Below, in pieces: positions 1 to 55,162 of a stretch of DNA of 55,162 bases. Position numbers and translations under genes: made by a program. Within the stretch, counting starts at the first letter, position 1. The number at the start of each line of letters is the position of its first letter. The notes beneath the pieces are model-generated. The model did not search any database, was not told the DNA's origin, and saw only the letters and a list, made by a program, of their open reading frames with translations. Origin of the DNA: Truepera sp. bin119 (lineage in GTDB: Bacteria; Deinococcota; Deinococci; Deinococcales; Trueperaceae); assembly GCA_002239005.1 (NCBI GenBank), contig MPNL01000019.1, positions 1-55,162 on the forward strand, in the 5' to 3' direction.

Positions 1-71
1 CGTACCCGCTCCAGGTGCGCGATACAGGCGTGCTGGTCGGGAAAACTCTTGAAAACTGACACGATGTTCAT
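1..71 (-). CDS. IS1595-family transposase, N-terminus only (cut by window edge)
   Basis: The complementary strand from an ATG at 71 reads MNIVSVFKSFPDQHACIAHL and then leaves the window. A short leader followed by FPD-x-x-AC-x-x-HLE is the usual start of IS1595-type (ISXO2-like) DDE transposases, just ahead of their zinc ribbon. Only about 23 codons are visible, so neither the zinc ribbon nor the catalytic residues can be checked. Positions 72-400 hold no gene I can support and may include the upstream terminal inverted repeat of this element. Confidence 0.6.
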   Translation of the reverse strand, partial: MNIVSVFKSFPDQHACIAHLERV

Positions 72-400
72 GTCCTTATTGTGGCATGAATGGGCTCAAA
101 AGTCAAGCCCGTAACCGCTCATTCCGTTGCCCGAAATGCATGGATAGACGCTATCACGCCCTGCGGACGCATGGCAGGACCTAATAACCTCTCAAAAGGG
201 CCATAATTAAGGAAAGAGTCTGTAAAAGAGGATGAGGATCCAAGACCCAGATACCCTCTGAGAGGCTCCCTAAGAGTTTGAACGAAAAGACATCATTCCC
301 AGGATCAACCGATCTTCTTAACTGATTGGCATCTTGCTACCCGTCGCATCATGAATCGGCAGGCAGCCAGTTTTACCCAAGCTACCGAACTGGCAACAGT

Positions 401-517
401 ATAGCCACGCGGACCACCACTCGCTGTTGTCTTGACACTCTGACTGTCTAGAACCGCTGCTGTCGGCTCCAGACCCGAAGCCCCAACGGAGCCGTTCTTG
501 TCCGTCCTTGGGCTTCC
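401..517 (-). pseudogene. IS5-type transposase fragment joined to a dispersed hairpin repeat
   Basis: The leftward frame contains EPTAAVLDSQSVKTTASGG followed by PRGY, at 401-484. This matches the first catalytic-Asp region of IS5-group DDE transposases (the usual form is AAILDSQSVKTT-x-x-GG-x-RGYD). Downstream of the RGY the frame turns to nonsense up to 305. Upstream, at about 482-517, the complementary strand carries the dispersed repeat (CCAAGGACGGACAAGAACGG then GGGGCTTCGGG) that also interrupts transposases at the right end of the window. It is a dead fragment of about 28 recognisable residues. Confidence 0.6.
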
Positions 518-676
518 TGCAATAGTCCTCGAAGCGGTTCGCAACGCCTCCCCTGAGGACCGACTCTGCTGGCGGAGCCCGCTGACAATATCGGAGCCGG
601 GACCGGGATGCTGCGGGCGCTCCTGCAGCCCGCAGTTGTTCGGTGAACGGGACCGGCCGCCCTGCTCAGGGCTCGG

Positions 677-1432
677 TCAGGCCAGTCTGTTCGGCTGATC
701 TGGCGGTCTCGGCCGAGAATCGAACCCGTAGATTCGGCGCAGCTCCGGCGTCGCCCGCGCCACCACCTCCGGCTTGAGGTGGTTCACAAAATCGAACATC
801 GGCTTCATGAACGACCGGCAGCAGAAGCAGATCAGGGCGATCCGGGCCCGGTCGGTCCGGTTCGCGCCCGCAGAGTGCCACACCGAGCCGTTAAAGAGCA
901 GCACAGAGCCCTTCGGCGCCTCGACACGGATCTCGTTCGGGTGCGCCTCGAGGTCGGACTCCGGGCCGTTCGGAAACTTGTGGCTGCCAGGGACGAGGCG
1001 GGTGCCGCCGTTCTCGGGCGTGAAGTCCTCGAGAAGCCACAGGCTGTTGGCCACTAGCGGGAACGGCACGACGCCGGACAGCCTGCCGGCTGCGTGGTCG
1101 CGGTGGTAGTTGCCGTCGGGTGCGCCAGGTGAGACGATGTTCGAGGTGAGGGTGCTGAGGGTGTAGTCGTCGCCTAAGAGGTACTCGAAGTAGGGATCCA
1201 CCTTGGGGTGGCCCAGCATCCGTTCGAACATCTCGCCCTTGTTCACCAGCCAGCGGACGTGCTGGCCGCCGCCGCCGGTGTGGATCTTCGCGGTGCCGTC
1301 CTCTCGCTCCTTTTCGGCGAGTTCCAGCAGCCGCGCCCTATAAGCGTCGATCTCCGGTTGCGATAGCACGTCGGGGATGACGATGACACCGCTCTCGTCG
1401 AGCTGTCGCCGGTGGGCTTCGGGGATCCCCAC
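677..1432 (-). CDS. PhyH-like Fe(II)/2-oxoglutarate dioxygenase (paralog 1)
   Basis: This 251-residue protein belongs to the phytanoyl-CoA dioxygenase family of cytoplasmic non-haem iron, 2-oxoglutarate-dependent oxygenases, which hydroxylate or oxidatively demethylate small molecules. The metal triad is visible as H110-x-D112 (NYHRDH) and distal H186 (VWHSAGANR). Arginines at 195-197 are candidates for binding 2-oxoglutarate, and GGTRLVPGSHK is the family beta-strand motif. The start is GTG at 1432 after a purine-rich GAGGTGG. It is the last gene of the leftward catabolic operon, 42 bp after the lactonase-like gene. The substrate cannot be read from sequence; the context suggests a sugar or sugar derivative rather than phytanoyl-CoA. 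Confidence 0.85.
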   Translation of the reverse strand: MGIPEAHRRQLDESGVIVIPDVLSQPEIDAYRARLLELAEKEREDGTAKIHTGGGGQHVRWLVNKGEMFERMLGHPKVDPYFEYLLGDDYTLSTLTSNIVSPGAPDGNYHRDHAAGRLSGVVPFPLVANSLWLLEDFTPENGGTRLVPGSHKFPNGPESDLEAHPNEIRVEAPKGSVLLFNGSVWHSAGANRTDRARIALICFCCRSFMKPMFDFVNHLKPEVVARATPELRRIYGFDSRPRPPDQPNRLA

Positions 1433-1474
1433 TGTTCACCACCTCACTCCCTCACTACACCCTGGCCAGTCGGG

Positions 1475-2335
1475 TCAAGGGTCGAGCCGATAGAAGCCAA
1501 TGGCGTTGTCCCGGTACAGCTTACGCCTTTCGTCCTCACTGGTACCTTCGAGGACGAGATCGAGTGCCGCTACCCACTCCCGGTATTCGGCCGCCTGCAG
1601 CACTACGGGCCAGTCGCCTCCGAAGGTGACGCGATCGAAGCCGAAGGTGTCGAACACGGTGTCGAGGTAGGGTCTTAGATCCTCGGGGGTCCAGTTCTGC
1701 ATGTCCGCCTCGACGACGAGTCCCGAGACCTTGCAGGTAGTGTTGTCGAACGAGGCGAGTTCGCGCAGCTGCGCCCGCCACGGGTCGAGCACCCCGCCGG
1801 CGATGTCGGGCTTGCCGATGTGATCGAGGATGAACTGCACGTTCGGGCAGCGGTGCACCAGCTCCAGGGTGTTGGCGAATTGCTCATCCCCCTTGATACA
1901 GATGTCGAACGATAGGTCGTAGCGCTCGAGCAGTCGGACGCCCTCGACGAAGGCGGGCTGGAGGCAGAACTCCGGGTCGGGTTCGAACTGGATAATCCGG
2001 CGGATCCCTCTGACCTGAGGGATCTCGACGAGTTGATCTAGGGCCTCGGCGGCGGCCTCCCCCTGCTCCAAGGGGGCCCAGGCGACGATCCCCTCGATGC
2101 GGGGGTCCTCACGGGCGACCCCGGCGACCCAGCGGGCCTCGTCGAGGAACTGGTCGAAGGCGACCTCGCACTGTAAGAACACCATGCGCTCGATGGTGAG
2201 ATCCGCTGTCGCCTGCCGGTAGTCCTCGAGCAGGTACTTCTTGTTGAGCAGGGGGATGTCGTCGAGCCACGGGTAGCGCAGTTCATACGGATCCCAGATG
2301 TGCAGGTGCGTGTCGACGATGCCGAAGTCGGGCAC
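1475..2335 (-). CDS. TIM-barrel amidohydrolase/lactonase (COG3618, L-fucono/rhamnono-lactonase type)
   Basis: This 286-residue metal-dependent hydrolase belongs to the amidohydrolase-2 family, which includes sugar lactonases and 2-pyrone-4,6-dicarboxylate lactonase. DTHLH near the N-terminus gives H10 and H12, LDHIGKPDI gives H172, and TFGGDWP gives D241, the expected order of barrel metal and acid/base residues. The GTG start at 2335 follows AGGGGAGG. Lying beside a rhamnose mutarotase and facing a dehydrogenase and a rhamnonate-type dehydratase, it most likely opens the lactone made by oxidation of a 6-deoxyhexose. The family assignment is strong; the exact lactone is inferred. Confidence 0.85.
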   Translation of the reverse strand: MPDFGIVDTHLHIWDPYELRYPWLDDIPLLNKKYLLEDYRQATADLTIERMVFLQCEVAFDQFLDEARWVAGVAREDPRIEGIVAWAPLEQGEAAAEALDQLVEIPQVRGIRRIIQFEPDPEFCLQPAFVEGVRLLERYDLSFDICIKGDEQFANTLELVHRCPNVQFILDHIGKPDIAGGVLDPWRAQLRELASFDNTTCKVSGLVVEADMQNWTPEDLRPYLDTVFDTFGFDRVTFGGDWPVVLQAAEYREWVAALDLVLEGTSEDERRKLYRDNAIGFYRLDP

Positions 2336-2392
2336 GGTTAGCCTCCCCTTCCGGGAACCGGTTCCCGTTCATGGTGTCGGGCCTGCGGGTTG

Positions 2393-3130
2393 TCAGCCCG
2401 CTTTCGGAATCGGAACCTCGTAGCCGTAGGCCCGCATCGCCGACCCGAGGAAGTCGAAGTAGTTGGTCTCCTTATCCTTCTCAAAGCGGTTCATCCTCTC
2501 GGGCCGGACCACGATTCGGGCCAGTTTCATCCCCAGATAGCTCTCGAGCCGTGCCAGTTCCCGCTCCTGGTGCAGCACGAAATCCTCGTAGCGAACCTCG
2601 AGCCAGTGGCTGGGTCGCGGGGTGGCGCGCACGAGGTCGTCCTGATACTTCCAGGAGATCGCACGCCTGTGGCGCTCATCTGTGGTGTCGGGGTAGCGGA
2701 TGCCGAAGTCGCGGAGGTCGTCGGTCTTGTGCTGGCTGAGGATGCCGTCGCGGGGGTTGCGCACCCAGAAGATGAACTTGGTCTCCGGAAAGAGGCGCGC
2801 CACCCAGGGATAGATCAGCGTCGTCTCGGGGATCTTCCAGCCCCGGTGTTCAGACCGGTTGGACAGGACCGATTTCAGGTAGCGGTAGAGCAGGCTGGTG
2901 AAGCGCTCAGGGATCTCGGTGTTGAGCGCCTCACTGAAATCCCAACTCAGGCCGCCCTGCCAGTGGACGTAGCGGGCGAAGACGCGGCAGGCGTCGTACA
3001 GATGCCAGGGGGGCACCAAGTCGCCTGAGGGGTTAAGCGCATCACCCATATACACTCCGCTGGCGTAGAGCGTGTGCGACATGATCCGAGTGCCCGAGTG
3101 GCCGCGACCGATTACGGTGATGAGCGACAT
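2393..3130 (-). CDS. sulfotransferase family protein
   Basis: This protein of about 245 residues begins MSLITVIGRGHSGTR, the P-loop-like strand-loop that binds the 5'-phosphosulfate of PAPS in sulfotransferases. A second family motif, FWVRNPRDGILSQHK, supplies the 3'-phosphate-binding Arg and Ser region. I prefer the ATG at 3130, preceded by AGGGGGAAGCGCC, because an upstream in-frame start would overlap the preceding gene. It lies in the leftward sugar operon, 11 bp after the Gfo/Idh gene. Transfer of sulfate to a sugar or polysaccharide is possible. Bacterial members are often annotated only by family, so the acceptor is unknown. A sulfotransferase inside a catabolic operon is unexpected. 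Confidence 0.8.
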   Translation of the reverse strand: MSLITVIGRGHSGTRIMSHTLYASGVYMGDALNPSGDLVPPWHLYDACRVFARYVHWQGGLSWDFSEALNTEIPERFTSLLYRYLKSVLSNRSEHRGWKIPETTLIYPWVARLFPETKFIFWVRNPRDGILSQHKTDDLRDFGIRYPDTTDERHRRAISWKYQDDLVRATPRPSHWLEVRYEDFVLHQERELARLESYLGMKLARIVVRPERMNRFEKDKETNYFDFLGSAMRAYGYEVPIPKAG

Positions 3131-3141
3131 GGCGCTTCCCC

Positions 3142-4131
3142 CTAGGGGCTGATCACCCGCCCTGTATTCCACGATTCGATGGCGGCCTCGATGATGCGCT
3201 GTACCTTGAGCGCGTCGCTCCCGGAGGCATCGATCTCCTCAGGGGCGGCGCCGTCTAGGTTCTGCTGGATCCAGGTGTTGATGCGGCTACCGAACGTCTC
3301 GGGGAAGGCCAGCATACCGCCCAGGAAGCTGTAGCGCTCGACCTCGCGGGAAGACCGCGGATAGAACTCCAGCTCTTGGCAGGCCTCGCGCAGCACGAAG
3401 CGGGCATCAGAGCCGACCACCTCGAGCGTCTCGAGGCCGTAGCTGCCGCCGGCGTCGTAGCTGCCGGTGAGGTGGCCGATGATGCCGTTCGCAAACAGCA
3501 GATTGACCTGCACGTTCGACCAGATCTTCCGACCCTTGCCCTTCTTGAAGAACGCCTGCACCTTGGCGACGTCGCCCGCGAAGTAGCGCATCACGTCGAG
3601 GGAGTGCGGGTGGAGGGCGCGCATGTGGAAGTGGGGTGAACTCTCGTTGGGATTGTTGATCCACATCGTCATGTTGATGATGTTGATCTCGCCCAGCCGA
3701 CCCTGATCGACCCACTCCTTGGCGCGCTTCGCCGCCGGGGTAAAGCGGTGGTTCAGATTGATGCCGTAGCGCAGCCCCTTCTCCCGGGCCAGCGCCACCA
3801 TCTCCTCAGCCTCGGGGATCTTATTGGAGATGGGCTTCTCGCCCAGCACCGGGATGCCCGCTCTGAGCAGCTCCATGGTCGGCTGGTAGTGGTGGCTGCC
3901 GTTCTCCTCGCCGGCGGTGCAGACGCTGGCGAGACCGATCTCCGATCCGCTCGCGAGCAGCTCCCCGACCGAGGTGAACGCCTGAGCACCGAACTTTTCG
4001 GCAGTCTTCTTGCCAAGCTCTGGGACCATGTCGACGATGGCGACGACTTCACACTCCGGGTGCTCGTGGTAGATCCTCGCATGCGTGTTCCCGATCCCAC
4101 CGGCCCCGACGACCGCAACTCTTAATGGCAT
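3142..4131 (-). CDS. Gfo/Idh/MocA-family NAD(P)-dependent oxidoreductase (paralog 1)
   Basis: This 329-residue sugar-type dehydrogenase has an N-terminal Rossmann fold with G-x-G-x-x-G at 9-14 (GAGGIG) and the family EKP motif at 98-100 (LGEKPISNK), whose lysine takes part in catalysis. The C-terminal substrate domain holds HFHMRALHPHSLDVMRYFAG. Family members oxidise or reduce sugars, inositols and acetamido sugars at one carbon. The ATG at 4131 follows AAGGGGGGATG. It sits between the SDR remnant and the sulfotransferase in the leftward operon. It could act on a free sugar, a lactone or a keto intermediate; I cannot choose from sequence. Confidence 0.87.
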   Translation of the reverse strand: MPLRVAVVGAGGIGNTHARIYHEHPECEVVAIVDMVPELGKKTAEKFGAQAFTSVGELLASGSEIGLASVCTAGEENGSHHYQPTMELLRAGIPVLGEKPISNKIPEAEEMVALAREKGLRYGINLNHRFTPAAKRAKEWVDQGRLGEINIINMTMWINNPNESSPHFHMRALHPHSLDVMRYFAGDVAKVQAFFKKGKGRKIWSNVQVNLLFANGIIGHLTGSYDAGGSYGLETLEVVGSDARFVLREACQELEFYPRSSREVERYSFLGGMLAFPETFGSRINTWIQQNLDGAAPEEIDASGSDALKVQRIIEAAIESWNTGRVISP

Positions 4132-4144
4132 GGCTCATCCCCCC

Positions 4145-4310
4145 TTATCGGATCGTGTGCGCTCTCTGGACGACCGGGATGACCTCGTCTTCAGCCTGAG
4201 CCATCGCACCGGTTAGGGCTTCGCTGCGCAGCCTCTCTAGCACCTCCGACCCCGAAGCCGGAGGCACCCCCGCTGATCCAGGCGACTTGGCCCTCGAGCC
4301 GTCTAGTCAA
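4145..4310 (-). pseudogene. short-chain dehydrogenase (SDR) remnant, internally deleted and frameshifted
   Basis: A TTG at 4310 overlaps the last 8 bases of the mutarotase gene and opens a frame reading MTRRLEGQVAWISGGASGFG. This is the start of an SDR Rossmann fold, with the TGGASGIG-type dinucleotide motif. The frame then degenerates and stops. In another frame the same strand encodes a plausible C-terminal tail, SEVLERLRSEALTGAM followed by AQAEDEVIPVVQRAHTIR, ending in TAA at 4145. The simplest reading is a coupled gene that lost most of its middle. SDR enzymes are the usual L-rhamnose 1-dehydrogenases, so this may be the lost native dehydrogenase of the operon; whether the tail came from the same gene is uncertain. 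Confidence 0.6.
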
Positions 4311-4644
4311 GATGGAAGACCTCCTCGAGCTCGAGCATCATCTTGTCGGCGTGGATGTCGTTATCGCCTCCTGCGCCGCTTACGCTCTCGAAGAAGGGTG
4401 CCATGAAGTCCTGCCAGCGGGTGTTGACCTCCTCCTCAGCCATGCTGTTTAGGGCTGCCTGGAAATCTTCCGGCGTCTCGAAGTAGCCAAACATCAGCCC
4501 GTCCTCGCGCATGAATAGCGAGTAGTTGTGCCAGCCGGCGCGGTTGAGTGCCTCAAGCATCTCGGGCCACACCCGTTGGTGGTGCGCCTTATACTCCTGG
4601 ATCCTGCTCTCTTTAACCTTGAGCAGGAAACCTACACGTTTCAT
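4303..4644 (-). CDS. rhaM: L-rhamnose mutarotase
   Basis: This 113-residue protein matches the small dimeric RhaM fold that interconverts the alpha and beta anomers of L-rhamnose. Recognisable signature residues are HHQRVWPEM with catalytic-type H22, Y41 in WHNYSLF, MFGYFE, and RWQDFM followed by the hydrophobic C-terminal strand. Its length is close to the usual 104 residues, with a slightly longer insert near SGAGGDND. The ATG at 4644 follows a GGGGGT stretch 12 bp after the preceding PhyH stop. It is the clearest pointer to the substrate class of the operon: L-rhamnose or a related 6-deoxyhexose. Confidence 0.88.
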   Translation of the reverse strand: MKRVGFLLKVKESRIQEYKAHHQRVWPEMLEALNRAGWHNYSLFMREDGLMFGYFETPEDFQAALNSMAEEEVNTRWQDFMAPFFESVSGAGGDNDIHADKMMLELEEVFHLD

Positions 4645-4656
4645 AGCACCCCCGGT

Positions 4657-5487
4657 TCAGCCCCTCACAGGCGGTTTGCTGACATGATAGATCAGCGGAT
4701 TCTGCTCGTCTCGGTCAAGCACGTCCCCCACCTCCAGGCTGTTGAAATACTCGTCAGGCAGCACGTTCTGCTTACCGTTGAAGGTGCTCCCATCCGGCAT
4801 GTACCCGCAGATCATCGCCCGGCGCCAGCCCGGCGTCATGTTCGCCCCTGCCCCATGTGCCGTCAAGCCGGAGTGAAATGAGCACGACCCCGCCTTCATC
4901 GGGGCTGCCACCGCCTCCTTGTCCGCCCATTCTGGATAGACCTTGAACAGGTCACCTATGTTCGATCCGATCTCGACGTTGTCGAAGGTGATGGTCTTGT
5001 GTGAGCCAGGGATGAAGTATAGACAGCCGTTCTGGAGTGTGGCATCGTCGAGTGCTACCCAGACGCTTATGGCGTTGCGCGAAGAGAACGACCAGTAGGG
5101 GTTGTCGAGGTGCCAGGCACTGGGGTTGCCCCAGGGAGGCTTGATGAGCGCCTGGTCGAGCCAGATGCGCATCCCGTCGACCCCAGTCAGTTGGCAAGCC
5201 ATCTTGCCGGTCCACGGGTCGAAGATAAGCTTCCGCACCTTCTCGCTGTCCATCCACAGGTTCATGCGCTGCACGAACACCTGCTGATGGTAGCTGTCGC
5301 GGCTTCTGTCATCCCAGCGCTCGCCGCCCTCACGGTTCGCCAACCTGGTCCGTCCTCGAGCCGCAACCGCCTCGTCCACGGCCTCGCGCCAGGCCTCGAG
5401 CCCCTCGGGTGTGAGGAAGTCGTGGATGACGATGAACCCGTTCTCTCGGTAGAACTCGATCTGGTCCTGACCAAGTTCTATGTTCAT
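4657..5487 (-). CDS. PhyH-like Fe(II)/2-oxoglutarate dioxygenase (paralog 2)
   Basis: Second phytanoyl-CoA-dioxygenase-like enzyme, 276 residues from the ATG at 5487 (MNIELGQDQIEFYRENGF), with AAGGGTGGG upstream; a TTG at 5538 would add 17 unlikely residues. The iron ligands are H126 and D128 (AWHLDN) and H211 (LTAHGAGAN), with YFIPGSHK at 157-164 as the family core strand. It is the first gene of the leftward operon, directly ahead of the mutarotase, so it probably acts early on the same substrate. Oxidative removal of an O-alkyl or other modification from a deoxyhexose is a reasonable but unproven role. Confidence 0.85.
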   Translation of the reverse strand: MNIELGQDQIEFYRENGFIVIHDFLTPEGLEAWREAVDEAVAARGRTRLANREGGERWDDRSRDSYHQQVFVQRMNLWMDSEKVRKLIFDPWTGKMACQLTGVDGMRIWLDQALIKPPWGNPSAWHLDNPYWSFSSRNAISVWVALDDATLQNGCLYFIPGSHKTITFDNVEIGSNIGDLFKVYPEWADKEAVAAPMKAGSCSFHSGLTAHGAGANMTPGWRRAMICGYMPDGSTFNGKQNVLPDEYFNSLEVGDVLDRDEQNPLIYHVSKPPVRG

Positions 5488-5530
5488 CTCCAGCCCACCC
5501 TTCGGTCGTAACGTGAGGTCATCTCTTACC

Positions 5531-5737
5531 CTCTTCAAGCCGTTCTCTAGATGAAGTTACCCCTGTCTGAAGAACGATCTCTCGATCATTCTTCCTTCCC
5601 CTGGTGTGGGTGAAACTCGGTGAAACCTATTCGAGAACCGCCCCTTCACTCTTCGTCATGACCCCCCTACCGACACCAATTCCAAAACCACGGGCTCTAC
5701 GAGGCCTGATACGCACCTCCTCTGGTCGGGGTACATC
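5531..5737. repeat. dispersed long repeat, copy 1, in the divergent promoter gap
   Basis: About 200 bp from CTTCAAGCCGTTCTCTAGAT to the TACGCACCTCC region resemble 28898-29095 closely, and 5588-5737 also resembles the left part of 32497-32615. Shared landmarks are ATTCTTCCTTC, ACCTATTCGAGAACCGCCCC and CACCAATTCCAAAACC. No reading frame is conserved between the copies, so it looks like a non-coding or long-dead mobile repeat. It fills most of the 331-bp gap between the two divergent catabolic operons. The remaining 5738-5818 must hold the rightward promoter; I see only weak hexamers there. Confidence 0.8.
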
Positions 5738-5818
5738 CAGCTATCATACCCGCCTACCCGGCGTGTGAGATAGACTCAAGGACCAGACCGGTATGGAGTG
5801 TCGCCTCGGAGGTGCGGT

Positions 5819-6853
5819 GTGAGAGCCTTGGTGTGGGAAGCCCCCCGGAAGCTGGTGATGCGGGAGTGGGAGAAGCCCAGCCCGCGTTCGGACGAGGCTC
5901 TGATCAGGGTCGCTTACGCCGGGATCTGCGGTTCCGAGCTAAGTGGCTACCTCGGGCACAACGCTCTGCGCGTGCCCCCGCTCGTCATGGGTCATGAGTT
6001 CGCAGGGGAGATCGAGGCGCTTGGCGTCGGCGCCAAGCGCCTCAACCCCGATCTTGCGGTGGGTCTCCCTGTTACCGTGAACCCGCTGTCGTGCAGCGGC
6101 GAGTCCGAATTGCAGCGGCGCGGCCTCGATCACTTATGCCCCTCGAGGGTGCTCCTCGGTGCCCACCGGCCCGGTGCCTACGCCGAGTATGTCGTGGTGC
6201 CTGCGAAGTCGGTTACTCTGCTGCCTGAGGGTATGGCGGTCCGCACCGGTGCTCTGGTCGAGCCCGTCGGCTGCGCGGTGCGCATCGGCGAGTTGGCTGG
6301 GGCCGTCGCTGGCGAGGCGTGCTTGGTAATCGGTGCTGGACCGATCGGACTGCTCTCGCTCCAGATCCTCCGACGACAGGGCGCCGATCAGATCTTCATT
6401 GTCGACTTGGATCTCGAGCGGCTCGCCATGGGTGCGGACCTCGGCGGCGAGCCCCTCGACCCCCGCTCTGTCGACGTGGTCGAGATGGTGCATGAGGCGA
6501 CAAGCGGTCGGGGTGTGGCCGTCGCTGTGGACGCGGTAGGCACTGCCACCACCCGCACCCAGTGCGTCGCCGCCACTATGGCTACCGGCACGGTGGTGCT
6601 GAGCGGCCTCCACGAGGAGGAGAGCACCATGCCTGCTGCCGACATCATCCGCCGTGAGGTCACCGTGCGTGGCTCCTTCGCCTACGCGCCGGCAAACTTC
6701 CGAGCGGCGGTCGAACTGCTCGCCAATGGGGAGGTCCGGCTCGACCCCTGGATTATCGAAGCCCCCCTCGCCGCCGGAGGGGAGTGGTTCGATCGGCTGA
6801 TCGAGGCACCCGGCGACGTCTCCAAGGTCCTGCTCGATCCCTGGCGTATCTGA
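5819..6853 (+). CDS. zinc-type medium-chain alcohol/polyol dehydrogenase
   Basis: This 344-residue MDR-superfamily enzyme resembles sorbitol and L-threonine dehydrogenases. Catalytic zinc ligands are C37 (GICGSE) and the H59-E60 pair (MGHEFAG), with E148 in LVEPVG, and the NAD-binding GAGPIG is at 172-177. The structural zinc loop is eroded: only C92 and C107 remain of the usual four cysteines. The GTG at 5819, preceded by CGGAGGTGCG, is better than a GTG at 5798. First gene of the rightward operon, it is the best surviving candidate for the NAD-dependent sugar dehydrogenase of the pathway, since the SDR across the divergent gap is broken. Confidence 0.87.
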   Translation: MRALVWEAPRKLVMREWEKPSPRSDEALIRVAYAGICGSELSGYLGHNALRVPPLVMGHEFAGEIEALGVGAKRLNPDLAVGLPVTVNPLSCSGESELQRRGLDHLCPSRVLLGAHRPGAYAEYVVVPAKSVTLLPEGMAVRTGALVEPVGCAVRIGELAGAVAGEACLVIGAGPIGLLSLQILRRQGADQIFIVDLDLERLAMGADLGGEPLDPRSVDVVEMVHEATSGRGVAVAVDAVGTATTRTQCVAATMATGTVVLSGLHEEESTMPAADIIRREVTVRGSFAYAPANFRAAVELLANGEVRLDPWIIEAPLAAGGEWFDRLIEAPGDVSKVLLDPWRI

Positions 6854-7365
6854 TGAGGCGTTGCGGCTAGTTATGGGTTACGGAAGCGTATCCTCCGTGC
6901 CACCTTGCAGAGGATCGAGATGGATGTCGGACGGCCCGGCTTCAGGCGCAGCGTGATGCCGGCGAAGCCCGTGGCGCTGCTTGCGGGTGACGTCTATCGG
7001 CTCTTGGAGCCTGCCGCAGTTCGCAGGCGGGTACGTCAGCCCTGGCGGCTAGTTGAGATGGGCGCAGTCTTTCAAGACGATTTGCAACCTCCGCAGGGCA
7101 ACAGTCTTTGCTGGGGCCTCCTGAGCAGCTCCCGCTGCGCGCGGTCCCGAGTGCTGCCTAAAGCGGTCTGGAGCGGGTTGCGTCCACCTGCAGATCACCC
7201 ACGCCGTTCGACTGGCATCGGCCCTGGAGGTCGGTCACGGATCTGGGGTCGATCTCCTCAAGGCTGTGACCGTGACCTTCGGTTGCAGCGATCTTGCCAC
7301 CTTAGGCGGCACCAGCAACGGGGGGGCGGCTCGCCCCTGGCGACTCGGCAGGGAGGTGCTCTACT
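6854..7365 (+). other. 512-bp stretch without an intact gene; possible decayed coding sequence
   Basis: No complete gene is recognisable between the dehydrogenase and the rhamnonate-dehydratase-like gene. A rightward frame near 7190-7377 reads smoothly (HAVRLASALEVGHGSGVDLL, then AVTVTFGCSDLATLGG), which looks like ancient coding sequence. It has no start, and I do not recognise the family. A longer overlapping frame at 6905-7369 is arginine-rich and not protein-like. The gap may mark a deleted pathway gene; the 2-keto-3-deoxy-sugar-acid aldolase or dehydrogenase expected next to the dehydratase is missing from the cluster. Confidence 0.35.
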
Positions 7366-8529
7366 ATGAAGATCGCTGACATTCGCGCAGTCCGGATCGA
7401 CTGGCCCGAGCGGGGGGCAGGCACCGAGCAGTGGCGCCCCTCCTGGACTGTGGATGCTGAGGTGGCCAACCCGATGTCGCGCTACCCCCGGGTCAAGCGC
7501 CACCGCAGCCTGTGGTTGCCACGAACCTGGGGGCAGGTATGGTGCAAGGTCACGCTTGAGGACGGTACCTGGGGCTTGGGCCTGACCGACCACGGGCGGG
7601 CGACCGCCGCCGTTATCGATGACCACATCGCACCCAATCTGATCGGCGAGGACGGTTTCGCGATCGAGCGGCTCACCGACATGATGTGGCGGATGACCAT
7701 GCCCTACGGCTCCACCGGCTTGGCCTCCTACGCCGTCAGCGCCGTGGACTTGGCTCTCTGGGATGCCAAGGCGAAGCAGCTAGGCCTGCCCGTCTACAGC
7801 CTCATCGGCGGCCCCCAGAAGGATCGGCTCTACTGCTACGCCACCGGCGATGACATCGACTGGTACCGGGAATTGGGCTTCACCGCCTTCAAGTTGCCCT
7901 GCCCCTACGGGCCTGCTGACGGCCTTGAGGGCCTTGCCAAGAACGAGACCCGAGTCGCCGAGGCGCGCGAGCTAATCGGTGAGGATGCCGAGTTGATGCT
8001 CGACTGTTGGATGGCTCTCGATGTCGAGTATGCGGTGCGACTGGCCGGGTCGTTGCGCCCCTACCGACTCAAGTGGCTGGAGGAGTGCCTGATCCCTGAG
8101 GACTTCGATGCCCACCTCGAGCTGCGCCGCCGGCTCCCGTGGCAGACGCTCGCCACCGGCGAGCACTGGTATACTCACCTGCCCTTCCAGCGGGCGCTGC
8201 GTCACGACGCGGTCGACATCCTCCAGCCCGACATCAACTGGTGCGGTGGCCTCACCACCTGTCTGCGCATCGCCGCTGCGGCCGACGCCAGCGGCAAGCA
8301 GGTAATCCTCCACGGCGGTGCCCGCAACCCCTTTGGCCAGCACTTCAGCTACGCTGTAGCGTGCGTGCCCTGGACCGAGTACTTCGTCGGCTCGGCGCCC
8401 GGCGTCCCGCTGGACGAGGCCGTGAGGATCCCTGGCCAGGCGGTCGCCGAGGAGGGCTGGCTGGTGCCGAGCGACGCCCCCGGCTTCGGCCTCGAGATCC
8501 CTGAAAAGTGGATCGAGCCGTTCTTCTAG
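7366..8529 (+). CDS. rhmD: enolase-superfamily sugar-acid dehydratase, L-rhamnonate dehydratase-like
   Basis: This 387-residue mandelate-racemase-subgroup enzyme strips water from a sugar acid to give the 2-keto-3-deoxy acid. Mg ligands are consistent with D213 (LMLDCWM), E239/E240 (LKWLEECL) and E266 (ATGEHW), with acid/base H316 (ILHGG). The segments LMLDCWMALDV, YRLKWLEECLIPE and WCGGLTT closely parallel E. coli L-rhamnonate dehydratase as I know it, as does the N-terminal ANPMSRY loop. The ATG at 7366 follows GGGAGGTGCTCTACT. With the mutarotase and lactonase genes nearby it argues for a non-phosphorylated deoxyhexose pathway. L-fuconate or a related acid remains possible. Confidence 0.85.
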   Translation: MKIADIRAVRIDWPERGAGTEQWRPSWTVDAEVANPMSRYPRVKRHRSLWLPRTWGQVWCKVTLEDGTWGLGLTDHGRATAAVIDDHIAPNLIGEDGFAIERLTDMMWRMTMPYGSTGLASYAVSAVDLALWDAKAKQLGLPVYSLIGGPQKDRLYCYATGDDIDWYRELGFTAFKLPCPYGPADGLEGLAKNETRVAEARELIGEDAELMLDCWMALDVEYAVRLAGSLRPYRLKWLEECLIPEDFDAHLELRRRLPWQTLATGEHWYTHLPFQRALRHDAVDILQPDINWCGGLTTCLRIAAAADASGKQVILHGGARNPFGQHFSYAVACVPWTEYFVGSAPGVPLDEAVRIPGQAVAEEGWLVPSDAPGFGLEIPEKWIEPFF

Positions 8530-8563
8530 CGCCCCGCGTGTGGGAGAGAGGATATTAGGGACT

Positions 8564-9424
8564 ATGCTGACTCAGGAGCAGATCGACCGCTACCACGCCG
8601 ACGGCTTTGTCACTGTCGAAAACGTACTGAGCGAGGACCTCGTGGCCGAACTCCGACAGGTGACCGACGACTTTGTGGAACGATCCCGAGCCGTCACTGA
8701 GCACGACGATATCTTCGACCTCGAGCCGGGCCACACCCCCGAGGTGCCCCGCCTGCGCCGCCTTAAGGACCCGGTCGACCAGCACTCGGTCTACGCCAGG
8801 ACGATGCGCAACGACGCCATCCTCGACATCGTTGCCCAGCTTATCGGTCCCGGCATCCGCACCAACGGCAACAAGCTCAACATGAAATCCCCCGGCTACG
8901 GCAGCGCCGTGGAGTGGCACCAGGACTGGGCCTTCTACCCGCACAGCAACGACGACCTGCTAGCTGTCGGAGTGGCCATGGACGACGTGACCCGAGAGAA
9001 CGGCTGCATGCTGATGATTCCCGGCTCCCATCGGGGGCCGATCTGCTCCCACCACCAGGACGGTCGCTTTGTGGGGGCTGTCACCGAGGAGATCGAGGGG
9101 GCCGATCGGGCAGTAAGCGTCGAGGTGGGGGCGGGGGGAATTTCGTTGCACCACGTCCGCACCCTGCACGCCTCGGCGCCGAACACCTCGAGTCACCCGC
9201 GACGACTCTTGCTGTTCCAATATTGCGCCGTAGACGCCTGGCCGCTCATCAAACTACCTGATTGGGAGGTGTTTAATGCCGACATTCTGCGAGGCGAGCC
9301 CACCGACCGGCCGCGCCTCGCCGAGGTCCCGGTGCTGATTCCCCTCCCCGAGGCGGAGCGTGGTGGGTCGATCTACGAGAACCAGACGGTTCTCCGGGAG
9401 AAGGTGTTCGGCAGGCCTGCGTAG
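8564..9424 (+). CDS. PhyH-like Fe(II)/2-oxoglutarate dioxygenase (paralog 3)
   Basis: Third PhyH-family oxygenase, 286 residues from ATG 8564 (MLTQEQIDRYHADGF) with TTAGGGACT upstream; a start at 8540 would add eight residues without a better site. The iron triad is H119 and D121 (EWHQDW) with H202 (RTLHASAPN), and MIPGSHRGP at 151-159 is the core strand. It lies 34 bp after the dehydratase gene and 2 bp before the next amidohydrolase gene, so it is clearly co-transcribed with the sugar-acid genes. Its closest window relatives by eye are the other PhyH proteins, though overall similarity is low, suggesting different substrates. Confidence 0.85.
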   Translation: MLTQEQIDRYHADGFVTVENVLSEDLVAELRQVTDDFVERSRAVTEHDDIFDLEPGHTPEVPRLRRLKDPVDQHSVYARTMRNDAILDIVAQLIGPGIRTNGNKLNMKSPGYGSAVEWHQDWAFYPHSNDDLLAVGVAMDDVTRENGCMLMIPGSHRGPICSHHQDGRFVGAVTEEIEGADRAVSVEVGAGGISLHHVRTLHASAPNTSSHPRRLLLFQYCAVDAWPLIKLPDWEVFNADILRGEPTDRPRLAEVPVLIPLPEAERGGSIYENQTVLREKVFGRPA

Positions 9425-9426
9425 TC

Positions 9427-10284
9427 GTGATCGTCGACAGCCACTGTCATGCCTGGTTGCACTGGCCCTATCGACCGGAGGTGCCCGACCCCGAGTCTCG
9501 GGGCACCGTAGAGCAACTCCTGTTCGAGATGGATCAGAACGGTGTCGATCAGGCTGCCATCGTCTGCGCCGGCATCGACTTTAATCCCGATAACAACGGC
9601 TACGTTGCCGAGCAGGTGCGGCGCCACCCCGACCGCCTCTACCAGATTGCCGACGTAGACTGCTCATGGTTGCCTAACTACCACCAAACCGGGGCCGCCG
9701 GACGCCTCCGCGCGGCTGCGGCGCGGCTCCCCTTGGTGGGTTTCTCCCACTACCTGAAGCCTGAGGATGACGGTGCCTGGCTCTGTTCTGACGAGGGTCT
9801 GGCGTTCTTCGGGGCCGCGGCCGAACTCGGCCTCCTCGCGAGCCTCGCCTGCTTCCCCCATCAGCAACTGGCCGTCCGGCGAGTGGCTGAGCGCCTCCCT
9901 GAACTGCCGATCCTCCTCCATCACCTCGGCCTCGCCAAGGCCAAAGAGCCCGATCAGCTCGCAGATGTCCTGGCCTGTGCCCGCCACCCGAACATCTACC
10001 TCAAGCTCTCTGGGTTTTACTACGGGACCGCTGGCGGCCGGTGGGACTTCCCCCACCGCGACACCATTGAGCAGGTGCGTGCCCTCTACGGCCGCTTTGG
10101 CCCCGGGCGCCTCTGCTGGGGCTCGGACTACCCGGTCTGCCGCGCCTTCATCAGCTACCGTCAGGCCCTCGAGTCCTTCCGCACCCACTGCGATTTCGTC
10201 CCCGAGAGCGAGCACGCCCTTATCCTAGGCGGCAACTTCAGGCGCCTGTTGCGGGGCGTCCGGTCCATAGCCCCATTATTCTAG
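9427..10284 (+). CDS. amidohydrolase-2 family TIM-barrel hydrolase (second lactonase candidate)
   Basis: This 285-residue protein has the amidohydrolase-2 pattern: DSHCH at 4-8 (H6, H8), ILLHHLGLAKAKEPDQ in the middle and LCWGSDYPVC with the terminal aspartate. The GTG at 9427 lies 2 bp after the PhyH stop, indicating translational coupling. It is related in fold, but not closely in sequence, to the leftward lactonase at 1475-2335. It could open a different lactone or act as a decarboxylase or hydrolase on a downstream acid. Family-level confidence is high, substrate-level low. Confidence 0.82.
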   Translation: MIVDSHCHAWLHWPYRPEVPDPESRGTVEQLLFEMDQNGVDQAAIVCAGIDFNPDNNGYVAEQVRRHPDRLYQIADVDCSWLPNYHQTGAAGRLRAAAARLPLVGFSHYLKPEDDGAWLCSDEGLAFFGAAAELGLLASLACFPHQQLAVRRVAERLPELPILLHHLGLAKAKEPDQLADVLACARHPNIYLKLSGFYYGTAGGRWDFPHRDTIEQVRALYGRFGPGRLCWGSDYPVCRAFISYRQALESFRTHCDFVPESEHALILGGNFRRLLRGVRSIAPLF

Positions 10285-10307
10285 AGGGGATCACTAAGGA
10301 GAGAATT

Positions 10308-11357
10308 TTGAAGCGAATCGGTATTGGGATCCTCAGCCATGCCCACGGTCATGTCATGGCCTATAGCCGCGTCCTCCAGAAGATGGAGGGGGTCGAACTG
10401 GTCGCCGCCTGGGATGACAATGAGGAGCGCGGCCGCGCGGCCGCTGACACTTACGGCTACGCGTTGCGACCGAGCCCCGAGGAGGTCGTCGAAGACCCCA
10501 GCATCGACGCCGTGATCGTCACCTCGGAGACTAACCGGCACGCTGGTCACGTCGAGCTCGCCGCCGCCGCTGGCAAGCACATCCTCTGTCAGAAACCCAT
10601 GGCTACTACTCTCGAAGACTGCGACCGTATCATCGCCGCGGTGAGGCGCTCCGGTGTCAAATTCAGCATGGCCTACCAGATGCGCCAAGATCCGGTCAAC
10701 CAGAAGATCCGGGAACTCCTAGCTGAGGGCGCGGTCGGCAAGGTAGCAGTCGTCCGCCGGCGCCACTGTATCGGTGTCTTACTCAACCCGGGCTTTGTAA
10801 ACGGCCCCAGCCGCTGGCACTTCGACGCCGAGGCCAATGTCGGCATGTTCTTCGACGACGCCAACCACCCGGCCGACTGGTACTACTGGATCTTCGGCCG
10901 CCCCACTAGCGTCACCGCCACCATCGACCGGATCGTCTCCGACATCCCTACCGACGACAACGGCGTCGCTGTCTACCGCTTTGAGGGGGGTGTTATCGGT
11001 GTCCTCTATAATGGTTCGACCACTGTCGCTGGCGTTAACACTACTGAGATCGACGGTGATGAAGGCACCCTCATTCAGGACTACGGCGACGGGCCCTCGA
11101 CCGCCGCCCCCCGCCCCCCCGGGGCCGTCCCCCTCCGTCTGCTGCGGCGCGGCGACAGCGAGTGGACCACCTTCGACCTGCCCATACCCGCCAGCCAGGG
11201 AGATCGCATCTCCGCCATCCCCGCTCCCTGGGTCGCCTACCTCCGCGGCGAGACCGACGTGCACGTCTCCGCCGAGGAGGGCCGCGTCTCCGTGGAGATG
11301 GTGCTCGGTGCCTACATCTCTGCCAAAGAGGGCCGGCGGGTGGACTTTCCTCTATAA
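10308..11357 (+). CDS. Gfo/Idh/MocA-family oxidoreductase (paralog 2)
   Basis: This 349-residue protein starts with TTG at 10308 behind AAGGAGAGAATT. The N-terminal strand reads KRIGIGILSHAHGH, so the usual G-x-G-x-x-G is replaced by a histidine-rich turn. The usual EKP is present as CQKPMATT near residue 99, so the lysine is kept. The C-terminal half holds FDDANHPADWYYWIFG, in place of the common GxHxxD element. It is the last gene of the rightward operon, 23 bp after the amidohydrolase gene. The altered dinucleotide loop suggests unusual cofactor geometry, or a role other than simple NAD-linked oxidation. Confidence 0.82.
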   Translation: MKRIGIGILSHAHGHVMAYSRVLQKMEGVELVAAWDDNEERGRAAADTYGYALRPSPEEVVEDPSIDAVIVTSETNRHAGHVELAAAAGKHILCQKPMATTLEDCDRIIAAVRRSGVKFSMAYQMRQDPVNQKIRELLAEGAVGKVAVVRRRHCIGVLLNPGFVNGPSRWHFDAEANVGMFFDDANHPADWYYWIFGRPTSVTATIDRIVSDIPTDDNGVAVYRFEGGVIGVLYNGSTTVAGVNTTEIDGDEGTLIQDYGDGPSTAAPRPPGAVPLRLLRRGDSEWTTFDLPIPASQGDRISAIPAPWVAYLRGETDVHVSAEEGRVSVEMVLGAYISAKEGRRVDFPL

Positions 11358-11448
11358 TCTGGAGAGTAATCCGGCAGGCAGTTCCCCTTAAGCCCTACGC
11401 AAAAGGGGTCGTGTGGAAGTCCTTTACCGCTTGGACCTAGGTTGCATA

Positions 11449-11478
11449 TTGACTCTATTCTGCGTGACGGGCTACCGT
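11449..11478 (+). promoter_or_regulatory. possible promoter of the sugar-importer operon
   Basis: TTGACT at 11449-11454 is followed after 18 bp by TACCGT at 11473-11478. The hexamers lie in the 273-bp AT-richer gap between the catabolic operon and the binding-protein gene, where a new promoter is expected. The match to a sigma-70 promoter is moderate and unproven. I see no clear operator palindrome beside it. Confidence 0.3.
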
Positions 11479-11630
11479 AGAGGCACCTCAAAGTACGTTG
11501 GGGGTTGACCGCGAGCTTCACACCACTTGGGTGTCTTTAGAATATTTAAGGAGCACTTTTGGAGTGAACTAGCTTACGACTTGGCGTAGGTGTTCAGAAT
11601 CCTTATTCCCTATTAGTGGAGGTAGTAGAC

Positions 11631-12893
11631 ATGACAGAGAGATCACTTTGGGCACCCCGACTCCTCATAATTGTGCTCTTTGCGTTGGGGTTTGCAGTGG
11701 CACAAGATGTCACGATCGAGATCGTCGGCTGGGGTTCGGGCCAGGCCGTAGTCTACGAAGAGTTCATGAATCAGAACCCAAGTATCGCCGTAACCGAACA
11801 GATGATGCCCTTTGGCGATCTGATCGTGTTCCTGAAAACGCGATTCCTGGCGGGTGAGGCGCCGGATATCGTTCAGCTTCAGCCAGGGCACCTCATCGAG
11901 TTTAGGGATAATCTGCTGCCGCTCGACGACCTGATCGCCAGCGATGCCGAGCTCGACCTAGCCAACTTCGTCCAACCTGCTCTTACCATCACCATCGTCG
12001 ACGGGATGCTGCTCGGGATTCCCCAACACCCGATTGTCAGCGGCATGCTCTGGTACAACAAGGACATCTTCGACGAGCTCGGTCTCCAGGTGCCGACCGA
12101 CTACGACGAATTGAAGGCGGTCGCTCAGGCCTGCCGTGATGCCGGCCATCTGCCGCTGATCCTGAACGGTGGAGACGCCTGGAATCGATTGAACGTAGTC
12201 GAGCAACTGTTCGCCTACTTCGCGCCGGGCAAGAAGGCTCAGGCGGTCGCTGGGGAGATCCCCTGGACCGATCCCGATCTGGTGGCGGGGATGGCCTTCT
12301 TTGAGACCATGGTCGAAGACGGTGTGTTCCAGGACGGCGTAATGGGAGCGGATTTTGGCGTCATGACCGCCTTCAGCGAAGGCAACGGCTGCATAGTTGT
12401 TCAGGGCAGTTGGGCCAAGGGCGGCCAGCTCATCGGCATCAGGCCTGAAGGGACGGTAGGCCTCACCCTGCCGATGCCGTTCCCGGACGTTACCGACTCC
12501 GGCCTGGCCTGGATGCCGGCGCTCGGCACGGGTCACTCGTTCGGCATCAACAAGGACAGCCCTAACATCGAGGCGGCCTGGGAGGTCATGAAGCAGATCA
12601 TCCGGCTGGGCGACCCGTTAGCGAACTACCCGGTGTTGATCCCGGTGTATGCGTCCGGTGTCGACTCACCTGTTATGGCCCGGGCCAATAATATGGGGCA
12701 GTTGGAGGCGACCACGGCGTTCGAGTTGGCCGCCTGGGATGCTGAGGGTGCCTTCCTTAATGACGCCTGGGGCTTCGCTGAAGTGCGCGACGCCATAGCC
12801 GAGGCGGCCTCCGGTGTTGCCACCGGTCAGGTTTCGGCGGAGGTCGCGATGCGCGAGGTGCAGAGGGTCGCCGAGCGGGTGCTGGGACGGTAA
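11631..12893 (+). CDS. ABC transporter extracellular sugar-binding protein
   Basis: This 420-residue secreted protein of the family-1 solute-binding class (COG1653) delivers carbohydrate to the permeases encoded next. The signal peptide is KR-poor but clear: hydrophobic LLIIVLFALGFAVA followed by a likely cut before QDV. The mature part opens with TIEIVGWGSGQAVVYEEF, the typical first strand of sugar-binding proteins. I chose ATG 11631 because GGAGGTAGTAGAC directly precedes it; an upstream GTG at 11616 falls on the ribosome-binding site. It is the first gene of an importer operon and is separated from the permeases by a strong palindrome. Confidence 0.9.
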   Translation: MTERSLWAPRLLIIVLFALGFAVAQDVTIEIVGWGSGQAVVYEEFMNQNPSIAVTEQMMPFGDLIVFLKTRFLAGEAPDIVQLQPGHLIEFRDNLLPLDDLIASDAELDLANFVQPALTITIVDGMLLGIPQHPIVSGMLWYNKDIFDELGLQVPTDYDELKAVAQACRDAGHLPLILNGGDAWNRLNVVEQLFAYFAPGKKAQAVAGEIPWTDPDLVAGMAFFETMVEDGVFQDGVMGADFGVMTAFSEGNGCIVVQGSWAKGGQLIGIRPEGTVGLTLPMPFPDVTDSGLAWMPALGTGHSFGINKDSPNIEAAWEVMKQIIRLGDPLANYPVLIPVYASGVDSPVMARANNMGQLEATTAFELAAWDAEGAFLNDAWGFAEVRDAIAEAASGVATGQVSAEVAMREVQRVAERVLGR

Positions 12894-12961
12894 CCCTTTC
12901 AGGACTCCGGTGACAGTGGGTACTGGTGGTCACCACCAGTACCCCTTACTTCTTGAAAGGG
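12894..12961. promoter_or_regulatory. perfect intergenic palindrome with outer stem over the permease ribosome-binding site
   Basis: Right after the binding-protein stop lies a 27-bp perfect inverted repeat, arms GGGTACTGGTGGT (12918-12930) and ACCACCAGTACCC (12932-12944) around a single C. An outer pair, CCCTTTCA (12894-12901) and TGAAAGGG (12954-12961), frames it. The right outer arm is the AAAGGGGG ribosome-binding site of the permease gene starting at 12972. In RNA this would be a very stable stem-loop. Such structures between binding-protein and permease genes commonly protect the upstream message and lower downstream expression. There is no T-run, so it is not a textbook terminator. Confidence 0.75.
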
Positions 12962-12971
12962 GGCAGTTCGC

Positions 12972-13856
12972 GTGTTGGGTCGGCGCAGGAACAAGGTTAA
13001 GTGGGGGGCCTACCTGTTCTTACTGCCCGCTTTCACCCTCTTCGCTGTCTTCGTGGCCTACCCTATCGGCTTCAACGGCTACCTGAGCTTCCACAACTGG
13101 AACGGGGTCTCCGATACCTGGCAGTGGGTCGGGCTCGAACACTTCGAGCGCATGTTCGGCGAGCGGACGATCCGCCTGTCTCTGCGCAACGCCAGCTTCT
13201 TCTTCATCGGCCACTTGGTCAACATGGCAATCGCGCTGCTACTGGCCGTGCTGCTGAATAACCCCATTCCGGGCCGCAACCTGGCCCGCACCCTGATCTT
13301 CATCCCCTTCGTGGTGGCAGGCTCGATCGTCGCGGTTACCTGGCAGACGATCTATGATCCCAACTTAGGGCCGCTGAACGCCATCTTGCGCGGCGTCGGG
13401 CTAGACAGTTTGGCCCAGAACTGGTTGGCCGATCCGAAGCTCGCCATCTGGTCCATCGTGGTCGTCGGCATCTGGGCCGGCCTGGGCTTCAACCTGGTGG
13501 TGTATCTGGCCTCGCTGCAGTCGATCGACCAGAGCCTCAGAGATGCGGCGCGTGTCGATGGAGCGGGTCGCCTCCAGGTGTTTCGCTTTCTCACCTTCCC
13601 GCTGCTCCGCAACACCCACTTGGTTCTCATCATGCTAGGCATCATCGGGGCGGTTCAGGGCTTCGAGGTACCTTTCATCATGACCGGCGGGGGACCGTAT
13701 GGTGCCACCACCACGCTGGCTATCGAGGTCTACAAGAACGTCTTCAACTTCTCAGAGTTCGGCTACGGTGCAGCGGTGTCGGTATTCACCATGGTCATCC
13801 TGGTGATGTTGATCCTGCTGCAGAGATTTCTCCTTCGTGAACAGAGGATCGACTAG
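12972..13856 (+). CDS. ABC sugar transporter permease, MalF/UgpA type
   Basis: This 294-residue inner-membrane permease has about six membrane segments. The first is at the N-terminus (AYLFLLPAFTLFAVFVAYPI), the typical opening of MalF/UgpA-like permeases. The cytoplasmic coupling loop is DAARVDGAGRLQVFRFLTFP, matching the EAA motif that contacts the ATPase. The GTG at 12972 follows GAAAGGGGGCAGTTCGC, which lies in the outer stem of the upstream palindrome. The stop TAG abuts the next start. No ATPase gene is present, as is usual where a shared MalK-type ATPase is encoded elsewhere. Confidence 0.9.
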   Translation: MLGRRRNKVKWGAYLFLLPAFTLFAVFVAYPIGFNGYLSFHNWNGVSDTWQWVGLEHFERMFGERTIRLSLRNASFFFIGHLVNMAIALLLAVLLNNPIPGRNLARTLIFIPFVVAGSIVAVTWQTIYDPNLGPLNAILRGVGLDSLAQNWLADPKLAIWSIVVVGIWAGLGFNLVVYLASLQSIDQSLRDAARVDGAGRLQVFRFLTFPLLRNTHLVLIMLGIIGAVQGFEVPFIMTGGGPYGATTTLAIEVYKNVFNFSEFGYGAAVSVFTMVILVMLILLQRFLLREQRID

Positions 13857-14666
13857 ATGCTCGCTGGGGACAAGAGCCTGCGGTACTTCAACTTCTTCCT
13901 GATGGTGGTGGTCACCACCGTCCTGATGCTGCCGATCCTTCATGCCTTAAACCGCTCTGTGGAGCCGCCCGGAGGGCTCGGGAATTATATCCGCGTCCTC
14001 ACCGATGCTAGGCTGCCCCGGTTCTATCTAAACAGCATCATCGTCAGCGCTGGCACCATCCTGCTCACGGCGGGCTGCGCCAGCTTAGCGGCGTTCGCCT
14101 TTTCGAAGCTTACGTTTCCCTTCAGGAACACTCTGCTCCTCACTCTGCTGGTAACGCTGCTGGTGCCGTTTACGACGATGATCATTCCACTATTTGTGCT
14201 GATCAGGGGTTTCGACTTATACAACACCTATCTCGGGCTGATCCTGCCGCTGGCGGCGTTCGGGGTCCCCTTTCACACGATACTCATCGCAAACTATATG
14301 AACGGTTTGCCCAACGAACTGATGGACGCAGCCTATATCGACGGCTGCTCGGACTTCGGGGCGTTCTGGCGGATCATGCTGCCCCTAAGCATGCCAGTGC
14401 AGGCGGTGGTGATCGTCCTCACCTTTCTAGGTTCGTGGAACAATTACCTTCTGCCGCTGATTCTGCTGCGGGACCAGGAGATGCATACGGTGGCGCTCGC
14501 GGCGGTAAGTTGGGCCAACGACGCCGGCGCGCTCTCCCAGTTCGGCGAGGTGTCTTACGACACCCTGTTCGCAGCGCTCTTCCTGCTGGCGGCACCGACG
14601 TTGATCGTCTTCTTGCTGTTCCAGCGGGTGTTCATCGGCAGCGTGACTTCGGGCGCCATCAAGTGA
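13857..14666 (+). CDS. ABC sugar transporter permease, MalG/UgpE type (copy 1)
   Basis: This 269-residue permease is the partner of the preceding gene, with no bases between stop and start. About six membrane segments are visible, beginning FNFFLMVVVTTVLMLPI. The EAA loop is MDAAYIDGCSDFGAFWRIMLP. The periplasmic stretch AVSWANDAGALSQFGEVSYD before the last helix is intact here but missing in the duplicate at 16882-17643. The C-terminus ends with FQRVFIGSVTSGAIK, the normal close of MalG-like permeases. Together with the binding protein it imports a mono- or oligosaccharide, probably the substrate of the next gene. Confidence 0.9.
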   Translation: MLAGDKSLRYFNFFLMVVVTTVLMLPILHALNRSVEPPGGLGNYIRVLTDARLPRFYLNSIIVSAGTILLTAGCASLAAFAFSKLTFPFRNTLLLTLLVTLLVPFTTMIIPLFVLIRGFDLYNTYLGLILPLAAFGVPFHTILIANYMNGLPNELMDAAYIDGCSDFGAFWRIMLPLSMPVQAVVIVLTFLGSWNNYLLPLILLRDQEMHTVALAAVSWANDAGALSQFGEVSYDTLFAALFLLAAPTLIVFLLFQRVFIGSVTSGAIK

Positions 14667-14687
14667 TTCGGTAGAGGAGGTAACCGG

Positions 14688-16799
14688 ATGTTCATCGGCA
14701 CGCAGTACCATCGCCCCCCGCATCCGAAGCGGAGCGATTGGGAGCGGGATATGAATAACATCGTCGAGTCCGGCCTCACCCTGATCCGCATCTGGATCTA
14801 CTGGTCGCAGGTCAACCCGCGGCCCGACCAGTGGGTGTGGAGCGAGACCGATGCCTTCCTCGACAAGGCACACCGGCACGGCCTGCGCGTCCTGATCCAG
14901 TTGATGCCCGACGCTATGCCCTACTGGTTCAAAGACCGCCACCCCGAGGCGCTGTTCCGCGACCAGGGCGGTAACATCGTGCAGCCCTCGGCGGTCAGCG
15001 CGATGGCCGTCGGTGGTGGCCCTGGGCCCAACTATGACCACCCGGTGGCCCGGGAGGCCGGCGGCGAGTTCATCGGGCGCACCGTCGAGCGCTACGCCCC
15101 ACACCCTGCACTCTATGCCTGGGACGTCTGGAACGAGCTGTGGCCGTTCGTGATGTCGGCGTTCTCCAGTCTCCACGGCGACGCTACCCTTGAGAAGTGG
15201 CGCGACTGGCTGCAGAGCGAGTACGGCGACATCGGTACCCTGAACGACCACTGGACACGTTCGTATGGCTCCTTCGCTGAGGTCGAGTGGCCCATAAGAG
15301 GTGTCCACGCCGACCTCGGCACCCGCTTCCGCTTCGATCAGCAGCGGGTCGCGGACTGGATGAAGTGGCGGGCCGACATCGTCCGGCGGCACGACTCCGT
15401 GAACAGAGTCGTCTCCCACACCGGCGGCATCGGACCTGTAGCCAGGATCGACGATCCCTTCGGCCCCGACCCGACCGACACTTGGCTGTTTACCGAAGAG
15501 CTCGACGTGTGGGGTACCACCTGCTACATGACCGACTTCCGCGAGTGGTCGTTCCTGCTCGATTCGACCCGCAGCTCCGCCCAGGGGCGTCCCTACTGGG
15601 TCTCCGAGATGAACGGCGGCAAGGGTCACATCATGCCCCCCACCCTCCTGCCCGGTCCCGGCCTCTACAGCAACTACCTCAGAACTCCGGAAGAGGTCCG
15701 CAGTCAGGTGCTGCTGACCTTCAGCCACGGTGGCGAGGGGGTAGTCTTCTGGCAGTGGCGCCCCGAACAGTTCGGCCCCGAATCCCCCGGCTGGGGTCTC
15801 GCCAACGCTACAGGCGAACTCACCGAACGCACCGAGGCCCTTAAGGGTCTCAACGTCATGCTGCGCAACCACCGGGACCTGCTCGAGAACGCGGAGTTCC
15901 CTGCGTCTGAGGCTGCCATCCTCTGGGAGCCTAAGAGCTACCAGCTTGAGATGCTGAGCGGCTGGCGTCCCGACTTCGGCTACTTGGGCGGCTTCGAACT
16001 GTTCGGCTACCACAAAGCTCTAGGTACCCTGGGCCTGCCCGTCGAGTACTTAAACGGCCGCGTGATCGTCGAGCGGGGCATTCCGGAGCATATCAAGCTC
16101 CTCTTCCATCCCTACCCGGCCGCCGACCGCTGCGGTTTGGCCGGGCGAATCCGCGAGTGGGTCGAGAGCGGCGGGACCTTGGTCGCCGGCCCGGGCGTCG
16201 GCCTGTTTGACGACCGCCTCAACGGCTCCCCCCGAATCCCCCCCGATGCCTGGCGTGAACTGCTTGGCGTCCGCTACTACGAGACCTACTACTCGGACGG
16301 ACCTACCGTGCAGCTGCTGTCCGGCGTCACCAGGCGACTGGCGGGCTACCACCTCGTAGAGGCGTATCACCTCGAGGGAGCGGACCCGCTCGGGACTTGG
16401 GGAACTCACGTCACCATGGCCCAGCAGCGATTGGGCCGCGGTCGGGCGATTACAGTGGGAACATTCCTGGGCCAGCCGCAGGCATTCGACCGAAGTTCGA
16501 GCCTAGTCCCCTGGGTAGCAGCCCTCTGCGATGAGGTAGACCTCAGACCTGCTGGCTACGCGACGGGTGCGAACGTCTTCTCGCGCGCGGCCACCTCAGG
16601 TGATACCCTGCTCCTGTTCGTCCACAATCCCAGCGCCGAACCAGCGGCGGCCTGGCTGAACGCCCCGGGCTGGAGTGGGGAGGTAACGAACCTAGTTAGC
16701 GGCGCTGCGGTGGGCACCCTCGGCCCGCAGTCCCCCTTATGCGTCACCCTGGCCGCGAAGGATTCGGCCCTCTTCGCTGTGCGGGCAAAGAGACCCTAG
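14688..16799 (+). CDS. GH42-type beta-galactosidase/glycosidase
   Basis: This 703-residue protein has the three-part layout of glycoside hydrolase family 42. First is a catalytic TIM barrel starting GTQYHRPPHPKRSDWERDM. The acid/base site is in YAWDVWNELWPF and the nucleophile candidate is the Glu in YWVSEMNGG. Next comes a trimerisation domain (LFHPYPAADRCG region), then a small C-terminal beta domain. The excellent site GAGGAGGTAACCGG precedes ATG 14688. No signal peptide is seen, so it is cytoplasmic and hydrolyses imported oligosaccharide. GH42 enzymes mostly release beta-galactose or alpha-L-arabinose. The link to rhamnose use next door is only by neighbourhood. Confidence 0.85.
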   Translation: MFIGTQYHRPPHPKRSDWERDMNNIVESGLTLIRIWIYWSQVNPRPDQWVWSETDAFLDKAHRHGLRVLIQLMPDAMPYWFKDRHPEALFRDQGGNIVQPSAVSAMAVGGGPGPNYDHPVAREAGGEFIGRTVERYAPHPALYAWDVWNELWPFVMSAFSSLHGDATLEKWRDWLQSEYGDIGTLNDHWTRSYGSFAEVEWPIRGVHADLGTRFRFDQQRVADWMKWRADIVRRHDSVNRVVSHTGGIGPVARIDDPFGPDPTDTWLFTEELDVWGTTCYMTDFREWSFLLDSTRSSAQGRPYWVSEMNGGKGHIMPPTLLPGPGLYSNYLRTPEEVRSQVLLTFSHGGEGVVFWQWRPEQFGPESPGWGLANATGELTERTEALKGLNVMLRNHRDLLENAEFPASEAAILWEPKSYQLEMLSGWRPDFGYLGGFELFGYHKALGTLGLPVEYLNGRVIVERGIPEHIKLLFHPYPAADRCGLAGRIREWVESGGTLVAGPGVGLFDDRLNGSPRIPPDAWRELLGVRYYETYYSDGPTVQLLSGVTRRLAGYHLVEAYHLEGADPLGTWGTHVTMAQQRLGRGRAITVGTFLGQPQAFDRSSSLVPWVAALCDEVDLRPAGYATGANVFSRAATSGDTLLLFVHNPSAEPAAAWLNAPGWSGEVTNLVSGAAVGTLGPQSPLCVTLAAKDSALFAVRAKRP

Positions 16800-16881
16800 A
16801 CTGCGGCACATTGCGGGCACGTCATCGGTGGTGCTGATTCTGCTCCAGAGGCCCTTGCTCCAAGAACAGAGGATCGGCTAG
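16800..16881 (+). pseudogene. 3'-end remnant of a duplicated MalF-type permease gene
   Basis: The 82 bp before the second MalG-type gene end with CTGCTCCAG...GAACAGAGGATCGGCTAG, closely matching the last codons of the first permease (13800-13856). The translated tails are ILLQRPLLQEQRIG here and ILLQRFLLREQRID there. Only the terminal 15-20 codons survive. The remnant shows that the duplication unit included the end of the MalF-type gene as well as the whole MalG-type gene. Confidence 0.75.
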
Positions 16882-17643
16882 GTGTTCGCAGCTGACAGAA
16901 GCCTGCGACGCTTCAACCTCTTCCTGATGGTCGTTGTCACCACCGCCCTGATGCTCCCCATCATCCTCGCCTTGAGCCGCTCTGTGGAGTCTCCCTGGGG
17001 TTTCAGGACCTACCTCTGGGCCCTCTCCGACCCGCGGCTGCCCCGATTCTATCTCAATAGCAGCATCGTCAGCGCCGGCACCATCATCCTCACGGTGAGC
17101 TGCGCTAGCTTAGCCGGGTTCGCCTTCTCAAAGTTCGAGTTTCCGCTAAAGAGTGTTCTGTTCCTTATGCTGCTCATCACGCTGCTGGTGCCTTTGACGA
17201 CGGCGATCATTCCGCTGTTCGTGCTGATCCGGGGTCTAGACCTGTACAATAGCTATCTCGGGTTGATCCTGCCGCTAGCGGCGTTCGGGGTGCCCTTTCA
17301 TACGGTGTTGATCGCGAACTATTTGAACAGCTTGCCTAACGAACTGGTTGAGGCGGCCTATATCGACGGCTGCTCAGACTTCGGGGTGTTCTGGCGGATC
17401 ATGCTGCCCCTAAGCATGCCGGTGCAGGCGGTGGTGATCGTCCTCACCTTTCTAGGTTCGTGGAACAACTACCTTCTGCCGCTGATTCTGCTGCGAGATC
17501 AGGCGCTGCATACAGTGCCGGTCGCGGCGGTGAACGTGGGGAGCTTGGCGGCCCTCTTTCTACTGGCGGTGCCGACGCTGATCATCTTCTTGCTGTTCCA
17601 GCGGGTGTTCATCGGCAGCGTGACTTCAGGTGCCTTCGGTTGA
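16882..17643 (+). CDS. ABC sugar transporter permease, MalG/UgpE type (diverged duplicate)
   Basis: This 253-residue paralog of the permease at 13857-14666 starts with GTG at 16882. It keeps the six-helix layout and the EAA loop (EAAYIDGCSDFGVFWRIMLP). It lacks about 16 residues before the last helix: HTVPVAAVNVGSLAALF replaces a longer periplasmic loop. Identity is uneven. The stretch 17401-17490 is almost the same as 14371-14460 at the DNA level, while the 5' half is more diverged, which suggests gene conversion. Its last 18 bp overlap the convergent amidohydrolase gene. It may form an alternative transporter with the single MalF partner, or be a decaying copy. Confidence 0.8.
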   Translation: MFAADRSLRRFNLFLMVVVTTALMLPIILALSRSVESPWGFRTYLWALSDPRLPRFYLNSSIVSAGTIILTVSCASLAGFAFSKFEFPLKSVLFLMLLITLLVPLTTAIIPLFVLIRGLDLYNSYLGLILPLAAFGVPFHTVLIANYLNSLPNELVEAAYIDGCSDFGVFWRIMLPLSMPVQAVVIVLTFLGSWNNYLLPLILLRDQALHTVPVAAVNVGSLAALFLLAVPTLIIFLLFQRVFIGSVTSGAFG

Positions 17644-18942
17644 CCTGCTTACGCCCCCCTCCACCCCATCTTGCAACCTCTCCCTGACCCCCTCGATATC
17701 GAAGCACTCCCGCTGATTCCGGAACATCAGGTGCTCCGCCACCTCGATCGCCTGCGACTCGCTGAGGAGCCCCTCCTTCACCTCCGCTGCCAGCGCCCGC
17801 CCCAACCAGGTGCGCGCCTGCCACGAGTAGGCCAGCGCCGCGGCCGGCCAGTTGGTGTCCCCGCCGAACGCGAACAGTTTGTTTATCGGCACCGCGTGGA
17901 TCATGCTGCGCACGAGATCCAGTGACCGATACGGGTCAATAGACCAGGCCCAGCAAAGGTCCACGTAGACGTTCGGGTAGTGCTTTGCTAGCGCCACCAT
18001 CTCACCGCTGTAGGGGTAGCCTATGTGCATCAGTACGAAGCGTGCCTCAGAGTAGGTCGCCAGCAGTTCGCAGAGGTGTCCGGGCCGGATGAAGTCGATG
18101 GGCATGCGGCTATGGCCCGCATAGTAGCCGGTGTGAATCTTGACCGGCAGGTTGTGGCGGATGGCCAGTTCGACCCCTCTCGCTAGGCACCAGTCACCCA
18201 GGCAGAGCGCCTCATCGAGTGGGAGTTCCGCTCCCGCGAGGCGCTTCTCGAGCGCTCGGGCTGCGTCGGCGTCGTCGCGAGCCTGCCATTGCAGGGTCCG
18301 GTTGTAGGCGTGTTGGGTTTTCACGGCGACCGCGCGGGGGCCGTGCTCGGCGAAGACCACCTCCATCGCCCGGTGCAGCTCTTCGAGGTCGGTGATCTCG
18401 ACGCCGACCTCTTGGTAGACCGACTCGGACTCGAAATCGGCGGCGGCGAACGATCTCCAGTTGAGGTCGTAGAGGAAAAAGTCTACGCCGGACTCGTCAG
18501 GTAGGCAGCTCCAGGCCCCATCATCGATCTGGACATGATCGAGCTTGCCGACCTCCCGGAGGAGTCGCAGCCGTTCGCCGGATGCTCGCAGCTCCAGGTT
18601 CCGCTCCCGGGCCGCCTCGAGGCCCTCGGGGGTGATCTCGTCCATGCCGTAAACCCGCTCGGCAATGAGCCGGACGGCCTCGCCGTAGCCGGTGAATCGG
18701 CTACGTTCCCAGGCGGCCCGTATCCCGTCAAAGCGACCGGCTACGTCGGGGTCATCCCCATCGATCAGTCGCCGAACGGCTCCCTCCGAAGCACCGGCGA
18801 CGACTAGGTCGGCCAGGACGTAGTTGTCGAACAGATCCTGGAGGATGTCCGGGCCCGCGTTGGTGTAGGTAGCTTCGCCCCACAGGTGTTCGTGGGTGTC
18901 GATCAGCGGCGCCTCGTCGATTCGGTACTCGAGATCGGTCAT
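17626..18942 (-). CDS. amidohydrolase-family TIM-barrel enzyme, uncertain substrate
   Basis: This 438-residue metal-dependent hydrolase has IDTHEHLWGEATY near residue 14, giving the HxH pair, KIHTGYYAGHS in the middle, VLMHIGYPY, and FAFGGDTNWP with the terminal aspartate. That order matches the amidohydrolase-2 and uronate-isomerase-like groups. It is longer than the two lactonase candidates, with a helical insert between residues 60 and 200. The ATG at 18942 begins MTDLEYRIDEAPLIDTHEH. It converges on the duplicate permease gene with an 18-bp overlap, so the two messages are antisense at their ends. The gap 18943-19090 holds no gene. Confidence 0.8.
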   Translation of the reverse strand: MTDLEYRIDEAPLIDTHEHLWGEATYTNAGPDILQDLFDNYVLADLVVAGASEGAVRRLIDGDDPDVAGRFDGIRAAWERSRFTGYGEAVRLIAERVYGMDEITPEGLEAARERNLELRASGERLRLLREVGKLDHVQIDDGAWSCLPDESGVDFFLYDLNWRSFAAADFESESVYQEVGVEITDLEELHRAMEVVFAEHGPRAVAVKTQHAYNRTLQWQARDDADAARALEKRLAGAELPLDEALCLGDWCLARGVELAIRHNLPVKIHTGYYAGHSRMPIDFIRPGHLCELLATYSEARFVLMHIGYPYSGEMVALAKHYPNVYVDLCWAWSIDPYRSLDLVRSMIHAVPINKLFAFGGDTNWPAAALAYSWQARTWLGRALAAEVKEGLLSESQAIEVAEHLMFRNQRECFDIEGVRERLQDGVEGGVSRSTEGT

Positions 18943-19090
18943 GGCCTAGCCTGACACATCCGATCCCCATCCCGTGAGGATGTCCCCCGACCGCCTTCAG
19001 TCCCCCAGGGAGAGCGTGCCGGCCTCCCCACGGCCGGGTCCCGTTCGACCTCATGGACTTCAGTCGGGTGACTCGGGGCGAGTCCGTGGG

Positions 19091-20359
<1,269 letters not shown>

Positions 20360-20550
20360 AAACCTGCCTCCTCGGTACCGAAGTCCCCTATCCTACCCAC
20401 AACCTGTCCTTAGAGAGGAGGCCAGGTCTCGAACTTTACCGCCCGCGGCGGTGAGCGTAGACTGGTAATAATCAGGCAGGGGAGCCGGTCCCCGAAGGGC
20501 CACAGAAGTCCTACCCGACCGGTGACCCCGGGAGGAATGGGGGAGATCCT

Positions 20551-21816
20551 GTGAACCGAATCGGCTGCACCCTCACGCTCGTGCTCTCCACCGCGGTGGG
20601 GATCGTCATGGCTCAGGGCGAGCCCCTTTTGGGGATCGACCCCGCCATCTCCAATATCCCGCTCGACCAGGTGATCCGCGGGAATCCGCAACCGAACGGG
20701 ATCCCCTCGATCGGGCACGAGGGGGACTGGCTGGGTTGGACACCGCCGACCCCGGCCCCGCAGTTCGTCAGCCAGGAGGAGGCCAGCGAGTGGATCGGTG
20801 ACCGGGAGCCGGTTGTGGCGCTCGAACTAAACGGCGAGGCCCGGGCCTATCCGCTCCAGATCCTGACCTACCACGAGATCGTCAACGACAGCCTTGGCGG
20901 TTTCCCGGTTGCGGTAACCTTCTGCCCGCTGTGCAACAGCTCCATAGCGTTCGACCGGCGAGCGCCGCTCACAGCCGAACTGCGCGACGCGTTGCTCGCC
21001 AGGAATCCCGACGCCCCCTTGATCGACCTCGATCAAGCCTTCCTCGATGCCTACGACTTTCAGAACGGGGAGTTGCCCGACTTCGTCACCTCGACCGAGG
21101 TGACCTTCGGCACCTCCGGGCTGCTCTATAACTCGAACCTGCTGATGTTCGACTCACAAGGGAGCACCCTGTGGTCCCAGATCCTGGGCCAGGGCAACGT
21201 CGGCATCCTGACCGGGGTGACCCTGCTCAACTACCCGGCTCAGGTGATCAGCTTTGAGGAGTTCCGCGCCAGCTACCCCGGCAGCGTGGTGTTGTCACGT
21301 GAGACGGGCTTTAGCCGCCCCTACGGGAACAACCCCTACCCCGGCTACGACGACATTGGCTCCCCCGCGTTTCTATTCATAGGGCCGGATGACGATCGTC
21401 TCCTGGCCAAGTCGCGGGTGGTGAGCGTTGAGTTGCGCGGCGAGGCCGTAGCCTACCCCTGGGAGGTACTGACCGCGGCGCGGGTTGTGAACGACCAGAT
21501 AGGTGACCTCCCGGTCGTCATATTCTGGAAGGGGGGCACCGGGAGTGCCCTCGACTCTGCAGTGATAGCTGACGGTGAAGATGTCGGGGCCGTCGGCGTG
21601 TTCAGCCGCAACCTCGACGGCCGGATACTCTCCTTCTCATGGGATGGCGACAGCTTTATCGACGCCGAGACAAATTCCCGCTGGAACCTGGCTGGCCAGG
21701 CGATCGAGGGTGGACTTGCGGGCTCCCAGTTGCAGGGCCTCCCACACGACAACACGCTCTGGTTCGCCTGGGCGGCGTTCAGACCCGAGACGCGGATCTA
21801 TGGGGTTGCCGAGTGA
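20551..21816 (+). CDS. secreted DUF3179 protein
   Basis: This 421-residue protein has a signal peptide (CTLTLVLSTAVGIVMA, cut before QGE). Two DUF3179-type blocks can be seen: REPVVALELNGEARAYPLQI with TYHEIVNDSLGGFPVAVTFC and PLCNSSIAFDRR, and again RVVSVELRGEAVAYPWEVL with ARVVNDQIGDLPVVIFWKG. The biochemical role of DUF3179 is not established; the conserved C-x-x-C (FCPLC) could bind metal or form a disulfide. The GTG at 20551 follows a GGGGGAGATCCT site. The gene ends 4 bp from the convergent membrane-protein gene. Confidence 0.85.
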   Translation: MNRIGCTLTLVLSTAVGIVMAQGEPLLGIDPAISNIPLDQVIRGNPQPNGIPSIGHEGDWLGWTPPTPAPQFVSQEEASEWIGDREPVVALELNGEARAYPLQILTYHEIVNDSLGGFPVAVTFCPLCNSSIAFDRRAPLTAELRDALLARNPDAPLIDLDQAFLDAYDFQNGELPDFVTSTEVTFGTSGLLYNSNLLMFDSQGSTLWSQILGQGNVGILTGVTLLNYPAQVISFEEFRASYPGSVVLSRETGFSRPYGNNPYPGYDDIGSPAFLFIGPDDDRLLAKSRVVSVELRGEAVAYPWEVLTAARVVNDQIGDLPVVIFWKGGTGSALDSAVIADGEDVGAVGVFSRNLDGRILSFSWDGDSFIDAETNSRWNLAGQAIEGGLAGSQLQGLPHDNTLWFAWAAFRPETRIYGVAE

Positions 21817-21820
21817 GTCT

Positions 21821-22354
21821 TCAGGGGGAGAAGAGAAACACCAGCCGGCCGAGGAAGGCCCCAAGTACCAGCAGCGGAAGGGTCAGGGCGAGGGTGATGA
21901 TGTCGGGCGCATACTCGGGTCGGAGCAATTGTCCAACCTCGACCCCAATCGCGAGCGCGGCGCCGAAGACTAGCGCAAGCGCGAACGCACGTTCGGTCCC
22001 CCGCCGCTTGAGCCAGAGCACCGTGAAATAGCCGAATAGCAGATAGAAGCCGGCGCTGAGGACGCTATTGACGGGTGTCGGGTCGGGGAGCGGCACAGCT
22101 GCCTGGAGCACGATGAAAGCGGCTGTGAGACCCATCAGGATCCCGGCGAAGCGACCGGGCATCCGTCCCTTGGGCCGCTCCTGGGATCTGGCCTCCCCCC
22201 CGGTCGCCCGGCCCTCAGAGCGGCTTGCCCGCACCCTCTGACGTCGCTGCCGGGCCGAGGCTATACGGGCCCGACGGGCGGCCCTACGCCTATCTTTTTC
22301 CCGGTCGACCTTCTTGTTCTGCTTGGCCTGAGCGCGACGCAACTGCCTGTTCAT
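21821..22354 (-). CDS. small membrane protein with a highly basic N-terminus
   Basis: This 177-residue protein starts at ATG 22354 (MNRQLRRAQAKQNKKVDREK). A longer frame to 22462 would run into the divergent lysA gene. Residues 1-70 are a charged, coiled-coil-prone helix rich in Arg and Lys. The rest forms about four hydrophobic segments (FAGILMGLTAAFIVLQAAVP, NSVLSAGFYLLFGYFTVLWL, AFALALVFGAALAIGVEVGQ and a final one ending LVFLFSP). The family has no known function that I recognise. Its position between a secreted protein and LysA gives no clue. Confidence 0.7.
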   Translation of the reverse strand: MNRQLRRAQAKQNKKVDREKDRRRAARRARIASARQRRQRVRASRSEGRATGGEARSQERPKGRMPGRFAGILMGLTAAFIVLQAAVPLPDPTPVNSVLSAGFYLLFGYFTVLWLKRRGTERAFALALVFGAALAIGVEVGQLLRPEYAPDIITLALTLPLLVLGAFLGRLVFLFSP

Positions 22355-22435
22355 GGGGCCAGCATAGCAGGCTGGGTTCCGTCCGCCTGTCGGGGTGGTG
22401 GCTGGCGAGGAGGGTGCTAAGCTCAATCCAACCGG

Positions 22436-23593
22436 ATGGTAGATGACAGCACTCTCTTCCACATCGCGGAACGCTTCGGCACCCCCACGTACGTCTATGA
22501 CCTTGAGGCGATCCGCAGGCAGATCGTGACCCTTCGTGGAGTGTTGCCGGACGCGGACCTGCGCTACGCGGTGAAGGCTAACCCATGCGGCACCGTGCTT
22601 CGCGCAGTCGCCGGTGCCGGGGTGGGCGCGGAGGTAATCACTGCCGGGGAGCTCGAGCGGGCCCTGCGGGCTGGGACCCCACCGGAGAGACTGCTGCTAG
22701 GGGGGCCTGGTCAGGACAGAGATCTGATCACTAGGGCGGTCGAGATCGACATCGGACTCGTCAGTCTCGACAGCGCCTCGCAGTGGGAACTCTGGCGGGA
22801 TCGGCCGATCCGGTCCACGCGCTTCCTGGTCCGGGTGAATCCTGGACTCGACCCTCGCACGCACGATCACTTGGCGACAGGGGCGGCGTCCTCAAAATTC
22901 GGTCTCCCGAGAGCGGAGGCGACCGAACTCGCTGCGGACGTTGCCAAAGTGGGGCTACTGGCAGGGTTCCACGTCCACGCGGGCTCTCAGGTCTCATCGC
23001 TCGACGTCTATGACGAGATCTTCGCGCTGCTCATCGACTTGTACGCAGGCTTCTCCGACCTGGCTCTTCTCAACATCGGGGGTGGATTCACGGTGCCCTG
23101 CTTCCCGTTCTCGGGCTTCGCCGAGCGGGTCGTCGCTTTTGCAGAGCGCTTCGGCCTGCGGATCGTAATCGAGCCGGGGCGGTCGCTGGTTGCGGAGGCA
23201 GGCGTTCTGCTAACCCGGGTGATCCACATCAAGGAGGGCGAGCGGCGCCACCTCATCGCGGATGCGGGGATGGCAGATCTGCTCAGGCCTGCTCTGTACG
23301 GTGCCTCTCACCCTATCCGTCTCTTGGGGGGCGGCCGGGGCGAACCCAGAGCGCAGGACCTGGACGGCCCCCTGTGTGAAAATGCCGACCGGCTCGGCCA
23401 GGATGTCCTGCTCCCTGTTGTCGATCGGGGGGACCTCCTCGTAGTAGGCGAGGTGGGTGCCTACGGCTACGCTATGGCCTCGAACTACGCGTCAAACCTG
23501 CGGCCGGCCGAGGTTGTCGTGGACGGCCCCTCAATTGCCTTGGCGCGGCGCCGGGAAAAGCCCGAGGATCTGTGGCGACTCGAGGGTGGCTGA
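22436..23593 (+). CDS. lysA: diaminopimelate decarboxylase
   Basis: This 385-residue fold-III PLP enzyme makes L-lysine from meso-diaminopimelate. YAVKANP holds the PLP lysine, HVHAGSQ and NIGGGF line the cofactor, and EPGRSLVAEAG binds phosphate. LCENADRLGQD corresponds to the catalytic CESxD loop. GAYGYAMASNYASNLRPAEV is the substrate-carboxylate motif. Canonical enzymes have a Cys-Glu-Ser-Gly-Asp run, so the variant CENAD leaves some room for a related diamino-acid decarboxylase. The ATG at 22436 has only a weak upstream site. The gene is divergent from the membrane-protein gene with 81 bp between starts. Confidence 0.88.
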   Translation: MVDDSTLFHIAERFGTPTYVYDLEAIRRQIVTLRGVLPDADLRYAVKANPCGTVLRAVAGAGVGAEVITAGELERALRAGTPPERLLLGGPGQDRDLITRAVEIDIGLVSLDSASQWELWRDRPIRSTRFLVRVNPGLDPRTHDHLATGAASSKFGLPRAEATELAADVAKVGLLAGFHVHAGSQVSSLDVYDEIFALLIDLYAGFSDLALLNIGGGFTVPCFPFSGFAERVVAFAERFGLRIVIEPGRSLVAEAGVLLTRVIHIKEGERRHLIADAGMADLLRPALYGASHPIRLLGGGRGEPRAQDLDGPLCENADRLGQDVLLPVVDRGDLLVVGEVGAYGYAMASNYASNLRPAEVVVDGPSIALARRREKPEDLWRLEGG

Positions 23594-23810
23594 GGGGTGC
23601 AAGAGCGGGAGGGAGAGCGGTCCGCTCCACGCTTCTGGGCTGCCTTCGGTCGCACTTTGTCAGTATGCAGGTCGATTTCGAGAATACGCTGATGCATCCC
23701 TGATGCTGCCCATACGGAATAGAGTGCGATAACGACTCCACATTGAGGCCATAGCCGGGTAGCAGACGATTTTCTCGACTTCGGTCGAATCCAACTATCT
23801 GGAGGAGCAC

Positions 23811-24605
23811 ATGCTAACGGTAGAGCAGGTCGAGCAATACCGGCGCAGCGGATTCGTCAACGGGGGACCGGTCTTGGGCGATGAGGAAGTCAAGGCCCTG
23901 CAGGATGAGGTGCTCCGAGTCATCGATGATCGAGAGAACCCCAGCGCGCCGCAGCCGGTTCTGCTCCACAACATGAGCCAAGACGCCGACCACCCGATCT
24001 GGCAGATCGTCAATATCTGGCAGGCTAGCCCCGCCTTCCGGCACCTCATCGACAACCCGAAGCTGGGTGCCATGGCTGCTCAGCTCACCGGCGCCAGGGA
24101 GCTGCGCATCTGGCACGATCAGGTGCAGTACAAACCGAAAGCTCGGGGCGGCCGCCTCCACTGGCATCAGGACTCACCCCTGTGGCCGACGCTGCAGCCG
24201 AAGACGGCGCAGATCTCAGCCTGGATCGCGCTCGACGACGCTGAGGCCGACAACGGCTGCATGTACATGGTCCCCGGATCGCACAAGTGGGGCGATCAGC
24301 AGGAGCGGGTGGCTGAGATGCCCGATGGCATCGACCTGCCCGAGACCTTCGAGGGCCACCCGCTGCACTATGTGATGTGCCCGGTCAAGCGCGGACATGT
24401 GCACTTCCATCACTCGCTCACCTGGCACGGCTCCGGCACCAACCACAGCAACCGGCCCCGGCGAGCCATCGCTCTCCACTTCATGACCGAGGACACCACC
24501 TTCGACGACAGCGGAGAGCACGTTATGAAGCCCTTCATCGAGGTCCCCGACGGGGCGCAACTGACGGGCGATACCTTCCCCTTGGTCTGGTCCGGGGCGC
24601 AGTAG
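23811..24605 (+). CDS. PhyH-like Fe(II)/2-oxoglutarate dioxygenase (paralog 4)
   Basis: This 264-residue PhyH enzyme starts with ATG 23811 behind GGAGGAGCAC. The iron triad is visible as HWHQDSPLW (His and Asp) and LTWHGSGTNHS (distal His), followed by RPRRAIALHF with the candidate 2-oxoglutarate arginine. YMVPGSHKWG is the core strand and SAWIALDDAEADNG precedes it, as in well-behaved family members. It stands outside the rhamnose cluster, next to a broken sister gene. The gap 23594-23810 holds no gene and must carry its promoter. Confidence 0.85.
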   Translation: MLTVEQVEQYRRSGFVNGGPVLGDEEVKALQDEVLRVIDDRENPSAPQPVLLHNMSQDADHPIWQIVNIWQASPAFRHLIDNPKLGAMAAQLTGARELRIWHDQVQYKPKARGGRLHWHQDSPLWPTLQPKTAQISAWIALDDAEADNGCMYMVPGSHKWGDQQERVAEMPDGIDLPETFEGHPLHYVMCPVKRGHVHFHHSLTWHGSGTNHSNRPRRAIALHFMTEDTTFDDSGEHVMKPFIEVPDGAQLTGDTFPLVWSGAQ

Positions 24606-24691
24606 CGAGCGGTCTGCAGCTGCCCTCAGCCTCTTCAAGAGGCACGACACTCCGGTGCTGACCCTCGGCGGCCCCGTCACGGGGCGTGCCG

Positions 24692-25085
24692 GTCTACCGA
24701 AAGAGCAGCTTCATCCGCTACCAGAACTTCTTCTCCAAACAGGAGACCGAGTAGCTCCGCTCCGCCATCGACGGGTCCATCGAGGCCAACCGCGACCGCA
24801 TCCTCGGTGCTGAGAGTGGGGACCGAAGCAGGGAGGAGTACGAACGGGCATTCAGCCAGCGTGTCAACCTCTGGGTCGACTCACCCGTCGCCACGTCGCT
24901 TGCCTTCTCCGAGCGGCTTGTGAAGATCGGTCGTCACCTAGCGCGAGCCAAGCGCGCTCGCATCTACCACGACCACGCCATGATTAAGCCCGGCGGCCAG
25001 GGAGAACTGGCAGACCAACTGGCACCAGGACGCGCGCTACTGACCGATGGACCCGGTCGGCTCGTTCTCCGCTTGGGTCGCGTGA
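24692..25085 (+). pseudogene. broken PhyH-like dioxygenase (paralog 5)
   Basis: Rightward translation gives VYRKSSFIRYQNFFSKQETE, a stop at 24752, then LRSAIDGSIEANRDRILGAE and on to RVNLWVDSPVATSLAFSERL and RIYHDHAMIKPGGQGE. After that the sense continues one frame over as TNWHQDARY and, after another stop, MDPVGSFSAWVA. These are the N-terminal half, the HxD iron motif and the SAWxALDD strand of a PhyH protein, with a stop and a frameshift near 25013; the distal His and C-terminus are gone. It is a tandem paralog of the gene at 23811-24605 that has died. Confidence 0.8.
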
Positions 25086-25128
25086 TTTATATGCTACCTG
25101 GTGTACCCTTATAATCGGAGGTTGCGCT

Positions 25129-25584
25129 ATGAATCCAGGAAGAGTCATCACCATAGTCGGTCTCGGGTTAATCATCGCTCTGTTCAGCGTGGCGAGCGGG
25201 CAGATGGGGGATGGGCCCGTAGTCATGACCTTCTCCATCAGCGGGGAGCAGGTTCTGAATGCCGTTGATACCATGGGCACGGGCTCGGGCATCGCCGCCC
25301 TTGACGGCCACTTGCTCGTAATCGGCGGCACCTACTCGGGGCTCTCTTCCGACGTGGCAACCGATATCGCCGGCGGGATCCATGTTCACCTCGGTGCCCG
25401 CGGCGAGAACGGTGGCGTGGTCTTTCCGGTCGGCAACACCGGCGGCACCGAGGGTACCTTCAGCGGTGCCTTCATGCTCGATGACGACCAGGTGCAGCAG
25501 TTCTTGGATGGCCTCTTCTACATAAATATCCATACGCTGAACAACCTGCCGGGTGAGATTCGCGGTCAGGTCGAGAGCCAGTAG
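25129..25584 (+). CDS. secreted CHRD-domain protein
   Basis: This 151-residue protein has an N-terminal signal (ITIVGLGLIIALFSVASG) followed by a single CHRD domain, an immunoglobulin-like extracellular fold first seen in chordin. Characteristic elements are GGIHVHLGARGENGGVVFPV, GTFSGAFMLDDDQVQQFLDG and YINIHTLNNLPGEIRGQV. The role of bacterial CHRD proteins is not settled. The ATG at 25129 follows ATCGGAGGTTGCGCT. It is monocistronic, closed by the hairpin at 25615-25639. Confidence 0.85.
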   Translation: MNPGRVITIVGLGLIIALFSVASGQMGDGPVVMTFSISGEQVLNAVDTMGTGSGIAALDGHLLVIGGTYSGLSSDVATDIAGGIHVHLGARGENGGVVFPVGNTGGTEGTFSGAFMLDDDQVQQFLDGLFYINIHTLNNLPGEIRGQVESQ

Positions 25585-25614
25585 ACCGCGCTTGGAGCGC
25601 TAAACGAAAGTGCA

Positions 25615-25639
25615 GAAGGCCGGTGGTGAACCGGCCTTC
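25615..25639 (+). terminator. hairpin terminator after the CHRD gene
   Basis: Arms GAAGGCCGGT (25615-25624) and ACCGGCCTTC (25630-25639) form a perfect 10-bp stem with a five-base loop, about 30 bp after the stop. The downstream tract GCAACATTTCATC is only modestly T-rich. The remaining 25640-25914 holds no gene I can support. Confidence 0.6.
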
Positions 25640-25914
25640 GCAACATTTCATCGGTACCCCGGGATTCGGTTGGGCATACAGATGAGGCTTCGCTCTGGGC
25701 TTATGCTGAGGGGTCAGCAAGGGCCAATGACGACCTGTGAACCCTCGCTCTCCCCTCCGAATAGCTCCTACGCGCCACCCCGATAATCGGCCGATGGGTT
25801 GCTGCACCTACCTCGTCGTGCTCTTCCTGGACGACTGAGACAAACTAGTGGGGTGTATGGGGGACCGCTTCCGTACTACATCGGAGAGTCCAGGGTGGGA
25901 GCTACACTGCTTCC

Positions 25915-27348
25915 ATGGCTCTACCCTCTGTAGAACGGCGCTTCATAACCGATGCTTGGCGCGACGCTGTCCGCACTTTCCCTGTCCGTAATCCCTCCAG
26001 TGGAGCGGTCATCGCGCAGGTGGCCGACTGCGGCCCTGAGGAGGCCGCCGAGGCTGCCCGCATAGCCTGGGAGGCCTTCGAATCATGGCGCGCCACCACC
26101 GCCTTCCAACGGAGCGAACTCCTCATGCGTTGGTACGACCTGATCCTCGCCAACCTCGCGGAGCTCGCTCGCACCATGACGCTCGAGATGGGCAAACCCA
26201 TCCGCGAGGCTCGAGGCGAGGTCGGCTACGCCGCTGGCTTTGTCAAGTGGTATGCCGAGGAAGCCAAGCGCGTCCACGGTGCGACCTTCCCCAGCCACGT
26301 CGGTCAAAAGCGGCCCATGGCCCTGCGCCAGCCTGTCGGGCCCGTCTTTGCCGTCACCCCGTGGAACTTCCCCTCCGCCATGGTCACTCGCAAGGCGGCG
26401 CCGGCGCTGGCGGCCGGCTGCACCTTCGTGCTCAAGCCGGCCGAGCAGGCACCCCTTTCCAGCCTCCACTTAGCCGAGCTGTGGCGGGAGGCCGGCGGCC
26501 CCGAGGGGACCCTCCAGGTGCTACCTGCCAGGGACCCGGTGCCGCTCTCCAACGCCCTCATGGCCGATCCTCGTATCCGCAAGGTCACCTTCACCGGCTC
26601 GACCGAGGTGGGACGCATCCTCTACCGCAAGGCGGCGGACACCGTTAAGAAGATCTCGCTCGAACTTGGCGGCCACGCCCCCGTTCTCGTTTTCGAAGAC
26701 GCCGAGCTCAATCTTGCTGTGGACGAGGTCATCGCCTGCAAGTACCGCAACGCTGGCCAAACCTGCGTCTGCACCAACCGCATCTACGTGCAGGCCCCCA
26801 TAGTTGAAGCTTTCACCGAGGCCTACGTCGCAGCGACCCAAGAGCTTACCGTGGGCGATCCGCTCGACGAGGAGACCGACATCGGGCCGCTAGTGGACGA
26901 GCAGGGCCTCAGGAAAGTGACCGAGCACCTTCATGATGCGGTGGCCCGGGGGGCCATGGTCGTCGCCGGAGGCGGTCCCCGCGAGGGTTTGTTCTTCGAA
27001 CCCACCGTCCTGACCGGTGTCACCCCGGATATGAAGCTCATGCACGAGGAGACCTTCGGTCCTGTGGCCCCGATCATCTCCTTTGACACGGAAGAGGAGG
27101 CGGTCCGCAAGGCGAACGACACCCCGTACGGCCTTGCGGCCTATCTCTATACCAACGACCTCGCACGTGCCTTTCGCGTTTCGGAAGCGCTCGACTACGG
27201 CATCGTCGGAGTCAATGATGGTGTCCCCTCAGCCCCCTATGCCCCCTTTGGAGGGGTCAAGCAGTCGGGCCTCGGCCGTGAAGGGGGGGCTTGGGGTATC
27301 GAGGAGTACCTCGAGGTCAAGTATATCTCGTTCCAGCTGCCACGCTGA
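25915..27348 (+). CDS. NAD(P)-dependent aldehyde dehydrogenase, succinate-semialdehyde type
   Basis: This 477-residue protein has the full aldehyde-dehydrogenase plan. TPWNFPSAMVTRKAAPALAA is the dinucleotide-site motif and FTGSTEVGRI the turn. ELGGHAP holds the general-base Glu, YRNAGQTCVC the nucleophilic Cys, and EETFGPVAPIISF the C-terminal signature. LAAGCTFVLKPAEQAPLS and the length fit the succinate-semialdehyde/glutarate-semialdehyde group. In this setting it might instead oxidise L-lactaldehyde from deoxyhexose breakdown. The ATG at 25915 (MALPSVERRFITDAW) has no strong ribosome-binding site. Confidence 0.88.
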   Translation: MALPSVERRFITDAWRDAVRTFPVRNPSSGAVIAQVADCGPEEAAEAARIAWEAFESWRATTAFQRSELLMRWYDLILANLAELARTMTLEMGKPIREARGEVGYAAGFVKWYAEEAKRVHGATFPSHVGQKRPMALRQPVGPVFAVTPWNFPSAMVTRKAAPALAAGCTFVLKPAEQAPLSSLHLAELWREAGGPEGTLQVLPARDPVPLSNALMADPRIRKVTFTGSTEVGRILYRKAADTVKKISLELGGHAPVLVFEDAELNLAVDEVIACKYRNAGQTCVCTNRIYVQAPIVEAFTEAYVAATQELTVGDPLDEETDIGPLVDEQGLRKVTEHLHDAVARGAMVVAGGGPREGLFFEPTVLTGVTPDMKLMHEETFGPVAPIISFDTEEEAVRKANDTPYGLAAYLYTNDLARAFRVSEALDYGIVGVNDGVPSAPYAPFGGVKQSGLGREGGAWGIEEYLEVKYISFQLPR

Positions 27349-27433
27349 CGCACTTCTGGAGTCGGGTCGGCCCCTCGCTTGTGGCCGCCGGGATCGTCCG
27401 CCTCATCCCAGGTGGGGGCTACCGTCGGCTTCC

Positions 27434-27512
27434 CACTAACCTCAGCCGCCACAATCGAGCCCAACAGCCCGCCAACCAGAACATCACTCGGCTGGTACCA
27501 GGGGAACTGCCC
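27434..27512 (-). pseudogene. possible PAP2-phosphatase fragment
   Basis: The leftward strand encodes SGQFPWYQPSDVLVGGLLGS. It resembles the HYPSDVLAGALLG motif at the active site of PAP2-type lipid phosphatases, with the key His replaced by Gln. Nothing else of the domain can be recognised on either side. The rest of 27349-28195 contains only overlapping frames without family resemblance and may be old, decayed coding DNA. Confidence 0.3.
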
Positions 27513-28195
27513 AGAGTGATCAGGACGATTGCCACTCAAGGGGCTGGCCTATAGCAGGCTTGGTGAATGGTTGGGAGCCTAGTCACACCACACCTACCCC
27601 CTTACAAGCCCGCTCCGGTGCCTTTAGGAAGCGTACCGATCCGGTACGTCTGGATAGGCCGCATATCCTGGATCTGGTCGACTTCCCGGAGCATCGCGGG
27701 CATCTTGCAGTCATCGAAGCCTCCCGGCGGGCTCGAAGTCGAGGGTCGTGCGGAGACCTCGAGCCGCGCCGCCACCCCGGTGGCCGGGCTGGAGAGTCCG
27801 TTCAGCAAAAGAACCGTCGCTACTGTCGGTGAGTCGGAGTGTTCAACTCGCTGTCTATCAACTCTCCATTCCGCCTGCCGCCAAGATATACCCGAGCAGT
27901 GCTCGCGCGCCGGACTGCTCAACTCGTCGACGCAGGTGCCGTCTGGCGAGTAGCTTACGATCATCGCCTCATGCATAGTACTCAGGCGATTGGTGGTGGC
28001 AACGCAGACATCGGATTTCCTTGTTGGGGAGTAGAGCATCTTATAAGATTATCTTGTGGCCGCAGGACGGAATTCACAACGTATCTGGTCACTACCGATG
28101 AGAGATCGGCCCACACACTGGGCAGAAACCCTCAACACCTATCCCTGGATCTTGTATCTGGTGGGCGGATTGCCACTGGGGGCCTTCAGCTGACC

Positions 28196-28852
28196 ATGCA
28201 CAGTTCCAGCCTCCGCGACAGCGACTTCGAAATCGTCTCCGCGAACCAGTCCGTTGTGCCCGCCGACTATTTCCAGGGTTACAGCAATACCAGACGGCTC
28301 GGCCTGCTGGCGCCCAACCGCTTCGAAGGCGTCGGTGCCGTCAATCTGATCATGGCCCACGTCACCGCCTTCTACAATACCTATCGCGCCACCGGCGAGG
28401 AATTCTTCGCCTATCCCGACTACTTTACCTTCCAGTCCCGCGAGCCCATGGCCGCCTACGGCCAATTCGACATCTGGCCTGACCACAAGAGCGTCCTCGT
28501 CGGCCACGACCCCATCGACCGCCTCAACGCCATCACCGACCGTGCTATCAACATCCTCCTCGTTCCCGAAGGCTCGTCTACCCCCCGCGAATTCCAGCGC
28601 CAGCAACTCGCCGCTGCCACCCGCCTCATCGATGCCTGCTACCTCTACTCTCCCAGCGGCGCGGTCGCTGACCCGGATCTGGTCATCCGCTGCAAAGCGG
28701 ATACCTTGGCCTGCTGGATCAAGAGCGTTTTCGATTCGATTCCAGATGGAGAGGCCACAGCAGCAGGGTGGTTAGCGGAGCACAGTCCGAGAGACATCCT
28801 CGAACAATCCTTCCGCCAGATTAGCCTGAGCGAAGCGCTGTCTTTGATTTAG
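28196..28852 (+). CDS. conserved-looking protein of unknown function
   Basis: I do not recognise this family. From ATG 28196 (MHSSSLRDSDFEIVSANQSV) the frame runs 218 residues with codon use like the neighbouring genes. It contains RRLGLLAPNRFEGVGAVNLI, EEFFAYPDYFTFQSREPMAA, FDIWPDHKSVLV and NAITDRAINILLVPEG. There are no membrane segments or signal peptide and the hydropathy is globular. The frame stays open back to 27839, but that part is AT-richer and not protein-like, so I take the later start although its ribosome-binding site is poor. The repeat at 28898 begins shortly after the stop. Confidence 0.55.
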   Translation: MHSSSLRDSDFEIVSANQSVVPADYFQGYSNTRRLGLLAPNRFEGVGAVNLIMAHVTAFYNTYRATGEEFFAYPDYFTFQSREPMAAYGQFDIWPDHKSVLVGHDPIDRLNAITDRAINILLVPEGSSTPREFQRQQLAAATRLIDACYLYSPSGAVADPDLVIRCKADTLACWIKSVFDSIPDGEATAAGWLAEHSPRDILEQSFRQISLSEALSLI

Positions 28853-28897
28853 CTCGACTTTGCAATTCGAATTTAGGTTGTAAGATGATCGCACGCC

Positions 28898-29546
28898 CCC
28901 TTCAAGCCGTTCCCCAAATGAAGTCATCCCCGTCCAGAAAGCGATTTCTCGATCATTCTTCCTTCTCCCGGTATGGGCAAACTCAGTAGAACCTATTCGA
29001 GAACCGCCCCTTCATTCTTCATCATGCCCCCCCTACCGGCACCAATTCCAAAACCGTGGGTTCCGCCAAGGTCTGGTACGCATCTCCAAGGACGGACTCG
29101 CTGGATCTGGTGGGGGTGCGGGACAATCTCACGCCACTACCTACGGGTGGGAGGAGCTATAGGGATCGCCAGATTGCGGTCCAGCCCGTAAGTTTGGCTG
29201 TACACGGCTATGACGTCACCAACGGCCCCATGATTCTCTGCCCTGTGAGGGGGGCTGGGAATGTCTGGTCGGAGGACGCTGAGGCGCGACGCGTCCACAA
29301 ACCGGACACAATCGAGAACCTTCAAGTCGCGCTTCCGACTGCTGCTGTGAGGCGGCACGAGTGGCGACGGCACTAGGAGCGGCAACGAATACCAAGGAAT
29401 GCTTGGGGAGCCATATATACGTCCTCTGCCGCAGGCTGGCGTGGCCTATGTGACGCGTATCGGGTGGGGCAGAGGCTGATTGAACAGGTAGCCCTGCTCG
29501 TTGAAGGGCACCTGATCGGGCTGGGTGTTGCCCGCGATGTCGGTGG
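28898..29546. repeat. long direct repeat, copy 2
   Basis: From 28971 (GTATGGGCAAACTCAGTAGA) to 29546 (CCCGCGATGTCGGTGG) this segment matches 32497-33060 in direct orientation, with scattered substitutions and small indels. Its first 200 bp also match the copy at 5531-5737. The last 101 bp (29446-29546) duplicate the 3' end of the sulfite-oxidase-like gene. Frames are not conserved between copies because of indels (for example one extra G in the run near 29117), so the repeat is not a functional gene. Confidence 0.85.
29446..29546 (-). pseudogene. duplicated 3' fragment of the sulfite-oxidase-like gene
   Basis: The leftward strand encodes the last 32 or so residues of the protein at 32960-34081, ending FNQPLPHPIRVT and TAG. 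It differs by few bases (GTC for GTA in the penultimate Val codon, for example). It begins abruptly 23 bp beyond the stop of the VCBS/ASPIC gene. Nothing upstream of these codons is present, so it is an untranslated leftover of a duplication. Confidence 0.85.
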
Positions 29547-29569
29547 GGGAAAAGCCGGGGGCAGGTTCG

Positions 29570-31237
29570 TTACTCTTCCGGGCCGACCTCGCCATAGCTC
29601 AGGTCCAGGATCCGATCGGCAGCGACCTCAGCGACCACGTCCTCGGTACCGTCGGGCCACACCACCCTCACCGCTGCGCTGGTGGACCCGCCTAGGCCGA
29701 AGTGCAATGCCGTGTCATTCCCGGCGCCCAGGCTCGAGCCGCTCTTGACCTCCTGCATGCGTGTCAGACCGTCCTTGGTGGTGACGAACACCCGCGCGTG
29801 AATCGCATCAAAGTTGATGGGCGCGCGACCCTCGAGCCGGATGGTGAGCCAGTGGTTCTCCGCGCCGGCTAGGCCGGCGTTGCGGTAGAGGGTGTAGCCC
29901 TGCCCGAAGTTGCCTACCACGAAGTCGACCAGGCCGTCGCGGTCGTAGTCGGCGTAGGCGACGCCCATGCTCGGTTTCGGCTGCTGCTGCCAGCTGGTGG
30001 GGGTCACGTCGAGGAAGGTGCCGTCGCCGCGATTCTGGAACAGCGGGTTGGGATAGGGAAACAGCATCCCCTCCGGCCTCTGTAAGTCCTGCGCCCAGAT
30101 GAGCTCGGTCGAGGCTAGGAACAGATCGAGCCAGCCGTCGTTGTTGAAGTCGAAGAAGGCCGTGCCCCAGCCGACGACGCTCCCCGGCCCCACCCCGACC
30201 CCGGCCGTCTTGGAGGCGTCACGGAACTGGTCGCCGAGGTTCTCGAGCAGCGCCATAGGCTCGACCATGTCGGAGAAGTAGAAGTCTAGGTCCAGGTCGT
30301 TGTCGTAATCCCCAACCGCCAGGCCCATGCCGTGCTTGACGATCTTGCTTCTCGTCTCGCTCGAGGCGTCGTGCCAGCACCAGCCATCACAACCCGGGCC
30401 GTCGTTGCGCCACAGGACGTTCCCGATGGGTTGCTCGGCCTTGTCGTTGATCACGTAGATGTCGGGGTCGCCGTCGTTGTCGAAGTCGACGAAACTGGCT
30501 GAGAAGGCGGAGCCTTGGAGCTTCACCGCGTTGAGAAGACCGGAGACGTCGGTGAAGGTGCCGTCCCGGTTGTTGTGGTAGAGCCGATCGCTGGCCAGGA
30601 CCGGGTCGGCAGGTCGCGGGCACTCCGGAATGCAGGACCAGTTGGCGACATACAGGTCGAGGTAGCCGTCACCGTCGTAGTCGCCCCAGGCGGCGGTGGT
30701 GCCCTTGCCGGTGTCGCCCACGCCGGCGGCTTGGGTGACACCTTGGAAACCTTGTCCGGCCTCGTTGTGGAAAAGTACGTTAGCTCCGTTGGCGAGGACG
30801 TAGAGGTCTTTGAAGCCGTCGTTGTCGTAGTCGGCCCACACCGCGCCTCCGGTCCACACGTCCGGCAACCCTACTTCGCCTGAATGCTCGGAGATGCTGA
30901 AGGTACCGTCCCCATCGTTGCGGTAGAGGGTGCTGGGATTGAGTCCGCCAGTGAGGTAGAGGTCGACCCAGCCGTCGTTGTCGTAGTCGCCCCAGGCCTG
31001 GCCCGTGGCCAGATAGCCGCGGGTGAAGTTCTCACCAGAGAACTCCTCCCAGGTCGCTTCGTGGAGCGCTCCGATGCCGGCCTCTTCGCTTACGTCGACG
31101 AACAGGTCGGGTGCTGCTTGCTGCGCCAAGGCCGGGCTCGCCGCCAGGACCGCGACGCTGAGGAGGACCGCCAGCCGCAACGGGACCCCTGCCGGTGATG
31201 CCACAATCGGTGCGTTCAGGACCGCCATGGAGCCCAT
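29570..31237 (-). CDS. secreted VCBS/FG-GAP repeat protein with ASPIC/UnbV domain (CRTAC1-like)
   Basis: This 555-residue exported protein has a signal peptide (RLAVLLSVAVLAASPALA, cut before QQA). About six to eight VCBS/FG-GAP beta-propeller repeats with calcium loops follow, such as WGDYDNDGWVDLYLTGG, WGDYDGDGYLDLYVANW and DFNNDGWLDLFLAS. The C-terminal 75 residues (NHWLTIRLEGRAPINFDAIH, then VRVVWPDGTEDVV) are the ASPIC/UnbV domain. Family members are extracellular and thought to bind ligands or matrix. It lies 41 bp after the two-domain secreted protein gene, on the same strand, inside the long direct repeats. Confidence 0.88.
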   Translation of the reverse strand: MGSMAVLNAPIVASPAGVPLRLAVLLSVAVLAASPALAQQAAPDLFVDVSEEAGIGALHEATWEEFSGENFTRGYLATGQAWGDYDNDGWVDLYLTGGLNPSTLYRNDGDGTFSISEHSGEVGLPDVWTGGAVWADYDNDGFKDLYVLANGANVLFHNEAGQGFQGVTQAAGVGDTGKGTTAAWGDYDGDGYLDLYVANWSCIPECPRPADPVLASDRLYHNNRDGTFTDVSGLLNAVKLQGSAFSASFVDFDNDGDPDIYVINDKAEQPIGNVLWRNDGPGCDGWCWHDASSETRSKIVKHGMGLAVGDYDNDLDLDFYFSDMVEPMALLENLGDQFRDASKTAGVGVGPGSVVGWGTAFFDFNNDGWLDLFLASTELIWAQDLQRPEGMLFPYPNPLFQNRGDGTFLDVTPTSWQQQPKPSMGVAYADYDRDGLVDFVVGNFGQGYTLYRNAGLAGAENHWLTIRLEGRAPINFDAIHARVFVTTKDGLTRMQEVKSGSSLGAGNDTALHFGLGGSTSAAVRVVWPDGTEDVVAEVAADRILDLSYGEVGPEE

Positions 31238-31278
31238 TATTGCACAGAATCGAACGCCGGCGGTTTGCCATTCTGGGC

Positions 31279-32217
31279 TCAGAAGTCGCTGGGACCCATC
31301 TCGCGCTCGGTGATGTATAGAACTGCCGGAATCAGGCTGCTGCTCGCGAAGCTGCCGACCCAGATGAGGTAGCGACCGGTCTCTGGATTCACGAATTCGA
31401 TCAGCGGATCGATGCCGCTGAAGTCGTCATTGCAGTGCCAGCCGCCCACGGGGTCGTTCACGATCAGCGTGGTGTCGCCCTTCCCAACCACCAGGATGCG
31501 TAGCAGCCGGCCGCTGGCGCCCCACTCGAGGCTGATGTCGGGCTCCGCGGTGGCGAAGCCGCTGCAGTTGGTCTCGCCAAGATCGGCGAATACGTCGACC
31601 CCGCCGCCGCTGAGAATTTCGACGCTGTGGGGGTCGGGTGTGAACCCGACCTCTAGCGCCACGCTGCCGAAGTTGGGCGCCGCAGTAACGTCGAGACTGC
31701 CGCTGTCGCCCATGAACGCTACGGGGCTCAGCGGCTGCCCGGTGACGAACAGCCGCCCGAACAGCAGCTCGGTGGGGTTGAAACTGCCCACCCAGACGGT
31801 GTACCGACCTGCCAGGGAGGCGGGAAACGCGATCAGCGGGTTGGCATCTTCGAAGTCGTCGTTGCAGTGCCAAGCGCCCAGAGGGTCGTTCACGATCAGC
31901 GTGGTATCGCCGCCCGTCACAAAGAAGATGTGCAGGTCGCGGCCCTCCCCAGACCAGTCGAGCCGAAAGTCGGGCGCAGCGTCGACGTTGCCGGAGCAGC
32001 TCCCACCTACGGCTTCGCCGGCGTTCAGCGGGCCACCGCTCACGAGTTCGATCTCGAATGGGTCGGGCTCGAACCCGCCCTCGAGCACGGCCGCGCCGAA
32101 GGTGGGGTCTGCGAGGGGATCGAGGGTCTCCGGTTCCTGCCCCACGGCCAGGCCAAGCATGAAGGTAATGGCCAGCAAGGCGGCTTGAAGGGGGGATGGG
32201 GGTGGCAGGGTGCGCAT
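31279..32217 (-). CDS. secreted protein with two tandem beta-domains
   Basis: From ATG 32217 (MRTLPPPSPLQAALLAITFM, GGAGTCGGCTCC upstream) this is a 312-residue exported protein with signal cut near GLAVGQ. The mature part is a tandem duplication of about 130 residues. Both halves have FGxxxLExGFxPDPxxxEixSGG, an acidic block with a conserved Cys, and then GDTTLIVNDPxGxWHCNDDF and GRYxxWVGSF. The pattern is that of PPC-like extracellular beta-sandwich domains. No catalytic domain is present. It shares strand and spacing with the VCBS/ASPIC gene and probably the same message. Confidence 0.75.
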   Translation of the reverse strand: MRTLPPPSPLQAALLAITFMLGLAVGQEPETLDPLADPTFGAAVLEGGFEPDPFEIELVSGGPLNAGEAVGGSCSGNVDAAPDFRLDWSGEGRDLHIFFVTGGDTTLIVNDPLGAWHCNDDFEDANPLIAFPASLAGRYTVWVGSFNPTELLFGRLFVTGQPLSPVAFMGDSGSLDVTAAPNFGSVALEVGFTPDPHSVEILSGGGVDVFADLGETNCSGFATAEPDISLEWGASGRLLRILVVGKGDTTLIVNDPVGGWHCNDDFSGIDPLIEFVNPETGRYLIWVGSFASSSLIPAVLYITEREMGPSDF

Positions 32218-32421
32218 GGAGCCGACTCCATTATGACCGGTCTGGAGGCGCTCGGGTGGTGTGAGATTATCTCTGCTCTCCGCAGGGGATAGACCAGTCC
32301 TGGTGGATCCTGCACCCTGTGAAAAAGAGCGACCAACTTCCACTTGATCTAGCCTGCGTCAACCGTGAGTGCCCCAGCTACGGCCAGCCAGGACAAGGCA
32401 ACCTCCATCAAGGGAACTGCA

Positions 32422-32493
32422 AGGTCGGACAAGGACAACTTTGTTGGAGCTTCGGGGCGACTTACTCAAGTCTCTCGCGAGGCGGTCCGACCT
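32422..32493. repeat. dispersed hairpin repeat with 9-bp inverted ends
   Basis: AGGTCGGAC (32422-32430) and its exact complement GTCCGACCT (32485-32493) bracket a unit containing GACAAGGACAACTTTGTTGG and AGCTTCGGGG. The inner part matches the repeat family at 482-517, 54175-54232 and 55080-55130. It lies immediately left of long direct repeat copy 3, in the upstream region of the two-domain secreted gene. Confidence 0.6.
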
Positions 32494-32496
32494 CTG

Positions 32497-33060
32497 GTAT
32501 GGGCAAACTCGGTAGAACCTATTCGAGAACCGCCCCTTCACACTTCATCATGCCCCCCCTACCGGCACCAATTCCAAAACCGTGGGTTCCGCCAAGGTCT
32601 GGTACGCATCTCCAAGGACGGATTCGCTGGATCTGGTGGGGTGCGGGACAATCTCACGCCACTACCTACGGGTGGGAGGAGCTAAAGGGATCGCCAGATT
32701 GCGGTCCAGCCCGTAAGTTTGGCTGTACACGGCTATGACGTCACCAACGGCCCCATGATTCTCGTGCCCTGTGAGGGGGGGAATGTCTGGTCGGAGGACG
32801 CTGAGGTGCGACGCGTCCACAAACCGGACACAATCGAGAACCTTCAAGTCGCACTTCCAACTGCTGCTGTGAGGCAGCACGAGTGGCGACGGCACTAGGA
32901 ACGGCACGAATACCTAAGGGATGCTTTATACGTCCTCTGCTGCAGGCTGGCGATATGGCCTATGTTACGCGTATCGGGTGGGGCAGAGGCTGATTGAACA
33001 GGTAGCCCTGCTCGTTGAAGGGCACCTGATCGGGCTGGGTATTGCCCGCGATGTCGGTGG
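32497..33060. repeat. long direct repeat, copy 3
   Basis: This is the partner of 28971-29546, running from GTATGGGCAAACTCGGTAGA to CCCGCGATGTCGGTGG. Its last 101 bp are the genuine 3' end of the sulfite-oxidase-like gene. At 33061 the two copies diverge sharply (CACGTGTC here, GGGAAAAG in copy 2). The 463 bp left of the gene contain no conserved frame. Confidence 0.85.
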
Positions 33061-34081
33061 CACGTGTCATGATCATGCGCTGCCCCGGCTCCGCGTCCCA
33101 GACGAACTCGAACCGCGCCCAAGAGTAGTCTAGATGCTGCCCCGACAGGTTTGCGTCGGCCCAGGTGCTCCCGGAGTCAGCGCTCCACTCCACCCGCGAG
33201 ACCGACCCCGCCGGGGAGTGAGCGTAGCCGTGGATGCGGTGGCGCCCCGCCGAAAGCTCCGCTGGCCAAGGCAGAGCGAGCGCGCTCTTGATCACCTGTA
33301 TGGTCACAGGCTTGCCCCGCGACTCGCCCTCCGGCGGGTACTGGTCACCGATGAGCACGTAGGAGTTGGTGTTGTTGCGCGTCCACAGCTGCTCGGAGGA
33401 GACGACGATGCGCCCTAGCCACTTGATGCTCGCGCTGCCGACCCAGCCCGGCACGAGCGCGCGCAGGGGGAAGCCGTGGTCGCTGGGCAGCGTCTCGCCG
33501 TTGAGTTCGTAGGCTAGCAGCGTATCCGGGTGCATCGCCTTCTCCACTGGCAGGACGTAGCGAAAACCCTCCTCCGGCGATTCGACATCCAGCCCCACCA
33601 GCAGCACGCTGACGGCGCTGGCGTGAATACCTGCGAGCGTCAGCACATCACTCAGCGCAACGCCTACCCATGCGCCATTGCCGATCCCACCCGTCATCCA
33701 CTGCTCGCCTGACGCCTTCTGCCCCTTCAGGAGATCGAACATAGCGCGGTGATTGCCAGCGCACTCCAGGTAAGAGGTCAGCATGCGACTCGGGAGGCTT
33801 CTGATGTCGTTGTAGCTTAACTCCAGCGGCTCCGTCACCGCGTCTCCCTCCAGGTAGAGCCGCCACTCTGAGGCGTTCAAGCTCAGACTGGAGGAGTTAT
33901 TGCGGACAAAGAAAAGGTGGTTCGGGGTAATGAGGCCCTGCATGTTTTCCAGCCGGGCCTCCAGACTGTTGTCGTCGTGTTGAATGAACGGCCCGGGGTC
34001 CTTGAACCATGGGAAGTCGGGTGCTGGGTCGGAACCGGCTTGGGTAGGTGTCGAGGTGGGCTCAGGCTCGCCCTCCTTCAT
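32960..34081 (-). CDS. molybdopterin-dependent sulfite oxidase-like protein
   Basis: This 373-residue protein combines an oxidoreductase molybdopterin-binding domain with a Mo-co dimerisation domain. LTSYLECAGNHRAMFD holds the cysteine expected to ligate molybdenum, and VPGWVGSASIKWLGRIVV is the pterin-site signature. The C-terminal half (IHGYAHSPAGSVSRVEWSAD, FVWDAEPGQRMIMTRATD) is the Ig-like dimer domain. No Tat or Sec signal is apparent, which is odd for a family often exported. The ATG at 34081 follows GGAGGCAACC. Sulfite or another sulfoxide/sulfur substrate is possible; the family assignment is solid. Confidence 0.87.
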   Translation of the reverse strand: MKEGEPEPTSTPTQAGSDPAPDFPWFKDPGPFIQHDDNSLEARLENMQGLITPNHLFFVRNNSSSLSLNASEWRLYLEGDAVTEPLELSYNDIRSLPSRMLTSYLECAGNHRAMFDLLKGQKASGEQWMTGGIGNGAWVGVALSDVLTLAGIHASAVSVLLVGLDVESPEEGFRYVLPVEKAMHPDTLLAYELNGETLPSDHGFPLRALVPGWVGSASIKWLGRIVVSSEQLWTRNNTNSYVLIGDQYPPEGESRGKPVTIQVIKSALALPWPAELSAGRHRIHGYAHSPAGSVSRVEWSADSGSTWADANLSGQHLDYSWARFEFVWDAEPGQRMIMTRATDIAGNTQPDQVPFNEQGYLFNQPLPHPIRVT

Positions 34082-34271
34082 GGTTGCCTCCTCCCGTAAA
34101 GCGGCTTTGCTGCGTCCTCATTTTACCAGAGCCGTGCTGTTCCCTAGCTGAGACCGGGCCGTCCGGACAGGCTTATTCTCAACACTGGAAGACAGGTTGT
34201 CACATGACGTGTAGCAGGACGGGCTATGACTGGGAAGCGCATAAGCAGGAACACCAAGACCATCTACCTGA

Positions 34272-34300
34272 CTGGCGGCGTCCTCTCTGGCTGCCGCCAG
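34272..34300. other. hairpin in a 428-bp gap without a gene
   Basis: CTGGCGGC (34272-34279) and GCCGCCAG (34293-34300) form a perfect 8-bp stem in the stretch 34082-34509. I find no gene there, and only weak frames on both strands. A shorter CCCG/CGGG stem at 34479-34493, followed by TCTTTTT, could be a weak rightward terminator with no rightward gene before it. Confidence 0.35.
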
Positions 34301-34509
34301 TTGCTCCTCGCGGTGCCTCAGACCCCTCCGGTGCAGGTATTCTCCCCTTGCACACTCGGACATTCTCGAGGCTACTCCGTGTCTTAGTTCGTGCGAGTGC
34401 GAGGGATGCGCGTGGCGGACGTAGCTTAAGAGAAAATGCGATGGTGACCAGCATATACTCGATTTCATTGAGATGAATCCCGACTGTGACGGGTCTTTTT
34501 GAAAGCGCT

Positions 34510-37500
34510 CTACTCTTGCCCAGGCTCGTTGGCTATTATGACTTGGGCACCGACGGCCATCAAGTCGCCATTTCCAATCAACTTATCCATGACATGACAA
34601 ATCCGGTTCCCAGTGTTCTTAGACACGTTCCTAAACCCCAGAAGTCTAGCCGTCTCGGTCGCCGCCTCCTTACGGTCAATCCCGTAGGAGTGCTTCACAA
34701 TCACCTTGAGGGCTTGGGCTATTTCTTCCAGCGCCACCATCTCGATGCTCTTCCCTTGCAGATCCTTCCGGTCGCGTACGACCGGTACGTCCATGTCGGT
34801 GCTCCACAGGAAATCATCCTTTCTTACCACGGCTCTTCGCCGCACTGTGTTGTCGATGGCCCAGTTGAGATTCTGCTTAATTCTGTGGCCGATTCTCGCA
34901 ACGCCCACGGCGTCCGCAATACGGCGCTGCACCTCGCCCACATGCACAGGGCCTTCGACTCGGACAACCTGGATGATCGGGTTGAGCAGGAGAGATAGGG
35001 GAATCTCGTGAGGCTCATAAATAATGTAATGAGTATCTATGCTGGGTCGGGCCAGTTCATATCTCTGGGCGACCAAATCGTTTGTCACCTCCTCATTGTC
35101 AAAACGCTCGATCTGGCATCTATCCCTCTGTTGCAATGGATGACTGCCGGGCTCGGCGACCTTCGCCTGCTCGATGGCCTCGACGGCGCGGTTCAACTCC
35201 CGCTCTGGATTGCGGAACCAGTCAGTGCTCCAAATCCGGTAAAGCCTCCAGTTCAGGTTCCGCAGGTGCTGTTCTCTAAGCCTGTCCCTATCTCTCGCCC
35301 ACCTAGAGCTGTGGTACGAAGCCCCGTCGCATTCGATTCCGAGGATGTATCTGCCAGGATGTTGCGAGTCAACAACTGCAAGGTCTATGAACTTGCCGCC
35401 TGTAGCTACCTCTTCGTGGATGTCGTAGCCAAGGGAACGGAGCTCGGCCGCGACGGCCTTCTGAAACGGTGAGTCTATCTCGCGCCCCGACTCCCCCACT
35501 GCATCCTCAAGGATGCCGGTCTCTGCGTAAGCCAAGAACGTCTTCAGCGCTCGCACGCCGCGGGAACTGGTACGATTTAGGTCAATGTCGGCGGCACGCA
35601 GATTCGTGAAGACGTCGCACCGTAGTTTTGCCCTCGTGATGAGGACGTTCAGACGCCTTTCGCCGCCGTCTGCTGTCAGAGGCCCAAAGTTCATGGCAAC
35701 CTGCCCACTGGCGTCCCGGCCGTAGCCGATGCTTATGAAAATGACATCTCTTTCGTCGCCCTGAATGTTCTCAAGGTTCTTCACGAAGAACGGCTCCTCG
35801 GGATGGTCATTGAAGAACGTCTCACAGGAGGGATCCTGTCGTCGGAGCCTCTCCAACTCGTCTTGGATAGCCTCCCTCTGGGCGGAACTGAAAGCGGTTA
35901 CACCGAGAGTCAATTCTGGACTATACCTGGCATGTTCCATGACATGCATGGCCACTCTGGCGGCCTCTTTTCGATTTGTGCTGCTCCTACCTCGGTCATA
36001 TTGAGTATCTGGGAGGTAGTGATACCTGAGTCCAATATTCTCCCTACTGGAATCGGGGCTTGGGAAGACCACTAGTCCGTTTTCGTAGAACTCCCGGTTC
36101 GATACCGCAATTAAGGACTCGTGCCGGCTCCGGTAGTGCCATCTCAGCATCCTGCCTGGAGCGCCTTGGGCGCGGAACAAGCCCAAGATGCTCTCCATGT
36201 CCGCGACCACGCTGCCATCCTGGTCGTCGTCGGATTGGGTGACGGCATCGAAAAACCTTGTCGGAGGTAGTTGTCTGCTGTCGCCTACGACGACCGACTG
36301 GTCGGCGCGCATAAGGGCACCCAGCGCATCCACCGGCCTCACTTGGCTGGCCTCGTCGAATACCACGAGATCGAAGTCGACGCTGCCAGGGGGCAGATAG
36401 GTTGCTATGGACATCGGACTCATCATGAACACGGGTTTAATGGCCTGGATGGCATTCCCGGCTTCGGCCATCAATCGTCGGATTGGAAGATGCTTGCGTT
36501 TCTTCTCGAACTCCCTTCTCAGAGTTCGCAACTGCCCACCTGCGTTGTGCTTGGGAAGCCCGGCCCAATGGGAATGGGCTACCCTGGAGCGGTTGTGGTC
36601 GAGTGCCAGTTCGTCCATCGAACAGAACTGTCCTATCAACTCTTCGTGGATGTTCCCGGCGAAGTCTCTCAGAGCAGGCCGCTCCCTCAGGGCACGTGAT
36701 AGAATGTACTCATACCACGCTCGGTCCAATACACTTCTCAGATGATGGACCGCTTCTGGCCATTCCTCCCCAAGCTTTACAACTGGTACCAATCCTTCTG
36801 CCTCGGCGACGTCAGCCGCGCTGTTGAACCCCACGAGGTCATGGATACTTTCTATCCCTTTCGACCAATCCATCAGGATGTCGCCCTGTTCCACGAAGGA
36901 CAGGGCCTCCAGCCCTTCTAGCCCCACCTCGCCTCTATCGTCCAGACTGATACTCGTGGAACTCTTGAATCGCCTCGAGTCGTCGATCTCTAAGAAGGAC
37001 TGAAGCGCTTTCAAACACTTGGAGTGAGAGTCCAACGCTACCCTGACTTGACCCAGCAGACCGCTCACTTGCACTGCGTCCATGTCGTCGCGGAGGGACC
37101 TGACGACGCCCAGCGGGATCACACCGCCGTCAACGTCGCGGAACAGGGCAAGCACCCATGCTACGATGCGGTCCACCACCTCCCAATCGGAATCTTCACC
37201 CTGCCACTTTGGTCCCAGCGTAGCCCCGGCAGTCGTGGACAGCCGCTCAAACGTCCGCCGATGCTCCTGCTCCTGTAGTATCGCGTCCACGACCTCCATC
37301 TGCCGCTCGACTCTGCGAGGCGGCTCGGCTCGGCACAGGTTCGAGAGATAGACGTTGGCTTGGCTGAGTTCGATGTTTTCCTTGGACAATTTGGCTAGGA
37401 TGTCCCGTTGCTCTATATAGCGTAGGGAGAGGAATTCGGTTGTACTACCCTCAATACCCATGTCGATGACGGCGTAAAGCTTGGCGACTCGCTCCGCGTG

Positions 37501-40278
37501 GAATTCTGAGGACGTTTTGACTTGGACCAACAGATCACGCAGTTGTGATGCGTCCATGTCGTCACGCAGGGACCTGACGGCATCCAGCGCTATCACGCCG
37601 TTGTCGACATCTCTAAACAAGGTAAGCGCCCACTCTACTATCCTGCTGATGGCCTCCCAATCGGAATCTTCACCCTGCCACTTTGGTCCCAGCGTAGCCC
37701 CGGCAGTCGTGGACAGCCGCTCAAACGTCCGCCGATGCTCCTGCTCCTGTAGTATCGTATCCACGATATCTATCTGGCCCTGAGTGCTCTCGGGCCGGGC
37801 GGTGAGGCACATTTCTGCGAGGTTCTTCTGGGCTCGACGGTATCTTGGGGACAGGAATCGCCAGAACTTGCGTCCGACTGTGGAGAGGGTGTCGTGCGCT
37901 TCTCGCACGTCGGCATACCACGCGCTCTGCTCCAAGATGTCGTCATATCTAGAGTGCAACCTCACCCATGAGTTGCCTGCGTCCACGAGGCGCTTCATTG
38001 TGTCGCGCCGAGAGTGCGTCTCGAATGCGGATAGCCCCACGCCTTGTAGCCTTGTGATGTCGGGGGCGTCCGCCGCGTGTTTCGCAATGCGCATAAGCTC
38101 TCTGGTTTGGGCCGCATTCTCCGGCGGGCTCAATCCTAGGGCGTCGCTGAGCTTGTGAGCCGCTTCCGTCTGTGCTTCCAGCGACCCTAGCGCCGTGTCT
38201 ATCCATTCCTGAGGTATGCTTGGGTTATTGGGCGAGATGTAGAATTGGGGATACACGCGTGATTGGAACTTGCGTCCTACTGTAGACAGAGTGTCGCGCG
38301 TCTTCCGTGCGTCAGCACCCCACGCGCTTGGCTCCAGGATGTCGTCATAGTCGGAATGCAGCTTGACCCATGAGTTGCCAACGTTCACTAGGAGCTTCAT
38401 CGCGTCACGTTGAGAGTGCTGCTCGAATCCAGATAGATCAACTCCCTGGATGTTGGGAACTTCTGCCGCTCGTTCAGCAACGGATATCAAGGCCTGGGTT
38501 TGTGTCGCACCTTCAGGTTGATTCAGCCCCAAGGCGTCAGTGAGGCCGCGTATGTTCCTTTCGAGTATTTCCAACGACTCGACCGCCCTATCGATTCTCT
38601 CCTCCAGGGCCGCTTGATCGCTCGGCAAGAGCATCCGCCGCCTCGACCCCCAGAAGAGGTGACTCTTGGGGACTCCGACTCGTGCAAGCCTAGTCTGCAA
38701 TTTGGAGACGACCTCCAGCTTTGAATCGAAATCGGCGCCAGACCAAGAGTCGATGCCTGCTAATTCCACTCGCTGCAGTGGTGATCCCCCGCGTTCCAGG
38801 TCGCGAATCCGAATGAGCTCACCGTAGGCCCTGTACGGAGTAACTCCAGTGTCACCGACAGAAGAATTGACCGCCTTGGCATACTTGTTCAGCCTGCTCT
38901 GGACGCTGGCAAGCTTTCTGAAATCGTCTTCTATCCCATCGACACTCAGTGGACCCAGTTCCAACGTTTTCTTCAACTCATCTAGGACGGCTCGCTTGGT
39001 CGTCTTGTGACTGTGCAGTTCAAGGCAGGCGACACCCAGGCCGATGGCGTCCATCCGGCGTTTCACTACCTCAAGGGCGGCCATCTTCTCGGAGATAAAC
39101 AGAACCGTCCTACCATTACCTACGGCCTCCGCGATGATGTTCATGATCGTCTGAGACTTGCCTGTTCCTGGCGGGCCCTGGATTACGAGGTTGCGCCCTT
39201 GGTTGACGTCGAATATAGCCAGTGCCTGCGATGAGTCGGCGTCCACGACATGGTGAATGTCCTCCGGGTTCAGATGATCATCCAAATGGTCTTCTTCCTG
39301 AATCTCTGGATCAGGCTCCGCGAATCCCCCTCCGAACAGGCCGCGTATGATGCTGCTTTCGCGGGGGCCGTACCCAGTTCCCTCGGGCCAAGTATCTGGC
39401 TCGAGGTCTCTGTACATGAGGAACTTGCCGAACGAGAAGAAACCGAGCACCACACTCCTGCGGTCTACAGACCAGCGATCCAAGTCTTCAATGCGGGTCG
39501 AAACCTCCGCAAAGTACCCGTCTATGTCGAGGTCTTCATCGTTGGGCAGGCCAGGAATCTCTATACCGAAGTCGTTCCGCACCTTTTCGATGAACGAGAG
39601 ATTGGCCCCCAGCTCCTCGAAGGTGTAACTGATGTAAAATCTGCCCCGGACATCAGACCGGGTTATCTTGACTGGGACCAATACCAGGGGTGCTCTACGC
39701 GTGATGTCGCTAGTATCTGATGCGTACCACTCGACCATGCCGAGGGCAATGAAAAGGGTGTTCACGCCCTGTTCTTGTATCAGGGTGTTTACAGCGTGGT
39801 GGGTCTTGAGAAGGCGAGATTGCAGCTGGCTGGCTGATTCGTTGGTGTGCAGACGGTTATCTGTGTACCGTGGGGCTAGGCCATCCGGGCTACTGTCATC
39901 TTCTTTGGGCTGACCCAACTCGTCGTCTTGGTCTTCATCCGAGATTGTCGTGAGATCAAGGGATACCTGCTTGTCGTCATCCCGGTGGGGCAGGAACGAC
40001 ATCGGGCGAGCTTTATTCACCAAGATGCCGAACACGGCAGATGGAATTTCATCAACGACTTCCACTCCCCTAGACTTGAGCGTGCGGTAGTTCAGCAACG
40101 GATTGCGGAGGCTCAGGTCCAGAAGTTCCGTCCTCGATGCTTCAATCTTTCCGATGATCGAGTCACCTGTGTCCTCGTCGTCGGAGGTTGGTGGGATGTT
40201 GGCATCCGCGCGGTTCGAGCCGCAGGAATCCTCGAATTCCTCGTCGCTCAGCCTGTCATAATCGTCGTCGAGTGTCAT
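34510..40278 (-). CDS. DUF4011-helicase-nuclease-DUF3320 protein, Hhe-type antiviral candidate
   Basis: This is a 1922-residue single protein. The N-terminal DUF4011 region is about residues 40-290 (ELLDLSLRNPLLNYRTLKSR). The superfamily-1 helicase Walker A GPPGTGKS is at 368-375 and motif II, FDEAS, near 1303, followed by GDSRQLPPTRFF. Late motifs are IQGDERDVIFISIGYG and LNVLITRAK. A Vsr/MTES_1575-type nuclease lies near 1600-1700 (KFIDLAVVD, LGIECDGASYHSS, WRLYRIWSTDWF), then a DUF3320-like end. Between Walker A and motif II are about 930 residues with two families of internal repeats. DUF4011-helicase-Vsr proteins (Hhe) are known phage-defence genes, as I recall. The ATG at 40278 starts the frame, which lies just downstream of a tRNA 3' end. 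Confidence 0.85.
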   Translation of the reverse strand: MTLDDDYDRLSDEEFEDSCGSNRADANIPPTSDDEDTGDSIIGKIEASRTELLDLSLRNPLLNYRTLKSRGVEVVDEIPSAVFGILVNKARPMSFLPHRDDDKQVSLDLTTISDEDQDDELGQPKEDDSSPDGLAPRYTDNRLHTNESASQLQSRLLKTHHAVNTLIQEQGVNTLFIALGMVEWYASDTSDITRRAPLVLVPVKITRSDVRGRFYISYTFEELGANLSFIEKVRNDFGIEIPGLPNDEDLDIDGYFAEVSTRIEDLDRWSVDRRSVVLGFFSFGKFLMYRDLEPDTWPEGTGYGPRESSIIRGLFGGGFAEPDPEIQEEDHLDDHLNPEDIHHVVDADSSQALAIFDVNQGRNLVIQGPPGTGKSQTIMNIIAEAVGNGRTVLFISEKMAALEVVKRRMDAIGLGVACLELHSHKTTKRAVLDELKKTLELGPLSVDGIEDDFRKLASVQSRLNKYAKAVNSSVGDTGVTPYRAYGELIRIRDLERGGSPLQRVELAGIDSWSGADFDSKLEVVSKLQTRLARVGVPKSHLFWGSRRRMLLPSDQAALEERIDRAVESLEILERNIRGLTDALGLNQPEGATQTQALISVAERAAEVPNIQGVDLSGFEQHSQRDAMKLLVNVGNSWVKLHSDYDDILEPSAWGADARKTRDTLSTVGRKFQSRVYPQFYISPNNPSIPQEWIDTALGSLEAQTEAAHKLSDALGLSPPENAAQTRELMRIAKHAADAPDITRLQGVGLSAFETHSRRDTMKRLVDAGNSWVRLHSRYDDILEQSAWYADVREAHDTLSTVGRKFWRFLSPRYRRAQKNLAEMCLTARPESTQGQIDIVDTILQEQEHRRTFERLSTTAGATLGPKWQGEDSDWEAISRIVEWALTLFRDVDNGVIALDAVRSLRDDMDASQLRDLLVQVKTSSEFHAERVAKLYAVIDMGIEGSTTEFLSLRYIEQRDILAKLSKENIELSQANVYLSNLCRAEPPRRVERQMEVVDAILQEQEHRRTFERLSTTAGATLGPKWQGEDSDWEVVDRIVAWVLALFRDVDGGVIPLGVVRSLRDDMDAVQVSGLLGQVRVALDSHSKCLKALQSFLEIDDSRRFKSSTSISLDDRGEVGLEGLEALSFVEQGDILMDWSKGIESIHDLVGFNSAADVAEAEGLVPVVKLGEEWPEAVHHLRSVLDRAWYEYILSRALRERPALRDFAGNIHEELIGQFCSMDELALDHNRSRVAHSHWAGLPKHNAGGQLRTLRREFEKKRKHLPIRRLMAEAGNAIQAIKPVFMMSPMSIATYLPPGSVDFDLVVFDEASQVRPVDALGALMRADQSVVVGDSRQLPPTRFFDAVTQSDDDQDGSVVADMESILGLFRAQGAPGRMLRWHYRSRHESLIAVSNREFYENGLVVFPSPDSSRENIGLRYHYLPDTQYDRGRSSTNRKEAARVAMHVMEHARYSPELTLGVTAFSSAQREAIQDELERLRRQDPSCETFFNDHPEEPFFVKNLENIQGDERDVIFISIGYGRDASGQVAMNFGPLTADGGERRLNVLITRAKLRCDVFTNLRAADIDLNRTSSRGVRALKTFLAYAETGILEDAVGESGREIDSPFQKAVAAELRSLGYDIHEEVATGGKFIDLAVVDSQHPGRYILGIECDGASYHSSRWARDRDRLREQHLRNLNWRLYRIWSTDWFRNPERELNRAVEAIEQAKVAEPGSHPLQQRDRCQIERFDNEEVTNDLVAQRYELARPSIDTHYIIYEPHEIPLSLLLNPIIQVVRVEGPVHVGEVQRRIADAVGVARIGHRIKQNLNWAIDNTVRRRAVVRKDDFLWSTDMDVPVVRDRKDLQGKSIEMVALEEIAQALKVIVKHSYGIDRKEAATETARLLGFRNVSKNTGNRICHVMDKLIGNGDLMAVGAQVIIANEPGQE
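37179..37283 (-). repeat. 105-bp perfect internal repeat, copy A
   Basis: This segment of the large helicase gene is base-for-base identical to 37653-37757. The offset is 474 bp, that is 158 codons, so frame is kept. It encodes LQEQEHRRTFERLSTTAGA and the following GPKWQGEDSDWE. Sequence around it is similar but diverged. Confidence 0.95.
37653..37757 (-). repeat. 105-bp perfect internal repeat, copy B
   Basis: Identical partner of 37179-37283 within the same reading frame. Identity breaks at both ends into similar but clearly diverged repeats of the 158-codon unit, which suggests recent gene conversion inside an older duplication. Confidence 0.95.
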
Positions 40279-40440
40279 TCTGTGTACCGTTGATGCTTGG
40301 TGTACTCCCTGCCTTGTATGCGATCCAAATTCTACCGCCCCACTGTCATAAGGCCGGGTGGTTTAAGCTTCCCCCTATGTAGACTCCTCCTGCTGAAGTG
40401 GCTAAGTTCCATCTCCTTACGCCCGTTAGACTGATGACCC

Positions 40441-40460
40441 GAACCTCAACATGAAGGTTC
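40441..40460. other. short intergenic hairpin beside the tRNA gene
   Basis: GAACCT (40441-40446) and AGGTTC (40455-40460) form a 6-bp stem followed on the + strand by TTGATTTTGT. It lies 17 bp beyond the 3' end of the leftward tRNA gene. It may help end the tRNA transcript or be incidental. The rest of 40279-40440 should carry the promoter of the helicase gene; no convincing hexamers are seen. Confidence 0.3.
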
Positions 40461-40476
40461 TTGATTTTGTCCAGTT

Positions 40477-40552
40477 TGGTGGAGCCGAGGGGATTCGAAC
40501 CCCTGACCTCCTGAGTGCGATTCAGGCGCGCTCCCAACTGCGCCACGGCCCC
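40477..40552 (-). tRNA. tRNA-Ala (anticodon CGC)
   Basis: The complementary strand folds as a full cloverleaf. The acceptor is GGGGCCG paired with CGGCTCC (one G-T), the D stem GCGC/GCGC, and the anticodon stem CCTGA/TCAGG around loop ATCGCAC. The T arm is AGGGG-TTCGAAT-CCCCT. Anticodon CGC reads GCG (Ala). The discriminator A and CCA end are encoded (40477-40480). Its 3' end faces the large helicase gene, a common layout for islands inserted at tRNA ends. Confidence 0.93.
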
Positions 40553-40566
40553 GAGTTCGCCACGAG

Positions 40567-40597
40567 AGTCTAGCACAGCTGTTCGGCTGGGTGTCAA
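40567..40597 (-). promoter_or_regulatory. promoter of the tRNA-Ala gene
   Basis: Reading leftward, TTGACA (40592-40597 on the complement) is a perfect -35 box. It is followed after about 19 bp by TAGACT (40567-40572), giving a start a few bases before the tRNA. The spacer is slightly long. The rightward Sel1-repeat gene starts at 40658, so the two promoters share this short gap. Confidence 0.55.
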
Positions 40598-40657
40598 GTT
40601 GGTAACCCGCCGTAGACACTACGGTAGAATGATCTGTTGAGGGGTAGCGAGGCGCAT

Positions 40658-41638
40658 ATGGCTTTAGGGCCGCGGGTGGAGCAACAGTTCGTTGTGGAGG
40701 TGCAGACGCCGGTTACCGGGGCAGAACTGCCGGAGGTGGTCGCCCGCACCTCGAAAGAGCTCGGCATTCCCACGGTGAAACTTGAGCAGCTGCTGTCGCA
40801 GCGACTCAGCCCGATCACGCGCCCGATCAGCCGGGACAATGCGGAGGAGATCGCCGGAGTACTGCGCGACGCAGGGGTTCAGGTTGCGGTCAGGCCTATC
40901 GTGGGGGATCCGGCGCGCACTCGGTCGGCGCGGTGGCCCCAATTCCCGCACCGGGCCTGGGACGGATCAGCCGAGGAGGAGTCGGAACGTGAATGGCTGG
41001 GGCCGGGGTTTGTCCCAGAAGAAGAGGACTTTCCCGTGTCAGGGGTCCGGCCACGGGTGTGGGGCCGGCGGCTGGCCCTGTTGATCGCTCTGGTCGCGCT
41101 CCTCGTAGTGTTGGTAGTGCTGCAGTCCGGTCCGATCCTGGGCAGTGGGGGCGAGCCGGAGGTGGATCCGGTGGTCCAGTACGGGGTGGGGCTGGCTGCC
41201 TACCGGGAGGGCCGCTTCGTGGAGGCCAGGAGGGCGTGGGGGAAGGTCGCAGCCGACGGACACGCGCAGGCGCAGTTCATGCTCGGGTACCTGAGTGAGA
41301 CAGGCCTTGGGGAGCCGTGGAGCGGTGCCAGGGCAGCGGGCTGGTACGCCGCGGCGGCCGAGCAGGGCCACTCTAAAGCTCAGTTCCGGCTGGGCGACCT
41401 CTACGCTCGAGGGGTGGGGGTTCCTCGGAGCGAGGCGGCCGCAGCCTACTGGTTCAGGCAGGCTGCTGAGGCTGGAGAACCGCAGGGGCAGTACAGATTT
41501 GCGCTGGCCCTTATGCACGGTCGCGGGGTGCCTAGGGCTCTCGAACTCTCCCTGCACTGGTTCGCCCGGGCTGCCGAGAATGGGGTTGCGGAGGCTGAAT
41601 CGTACCTCGACCTGTTCGGTCTGCTTCAGATGCCCTGA
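40658..41638 (+). CDS. membrane-anchored Sel1-repeat protein
   Basis: This 326-residue protein starts at ATG 40658 (MALGPRVEQQFVVEVQTPV). Residues 1-80 form a small alpha/beta domain (FVVEVQTPVTGAELPEVVAR, VLRDAGVQVAVRPIVGD) that looks like a ligand- or peptide-binding module. An acidic linker, one membrane helix (LALLIALVALLVVLVVL) and three to four Sel1-like TPR repeats follow (AQAQFMLGYLSETGLG, SKAQFRLGDLYARGVGV, PQGQYRFALALMHGRGV). Sel1 repeats mediate protein contacts. With one membrane helix and no signal cleavage site, the repeats probably face the outside. Confidence 0.8.
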   Translation: MALGPRVEQQFVVEVQTPVTGAELPEVVARTSKELGIPTVKLEQLLSQRLSPITRPISRDNAEEIAGVLRDAGVQVAVRPIVGDPARTRSARWPQFPHRAWDGSAEEESEREWLGPGFVPEEEDFPVSGVRPRVWGRRLALLIALVALLVVLVVLQSGPILGSGGEPEVDPVVQYGVGLAAYREGRFVEARRAWGKVAADGHAQAQFMLGYLSETGLGEPWSGARAAGWYAAAAEQGHSKAQFRLGDLYARGVGVPRSEAAAAYWFRQAAEAGEPQGQYRFALALMHGRGVPRALELSLHWFARAAENGVAEAESYLDLFGLLQMP

Positions 41639-41691
41639 GCTTCGAGCTACTTCGGTAGCCCCAGTCTTCGGTGTGCGATATGGTTGTGGGG

Positions 41692-42180
41692 ATGAGGCAC
41701 CTAAGTTTCTTTCTGGTAGCGGTCATTCTAGCTGCAGCCTATGCGCAGGATACCCCCGTCGAAGTACGGTCCCAGATCTATGTGGTGAGCGAGGTCACGA
41801 CCGATGGTGGGGTCGTTGAGGAGCGGTTCAGTGAGGCGACTAGGGCCCGACCGGGTCAGGTTGTAGAGTACCGCCTGTTCGCCGTCAATGTCGGTGAGAC
41901 TACCCTCCCGGCCGGCCAAGTGCGCATCATCGGTCCGGTGCCGGAGGGAACGACGTTCGTCGAGGGCTCGGCCACCCCCACTTCGGATCGGGTACTAACA
42001 GAGTACTCGGGCGATGAAGGTGTCACCTACTCCGAGCCGCCGGTGCTGGTGACCCGGAACGATGTCCCCGTCCTGGTAGAGGCCGAAGACTACACCGCAG
42101 TTCGCTGGACCCTGCTGATGCCCCTAGAGCCCGGTGCGGAGGAGGTCCTCCGCTACCGCGTTGTTATCATGGACCGGTAG
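41692..42180 (+). CDS. secreted DUF11-like (conserved repeat domain) protein
   Basis: This 162-residue exported protein has the signal RHLSFFLVAVILAAAYA, with a cut before QDT. The mature part is one beta-sandwich of the DUF11/conserved-repeat type, with ARPGQVVEYRLFAVNVGETT, GPVPEGTTFVEGSATPT and LEPGAEEVLRYRVVI. Such domains occur in surface and cell-wall proteins. The ATG at 41692 follows TGTGGGG. The gene is followed by a strong hairpin at 42241. Confidence 0.75.
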   Translation: MRHLSFFLVAVILAAAYAQDTPVEVRSQIYVVSEVTTDGGVVEERFSEATRARPGQVVEYRLFAVNVGETTLPAGQVRIIGPVPEGTTFVEGSATPTSDRVLTEYSGDEGVTYSEPPVLVTRNDVPVLVEAEDYTAVRWTLLMPLEPGAEEVLRYRVVIMDR

Positions 42181-42240
42181 CGGGCTGCCGACCCAGGATC
42201 CGCCTGCGACTGGAGCAGGCCGCCTGCGCTGAAAGTCGAA

Positions 42241-42264
42241 AGGCCGGGGAGGGCATCCCGGCCT
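42241..42264. terminator. hairpin after the DUF11-like gene
   Basis: AGGCCGGG (42241-42248) and CCCGGCCT (42257-42264) form a perfect 8-bp GC stem with an 8-base loop, 60 bp after the stop. No T-run follows, so termination would be inefficient or factor-assisted. Confidence 0.5.
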
Positions 42265-42849
42265 CTCATGGAGGGATCACTTGTCTCTTAGGAGGTGTTG
42301 CTCTGCCCTACCCCCTCACTATAGAGTGGGGCTCTGAGGCCAGAAGTAGGCAGCTATGAGATCTGTGAGTGGAGACGACCTCCGGGTGCCGCCGTGGTGG
42401 AGCGTGCCACTTACCCTGCTCGCCATCCCTAGTCCGGCAGCGGGATCTCGTCTGGAGGCGCCCTCTGGTCCGCGGGAGGCGTAATGTAACCGATCTCTCG
42501 GAATCTCTGACCTAGACATCTCCAGAGCAACGCGGCCGACTAGGCTCCGACTCCCTGCCCGCAGGGTCGTTGGCGGGACCGAGAACCACCCCCGTTTACG
42601 TGAGATCTGCCTCGGAACCCTCCCCACTGGGACCGTGACTGGTCCGTGATCGGTTAGTCTAGTCCGCAACCAAACCAGTTCCTAGGGCCTCTGCTTTGGT
42701 GGACATGTTAGGTGGCAACGGGCTGGCGGCGTGCCGCTCCGCTGGCCCCCGTGGCGCACTGAAGCCCCTATTCTGTGGGGGCTTGAGGGGAGATGTCGCA
42801 GAGTGATGTACAGATGTGCCGTGAGGGCTGCGCGTCCGCTGCGGTTCTG
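42265..42849. other. 585-bp gap without a supported gene
   Basis: Only unconvincing frames are present; the longest, 42319-42669 leftward, is Arg/Ser/Pro-rich and resembles no family. A hairpin with arms AAGCCCC (42762-42768) and GGGGCTT (42778-42784) lies about 70 bp beyond the 3' end of the leftward exporter operon and could end it, although no T-run follows in that direction. Confidence 0.4.
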
Positions 42850-44769
42850 CTAGCCTGACCGGACCCCCTCCTGGTATTGCAACTCGTACAGTCTGCGGTA
42901 GTAACCCTTCTGTTCGAGCAGTTCGAAGTGGTTACCCTGCTCGATCAGCCTACCCTTACGCATCACCATGATGCGGTCAGCGTTCTGGATAGTAGAGAGG
43001 CGGTGGGCGATGATGATGGAGGTGCGGCCCTGCATGAGTTTCTTGAGGGCGTCCTGAATCAGCTCTTCGGTCTCGGTATCGATATTGGCGGTGGCCTCGT
43101 CGAGGACGAGCAGGATGTCCGGATTCTGGACCAGCGCCCGGGCGAAAGCGAGGAGTTGCTTTTGACCGGTGGAGAATCCGGCCCCCCGCTCTCGGACAGG
43201 GGTGTTGTAACCCTGGGGCAGCCTCGATATGAATCCATGAGCGTTGATGAATTTGGCCGCTTCCATCACCTGCTCGAGGGGGATCGTATCGTCGTTCAGA
43301 GTGATGTTACTGAGGATCGTGCCGCTGAACAGGAACGGGTCTTGGAGGACGATGCCGATGTGGCGTCGCAACTCGATCTGGTCGTAGTCGCGGACATCCT
43401 TGCCATCGATCTTGACGACACCCTTCTGCACATCGTAGAAGCGCGACACTAGGCTGATGATCGTCGTCTTGCCGGCGCCGGTATGACCCACGAAGGCGAC
43501 GGACTCGCCCGGGCGAATCGCGAAGGAGAGGTCGTGCAGCACCCACGCCTCGTCCTGGTAGGAGAACCATACTCTGTCGAAACTGACCTCGCCCCGGAAC
43601 TCGGTCGTGAATCTCTCCGGGTCTGGGCGGTTGGTGATGATCTCGGGCGTATCCAGCAGGCTGAAGATCCGCTCGGAGGAGGCCATGGCTGCCTGCATGA
43701 TGTTGTACTTGTCCGATAGATCCTGAAGAGGGCGGAAGAACATGGCGCTGTACTGGATGAAGGCGATCAGGACGCCGAGCGTCACGGTGTCTGTGAAGGC
43801 GGGCCCGATCAGGTTGAGGGCGCTGTAGTAGAGGATGAGAGCGGTGGCTATTCCGCCGGCAATCTGGACTGCTGGCCAGAACAGGCTGTACCAGCGGATC
43901 TGTTCGACCCGGGCGTCAAGGAGGTCGAGGTTGAGGTGATCGAAGCGCTGCTGGTTCCGCCCCTGTCGGTTGAATAGCTGCACGGTCTTCATGCCGTTTA
44001 GGTTCTCTGCCAGGTAGGCGGTCGAGCGCGAGACTCGGAGCCGGACTACCCGGTGCGCGTCGCGGATCCGGGTGCGAAGCGCGTTGAGGGTCCAGAAGAG
44101 CAGGGGCATCACCGCCAGGGTGACGAGGGCGAGCTGCCAGTTGATGGTGAACATGAAGATAGTCAGCCCCATTAGGAGACCGACATCGGCGACTAGGCCG
44201 ATGACGCCGTTGGTCATCATCATCTGGATGGCGTCGACGTCGCTGGTGATACGGGTGATAAGGCGGCCGACCGGGGTTCGGTCGAAGAAGCCTAGGTGGA
44301 GCCGCTGGATCTTGGTGAACATCTCCCGGCGGAGATCGTAGATGATGTGCTGGCCCAGCCACGAGATCAGGTAGGTGTAGCCGTAGCGAAGCCCGAAATT
44401 CACTAGCCTGAGGCCGAGATAGATCAGGACGATGGTCAAGAGCCCGTTGAAGCGCGCCTCGTCGGAGAGCGCGTCGAACGGAGGCTTTGCCGCGACGATG
44501 TAGTTGTCGACCGCCCGAGCGATGAGGTTGGGGAAGACGGGGGCCACGGCGCTGTAGCCGAGCAGGAGGACGACGCCGGCTACGAGCTGCCGCCGGTAGC
44601 GCCCGAGGTAGCTCAGCAGGCGGCGCATGATCTGCCAATCGAAGGCCTTTTTGAGGGGCTCTCCGTCCTCGTCGAAATTCGCCTCCCGCCGCAGGGCTAG
44701 CCTCTTGCTGCGGCGCTGAGTGCGGAACTCGGCCTTGGCGGCGTCGATGCTGTACTCGGCGTCGCTCAT
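42850..44769 (-). CDS. ABC exporter half-transporter, catalytic-Glu subunit of a heterodimer
   Basis: This protein of about 639 residues is a type-IV ABC exporter with an N-terminal six-helix membrane domain and a C-terminal ATPase. Walker A is GHTGAGKTT. Walker B with catalytic Glu is LLVLDEATANID, and the H-loop is IIIAHRLST. The signature is degenerate: FSTGQKQ in place of LSGGQ. I chose ATG 44769 (MSDAEYSIDAAKAEF); a longer frame overlaps the upstream gene. It follows the partner gene by 28 bp. With that partner it forms one normal and one degenerate ATP site, as in TmrAB, BmrCD or LmrCD drug/lipid exporters. Confidence 0.9.
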   Translation of the reverse strand: MSDAEYSIDAAKAEFRTQRRSKRLALRREANFDEDGEPLKKAFDWQIMRRLLSYLGRYRRQLVAGVVLLLGYSAVAPVFPNLIARAVDNYIVAAKPPFDALSDEARFNGLLTIVLIYLGLRLVNFGLRYGYTYLISWLGQHIIYDLRREMFTKIQRLHLGFFDRTPVGRLITRITSDVDAIQMMMTNGVIGLVADVGLLMGLTIFMFTINWQLALVTLAVMPLLFWTLNALRTRIRDAHRVVRLRVSRSTAYLAENLNGMKTVQLFNRQGRNQQRFDHLNLDLLDARVEQIRWYSLFWPAVQIAGGIATALILYYSALNLIGPAFTDTVTLGVLIAFIQYSAMFFRPLQDLSDKYNIMQAAMASSERIFSLLDTPEIITNRPDPERFTTEFRGEVSFDRVWFSYQDEAWVLHDLSFAIRPGESVAFVGHTGAGKTTIISLVSRFYDVQKGVVKIDGKDVRDYDQIELRRHIGIVLQDPFLFSGTILSNITLNDDTIPLEQVMEAAKFINAHGFISRLPQGYNTPVRERGAGFSTGQKQLLAFARALVQNPDILLVLDEATANIDTETEELIQDALKKLMQGRTSIIIAHRLSTIQNADRIMVMRKGRLIEQGNHFELLEQKGYYRRLYELQYQEGVRSG

Positions 44770-44797
44770 GTCGGTGAGGTGCCTGCGCCGGTCCACC

Positions 44798-46549
44798 TCA
44801 GGCGGTCTCCAGAGCGGCCTCGAGCTGCTGCCGCCGGTCGATGTCGGCGTACCATCCGTTCTGAGCGACCAGCTCCCCATGGGTTCCCTGCTCGGCAATG
44901 CGACCTTCCTCAAACACCAGGATCCGGTCCGTGGCCTGGAAGGCGCTCAGCCGGTGGGCAACGACGATGCTGCTGCGATTCGCCATGACCTGCTCGAGGT
45001 CTGCCAAGATCCTCGCTTCAGTCTGGGTGTCGACGGCTGAGAGGGAGTCGTCCAGGATAAGGATGGCGGGATCGCGGATGATGGCGCGGGCGATCGCGGT
45101 CCGCTGGCGCTGCCCGCCCGAAAGGGTCACGCCACGCTCGCCGATCCGGGTGTCGTACCCCTGGGGAAATTCTTCGACGTCGCTGGCCAGTTGGGCGAAG
45201 GTGGCCACCTCCCTGACTCGTTCCGGCGTGGCTAGCTCCTGGGGGATCCCATAGCCGATATTCTCCGCGATGGTGTCACCGAACAGGTACGGTTCCTGCG
45301 GCACCAGTCCGATGTGGCGCCTGAGCACTGCCAGGGGGTAGCGACGGATGTCGATACCGTCGATGAGGATCTGCCCGCTGTCGGGTTCGCTCAGGCGCGC
45401 GATGAGGTTGACGATCAGTGTCTTACCGGCCCCTGTTCGTCCGGTGATGCCGAGGTTCTCTCCTGGAAGCAAATGGAATGATACGTTGTCCAGGACCCGG
45501 ATCCCGTCGTACTCGAGGGTGACATTCCGAAACTCGATCTCGCCCTTAATGGTGCGCAAGCCGTAGTCGGTTTCGGGACCGTCTCGGATCGCGGGTTCGG
45601 TGTCGAGGATCTCCTTGAGGCGCTCCCACGAGGTGACGCCACGCTGCATGGTGTTAGCGATGAAGCCGAGCCCGATGAGCGGCCACTGGACGCCCTGGAA
45701 CAGGAACACGAAGCTGGAGAATTCGCCGATGCTCATCTGCACGTTGAGGACGGCACGGCCGCCAAGGAGGAGCAGCAGCGAGATCGACACCCCAAACAGC
45801 AGTTCCATGAGCGGGAAAAGCGGACCGTCCACCCGGGTCAGCTTGAGATTACGGCGAATGAACTCATCGTTGAGCCTCCCGAAAATACCGATCTCACGAT
45901 CCTCAATGCCGAAGCCCTTCACCACCCGGATCCCGCTGAAGTTCTCTTGGGCCATCGCTGTGACGCTCCCGAACTGCTGTTGCACCTGCCGGTAACGCCG
46001 ATGCGCGATTCGGAGCAGGAGCCAGAAGGAGAGCGAGATCACCGGGATCAGAAGCAGCGTGAAAAGTGCGAGTTGCACATTGAGGCTGAACATGCGCCAC
46101 AGGGTGAAGATGAGGAGCAGGCTGACGTTGGCGCCTTGGTGCACTACCATGCCGACCATCATTCGGACGGCGTTGAGGTCGGCGGTGAGCCTCGCCATCA
46201 GGTCGCCGACCCGGTTGTTGTCGAAGTAGTCGCCGTCGAGCCGGGTGAAGTGGTGGAACAGATCGCGTCGGATATCGAACTGGATCTCCCAGCTCGCGTT
46301 CATGATGTTCCGGCGGACCACCAGGGAGCCGAGGGCTCCAAGGGTAACGGCACCCATCAGGGCACCGAGGAACAGCCAGACCGAGGCCATCGTCATGGCG
46401 CTGTCGCGGAGGGCATCGATGGCATTGCCGATGATGATGGGGCCGAGAGTCGTGAAGAAACTCGACAGTACGAGAGCAACGATCCCGATGAGGTAGGGGC
46501 GAGGGTACCGCCTTGCGTACCTGAAGAGATCTCTGAGGGCTTGCTGCAA
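44798..46549 (-). CDS. ABC exporter half-transporter, degenerate Walker B subunit
   Basis: This protein of about 583 residues is the partner half-transporter. Six membrane helices are followed by an ATPase domain with Walker A GRTGAGKTL and canonical signature LSGGQRQRTAIARA. Walker B is ILILDDSLSAVD, where Asp replaces the catalytic Glu. I favour a TTG start at 46549, directly behind GGTGGGAGGCACG; an upstream GTG at 46645 would add a basic leader without a ribosome-binding site. The residue changes are complementary to those of the next gene, so the two proteins almost certainly pair. Confidence 0.88.
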   Translation of the reverse strand: MQQALRDLFRYARRYPRPYLIGIVALVLSSFFTTLGPIIIGNAIDALRDSAMTMASVWLFLGALMGAVTLGALGSLVVRRNIMNASWEIQFDIRRDLFHHFTRLDGDYFDNNRVGDLMARLTADLNAVRMMVGMVVHQGANVSLLLIFTLWRMFSLNVQLALFTLLLIPVISLSFWLLLRIAHRRYRQVQQQFGSVTAMAQENFSGIRVVKGFGIEDREIGIFGRLNDEFIRRNLKLTRVDGPLFPLMELLFGVSISLLLLLGGRAVLNVQMSIGEFSSFVFLFQGVQWPLIGLGFIANTMQRGVTSWERLKEILDTEPAIRDGPETDYGLRTIKGEIEFRNVTLEYDGIRVLDNVSFHLLPGENLGITGRTGAGKTLIVNLIARLSEPDSGQILIDGIDIRRYPLAVLRRHIGLVPQEPYLFGDTIAENIGYGIPQELATPERVREVATFAQLASDVEEFPQGYDTRIGERGVTLSGGQRQRTAIARAIIRDPAILILDDSLSAVDTQTEARILADLEQVMANRSSIVVAHRLSAFQATDRILVFEEGRIAEQGTHGELVAQNGWYADIDRRQQLEAALETA

Positions 46550-46655
46550 CGTGCCTCCCACCTTGGCAGATGCACGAGGTGCCCCCTCCGGAACACCTCG
46601 TGACAGGCTAATCGGAACTACGGGCAATCGATCTCTGGATCGCACAGAGGAGATT

Positions 46656-46678
46656 GCCGGGCATCACTATAACCCGGC
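46656..46678. terminator. hairpin between the PASTA gene and the exporter operon
   Basis: GCCGGG (46656-46661) and CCCGGC (46673-46678) form a 6-bp GC stem around CATCACTATAA, about 65 bp beyond the PASTA-gene stop. No T-run follows in the leftward direction. It may separate the PASTA transcript from the exporter pair. Confidence 0.4.
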
Positions 46679-46740
46679 ATTCCGTCGGGCCGGGCGTGGG
46701 CCGCTACACCGTGGTTCCTGCGACCTACCTTCGGCCCTGG

Positions 46741-48378
46741 TCAGGGGTTGTTGATCCGTTGCTCGTTGTAGAATTCGCCGTTGAGCAGCAGGCGGAAGGT
46801 GATGGGTCCGGCGACCGGCGATTGCCAGTCCCCTTGGAGCAGGTCGCCTCCCTTGACCTGGGAGCGGATCACCAGAATGGGCTCCCCCTCTAGCGGGAGC
46901 GCTAGGACCTCGGCCTGTTGTTCAGGGATGCCTGGCTCAATAAAGAAGGTGTAGTGCAGCACCCGGAGTTCCGACGTCAGAACTTGGCCCAGGACTCGAG
47001 GTACCGGTATAGCCACTGGGTGGATATTCATCTGGAGTCTGAGCGATCCGTCACTCACCGAGCCGGGAGATGGGGTCTGATCGATCACGCCCTCGGGGAG
47101 GTCGGGCACCTCGATCACCTCGAGTGAGAGCTGGTAGTTGCGCGCCGCCTCGCGGGCCCCGCTCTCGGCTAACCCGATCAGGTTCGGGGTCTTTGCCTCG
47201 GCGCTGGTGGCGGTCGGCGGGTCGGCCACCATGAGGCGCAAGACAGCCGTTTCTATGGGAACGGGTAGGTGTGGGGGGAGAGACTGATTCAGCACGCGGC
47301 CGACCAGTTCTCGTGCTGCGGGCACGCGCTCCACGATTACACTGTCGGGGCTAAGACCGGCGGTGTGGGCTAGGAAGCGGGCATCCTCGAGATCGAGCCC
47401 AACCAGGTCTGGCAGGAAGGTAGATCCCCGCAACGGTCCTAGGCTGACCAGCACGTCTATGGCCTGATTTTGGCCAAGCCGTTCGCCCGCCGGGATGCGC
47501 TGGGAGATGACCATGCCTGCATCGGTGTCTGCGGGGATTCGTGCCACCGAACCCAGCGAGAGTCCAGCTTCTCGGAGCCGCGACTCCACTTGGTCGGGAA
47601 ACTTGAGCCCCACCAGCTGGGGGACCTCAGTCGGTGCGATGCGGTTGGCCGGGAGGGAAAAGGAGACGCGAATCAGGCGGCCGGGCCGGAGTTGGGTTCC
47701 AGCCGGGGGGTCGCTCTTGAGGATGGTGTTGGCGGGAGCTGGGGAGGCGATGGGGGTCGCTTCGAGGCCGAGGTCGCGTTCATCTAAGAGTTCGACAGCC
47801 TGATCGAGGGACCACCCTCGGAGGTCCGGCACGACCACGACAGGGTTGTTGATGCGGAGATTGAATCCGACCAACAGAGTGAGTGCTGCGACGAGGATGA
47901 GCGCTGCGCTGAGCGACCAACTCACCAACCAAGGGGGTACAGTCTTCTCAGGGGGGAGGTTCGACCAATCGAGAGAGACCGGTTCGCTGGGGGCTAGTTC
48001 ACTGCCGAAGGCGAGGCCGTAGATCCTGAGGCGGTCACCATCCTCGTGGATGTCGGCGATCTCTGAAGGGTAGCCCGCCTCGGCCAGCGCCTCCGTGAGC
48101 GCCTCGTTCGGAGGGACCCGGTGGCCCCTCGGAAGCTCCCAGGCCACATAGTGGGCACCCGGCCGGGACACCACGTCGTGCAGAGCGGCGAGTCCAGATC
48201 GCTTCATCCTCTTTAGGATTCGGCGGTAGTGTTCGAAACGTGCTTCGTGGTGTGGGCTCAGGTCGTACCAGACGATGTGGACCGGGGTTCCATCGGAAGC
48301 AGTTGCTTCAAACAGGGTCTGTATTCCCTCGGGTGCCTGTTGGCTGGTGACTTCATATGTGCCGTCGAGAAGGGCCAC
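46741..48378 (-). CDS. membrane PASTA protein with degenerate kinase-like N-terminus
   Basis: This 545-residue protein starts with GTG at 48378. Residues 1-130 resemble a Ser/Thr kinase N-lobe: LLDGTYEV opening, FEATASDGTPVHIVWYDL in place of the ATP-lysine strand, a charged helix and HYVAWELPRGHR like a hinge. No catalytic lobe (HRD, DFG) exists. One membrane helix follows near 150-172. Four PASTA domains come next, with VPDLRGWSLDQAVELL, VPQLVGLKFPDQVESRL, LPDLVGLDLEDARFLA and TPNLIGLAESGAREAA. PASTA domains bind cell-wall fragments in PknB-like kinases, so this may be a wall sensor or scaffold that has lost phosphotransfer. It lies between FtsH and the exporter genes. Confidence 0.82.
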   Translation of the reverse strand: MALLDGTYEVTSQQAPEGIQTLFEATASDGTPVHIVWYDLSPHHEARFEHYRRILKRMKRSGLAALHDVVSRPGAHYVAWELPRGHRVPPNEALTEALAEAGYPSEIADIHEDGDRLRIYGLAFGSELAPSEPVSLDWSNLPPEKTVPPWLVSWSLSAALILVAALTLLVGFNLRINNPVVVVPDLRGWSLDQAVELLDERDLGLEATPIASPAPANTILKSDPPAGTQLRPGRLIRVSFSLPANRIAPTEVPQLVGLKFPDQVESRLREAGLSLGSVARIPADTDAGMVISQRIPAGERLGQNQAIDVLVSLGPLRGSTFLPDLVGLDLEDARFLAHTAGLSPDSVIVERVPAARELVGRVLNQSLPPHLPVPIETAVLRLMVADPPTATSAEAKTPNLIGLAESGAREAARNYQLSLEVIEVPDLPEGVIDQTPSPGSVSDGSLRLQMNIHPVAIPVPRVLGQVLTSELRVLHYTFFIEPGIPEQQAEVLALPLEGEPILVIRSQVKGGDLLQGDWQSPVAGPITFRLLLNGEFYNEQRINNP

Positions 48379-48486
48379 GGTCGCTTCACCTAACTACGGA
48401 TGGCGGTTACGAGTTCATGATATCGCGGTCGCCATGAGAAACGGCGCGCACCCGCACGTGTGCACCGACTCCACCCACAGGAGTCT

Positions 48487-50493
48487 CTAGCTGCCGGAGC
48501 CCTCTGGGGCGGGGCGTGCATCGATCTGTGGAGCGGGTCGCTCCTGCTCCGCCTCCTCGCGGCGCTTGCGCTCCTCTTCAGACCGGAGGCGTTCGCGCTC
48601 GGCCGAGGCTTGGGCCTGCCGCTCGCGCTCGTCTGCCTCGGCGATGAGCCAGTCGGTAATCTCTTCGGCACTTGCGCCCTCCGTCGCCTTCTGGAAGGAC
48701 GTCTCGATGAGAGAGCCCTCAATGGTTTCACGCTTTAAGAGGGCATTGGCGATGGTCTCCACTGCTACCCAATGCTCGTCAAGGAGCTGCTCGGTCCGCT
48801 TGTACGCCGTCTTGAGGATCTCCGTGACCTGTTCTTCAAGTTCGCGGGCGGTCTCCTCGCTAAAGTCCTTGCGTCTCGATATCTCCCCACCCAGGAACAC
48901 CGGGCCTTGGTCGGAACCCCAGGCGACGAACTCCTGTCCCCCCATGCCCAGATCGAGCACCATCTGCTTGGCCAGTTCGGTGGCCTGCCTCAGATCGTTC
49001 GAGGCACCGCTGGAGATGGTGCCGGTGATGCGCTTCTCCGCGACCCGACCGCCGAAGGCGACCACCAGTTGCTCCCTGAATTTCTTGATGTCCTGCACCA
49101 TCTGCTCCCGCGACAGCGGTGCCATGAACCCGCCAGCACTGCCACGGGGCATGATGGTGACCTTGCGGATGTTGCCTAGATCGGGGTGGGCGGCGAAGGC
49201 GATGGCGTGGCCCGCCTCGTGGTAGGCGAGAATTTTGCGCTCCTCCTCGCTGGGCACTAGGCTGCCTCTGCGGAGGCCCAACGTAATTCGGTCGAGTGCT
49301 TCGTTGAAGTCGGTCCAGGAGATGATCTGCATGCCAGCGCGGGCTGCCACCAGAGCGGCTTCGTTGGTCAGGTTCTCGAGGTCGGCTCCAGAGAACATCG
49401 GGGTCGCCTCCGCGAGCCGCGTCAGGTCGACATCCTCGCCGACCGGTTTGTTGTGCACGTGAACCTCGAGGATCTCCCGGCGCTCGCTCTGGGTCGGCAA
49501 GCCGATAGTCACCTGCCGGTCGAAGCGGCCGGGACGTAGCAGCGCAGGATCGAGGATGTCTGGGCGGTTGGTGGCAGCGATGATGATGACCGAGGTATCC
49601 TTCTCGAAACCGTCCATCTCCGAAAGAATCTGATTCAGCGTCTGCTCACGCTCGTCGTGGCCCCCACCGATTCCGGTGCCGCGGCGGCGCCCGATCGAAT
49701 CGAGTTCGTCGATAAAGATAATGGCGGGGTTCGACTTGCGGGCGTCTTCGAACAGATTGCGAACCCGGCTCGCTCCGACGCCGACGAACATCTCCATGAA
49801 CTCGGAGGCGCTGACTGAGAAGAAGGGAACGCCGGCCTCACCCGAGACGGCACGTGCCAGCAGGGTCTTACCGGTTCCGGGGGGGCCTACCAGCAACACT
49901 CCCTTGGGAATCTCCGCACCGATCCTGAGGTACTTCTGAGGGTTCTTGAGGAAGTCGACAATCTCCCTGAGCTCCTGCTTGGCCTCCTTATGGCCAGCCA
50001 CATCTTTGAACGAGGTCTGCACCTTATTCTCGCGGCCGTAGGTCTTGGCTCGGGACTGGCCGAACTGCATCACCTGGTTGGGGCCACCTTGGGCCCGCAT
50101 GAAGATGAACCAGAAGAACCCGATCAGGATGATGATCGGCAGAATGGAGATAGCAAACCCGATCCACTGCGGGGGGTTGCGAATCGAGACCGAGGGGACG
50201 TTGCCCTCGAGACGCTGGAGCAGTGAATCGGTGATCACTGCGGTGGTCCGGAACGAGCGAATAGTGCGCGGCTCGCCTCTGATTTCGACCTGCGTCGGCT
50301 CCCTAAGTTGCCCCTCGATGTTGCCGTTATTGCGCTCAACCACTACCGCCTCGACCCGGCCCTCGTCGACGAGTCGGGTGAAGGTGGAGAGGTTGACGTC
50401 CCGATTGGAGTTTCCCGAAGTGAATTGATTGACCACGAAGATCGCCAGGATGATGAGCATCACCAGCAACCACGGGTTGAAAGATCGTCTCAA
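48487..50493 (-). CDS. ftsH: ATP-dependent zinc metalloprotease FtsH
   Basis: This protein of about 668 residues is a membrane-bound AAA+ protease that degrades misfolded membrane and regulatory proteins. Membrane helices lie at 8-24 and about 110-132. The AAA domain has Walker A GPPGTGKT (203-210), Walker B IIFIDELD (258-265) and the second region of homology [20 protein letters not shown]. The protease zinc site is HEAGH at 425-429. I chose TTG 50493 ([13 protein letters not shown]) because GGGAGGCTTATT precedes it; a GTG at 50514 would sit on that site. The C-terminal tail is an acidic, Arg/Glu-rich coil. Confidence 0.95.
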
Positions 50494-50712
50494 AATAAGC
50501 CTCCCTGCGGACACTTAAGGGCCCGGCCGCCTGTAGGCGCGAGCCTCGCAACTAGTAGGGGTAGGGTAGCATCTCCGGACGCGAGCTTGCTGTAAGGTGT
50601 GGGACTTTCCCGCCCCACCTCAAGGCTCATCTCGGGATTGCGAGGACCCTCGCAACTCGGACTCCGTTCACTCGTGGCTCGAGGCACCCTATCCGCCGGT
50701 CTGGGCACAGCC

Positions 50713-51969
50713 TCAGGTGAAGACGTAATCCTTGGGAATGGCCACCACCCCCTGGTCGGTTATGGTGTACCCACGGGCGTAGTCTGCCTCAGGATCAACC
50801 CCGATCTCGGTATTGCTCGGAACGGCGATATTCTTATCGATGATAGCATTGCGGATCAGGCAGTGGCGGCCGATTTCGACATCATCGAAGAGGACTGAAC
50901 GCTCCACGAGGCTATAACTATTCACCCGCACTCGTCGCGAGAGGACCGACTCGCGAATCGTGCTGCCGGAGGTGATTACGCCCCCTGCGACTAGGCTGTT
51001 GAACGCTTGGCCGCGTCGACTCTCCTCTTCGTGCACGAACTTAGCCGGCGCTGAGAACTCGGTTGCCGTCCGCAGCGGCCAGGCGGGATTGTGCAGGTCG
51101 AACTCGGGCTCGACCGCCACTAGGTCCATGCTGGCCTCCCAATAGCTATCGAGGGTCCCCACGTCCCGCCAGTAGGTGTTGGCTCCCATCTGACCGGGGA
51201 TGGGGTTGCGGGCGAAGTCGTAAGCCTGGATATGATACCCCTCTCCGAGGGCTTCAGGGAGGACATCCTTGCCAAAATCGTGCTCACTCCCCTCCTGAGA
51301 GGCGTCGCGGTTGAGCAGGGTAACGAGGGGATTGGTGGAGAAGATATAGTTGCCCATGGAGCAGAGGGCGTAATCTTCTCTCCCTGGGATGGTTTTGGGC
51401 TTTGCAGGCTTCTCTTGGAAGTCTGTGATGGTGTAGTTCCTGTCGACCTGCAGGACCCCGAAGCGGGTGGCCTCCTCGATAGGGGTCGGGTAAGCGGCAA
51501 TGGTGATATCAGCCCCTTTCTCGAGGTGGTAGTCGATCATGTGGCTGATGTCCATCTTGTAGATGTGATCGCCGCTGAAGATCGCCACTAGATCGGGTTT
51601 ATTGTTCCGAATTAGGTGCATGTTCTGATAGATCGCGTCAGCGGTCCCACGGTACCACTCCGTGCCTAGCTCCTCGTACCGGTACATCTGGGCGGGGGCT
51701 AAGGAGATGAAGTAATCCGAAAGGAAGTTTCCGAAGCGCCAGTACCGCTGAATGTGCTCAGTGAGGCTCTGAGCCTTGAACTGAGTGAGCACATACATCC
51801 CGTAGATGCGGGAGTTGACCATGTTGTTCAGAGCAAAGTCAATGATCCTATACTTGCCACCGAACGGCACGGCGGGCTTCGTGCGCTTAGCGGTCAGGGG
51901 GTGGAGCCGGGTGCCCTTTCCGCCTGCCAGGACCATGCCGAGGGTCTTCACATCTCGTCTTGTGAGCAT
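50713..51969 (-). CDS. glgC: glucose-1-phosphate adenylyltransferase
   Basis: This 418-residue protein catalyses ATP + glucose-1-phosphate to ADP-glucose, the first committed step of glycogen synthesis. The nucleotide loop is [20 protein letters not shown], and [14 protein letters not shown] and [12 protein letters not shown] are the sugar and regulatory motifs. [10 protein letters not shown] holds the metal Asp. The C-terminal left-handed beta-helix is seen in the hexapeptide-like [20 protein letters not shown]. The ATG at 51969 follows GGAGGCGAGAGAACG; a frame extending to 52110 has no start signal. 219 bp separate its stop from the ftsH start. Confidence 0.93.
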
Positions 51970-52350
51970 CGTTCTCTCGCCTCCAGCAGCGAACGGGCGC
52001 ACGCTTTTGGGTTGCTCATCCTGCTGTGACCCCATGATACCAGTCGATCGCACCCCGTAGCCAGGTGTAGTCACCTCCCGGAATGCTCCCGATTTGGGTG
52101 GACGAAACACTTCCCCCGGTGGACGGTTCCGCAGGGATTACGGAAGAAATCTCGTAAGTAACTGACATTAAGCGAGTTATGATCTATTCGACCGAACTGG
52201 TTCCCCCATTGAATCCCACGTTCTAAACGGGAATCCATTCGACCGTATTGGAGGTCCGTGGACTCAGCCGCCTAGCGTGGGTGTCGGTGAAGCGCCACCG
52301 GCGAATGCCCATGTAGCACTCGCTTGTTCGAGCATCGCACCGGTCGCTGT

Positions 52351-52554
52351 CTACTTGCCTTGTTGGGCGGATGGCCCTGCTCCCGGCGTGTTCCAGGTGC
52401 CGTCCAGGATGCTGGACTCCACCCGAGTTTGGAGCGCCTGTGCGCTTCGGTAATTGGGGGCGTACATTCGAAGCCGACCGGGTCCGTTCGGCCAGTACTT
52501 GCTGACGACGTATCGTCTCCTCCCCCGGCGATCTTTCACCTTATAGATGCCCAT
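52351..52554 (-). CDS. truncated tyrosine-recombinase-like N-terminal (arm-binding) domain
   Basis: This 67-residue protein has a very strong ribosome-binding site (AAAGGAGGAGATGC) before its ATG. MGIYKVKDRRGRRRYVVSKY with YWPNGPGRLRMYAPNYRSAQ and ESSILDGTW matches the short arm-DNA-binding domain at the start of phage-type integrases. These normally continue for 300 more residues after the xGTW. Here the frame ends 13 residues later and no catalytic domain follows. Its start overlaps the end of the excisionase remnant upstream. It is either a relic or a free-standing DNA-binding domain. The stretch 52000-52350 on its far side holds no gene. Confidence 0.55.
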   Translation of the reverse strand: MGIYKVKDRRGRRRYVVSKYWPNGPGRLRMYAPNYRSAQALQTRVESSILDGTWNTPGAGPSAQQGK

Positions 52555-52814
52555 GCATCTCCTCCTTTCTGGATCCGGGTTCTTCGGCGTGCGGGGAATC
52601 GTCCCACGGCTCCGGAGAATCAGCGTAGGCGTTCAGGTCCTCCAGCGCGAAGCTGGCCGGAAGTGTTCAGTTCGGCTCTGGCTTGGAGGACGTTCAGATC
52701 AGTCAGTTTGCGAATCGTGCCGATGGCCTTGCCTAGATACTGGGCCGAGCCGGCATCGTTGAGGAACCTTCCGGTGGGCACCTAGATCAGTGCGACCAGC
52801 CTTCCGATCATCAT
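52542..52814 (-). pseudogene. excisionase/MerR-type helix-turn-helix gene, stop and frameshift
   Basis: An ATG at 52814, preceded by AAGGAACAAACGCC, gives MMIGRLVALI and a TAG. The frame resumes as FLNDAGSAQYLGKAIGTIRK, a helix-turn-helix of the excisionase kind. After a one-base shift near 52660 it ends FALEDLNAYADSPEPWDD and KEEMHGHL with TAA. The RF-x-x-EDL-x-AY run after the recognition helix is the family wing. The last codons overlap the start of the integrase-like fragment, a typical xis-int coupling. It is a remnant of an integrated element beside glgC. Confidence 0.6.
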
Positions 52815-53313
52815 GGCGTTTGTTCCTTCACGCCACAACCGTGGTAGGTGTCACGCTGGCGGACCAACACGCCCCCTCCGGATAACATTCGCCGTTTCAA
52901 CTCACCGGTCGGATCAGTTGATGAGCGAAACCCTCAGTCGAACCCCGGTGCCAATTCGTCTGCTTTAGAACTCCTTAATTCTACCCGGCCTCGTAGGCGG
53001 CCTCTGTCGCGCTGGCGGCTGGATCGGTTGCGTCGGGTGGGTCCGATTTTCGCCGGATCGAGCGATTTTCGGAAGATCCGGAGAAAAAAGACGCGCTCAG
53101 AGGACCTGTGTTGACTTGGCGAGGACGGCCGAAGGTTAGGAATAGGCCCCTGAGCGTCGTCCATTCTCCGTCAGCGCCTTGCGGCGGAGCCGGAAAGCTA
53201 GAAAGTGTCTGGTCCCGTACGGTGGACTTGGTGCGCGGTCCCGATTCCGCAACCGGCTGGCGGACAACGCACTGGTCAGTGTCGACCACTATGCCTGGGC
53301 CGCTGCACGCTTT
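52815..53313. other. 499-bp gap without a recognised gene
   Basis: Short overlapping frames occur on both strands, but none has a family motif, plausible start site or neighbour-like codon use. The DNA is Arg/Pro-rich when translated and probably represents decayed element DNA between the excisionase remnant and the helix-hairpin-helix gene. Confidence 0.35.
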
Positions 53314-53835
53314 TTATGCTCCCATGGCCTCGTAAACGAAACAGTCCAACAAAGCAGCCCGCATTGAGGAAATCTCTTGTTCGAGCGCATCCTGTGGAGC
53401 CGGTTCGCGAAACCAGGCTTGATCGTATATTCGTTCCAGGAGACTGCGGTAATTGTCCGGTTTCTCTAGTGCGGTTGGATGCTGAAAGTCAAAACACTTT
53501 GCCAGCCCCTCTCTCGATCCACCATTCAAAGATACGAAGCGGTCTGGTCTGGCAAGTGTTAGCAATCTGGTCGCAGTGGCTGGACCGACATCATCGAGAT
53601 CGAGGAGGGTCTTGTAGGCTTCAATCGCCACGTCGGGAAAATCAGCATCGTTGGCGGCGACTGTGCGTAGAACGGTCTTCTGTATCTTCTCTCGATAACC
53701 ATGAAATACGATCTGCTTGCTGAGCCCCAGACCGATCCTGCCGAGCAATGCCCAGTGATCCTTTCTCAAACCGAGCAGGCGAGACTGATCGCCATCATCA
53801 AGCTCACGCCAGTTTCCCTGTATGACACCGCCCAA
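53314..53835 (-). CDS. helix-hairpin-helix-like protein, probably truncated or frameshifted at its N-terminus
   Basis: This 173-residue frame is open from a TTG at 53835 without a good ribosome-binding site. LLDLDDVGPATATRLLTLAR is a helix-hairpin-helix DNA-binding element, followed by RPDRFVSLNGGSREGLAKCF and a helical C-terminus. A better start, ATG at about 53890 (METTIPLPLPADQVANDVIG) behind a TATACT box, is one frame off. A single indel near 53833 may therefore have split the gene. I do not know the family by name. Its place among mobile-element remains suggests an accessory DNA-transaction or defence gene. Confidence 0.5.
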   Translation of the reverse strand: MGGVIQGNWRELDDGDQSRLLGLRKDHWALLGRIGLGLSKQIVFHGYREKIQKTVLRTVAANDADFPDVAIEAYKTLLDLDDVGPATATRLLTLARPDRFVSLNGGSREGLAKCFDFQHPTALEKPDNYRSLLERIYDQAWFREPAPQDALEQEISSMRAALLDCFVYEAMGA

Positions 53836-53935
53836 TCACGTCGTTTGCTACTTGATCTGCAGGCAAGGGAAGGGGGATGGTGGTTTCCATGACTATCCAT
53901 CCCCGCTACCAGTATAAGCCAGAAGAGCTGTTCCA

Positions 53936-54000
53936 GACGGACAAGACCCGTAGAGTCCGCCTTTGTGGCTTCGTTGGGCCCGTAGACCCGTAGAGTTCGT
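53936..54000. repeat. cluster of GACCCGTAGAG hairpin repeats
   Basis: GACCCGTAGAGTCCG occurs at 53945-53959 and GACCCGTAGAGTTCG at about 53985-53999, separated by TTGTGGCTTCGTTGGGCC. They are variants of the unit GGACCCGAAGAGTCC at 54483-54497. The arms can pair as short hairpins. Confidence 0.6.
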
Positions 54001-54069
54001 TTTTGGCTGGTTTCGCTTCGGGTCACCGTATTCGTTTACCTAGACGACTGGCTCAAACCCTATCAGAGC

Positions 54070-54232
54070 CTACTCCCAAGGCTGGGGTCCCCCGCTGGGG
54101 GTACGGACTCACAAGCGGACTCGTTGGGTCCGGGTCAGCAACCTGCCCAGAAAGCGAGCTACAGCGAACTCCAAGGACGGACAAGGACGGCTTCGAAGGA
54201 CGAGTTCTTCGGACTGGAGCTTCGGGTGACTA
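54070..54232. repeat. composite block of the dispersed hairpin repeat inside the IS982 gene
   Basis: The block contains GGCTGGGGTCCCCCGCTGGG, the hairpin unit GGAC-TCGTTGG-GTCC (54117-54131), and GGACGGACAAGGACGGCTTC followed by GAAGGACGAGTTCTTCGGA and GGAGCTTCGGGT. The last part reappears almost unchanged at 55080-55130, and its variants are at 482-517 and 32424-32457. Confidence 0.75.
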
Positions 54233-54330
54233 TTGCAGTGGTAGGAGAGATCCTCGCTCAACCCAAGGTCGGATTCGCTGGATACGAGAGCAACTGGTAC
54301 TGGATCGTCAACCAACTCTTCAGTGAACTG

Positions 54331-54352
54331 TAAGGACGGACTCTTCGGGTCC
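54331..54352. repeat. hairpin repeat unit inserted in the IS982 gene
   Basis: TAAGGACGGACTCTTCGGGT continuing CC contains the stem GGAC (54338-54341) and GTCC (54349-54352) around TCTTCGG. It introduces the stop codon that separates two transposase segments in the same frame. Confidence 0.7.
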
Positions 54353-54482
54353 CAAGACTACCCCACTACAGCCGCCATCACCGGATCTTGCGGAATGCCG
54401 AGAGGCTAGTGACTGAACTTGCTCTCTCCGTACTGGGGGACAGCCGGATCCACCTGATCGACAGCAAACCACTGCCGGTAGC

Positions 54483-54560
54483 GGACCCGAAGAGTCCGTA
54501 CCCCCAGGTCCGGCGAACCTGTCTTTGGGGGACCCCGTCCTTAGCGAATCGAAGCGAGTT
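54483..54560. repeat. inverted hairpin repeat unit ending the IS982 fragment
   Basis: GGACCCGAAGAGTCC (54483-54497) is the exact reverse complement of the unit at 54338-54352. It is followed by GTACCCCCAGG and GGGGGACCCCGTCCTTAG, an inverted form of the GGGG-rich parts at 54070-54110. The transposase sense stops exactly at its left edge. Confidence 0.7.
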
Positions 54561-54636
54561 TCAGTACTCTGGTACGGTCACTGACCCTTCATGCAACTCA
54601 GGTGAAGACGTTTCTATCGCTCACCCGTACCCGGAG

Positions 54637-54690
54637 CTCCGACGAAGCCGTCCTTGTCCGCCCTTGGGTCCGACTTTGGACAAGGGTAAA
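54637..54690. repeat. dispersed repeat unit, inverted orientation
   Basis: CGAAGCCGTCCTTGTCCGCC followed by CTTGGGTCCGACTTTGGAC is the inverted form of the GGACAAGGACGGCTTCG core at 54180-54200. The flanks 54561-54636 and 54691-54862 hold no gene I recognise, apart from the ribosome-binding site at the right end. Confidence 0.6.
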
Positions 54691-54862
54691 CCTCAAGATC
54701 GCAGCCTTCAACCTGCTCTACTCGGGGGTGCTATTCAGGTAGCAAACGGGGTAATTTGTAAGATACTAACGTATGTGGAGACACATTGGAGAGGTAATCC
54801 AGTTTCTATACCTGTCCTCTCAACCTTCTTCCCGTGCCCCTTTGCACCAAAAGGAGGAGGTC

Positions 54863-55162
54863 ATGGGACCAACAGCAACGAAGGTTGGAAGCGGTGGCAA
54901 GCGCGATGCGGCGAGCGAGTCAGCTGAGCATCGCCCGAGTGTTCTCGAGTTGGCCCGCGAGTCAGGCAACGTCGCTGAGGCCTGCCGTCAACGAGGGTTG
55001 GATCGGACCAGCTTCTACCAGTGGAAGCGACGCTCAAGGCTGGGGTCCCCCGAGGGCGGCGGGGTCCCCCCTTGGGGGGTACAAGGACGGCTTCGAAGGA
55101 CGAGTTCTTCGGACCGGAGCTTCGGGTCTGGGGGTACGGATTCGCTGGATCAGACTCAGGGC
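54863..55162 (+). CDS. IS481-like transposase, N-terminus, interrupted by repeats and cut by window edge
   Basis: The ATG at 54863 lies behind a strong AAGGAGGAGG. The protein reads MGPTATKVGSGGKRDAASES, then HRPSVLELARESGNVAEACR and QRGLDRTSFYQWKRR, the helix-turn-helix that opens IS481-type/integrase-core transposases. After KRR the family normally continues with FQTHG and then a GLKDLPP run. Here the frame stays open but reads Gly/Ser/Arg-rich sequence derived from the dispersed repeat (from 55027). The gene is therefore probably inactive. The catalytic core would lie outside the window. Confidence 0.65.
   Translation, partial: MGPTATKVGSGGKRDAASESAEHRPSVLELARESGNVAEACRQRGLDRTSFYQWKRRSRLGSPEGGGVPPWGVQGRLRRTSSSDRSFGSGGTDSLDQTQG
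55027..55162. repeat. composite dispersed repeat inside the IS481-like gene
   Basis: AAGGCTGGGGTCCCCCGAGG, then ACAAGGACGGCTTCGAAGGA, CGAGTTCTTCGGAC and GGAGCTTCGGGTCTGGGGGT repeat the block at 54070-54232 in the same order. GGATTCGCTGGATC follows at about 55139. The insertion keeps the transposase frame open up to the window edge. Confidence 0.75.

Follow-up and report, generated by a model that had tools for sequence, protein, structure and literature searches.

A 20-nucleotide hairpin unit in transposase and restriction-modification genes of a Truepera genome: a probable very small mobile element

Repeat units in the transposase genes of the window

The window, i.e. the whole 55,162-nt stretch of Truepera sp. 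bin119 DNA that was analysed, ends in a remnant of an IS982-type transposase gene and the 5′ part of an IS3/IS481-type transposase ORF, both of which hold copies of a short repeat (the unit), singly or in nests; further copies lie upstream. The features are given below, where L-numbers denote stretches of the host genome, in which the paralogous copies lie, and unit types (AC, CT and so on) are named by the free positions of the stem.

471..509, minus strand: degenerate two-level composite, an AC-type unit with a nested CT-type unit, which reads AAGGACGGAC[AAGAACGGCTCCGTTGGGGC]TTCGGGTCT and resembles composites in L063, L057 and L056
29088..29107, plus strand: IS end region with one unit, AAGGACGGACTCGCTGGATC; in L031 the paralogous site is empty, with 2 nt (TC), not 20
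32421..32458, plus strand: IS1-like remnant with a degenerate composite of two levels; the flanks match the IS1-like copies L048, L058, L060 and L051
32614..32633, plus strand: one unit, AAGGACGGATTCGCTGGATC, within an IS end region, at the site paralogous to that of 29088
53851..54756, plus strand: host, IS982-type transposase gene remnant with units; 80% identity to the IS982 copy in L061 (G000:C1:53992-54519), paralogues in L061, L046, L044, L040, L057 and L052
53938..54023, no strand assigned: multi-level unit nest with inverse units at 53945-53964 and ~53985-54003 and a 36-nt indel at 53978; the same IS982 flanks enclose a shorter nest in L061
54078..54136, plus strand: split AC-type unit of 59 nt (a GGGGTCCCCC..GGGGGT 21-nt hairpin plus a unit of 18 nt net), with a 21-nt indel at 54082; the site holds a plain 20-mer in L061 and 2 nt in L057
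54172..54227, plus strand: three-level nest AAGGACGGAC[AAGGACGGCTTCG[AAGGACGAGTTCTTCGGACT]GGAGC]TTCGGGT; the paralogue L017/L061 is empty
54265..54284, plus strand: unit AAGGTCGGATTCGCTGGATA; empty in L040, with 2 nt (CA), and equivalent to KVGFAG in a more intact IS982 copy
54332..54351, plus strand: unit AAGGACGGACTCTTCGGGTC; its T+AA junction is a TAA stop
54483..54542, minus strand: AC-type composite with GGGGTCCCCC hairpin sequence and a nested GT-type unit (54507-54526); 39-nt indel in L040
54630..54665, minus strand: composite of 36 nt net, AC-type holding a CT-type unit (54636-54655); 36-nt indel against paralogues
54769..55162, plus strand: host, IS3/IS481-type transposase ORF, 5′ part; weak HTH_Tnp_1/HTH_29 matches (E 2e-5 to 1.5e-4), slightly below the Pfam cut-offs
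55036..55151, plus strand: large composite of two GGGGTCCCCC hairpins and nested CT-, GT- and AT-type units

The initial annotation of this DNA reported an IS982 gene interrupted at three places and an IS481-like gene interrupted at one. Interruption of the IS982 gene was borne out, but the count was too low: units were inserted at seven or more places, and several of these insertions are nested two or three levels deep. The IS3/IS481-type ORF indeed has one large composite, and the copy of this ORF in L045 is 98% identical, insert included. The sequences listed in that annotation were located at 54117-54131 (GGACTCGTTGGGTCC), 54338-54352 (GGACTCTTCGGGTCC) and 54483-54497 (GGACCCGAAGAGTCC), as was a further block, CAAGGACGGCTTCG, at 54182, 54643 (minus strand) and 55082; where the same block had been placed at 482-517 and 32422-32493, we found related composites, at 471-509 (minus strand) and 32421-32458. 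The two IS end regions in the window (28880-29141 and 32491-32666) are degenerate and terminate in GAGATAATCTCAC, a sequence context with many copies, several of which have a unit at the same position.

Sequence, boundaries and structure of the unit

The motif initially proposed, GGAC-N7-GTCC, occurs three times in the window against 2.0 expected, i.e. not above chance, and was dropped in favour of a longer unit of 20 nt, AAGGACGG-XY-TCNNNGG-Y'X'-C, where X/Y and Y'/X' are free stem positions. This 20-mer was recognised once the contexts of the copies of a longer block, GGACAAGGACGGCTTCG, had been listed; genome-wide, the block is found 14 times without a mismatch and 16 times with one, and its reversed control never. 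With the core pattern of the unit, AAGGACGGAYTCNNNGGRTC, we searched the genome assembly (91 contigs, 3.21 Mb, 96.8% complete) and relatives, and found 114 exact matches genome-wide (none for the reversed control) and no unit among 110 other genomes of the phylum Deinococcota. That the host belongs to this phylum was deduced from RpoB: the host protein is 68% identical to that of a relative assigned to the same order (G050), which in turn matches, almost without difference and from end to end, the 1119-residue chains of PDB entries 1ynj and 1iw7, both Thermus RNA polymerases; the family is probably Trueperaceae-like. There were likewise none in viral contigs, and two single matches, about chance level by our estimate, in the GTDB r220 contigs, which do not include the host genome. 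Detailed analysis was carried out on a 775-kb sample, comprising the window and ~720 kb more of the same genome in two sets of stretches, the second half of the sample being picked around units. It contains ~98 independent unit sites.

The boundaries of the unit are sharp. Around 74 strict copies the flanks differ at once on both sides, and alignment to intact and empty copies revealed a net gain of 18 nt per unit with no target duplication. At paralogous sites the spacing between conserved flanks was 2 nt (130 pairs) or 20 nt (313 pairs), and then 38, 56 and 74 nt; it was exactly 2 nt in 69 of the 77 best empty sites. Thus, 20 nt replace 2 nt, with a net gain of 18. A census of every indel that separates similar stretches within the sample, which made no use of the unit motif, had peaks at 18 nt (n=62, 57 of them with the unit motif) and 36 nt (n=11). 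At 21 of 28 sites the unit ends in the base that takes second place in the empty dinucleotide, so that the element may have a length of 19 nt and replace one nucleotide; at the other 7 of the 28 the two bases differ, leaving the right boundary uncertain by one nucleotide. The replaced dinucleotide starts with T at 22 of 28 sites, and, over ~100 sites, C stands directly before the unit in 63% and G is the second base after it in 58%. The two ends of the unit (AAGG, GGRTC) do not form an inverted repeat.

This slight preference for targets with C ahead of the unit, T at the junction and G as the second base behind is microhomology-like, and several insertion targets look like a TTCG loop, as might be expected from template switching or slippage in replication at hairpin-prone sites, where short tracts would be copied through microhomology with no dedicated element. 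Microhomology copying, however, starts and ends anywhere, and would not be expected to yield a fixed 20-nt tract and a fixed gain of 18 nt at many independent sites. We therefore regard this explanation as unlikely.

The unit consists of a 5′ arm, AAGGACG, followed by a hairpin with a 4-6 bp stem; RNA folding gives a 6-bp stem and a 3-nt loop if C follows the unit. The suggestion in the initial annotation that the stems vary in concert was confirmed. Covariation produces AT/AT, AC/GT, GT/AC and CT/AG stems, and both free stem positions are complementary in 87 of the 98 strict copies, which were selected regardless of these positions. Among 41 distinct sequences, for which one-mismatch rows were retained only with at least one complementary free position (a slight bias towards pairing that does not affect the 87 of 98), 93.9% of cells were paired vs 80.8% in shuffles, and 22 cells had double changes vs 7.9. 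The signal collapsed once the partner column was slid. The fold energy of single units was no better than that of shuffled sequence, and the structural evidence is thus covariation at two base pairs, not stability.

The series of gaps between paralogues (2, 20, 38, 56 and 74 nt) arises because units insert into units. At 54172-54227, for example, an AC-type unit holds a CT-type unit, which in turn holds a GT-type unit, and at 54078-54136 an AC-type unit is broken by a 21-nt GGGGTCCCCC-GGGGG hairpin plus another unit. This companion hairpin, GGGGTCCCCC-NN-GGGGGT, was found at ~15 places (in L055, L069 and others), nearly always inside or adjoining a unit, and seems to be specific for the AAGG/ACGG arm of the main unit. 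When it inserts, 21 nt are added, also a multiple of three. A two-unit nest was found at several unrelated sites, so that composites probably move as single blocks.

Fixed boundaries, the net gain of 18 nt, compensatory stems and self-nesting favour the view that the repeat is a discrete element. A constant 5′ arm in an assembly as fragmented as this one (91 contigs) might also point to an assembly or library artefact, such as an adapter-like 20-mer. Such an origin would be hard to reconcile with compensatory stem variants, a 21-nt companion hairpin, effects on genes that are in frame (see below) and insertions inherited in common by paralogues that have diverged to 81-95% identity, and we consider it extremely improbable.

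Host genes, reading frame and target bias

The initial annotation had raised the case that intact IS982 relatives carry the same sequences at the same positions; intact IS982 proteins from other genera (57-67% identical) turned out to be without inserts. Compared with these relatives, the host IS982 copy in L061 has RTDSSG, KVGFAG and NPKSPP extra, i.e. three clean inserts of six residues each. Stop codons are absent in all six frames for most unit subtypes (the TAC-loop subtype has one) and, 18 being a multiple of three, a host gene is lengthened by six residues, usually with its reading frame still open. Indeed, ORFs of IS982, ISP, N6_Mtase and rve type remain open across units. In the IS982 copy of the window, insertion after T gives a TAA stop, and this copy is thus broken.

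A type ISP restriction-modification enzyme (L069:6769-11586, minus strand) is intact, with 1606 aa, and has three unit insertions in its C-terminal specificity region, two of them single units and one a unit enclosing the 21-nt hairpin, all in frame; apart from the inserts it matches LlaBIII nearly end to end. A weak unit match in the methyltransferase domain of the same enzyme (L069 8920) was discarded as probably due to chance, there being no insertion relative to LlaBIII. In-frame units are also present in N6 and N4/N6 methyltransferase genes and in IS3/rve, IS1, IS66 and DDE transposases. In a TAXI receptor gene (L064) an exact unit lies at the end of the signal peptide, where the length of relatives differs by one residue only.

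Multi-copy DNA contains, or directly adjoins, 139 of 190 units, vs 9% of random positions. After de-duplication to 98 independent sites, 62 were in multi-copy IS-like DNA, which makes up 9% of the sample (binomial p ~4e-40). Another 29 lay in ORFs of single copy, many of which encode transposase or restriction-modification proteins, and the other 7 fell in single-copy DNA that lacks a long ORF and accounts for 12% of the sample. As the sample was partly picked around units, the IS share of the background is inflated and the test is conservative. Two readings had been offered in the initial annotation, together with the caveat that enrichment and compensatory stem changes might be missing; the enrichment and the stem changes are both present. 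A miniature element preferring transposase targets agrees with the discrete nature of the unit and with the 62 sites in IS-like DNA, whereas an expansion confined to non-essential DNA fits poorly with only 7 sites in single-copy DNA free of long ORFs. One filled site is common to up to 11 IS copies, which suggests that unit-bearing IS went on multiplying after insertion, by themselves or with help in trans.

The bias might also reflect neutral expansion with purifying selection, in which units insert anywhere and survive in dispensable DNA, so that tolerance and copy-number hitch-hiking account for the distribution. Consistent with this, the host genes (transposases, restriction-modification) are dispensable, IS copies share insertions (the site in 11 copies), and contig C68, of 236 kb, has almost no units in its ordinary genes. 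However, insertion in frame should leave many host genes tolerant, and single-copy non-ORF DNA, which ought to be equally tolerant, received 7 of the 98 sites for its 12% of the sample vs 62 for the 9% that is IS-like. Neutral expansion is a real possibility, somewhat below an even chance; it addresses the bias only, and mobility of the element is compatible with it. Target bias is supported in preference to it, target choice and selective survival in dispensable genes being not separable.

Possible mode of movement and comparison with known elements

On the evidence given above, which includes filled and empty paralogous sites within one genome, the unit is probably a mobile element of very small size, gaining 18 nt per insertion, nesting, and hosted by IS and restriction-modification genes. 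In the mechanism that we propose, the short arm AAGGACG is single-stranded and adjoins a hairpin whose stem is maintained by compensatory changes. A unit of ~19-20 nt displaces ~2 nt, in most cases T and one further base and usually after C, adding 18 nt each time, and units take further units in or near their loops to give nests of 38, 56 and 74 nt. The hosts are chiefly IS transposase genes, with restriction-modification genes second. The intermediate may be a folded single strand, of DNA or RNA, whose hairpin would serve for recognition and which an enzyme would move in trans; transposing IS copies may then carry the units further. The specific single-strand intermediate is put forward tentatively. 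Taken as a whole, the proposal of a structure-recognised mobile element of 18-20 nt, silent in genes through its fixed gain of 18 nt and its lack of stops, preferring transposase genes, self-inserting and moved by an enzyme, may have close to an even chance, if slightly under it.

Candidates for the enzyme were sought in the genome. The sole RVT_1 match is a fragment of a group II intron-type reverse transcriptase at a contig end (L090, contig C22, first 800 bases), which is not linked to units, and a reverse-transcriptase partner was set aside. REPs are hairpins of 20-40 bp with an unpaired tag and high copy number (PMC3733652), and the unit is similar to REP/REPIN-type palindromes mobilised by a RAYT tyrosine transposase in its ~20-nt size, its single-stranded tag beside a hairpin and its many copies; CGTC REPs are, moreover, known without a dedicated transposase (PMC3733652). 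Yet Y1_Tnp/RAYT (PF01797) was not found at E<=1e-3 in the 96.8% complete genome, the tag AAGGACG is neither 5′-GTAG nor 5′-CGTC, the stem has 4-6 bp vs 8-9 bp in CGTC REPs, and REPs are mainly extragenic whereas the units lie inside genes. As no Y1 transposase was found at this threshold, the RAYT/REP mechanism was rejected, and we consider it very unlikely.

By behaviour, the closest precedent is the small dispersed repeats (SDRs) of Nostoc and relatives. These, reportedly described by Elhai et al. in 2008, are said to be dispersed repeats of ~21-27 nt that form hairpins with compensatory changes, some of them self-nested, with no known mover. On this description, and with common descent not claimed, the unit is likewise dispersed and short (20 nt, marginally under the 21 nt of SDRs), has a hairpin backed by compensatory changes, and self-nests, as seen in the 38/56/74-nt series and the 36-nt indels. 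Unlike SDRs, it occurs in Deinococcota, not cyanobacteria, swaps for 2 nt with a fixed gain of 18, resides in IS transposase and restriction-modification genes, and keeps their frame. Nor does it lie within HIP1 octamers, where SDR5 is located according to passages in papers citing the SDR work (PMC4390886, PMC3116915).

Other small elements share single traits with the unit. Rickettsia palindromic elements (RPE) are palindromic and in frame within protein-coding genes (PMC10969869), and the unit also inserts in frame in ORFs. The RPEs, however, are ~100-150 bp rather than 20 nt long, occur in unrelated metabolic genes where the units are mainly in transposase and restriction-modification genes, and are not described as self-nesting in PMC10969869. 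Yeast mitochondrial GC clusters and organellar double-hairpin elements are tiny mobile palindromes that form composites by merging and lack a dedicated enzyme of their own making (PMC4478555). The unit resembles GC clusters in merging into composites, but the latter are organellar, ~42 nt long and make an AG target duplication, in contrast to the 2-nt replacement without duplication seen here. The unit also differs from MITEs, as it has neither terminal inverted repeats nor a target duplication.

The initial annotation had called the element undescribed, which, as far as we searched, is true of the sequence family but not of the type of element, already represented by the SDRs. The unit is among the smallest mobile-looking DNA elements described, and usually leaves its host genes readable. 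We know of no described case of this smallest class of mobile DNA in the phylum Deinococcota. The family provides a clean and countable case of the class, in which filled sites can be set directly against empty ones, and the strict replacement of 2 nt by 20, together with the rule of +18, limits the chemistry of insertion far more than previous cases known to us, so that the question of what moves tiny hairpins is now testable. It also provides a route by which genes, including one for a restriction-modification enzyme, acquire six-residue insertions in frame.

Two further observations were made in the sample. At L069:15420-15488, near a contig end, two identical units lie in opposite orientation ~50 bp apart, an arrangement resembling a REPIN. 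The 775-kb sample (L031-L070) also contains a CRISPR-like repeat, approximately GTTTCCGATCCCCATGAGGGGTAATGAG, with ~21-24 k-mer copies.
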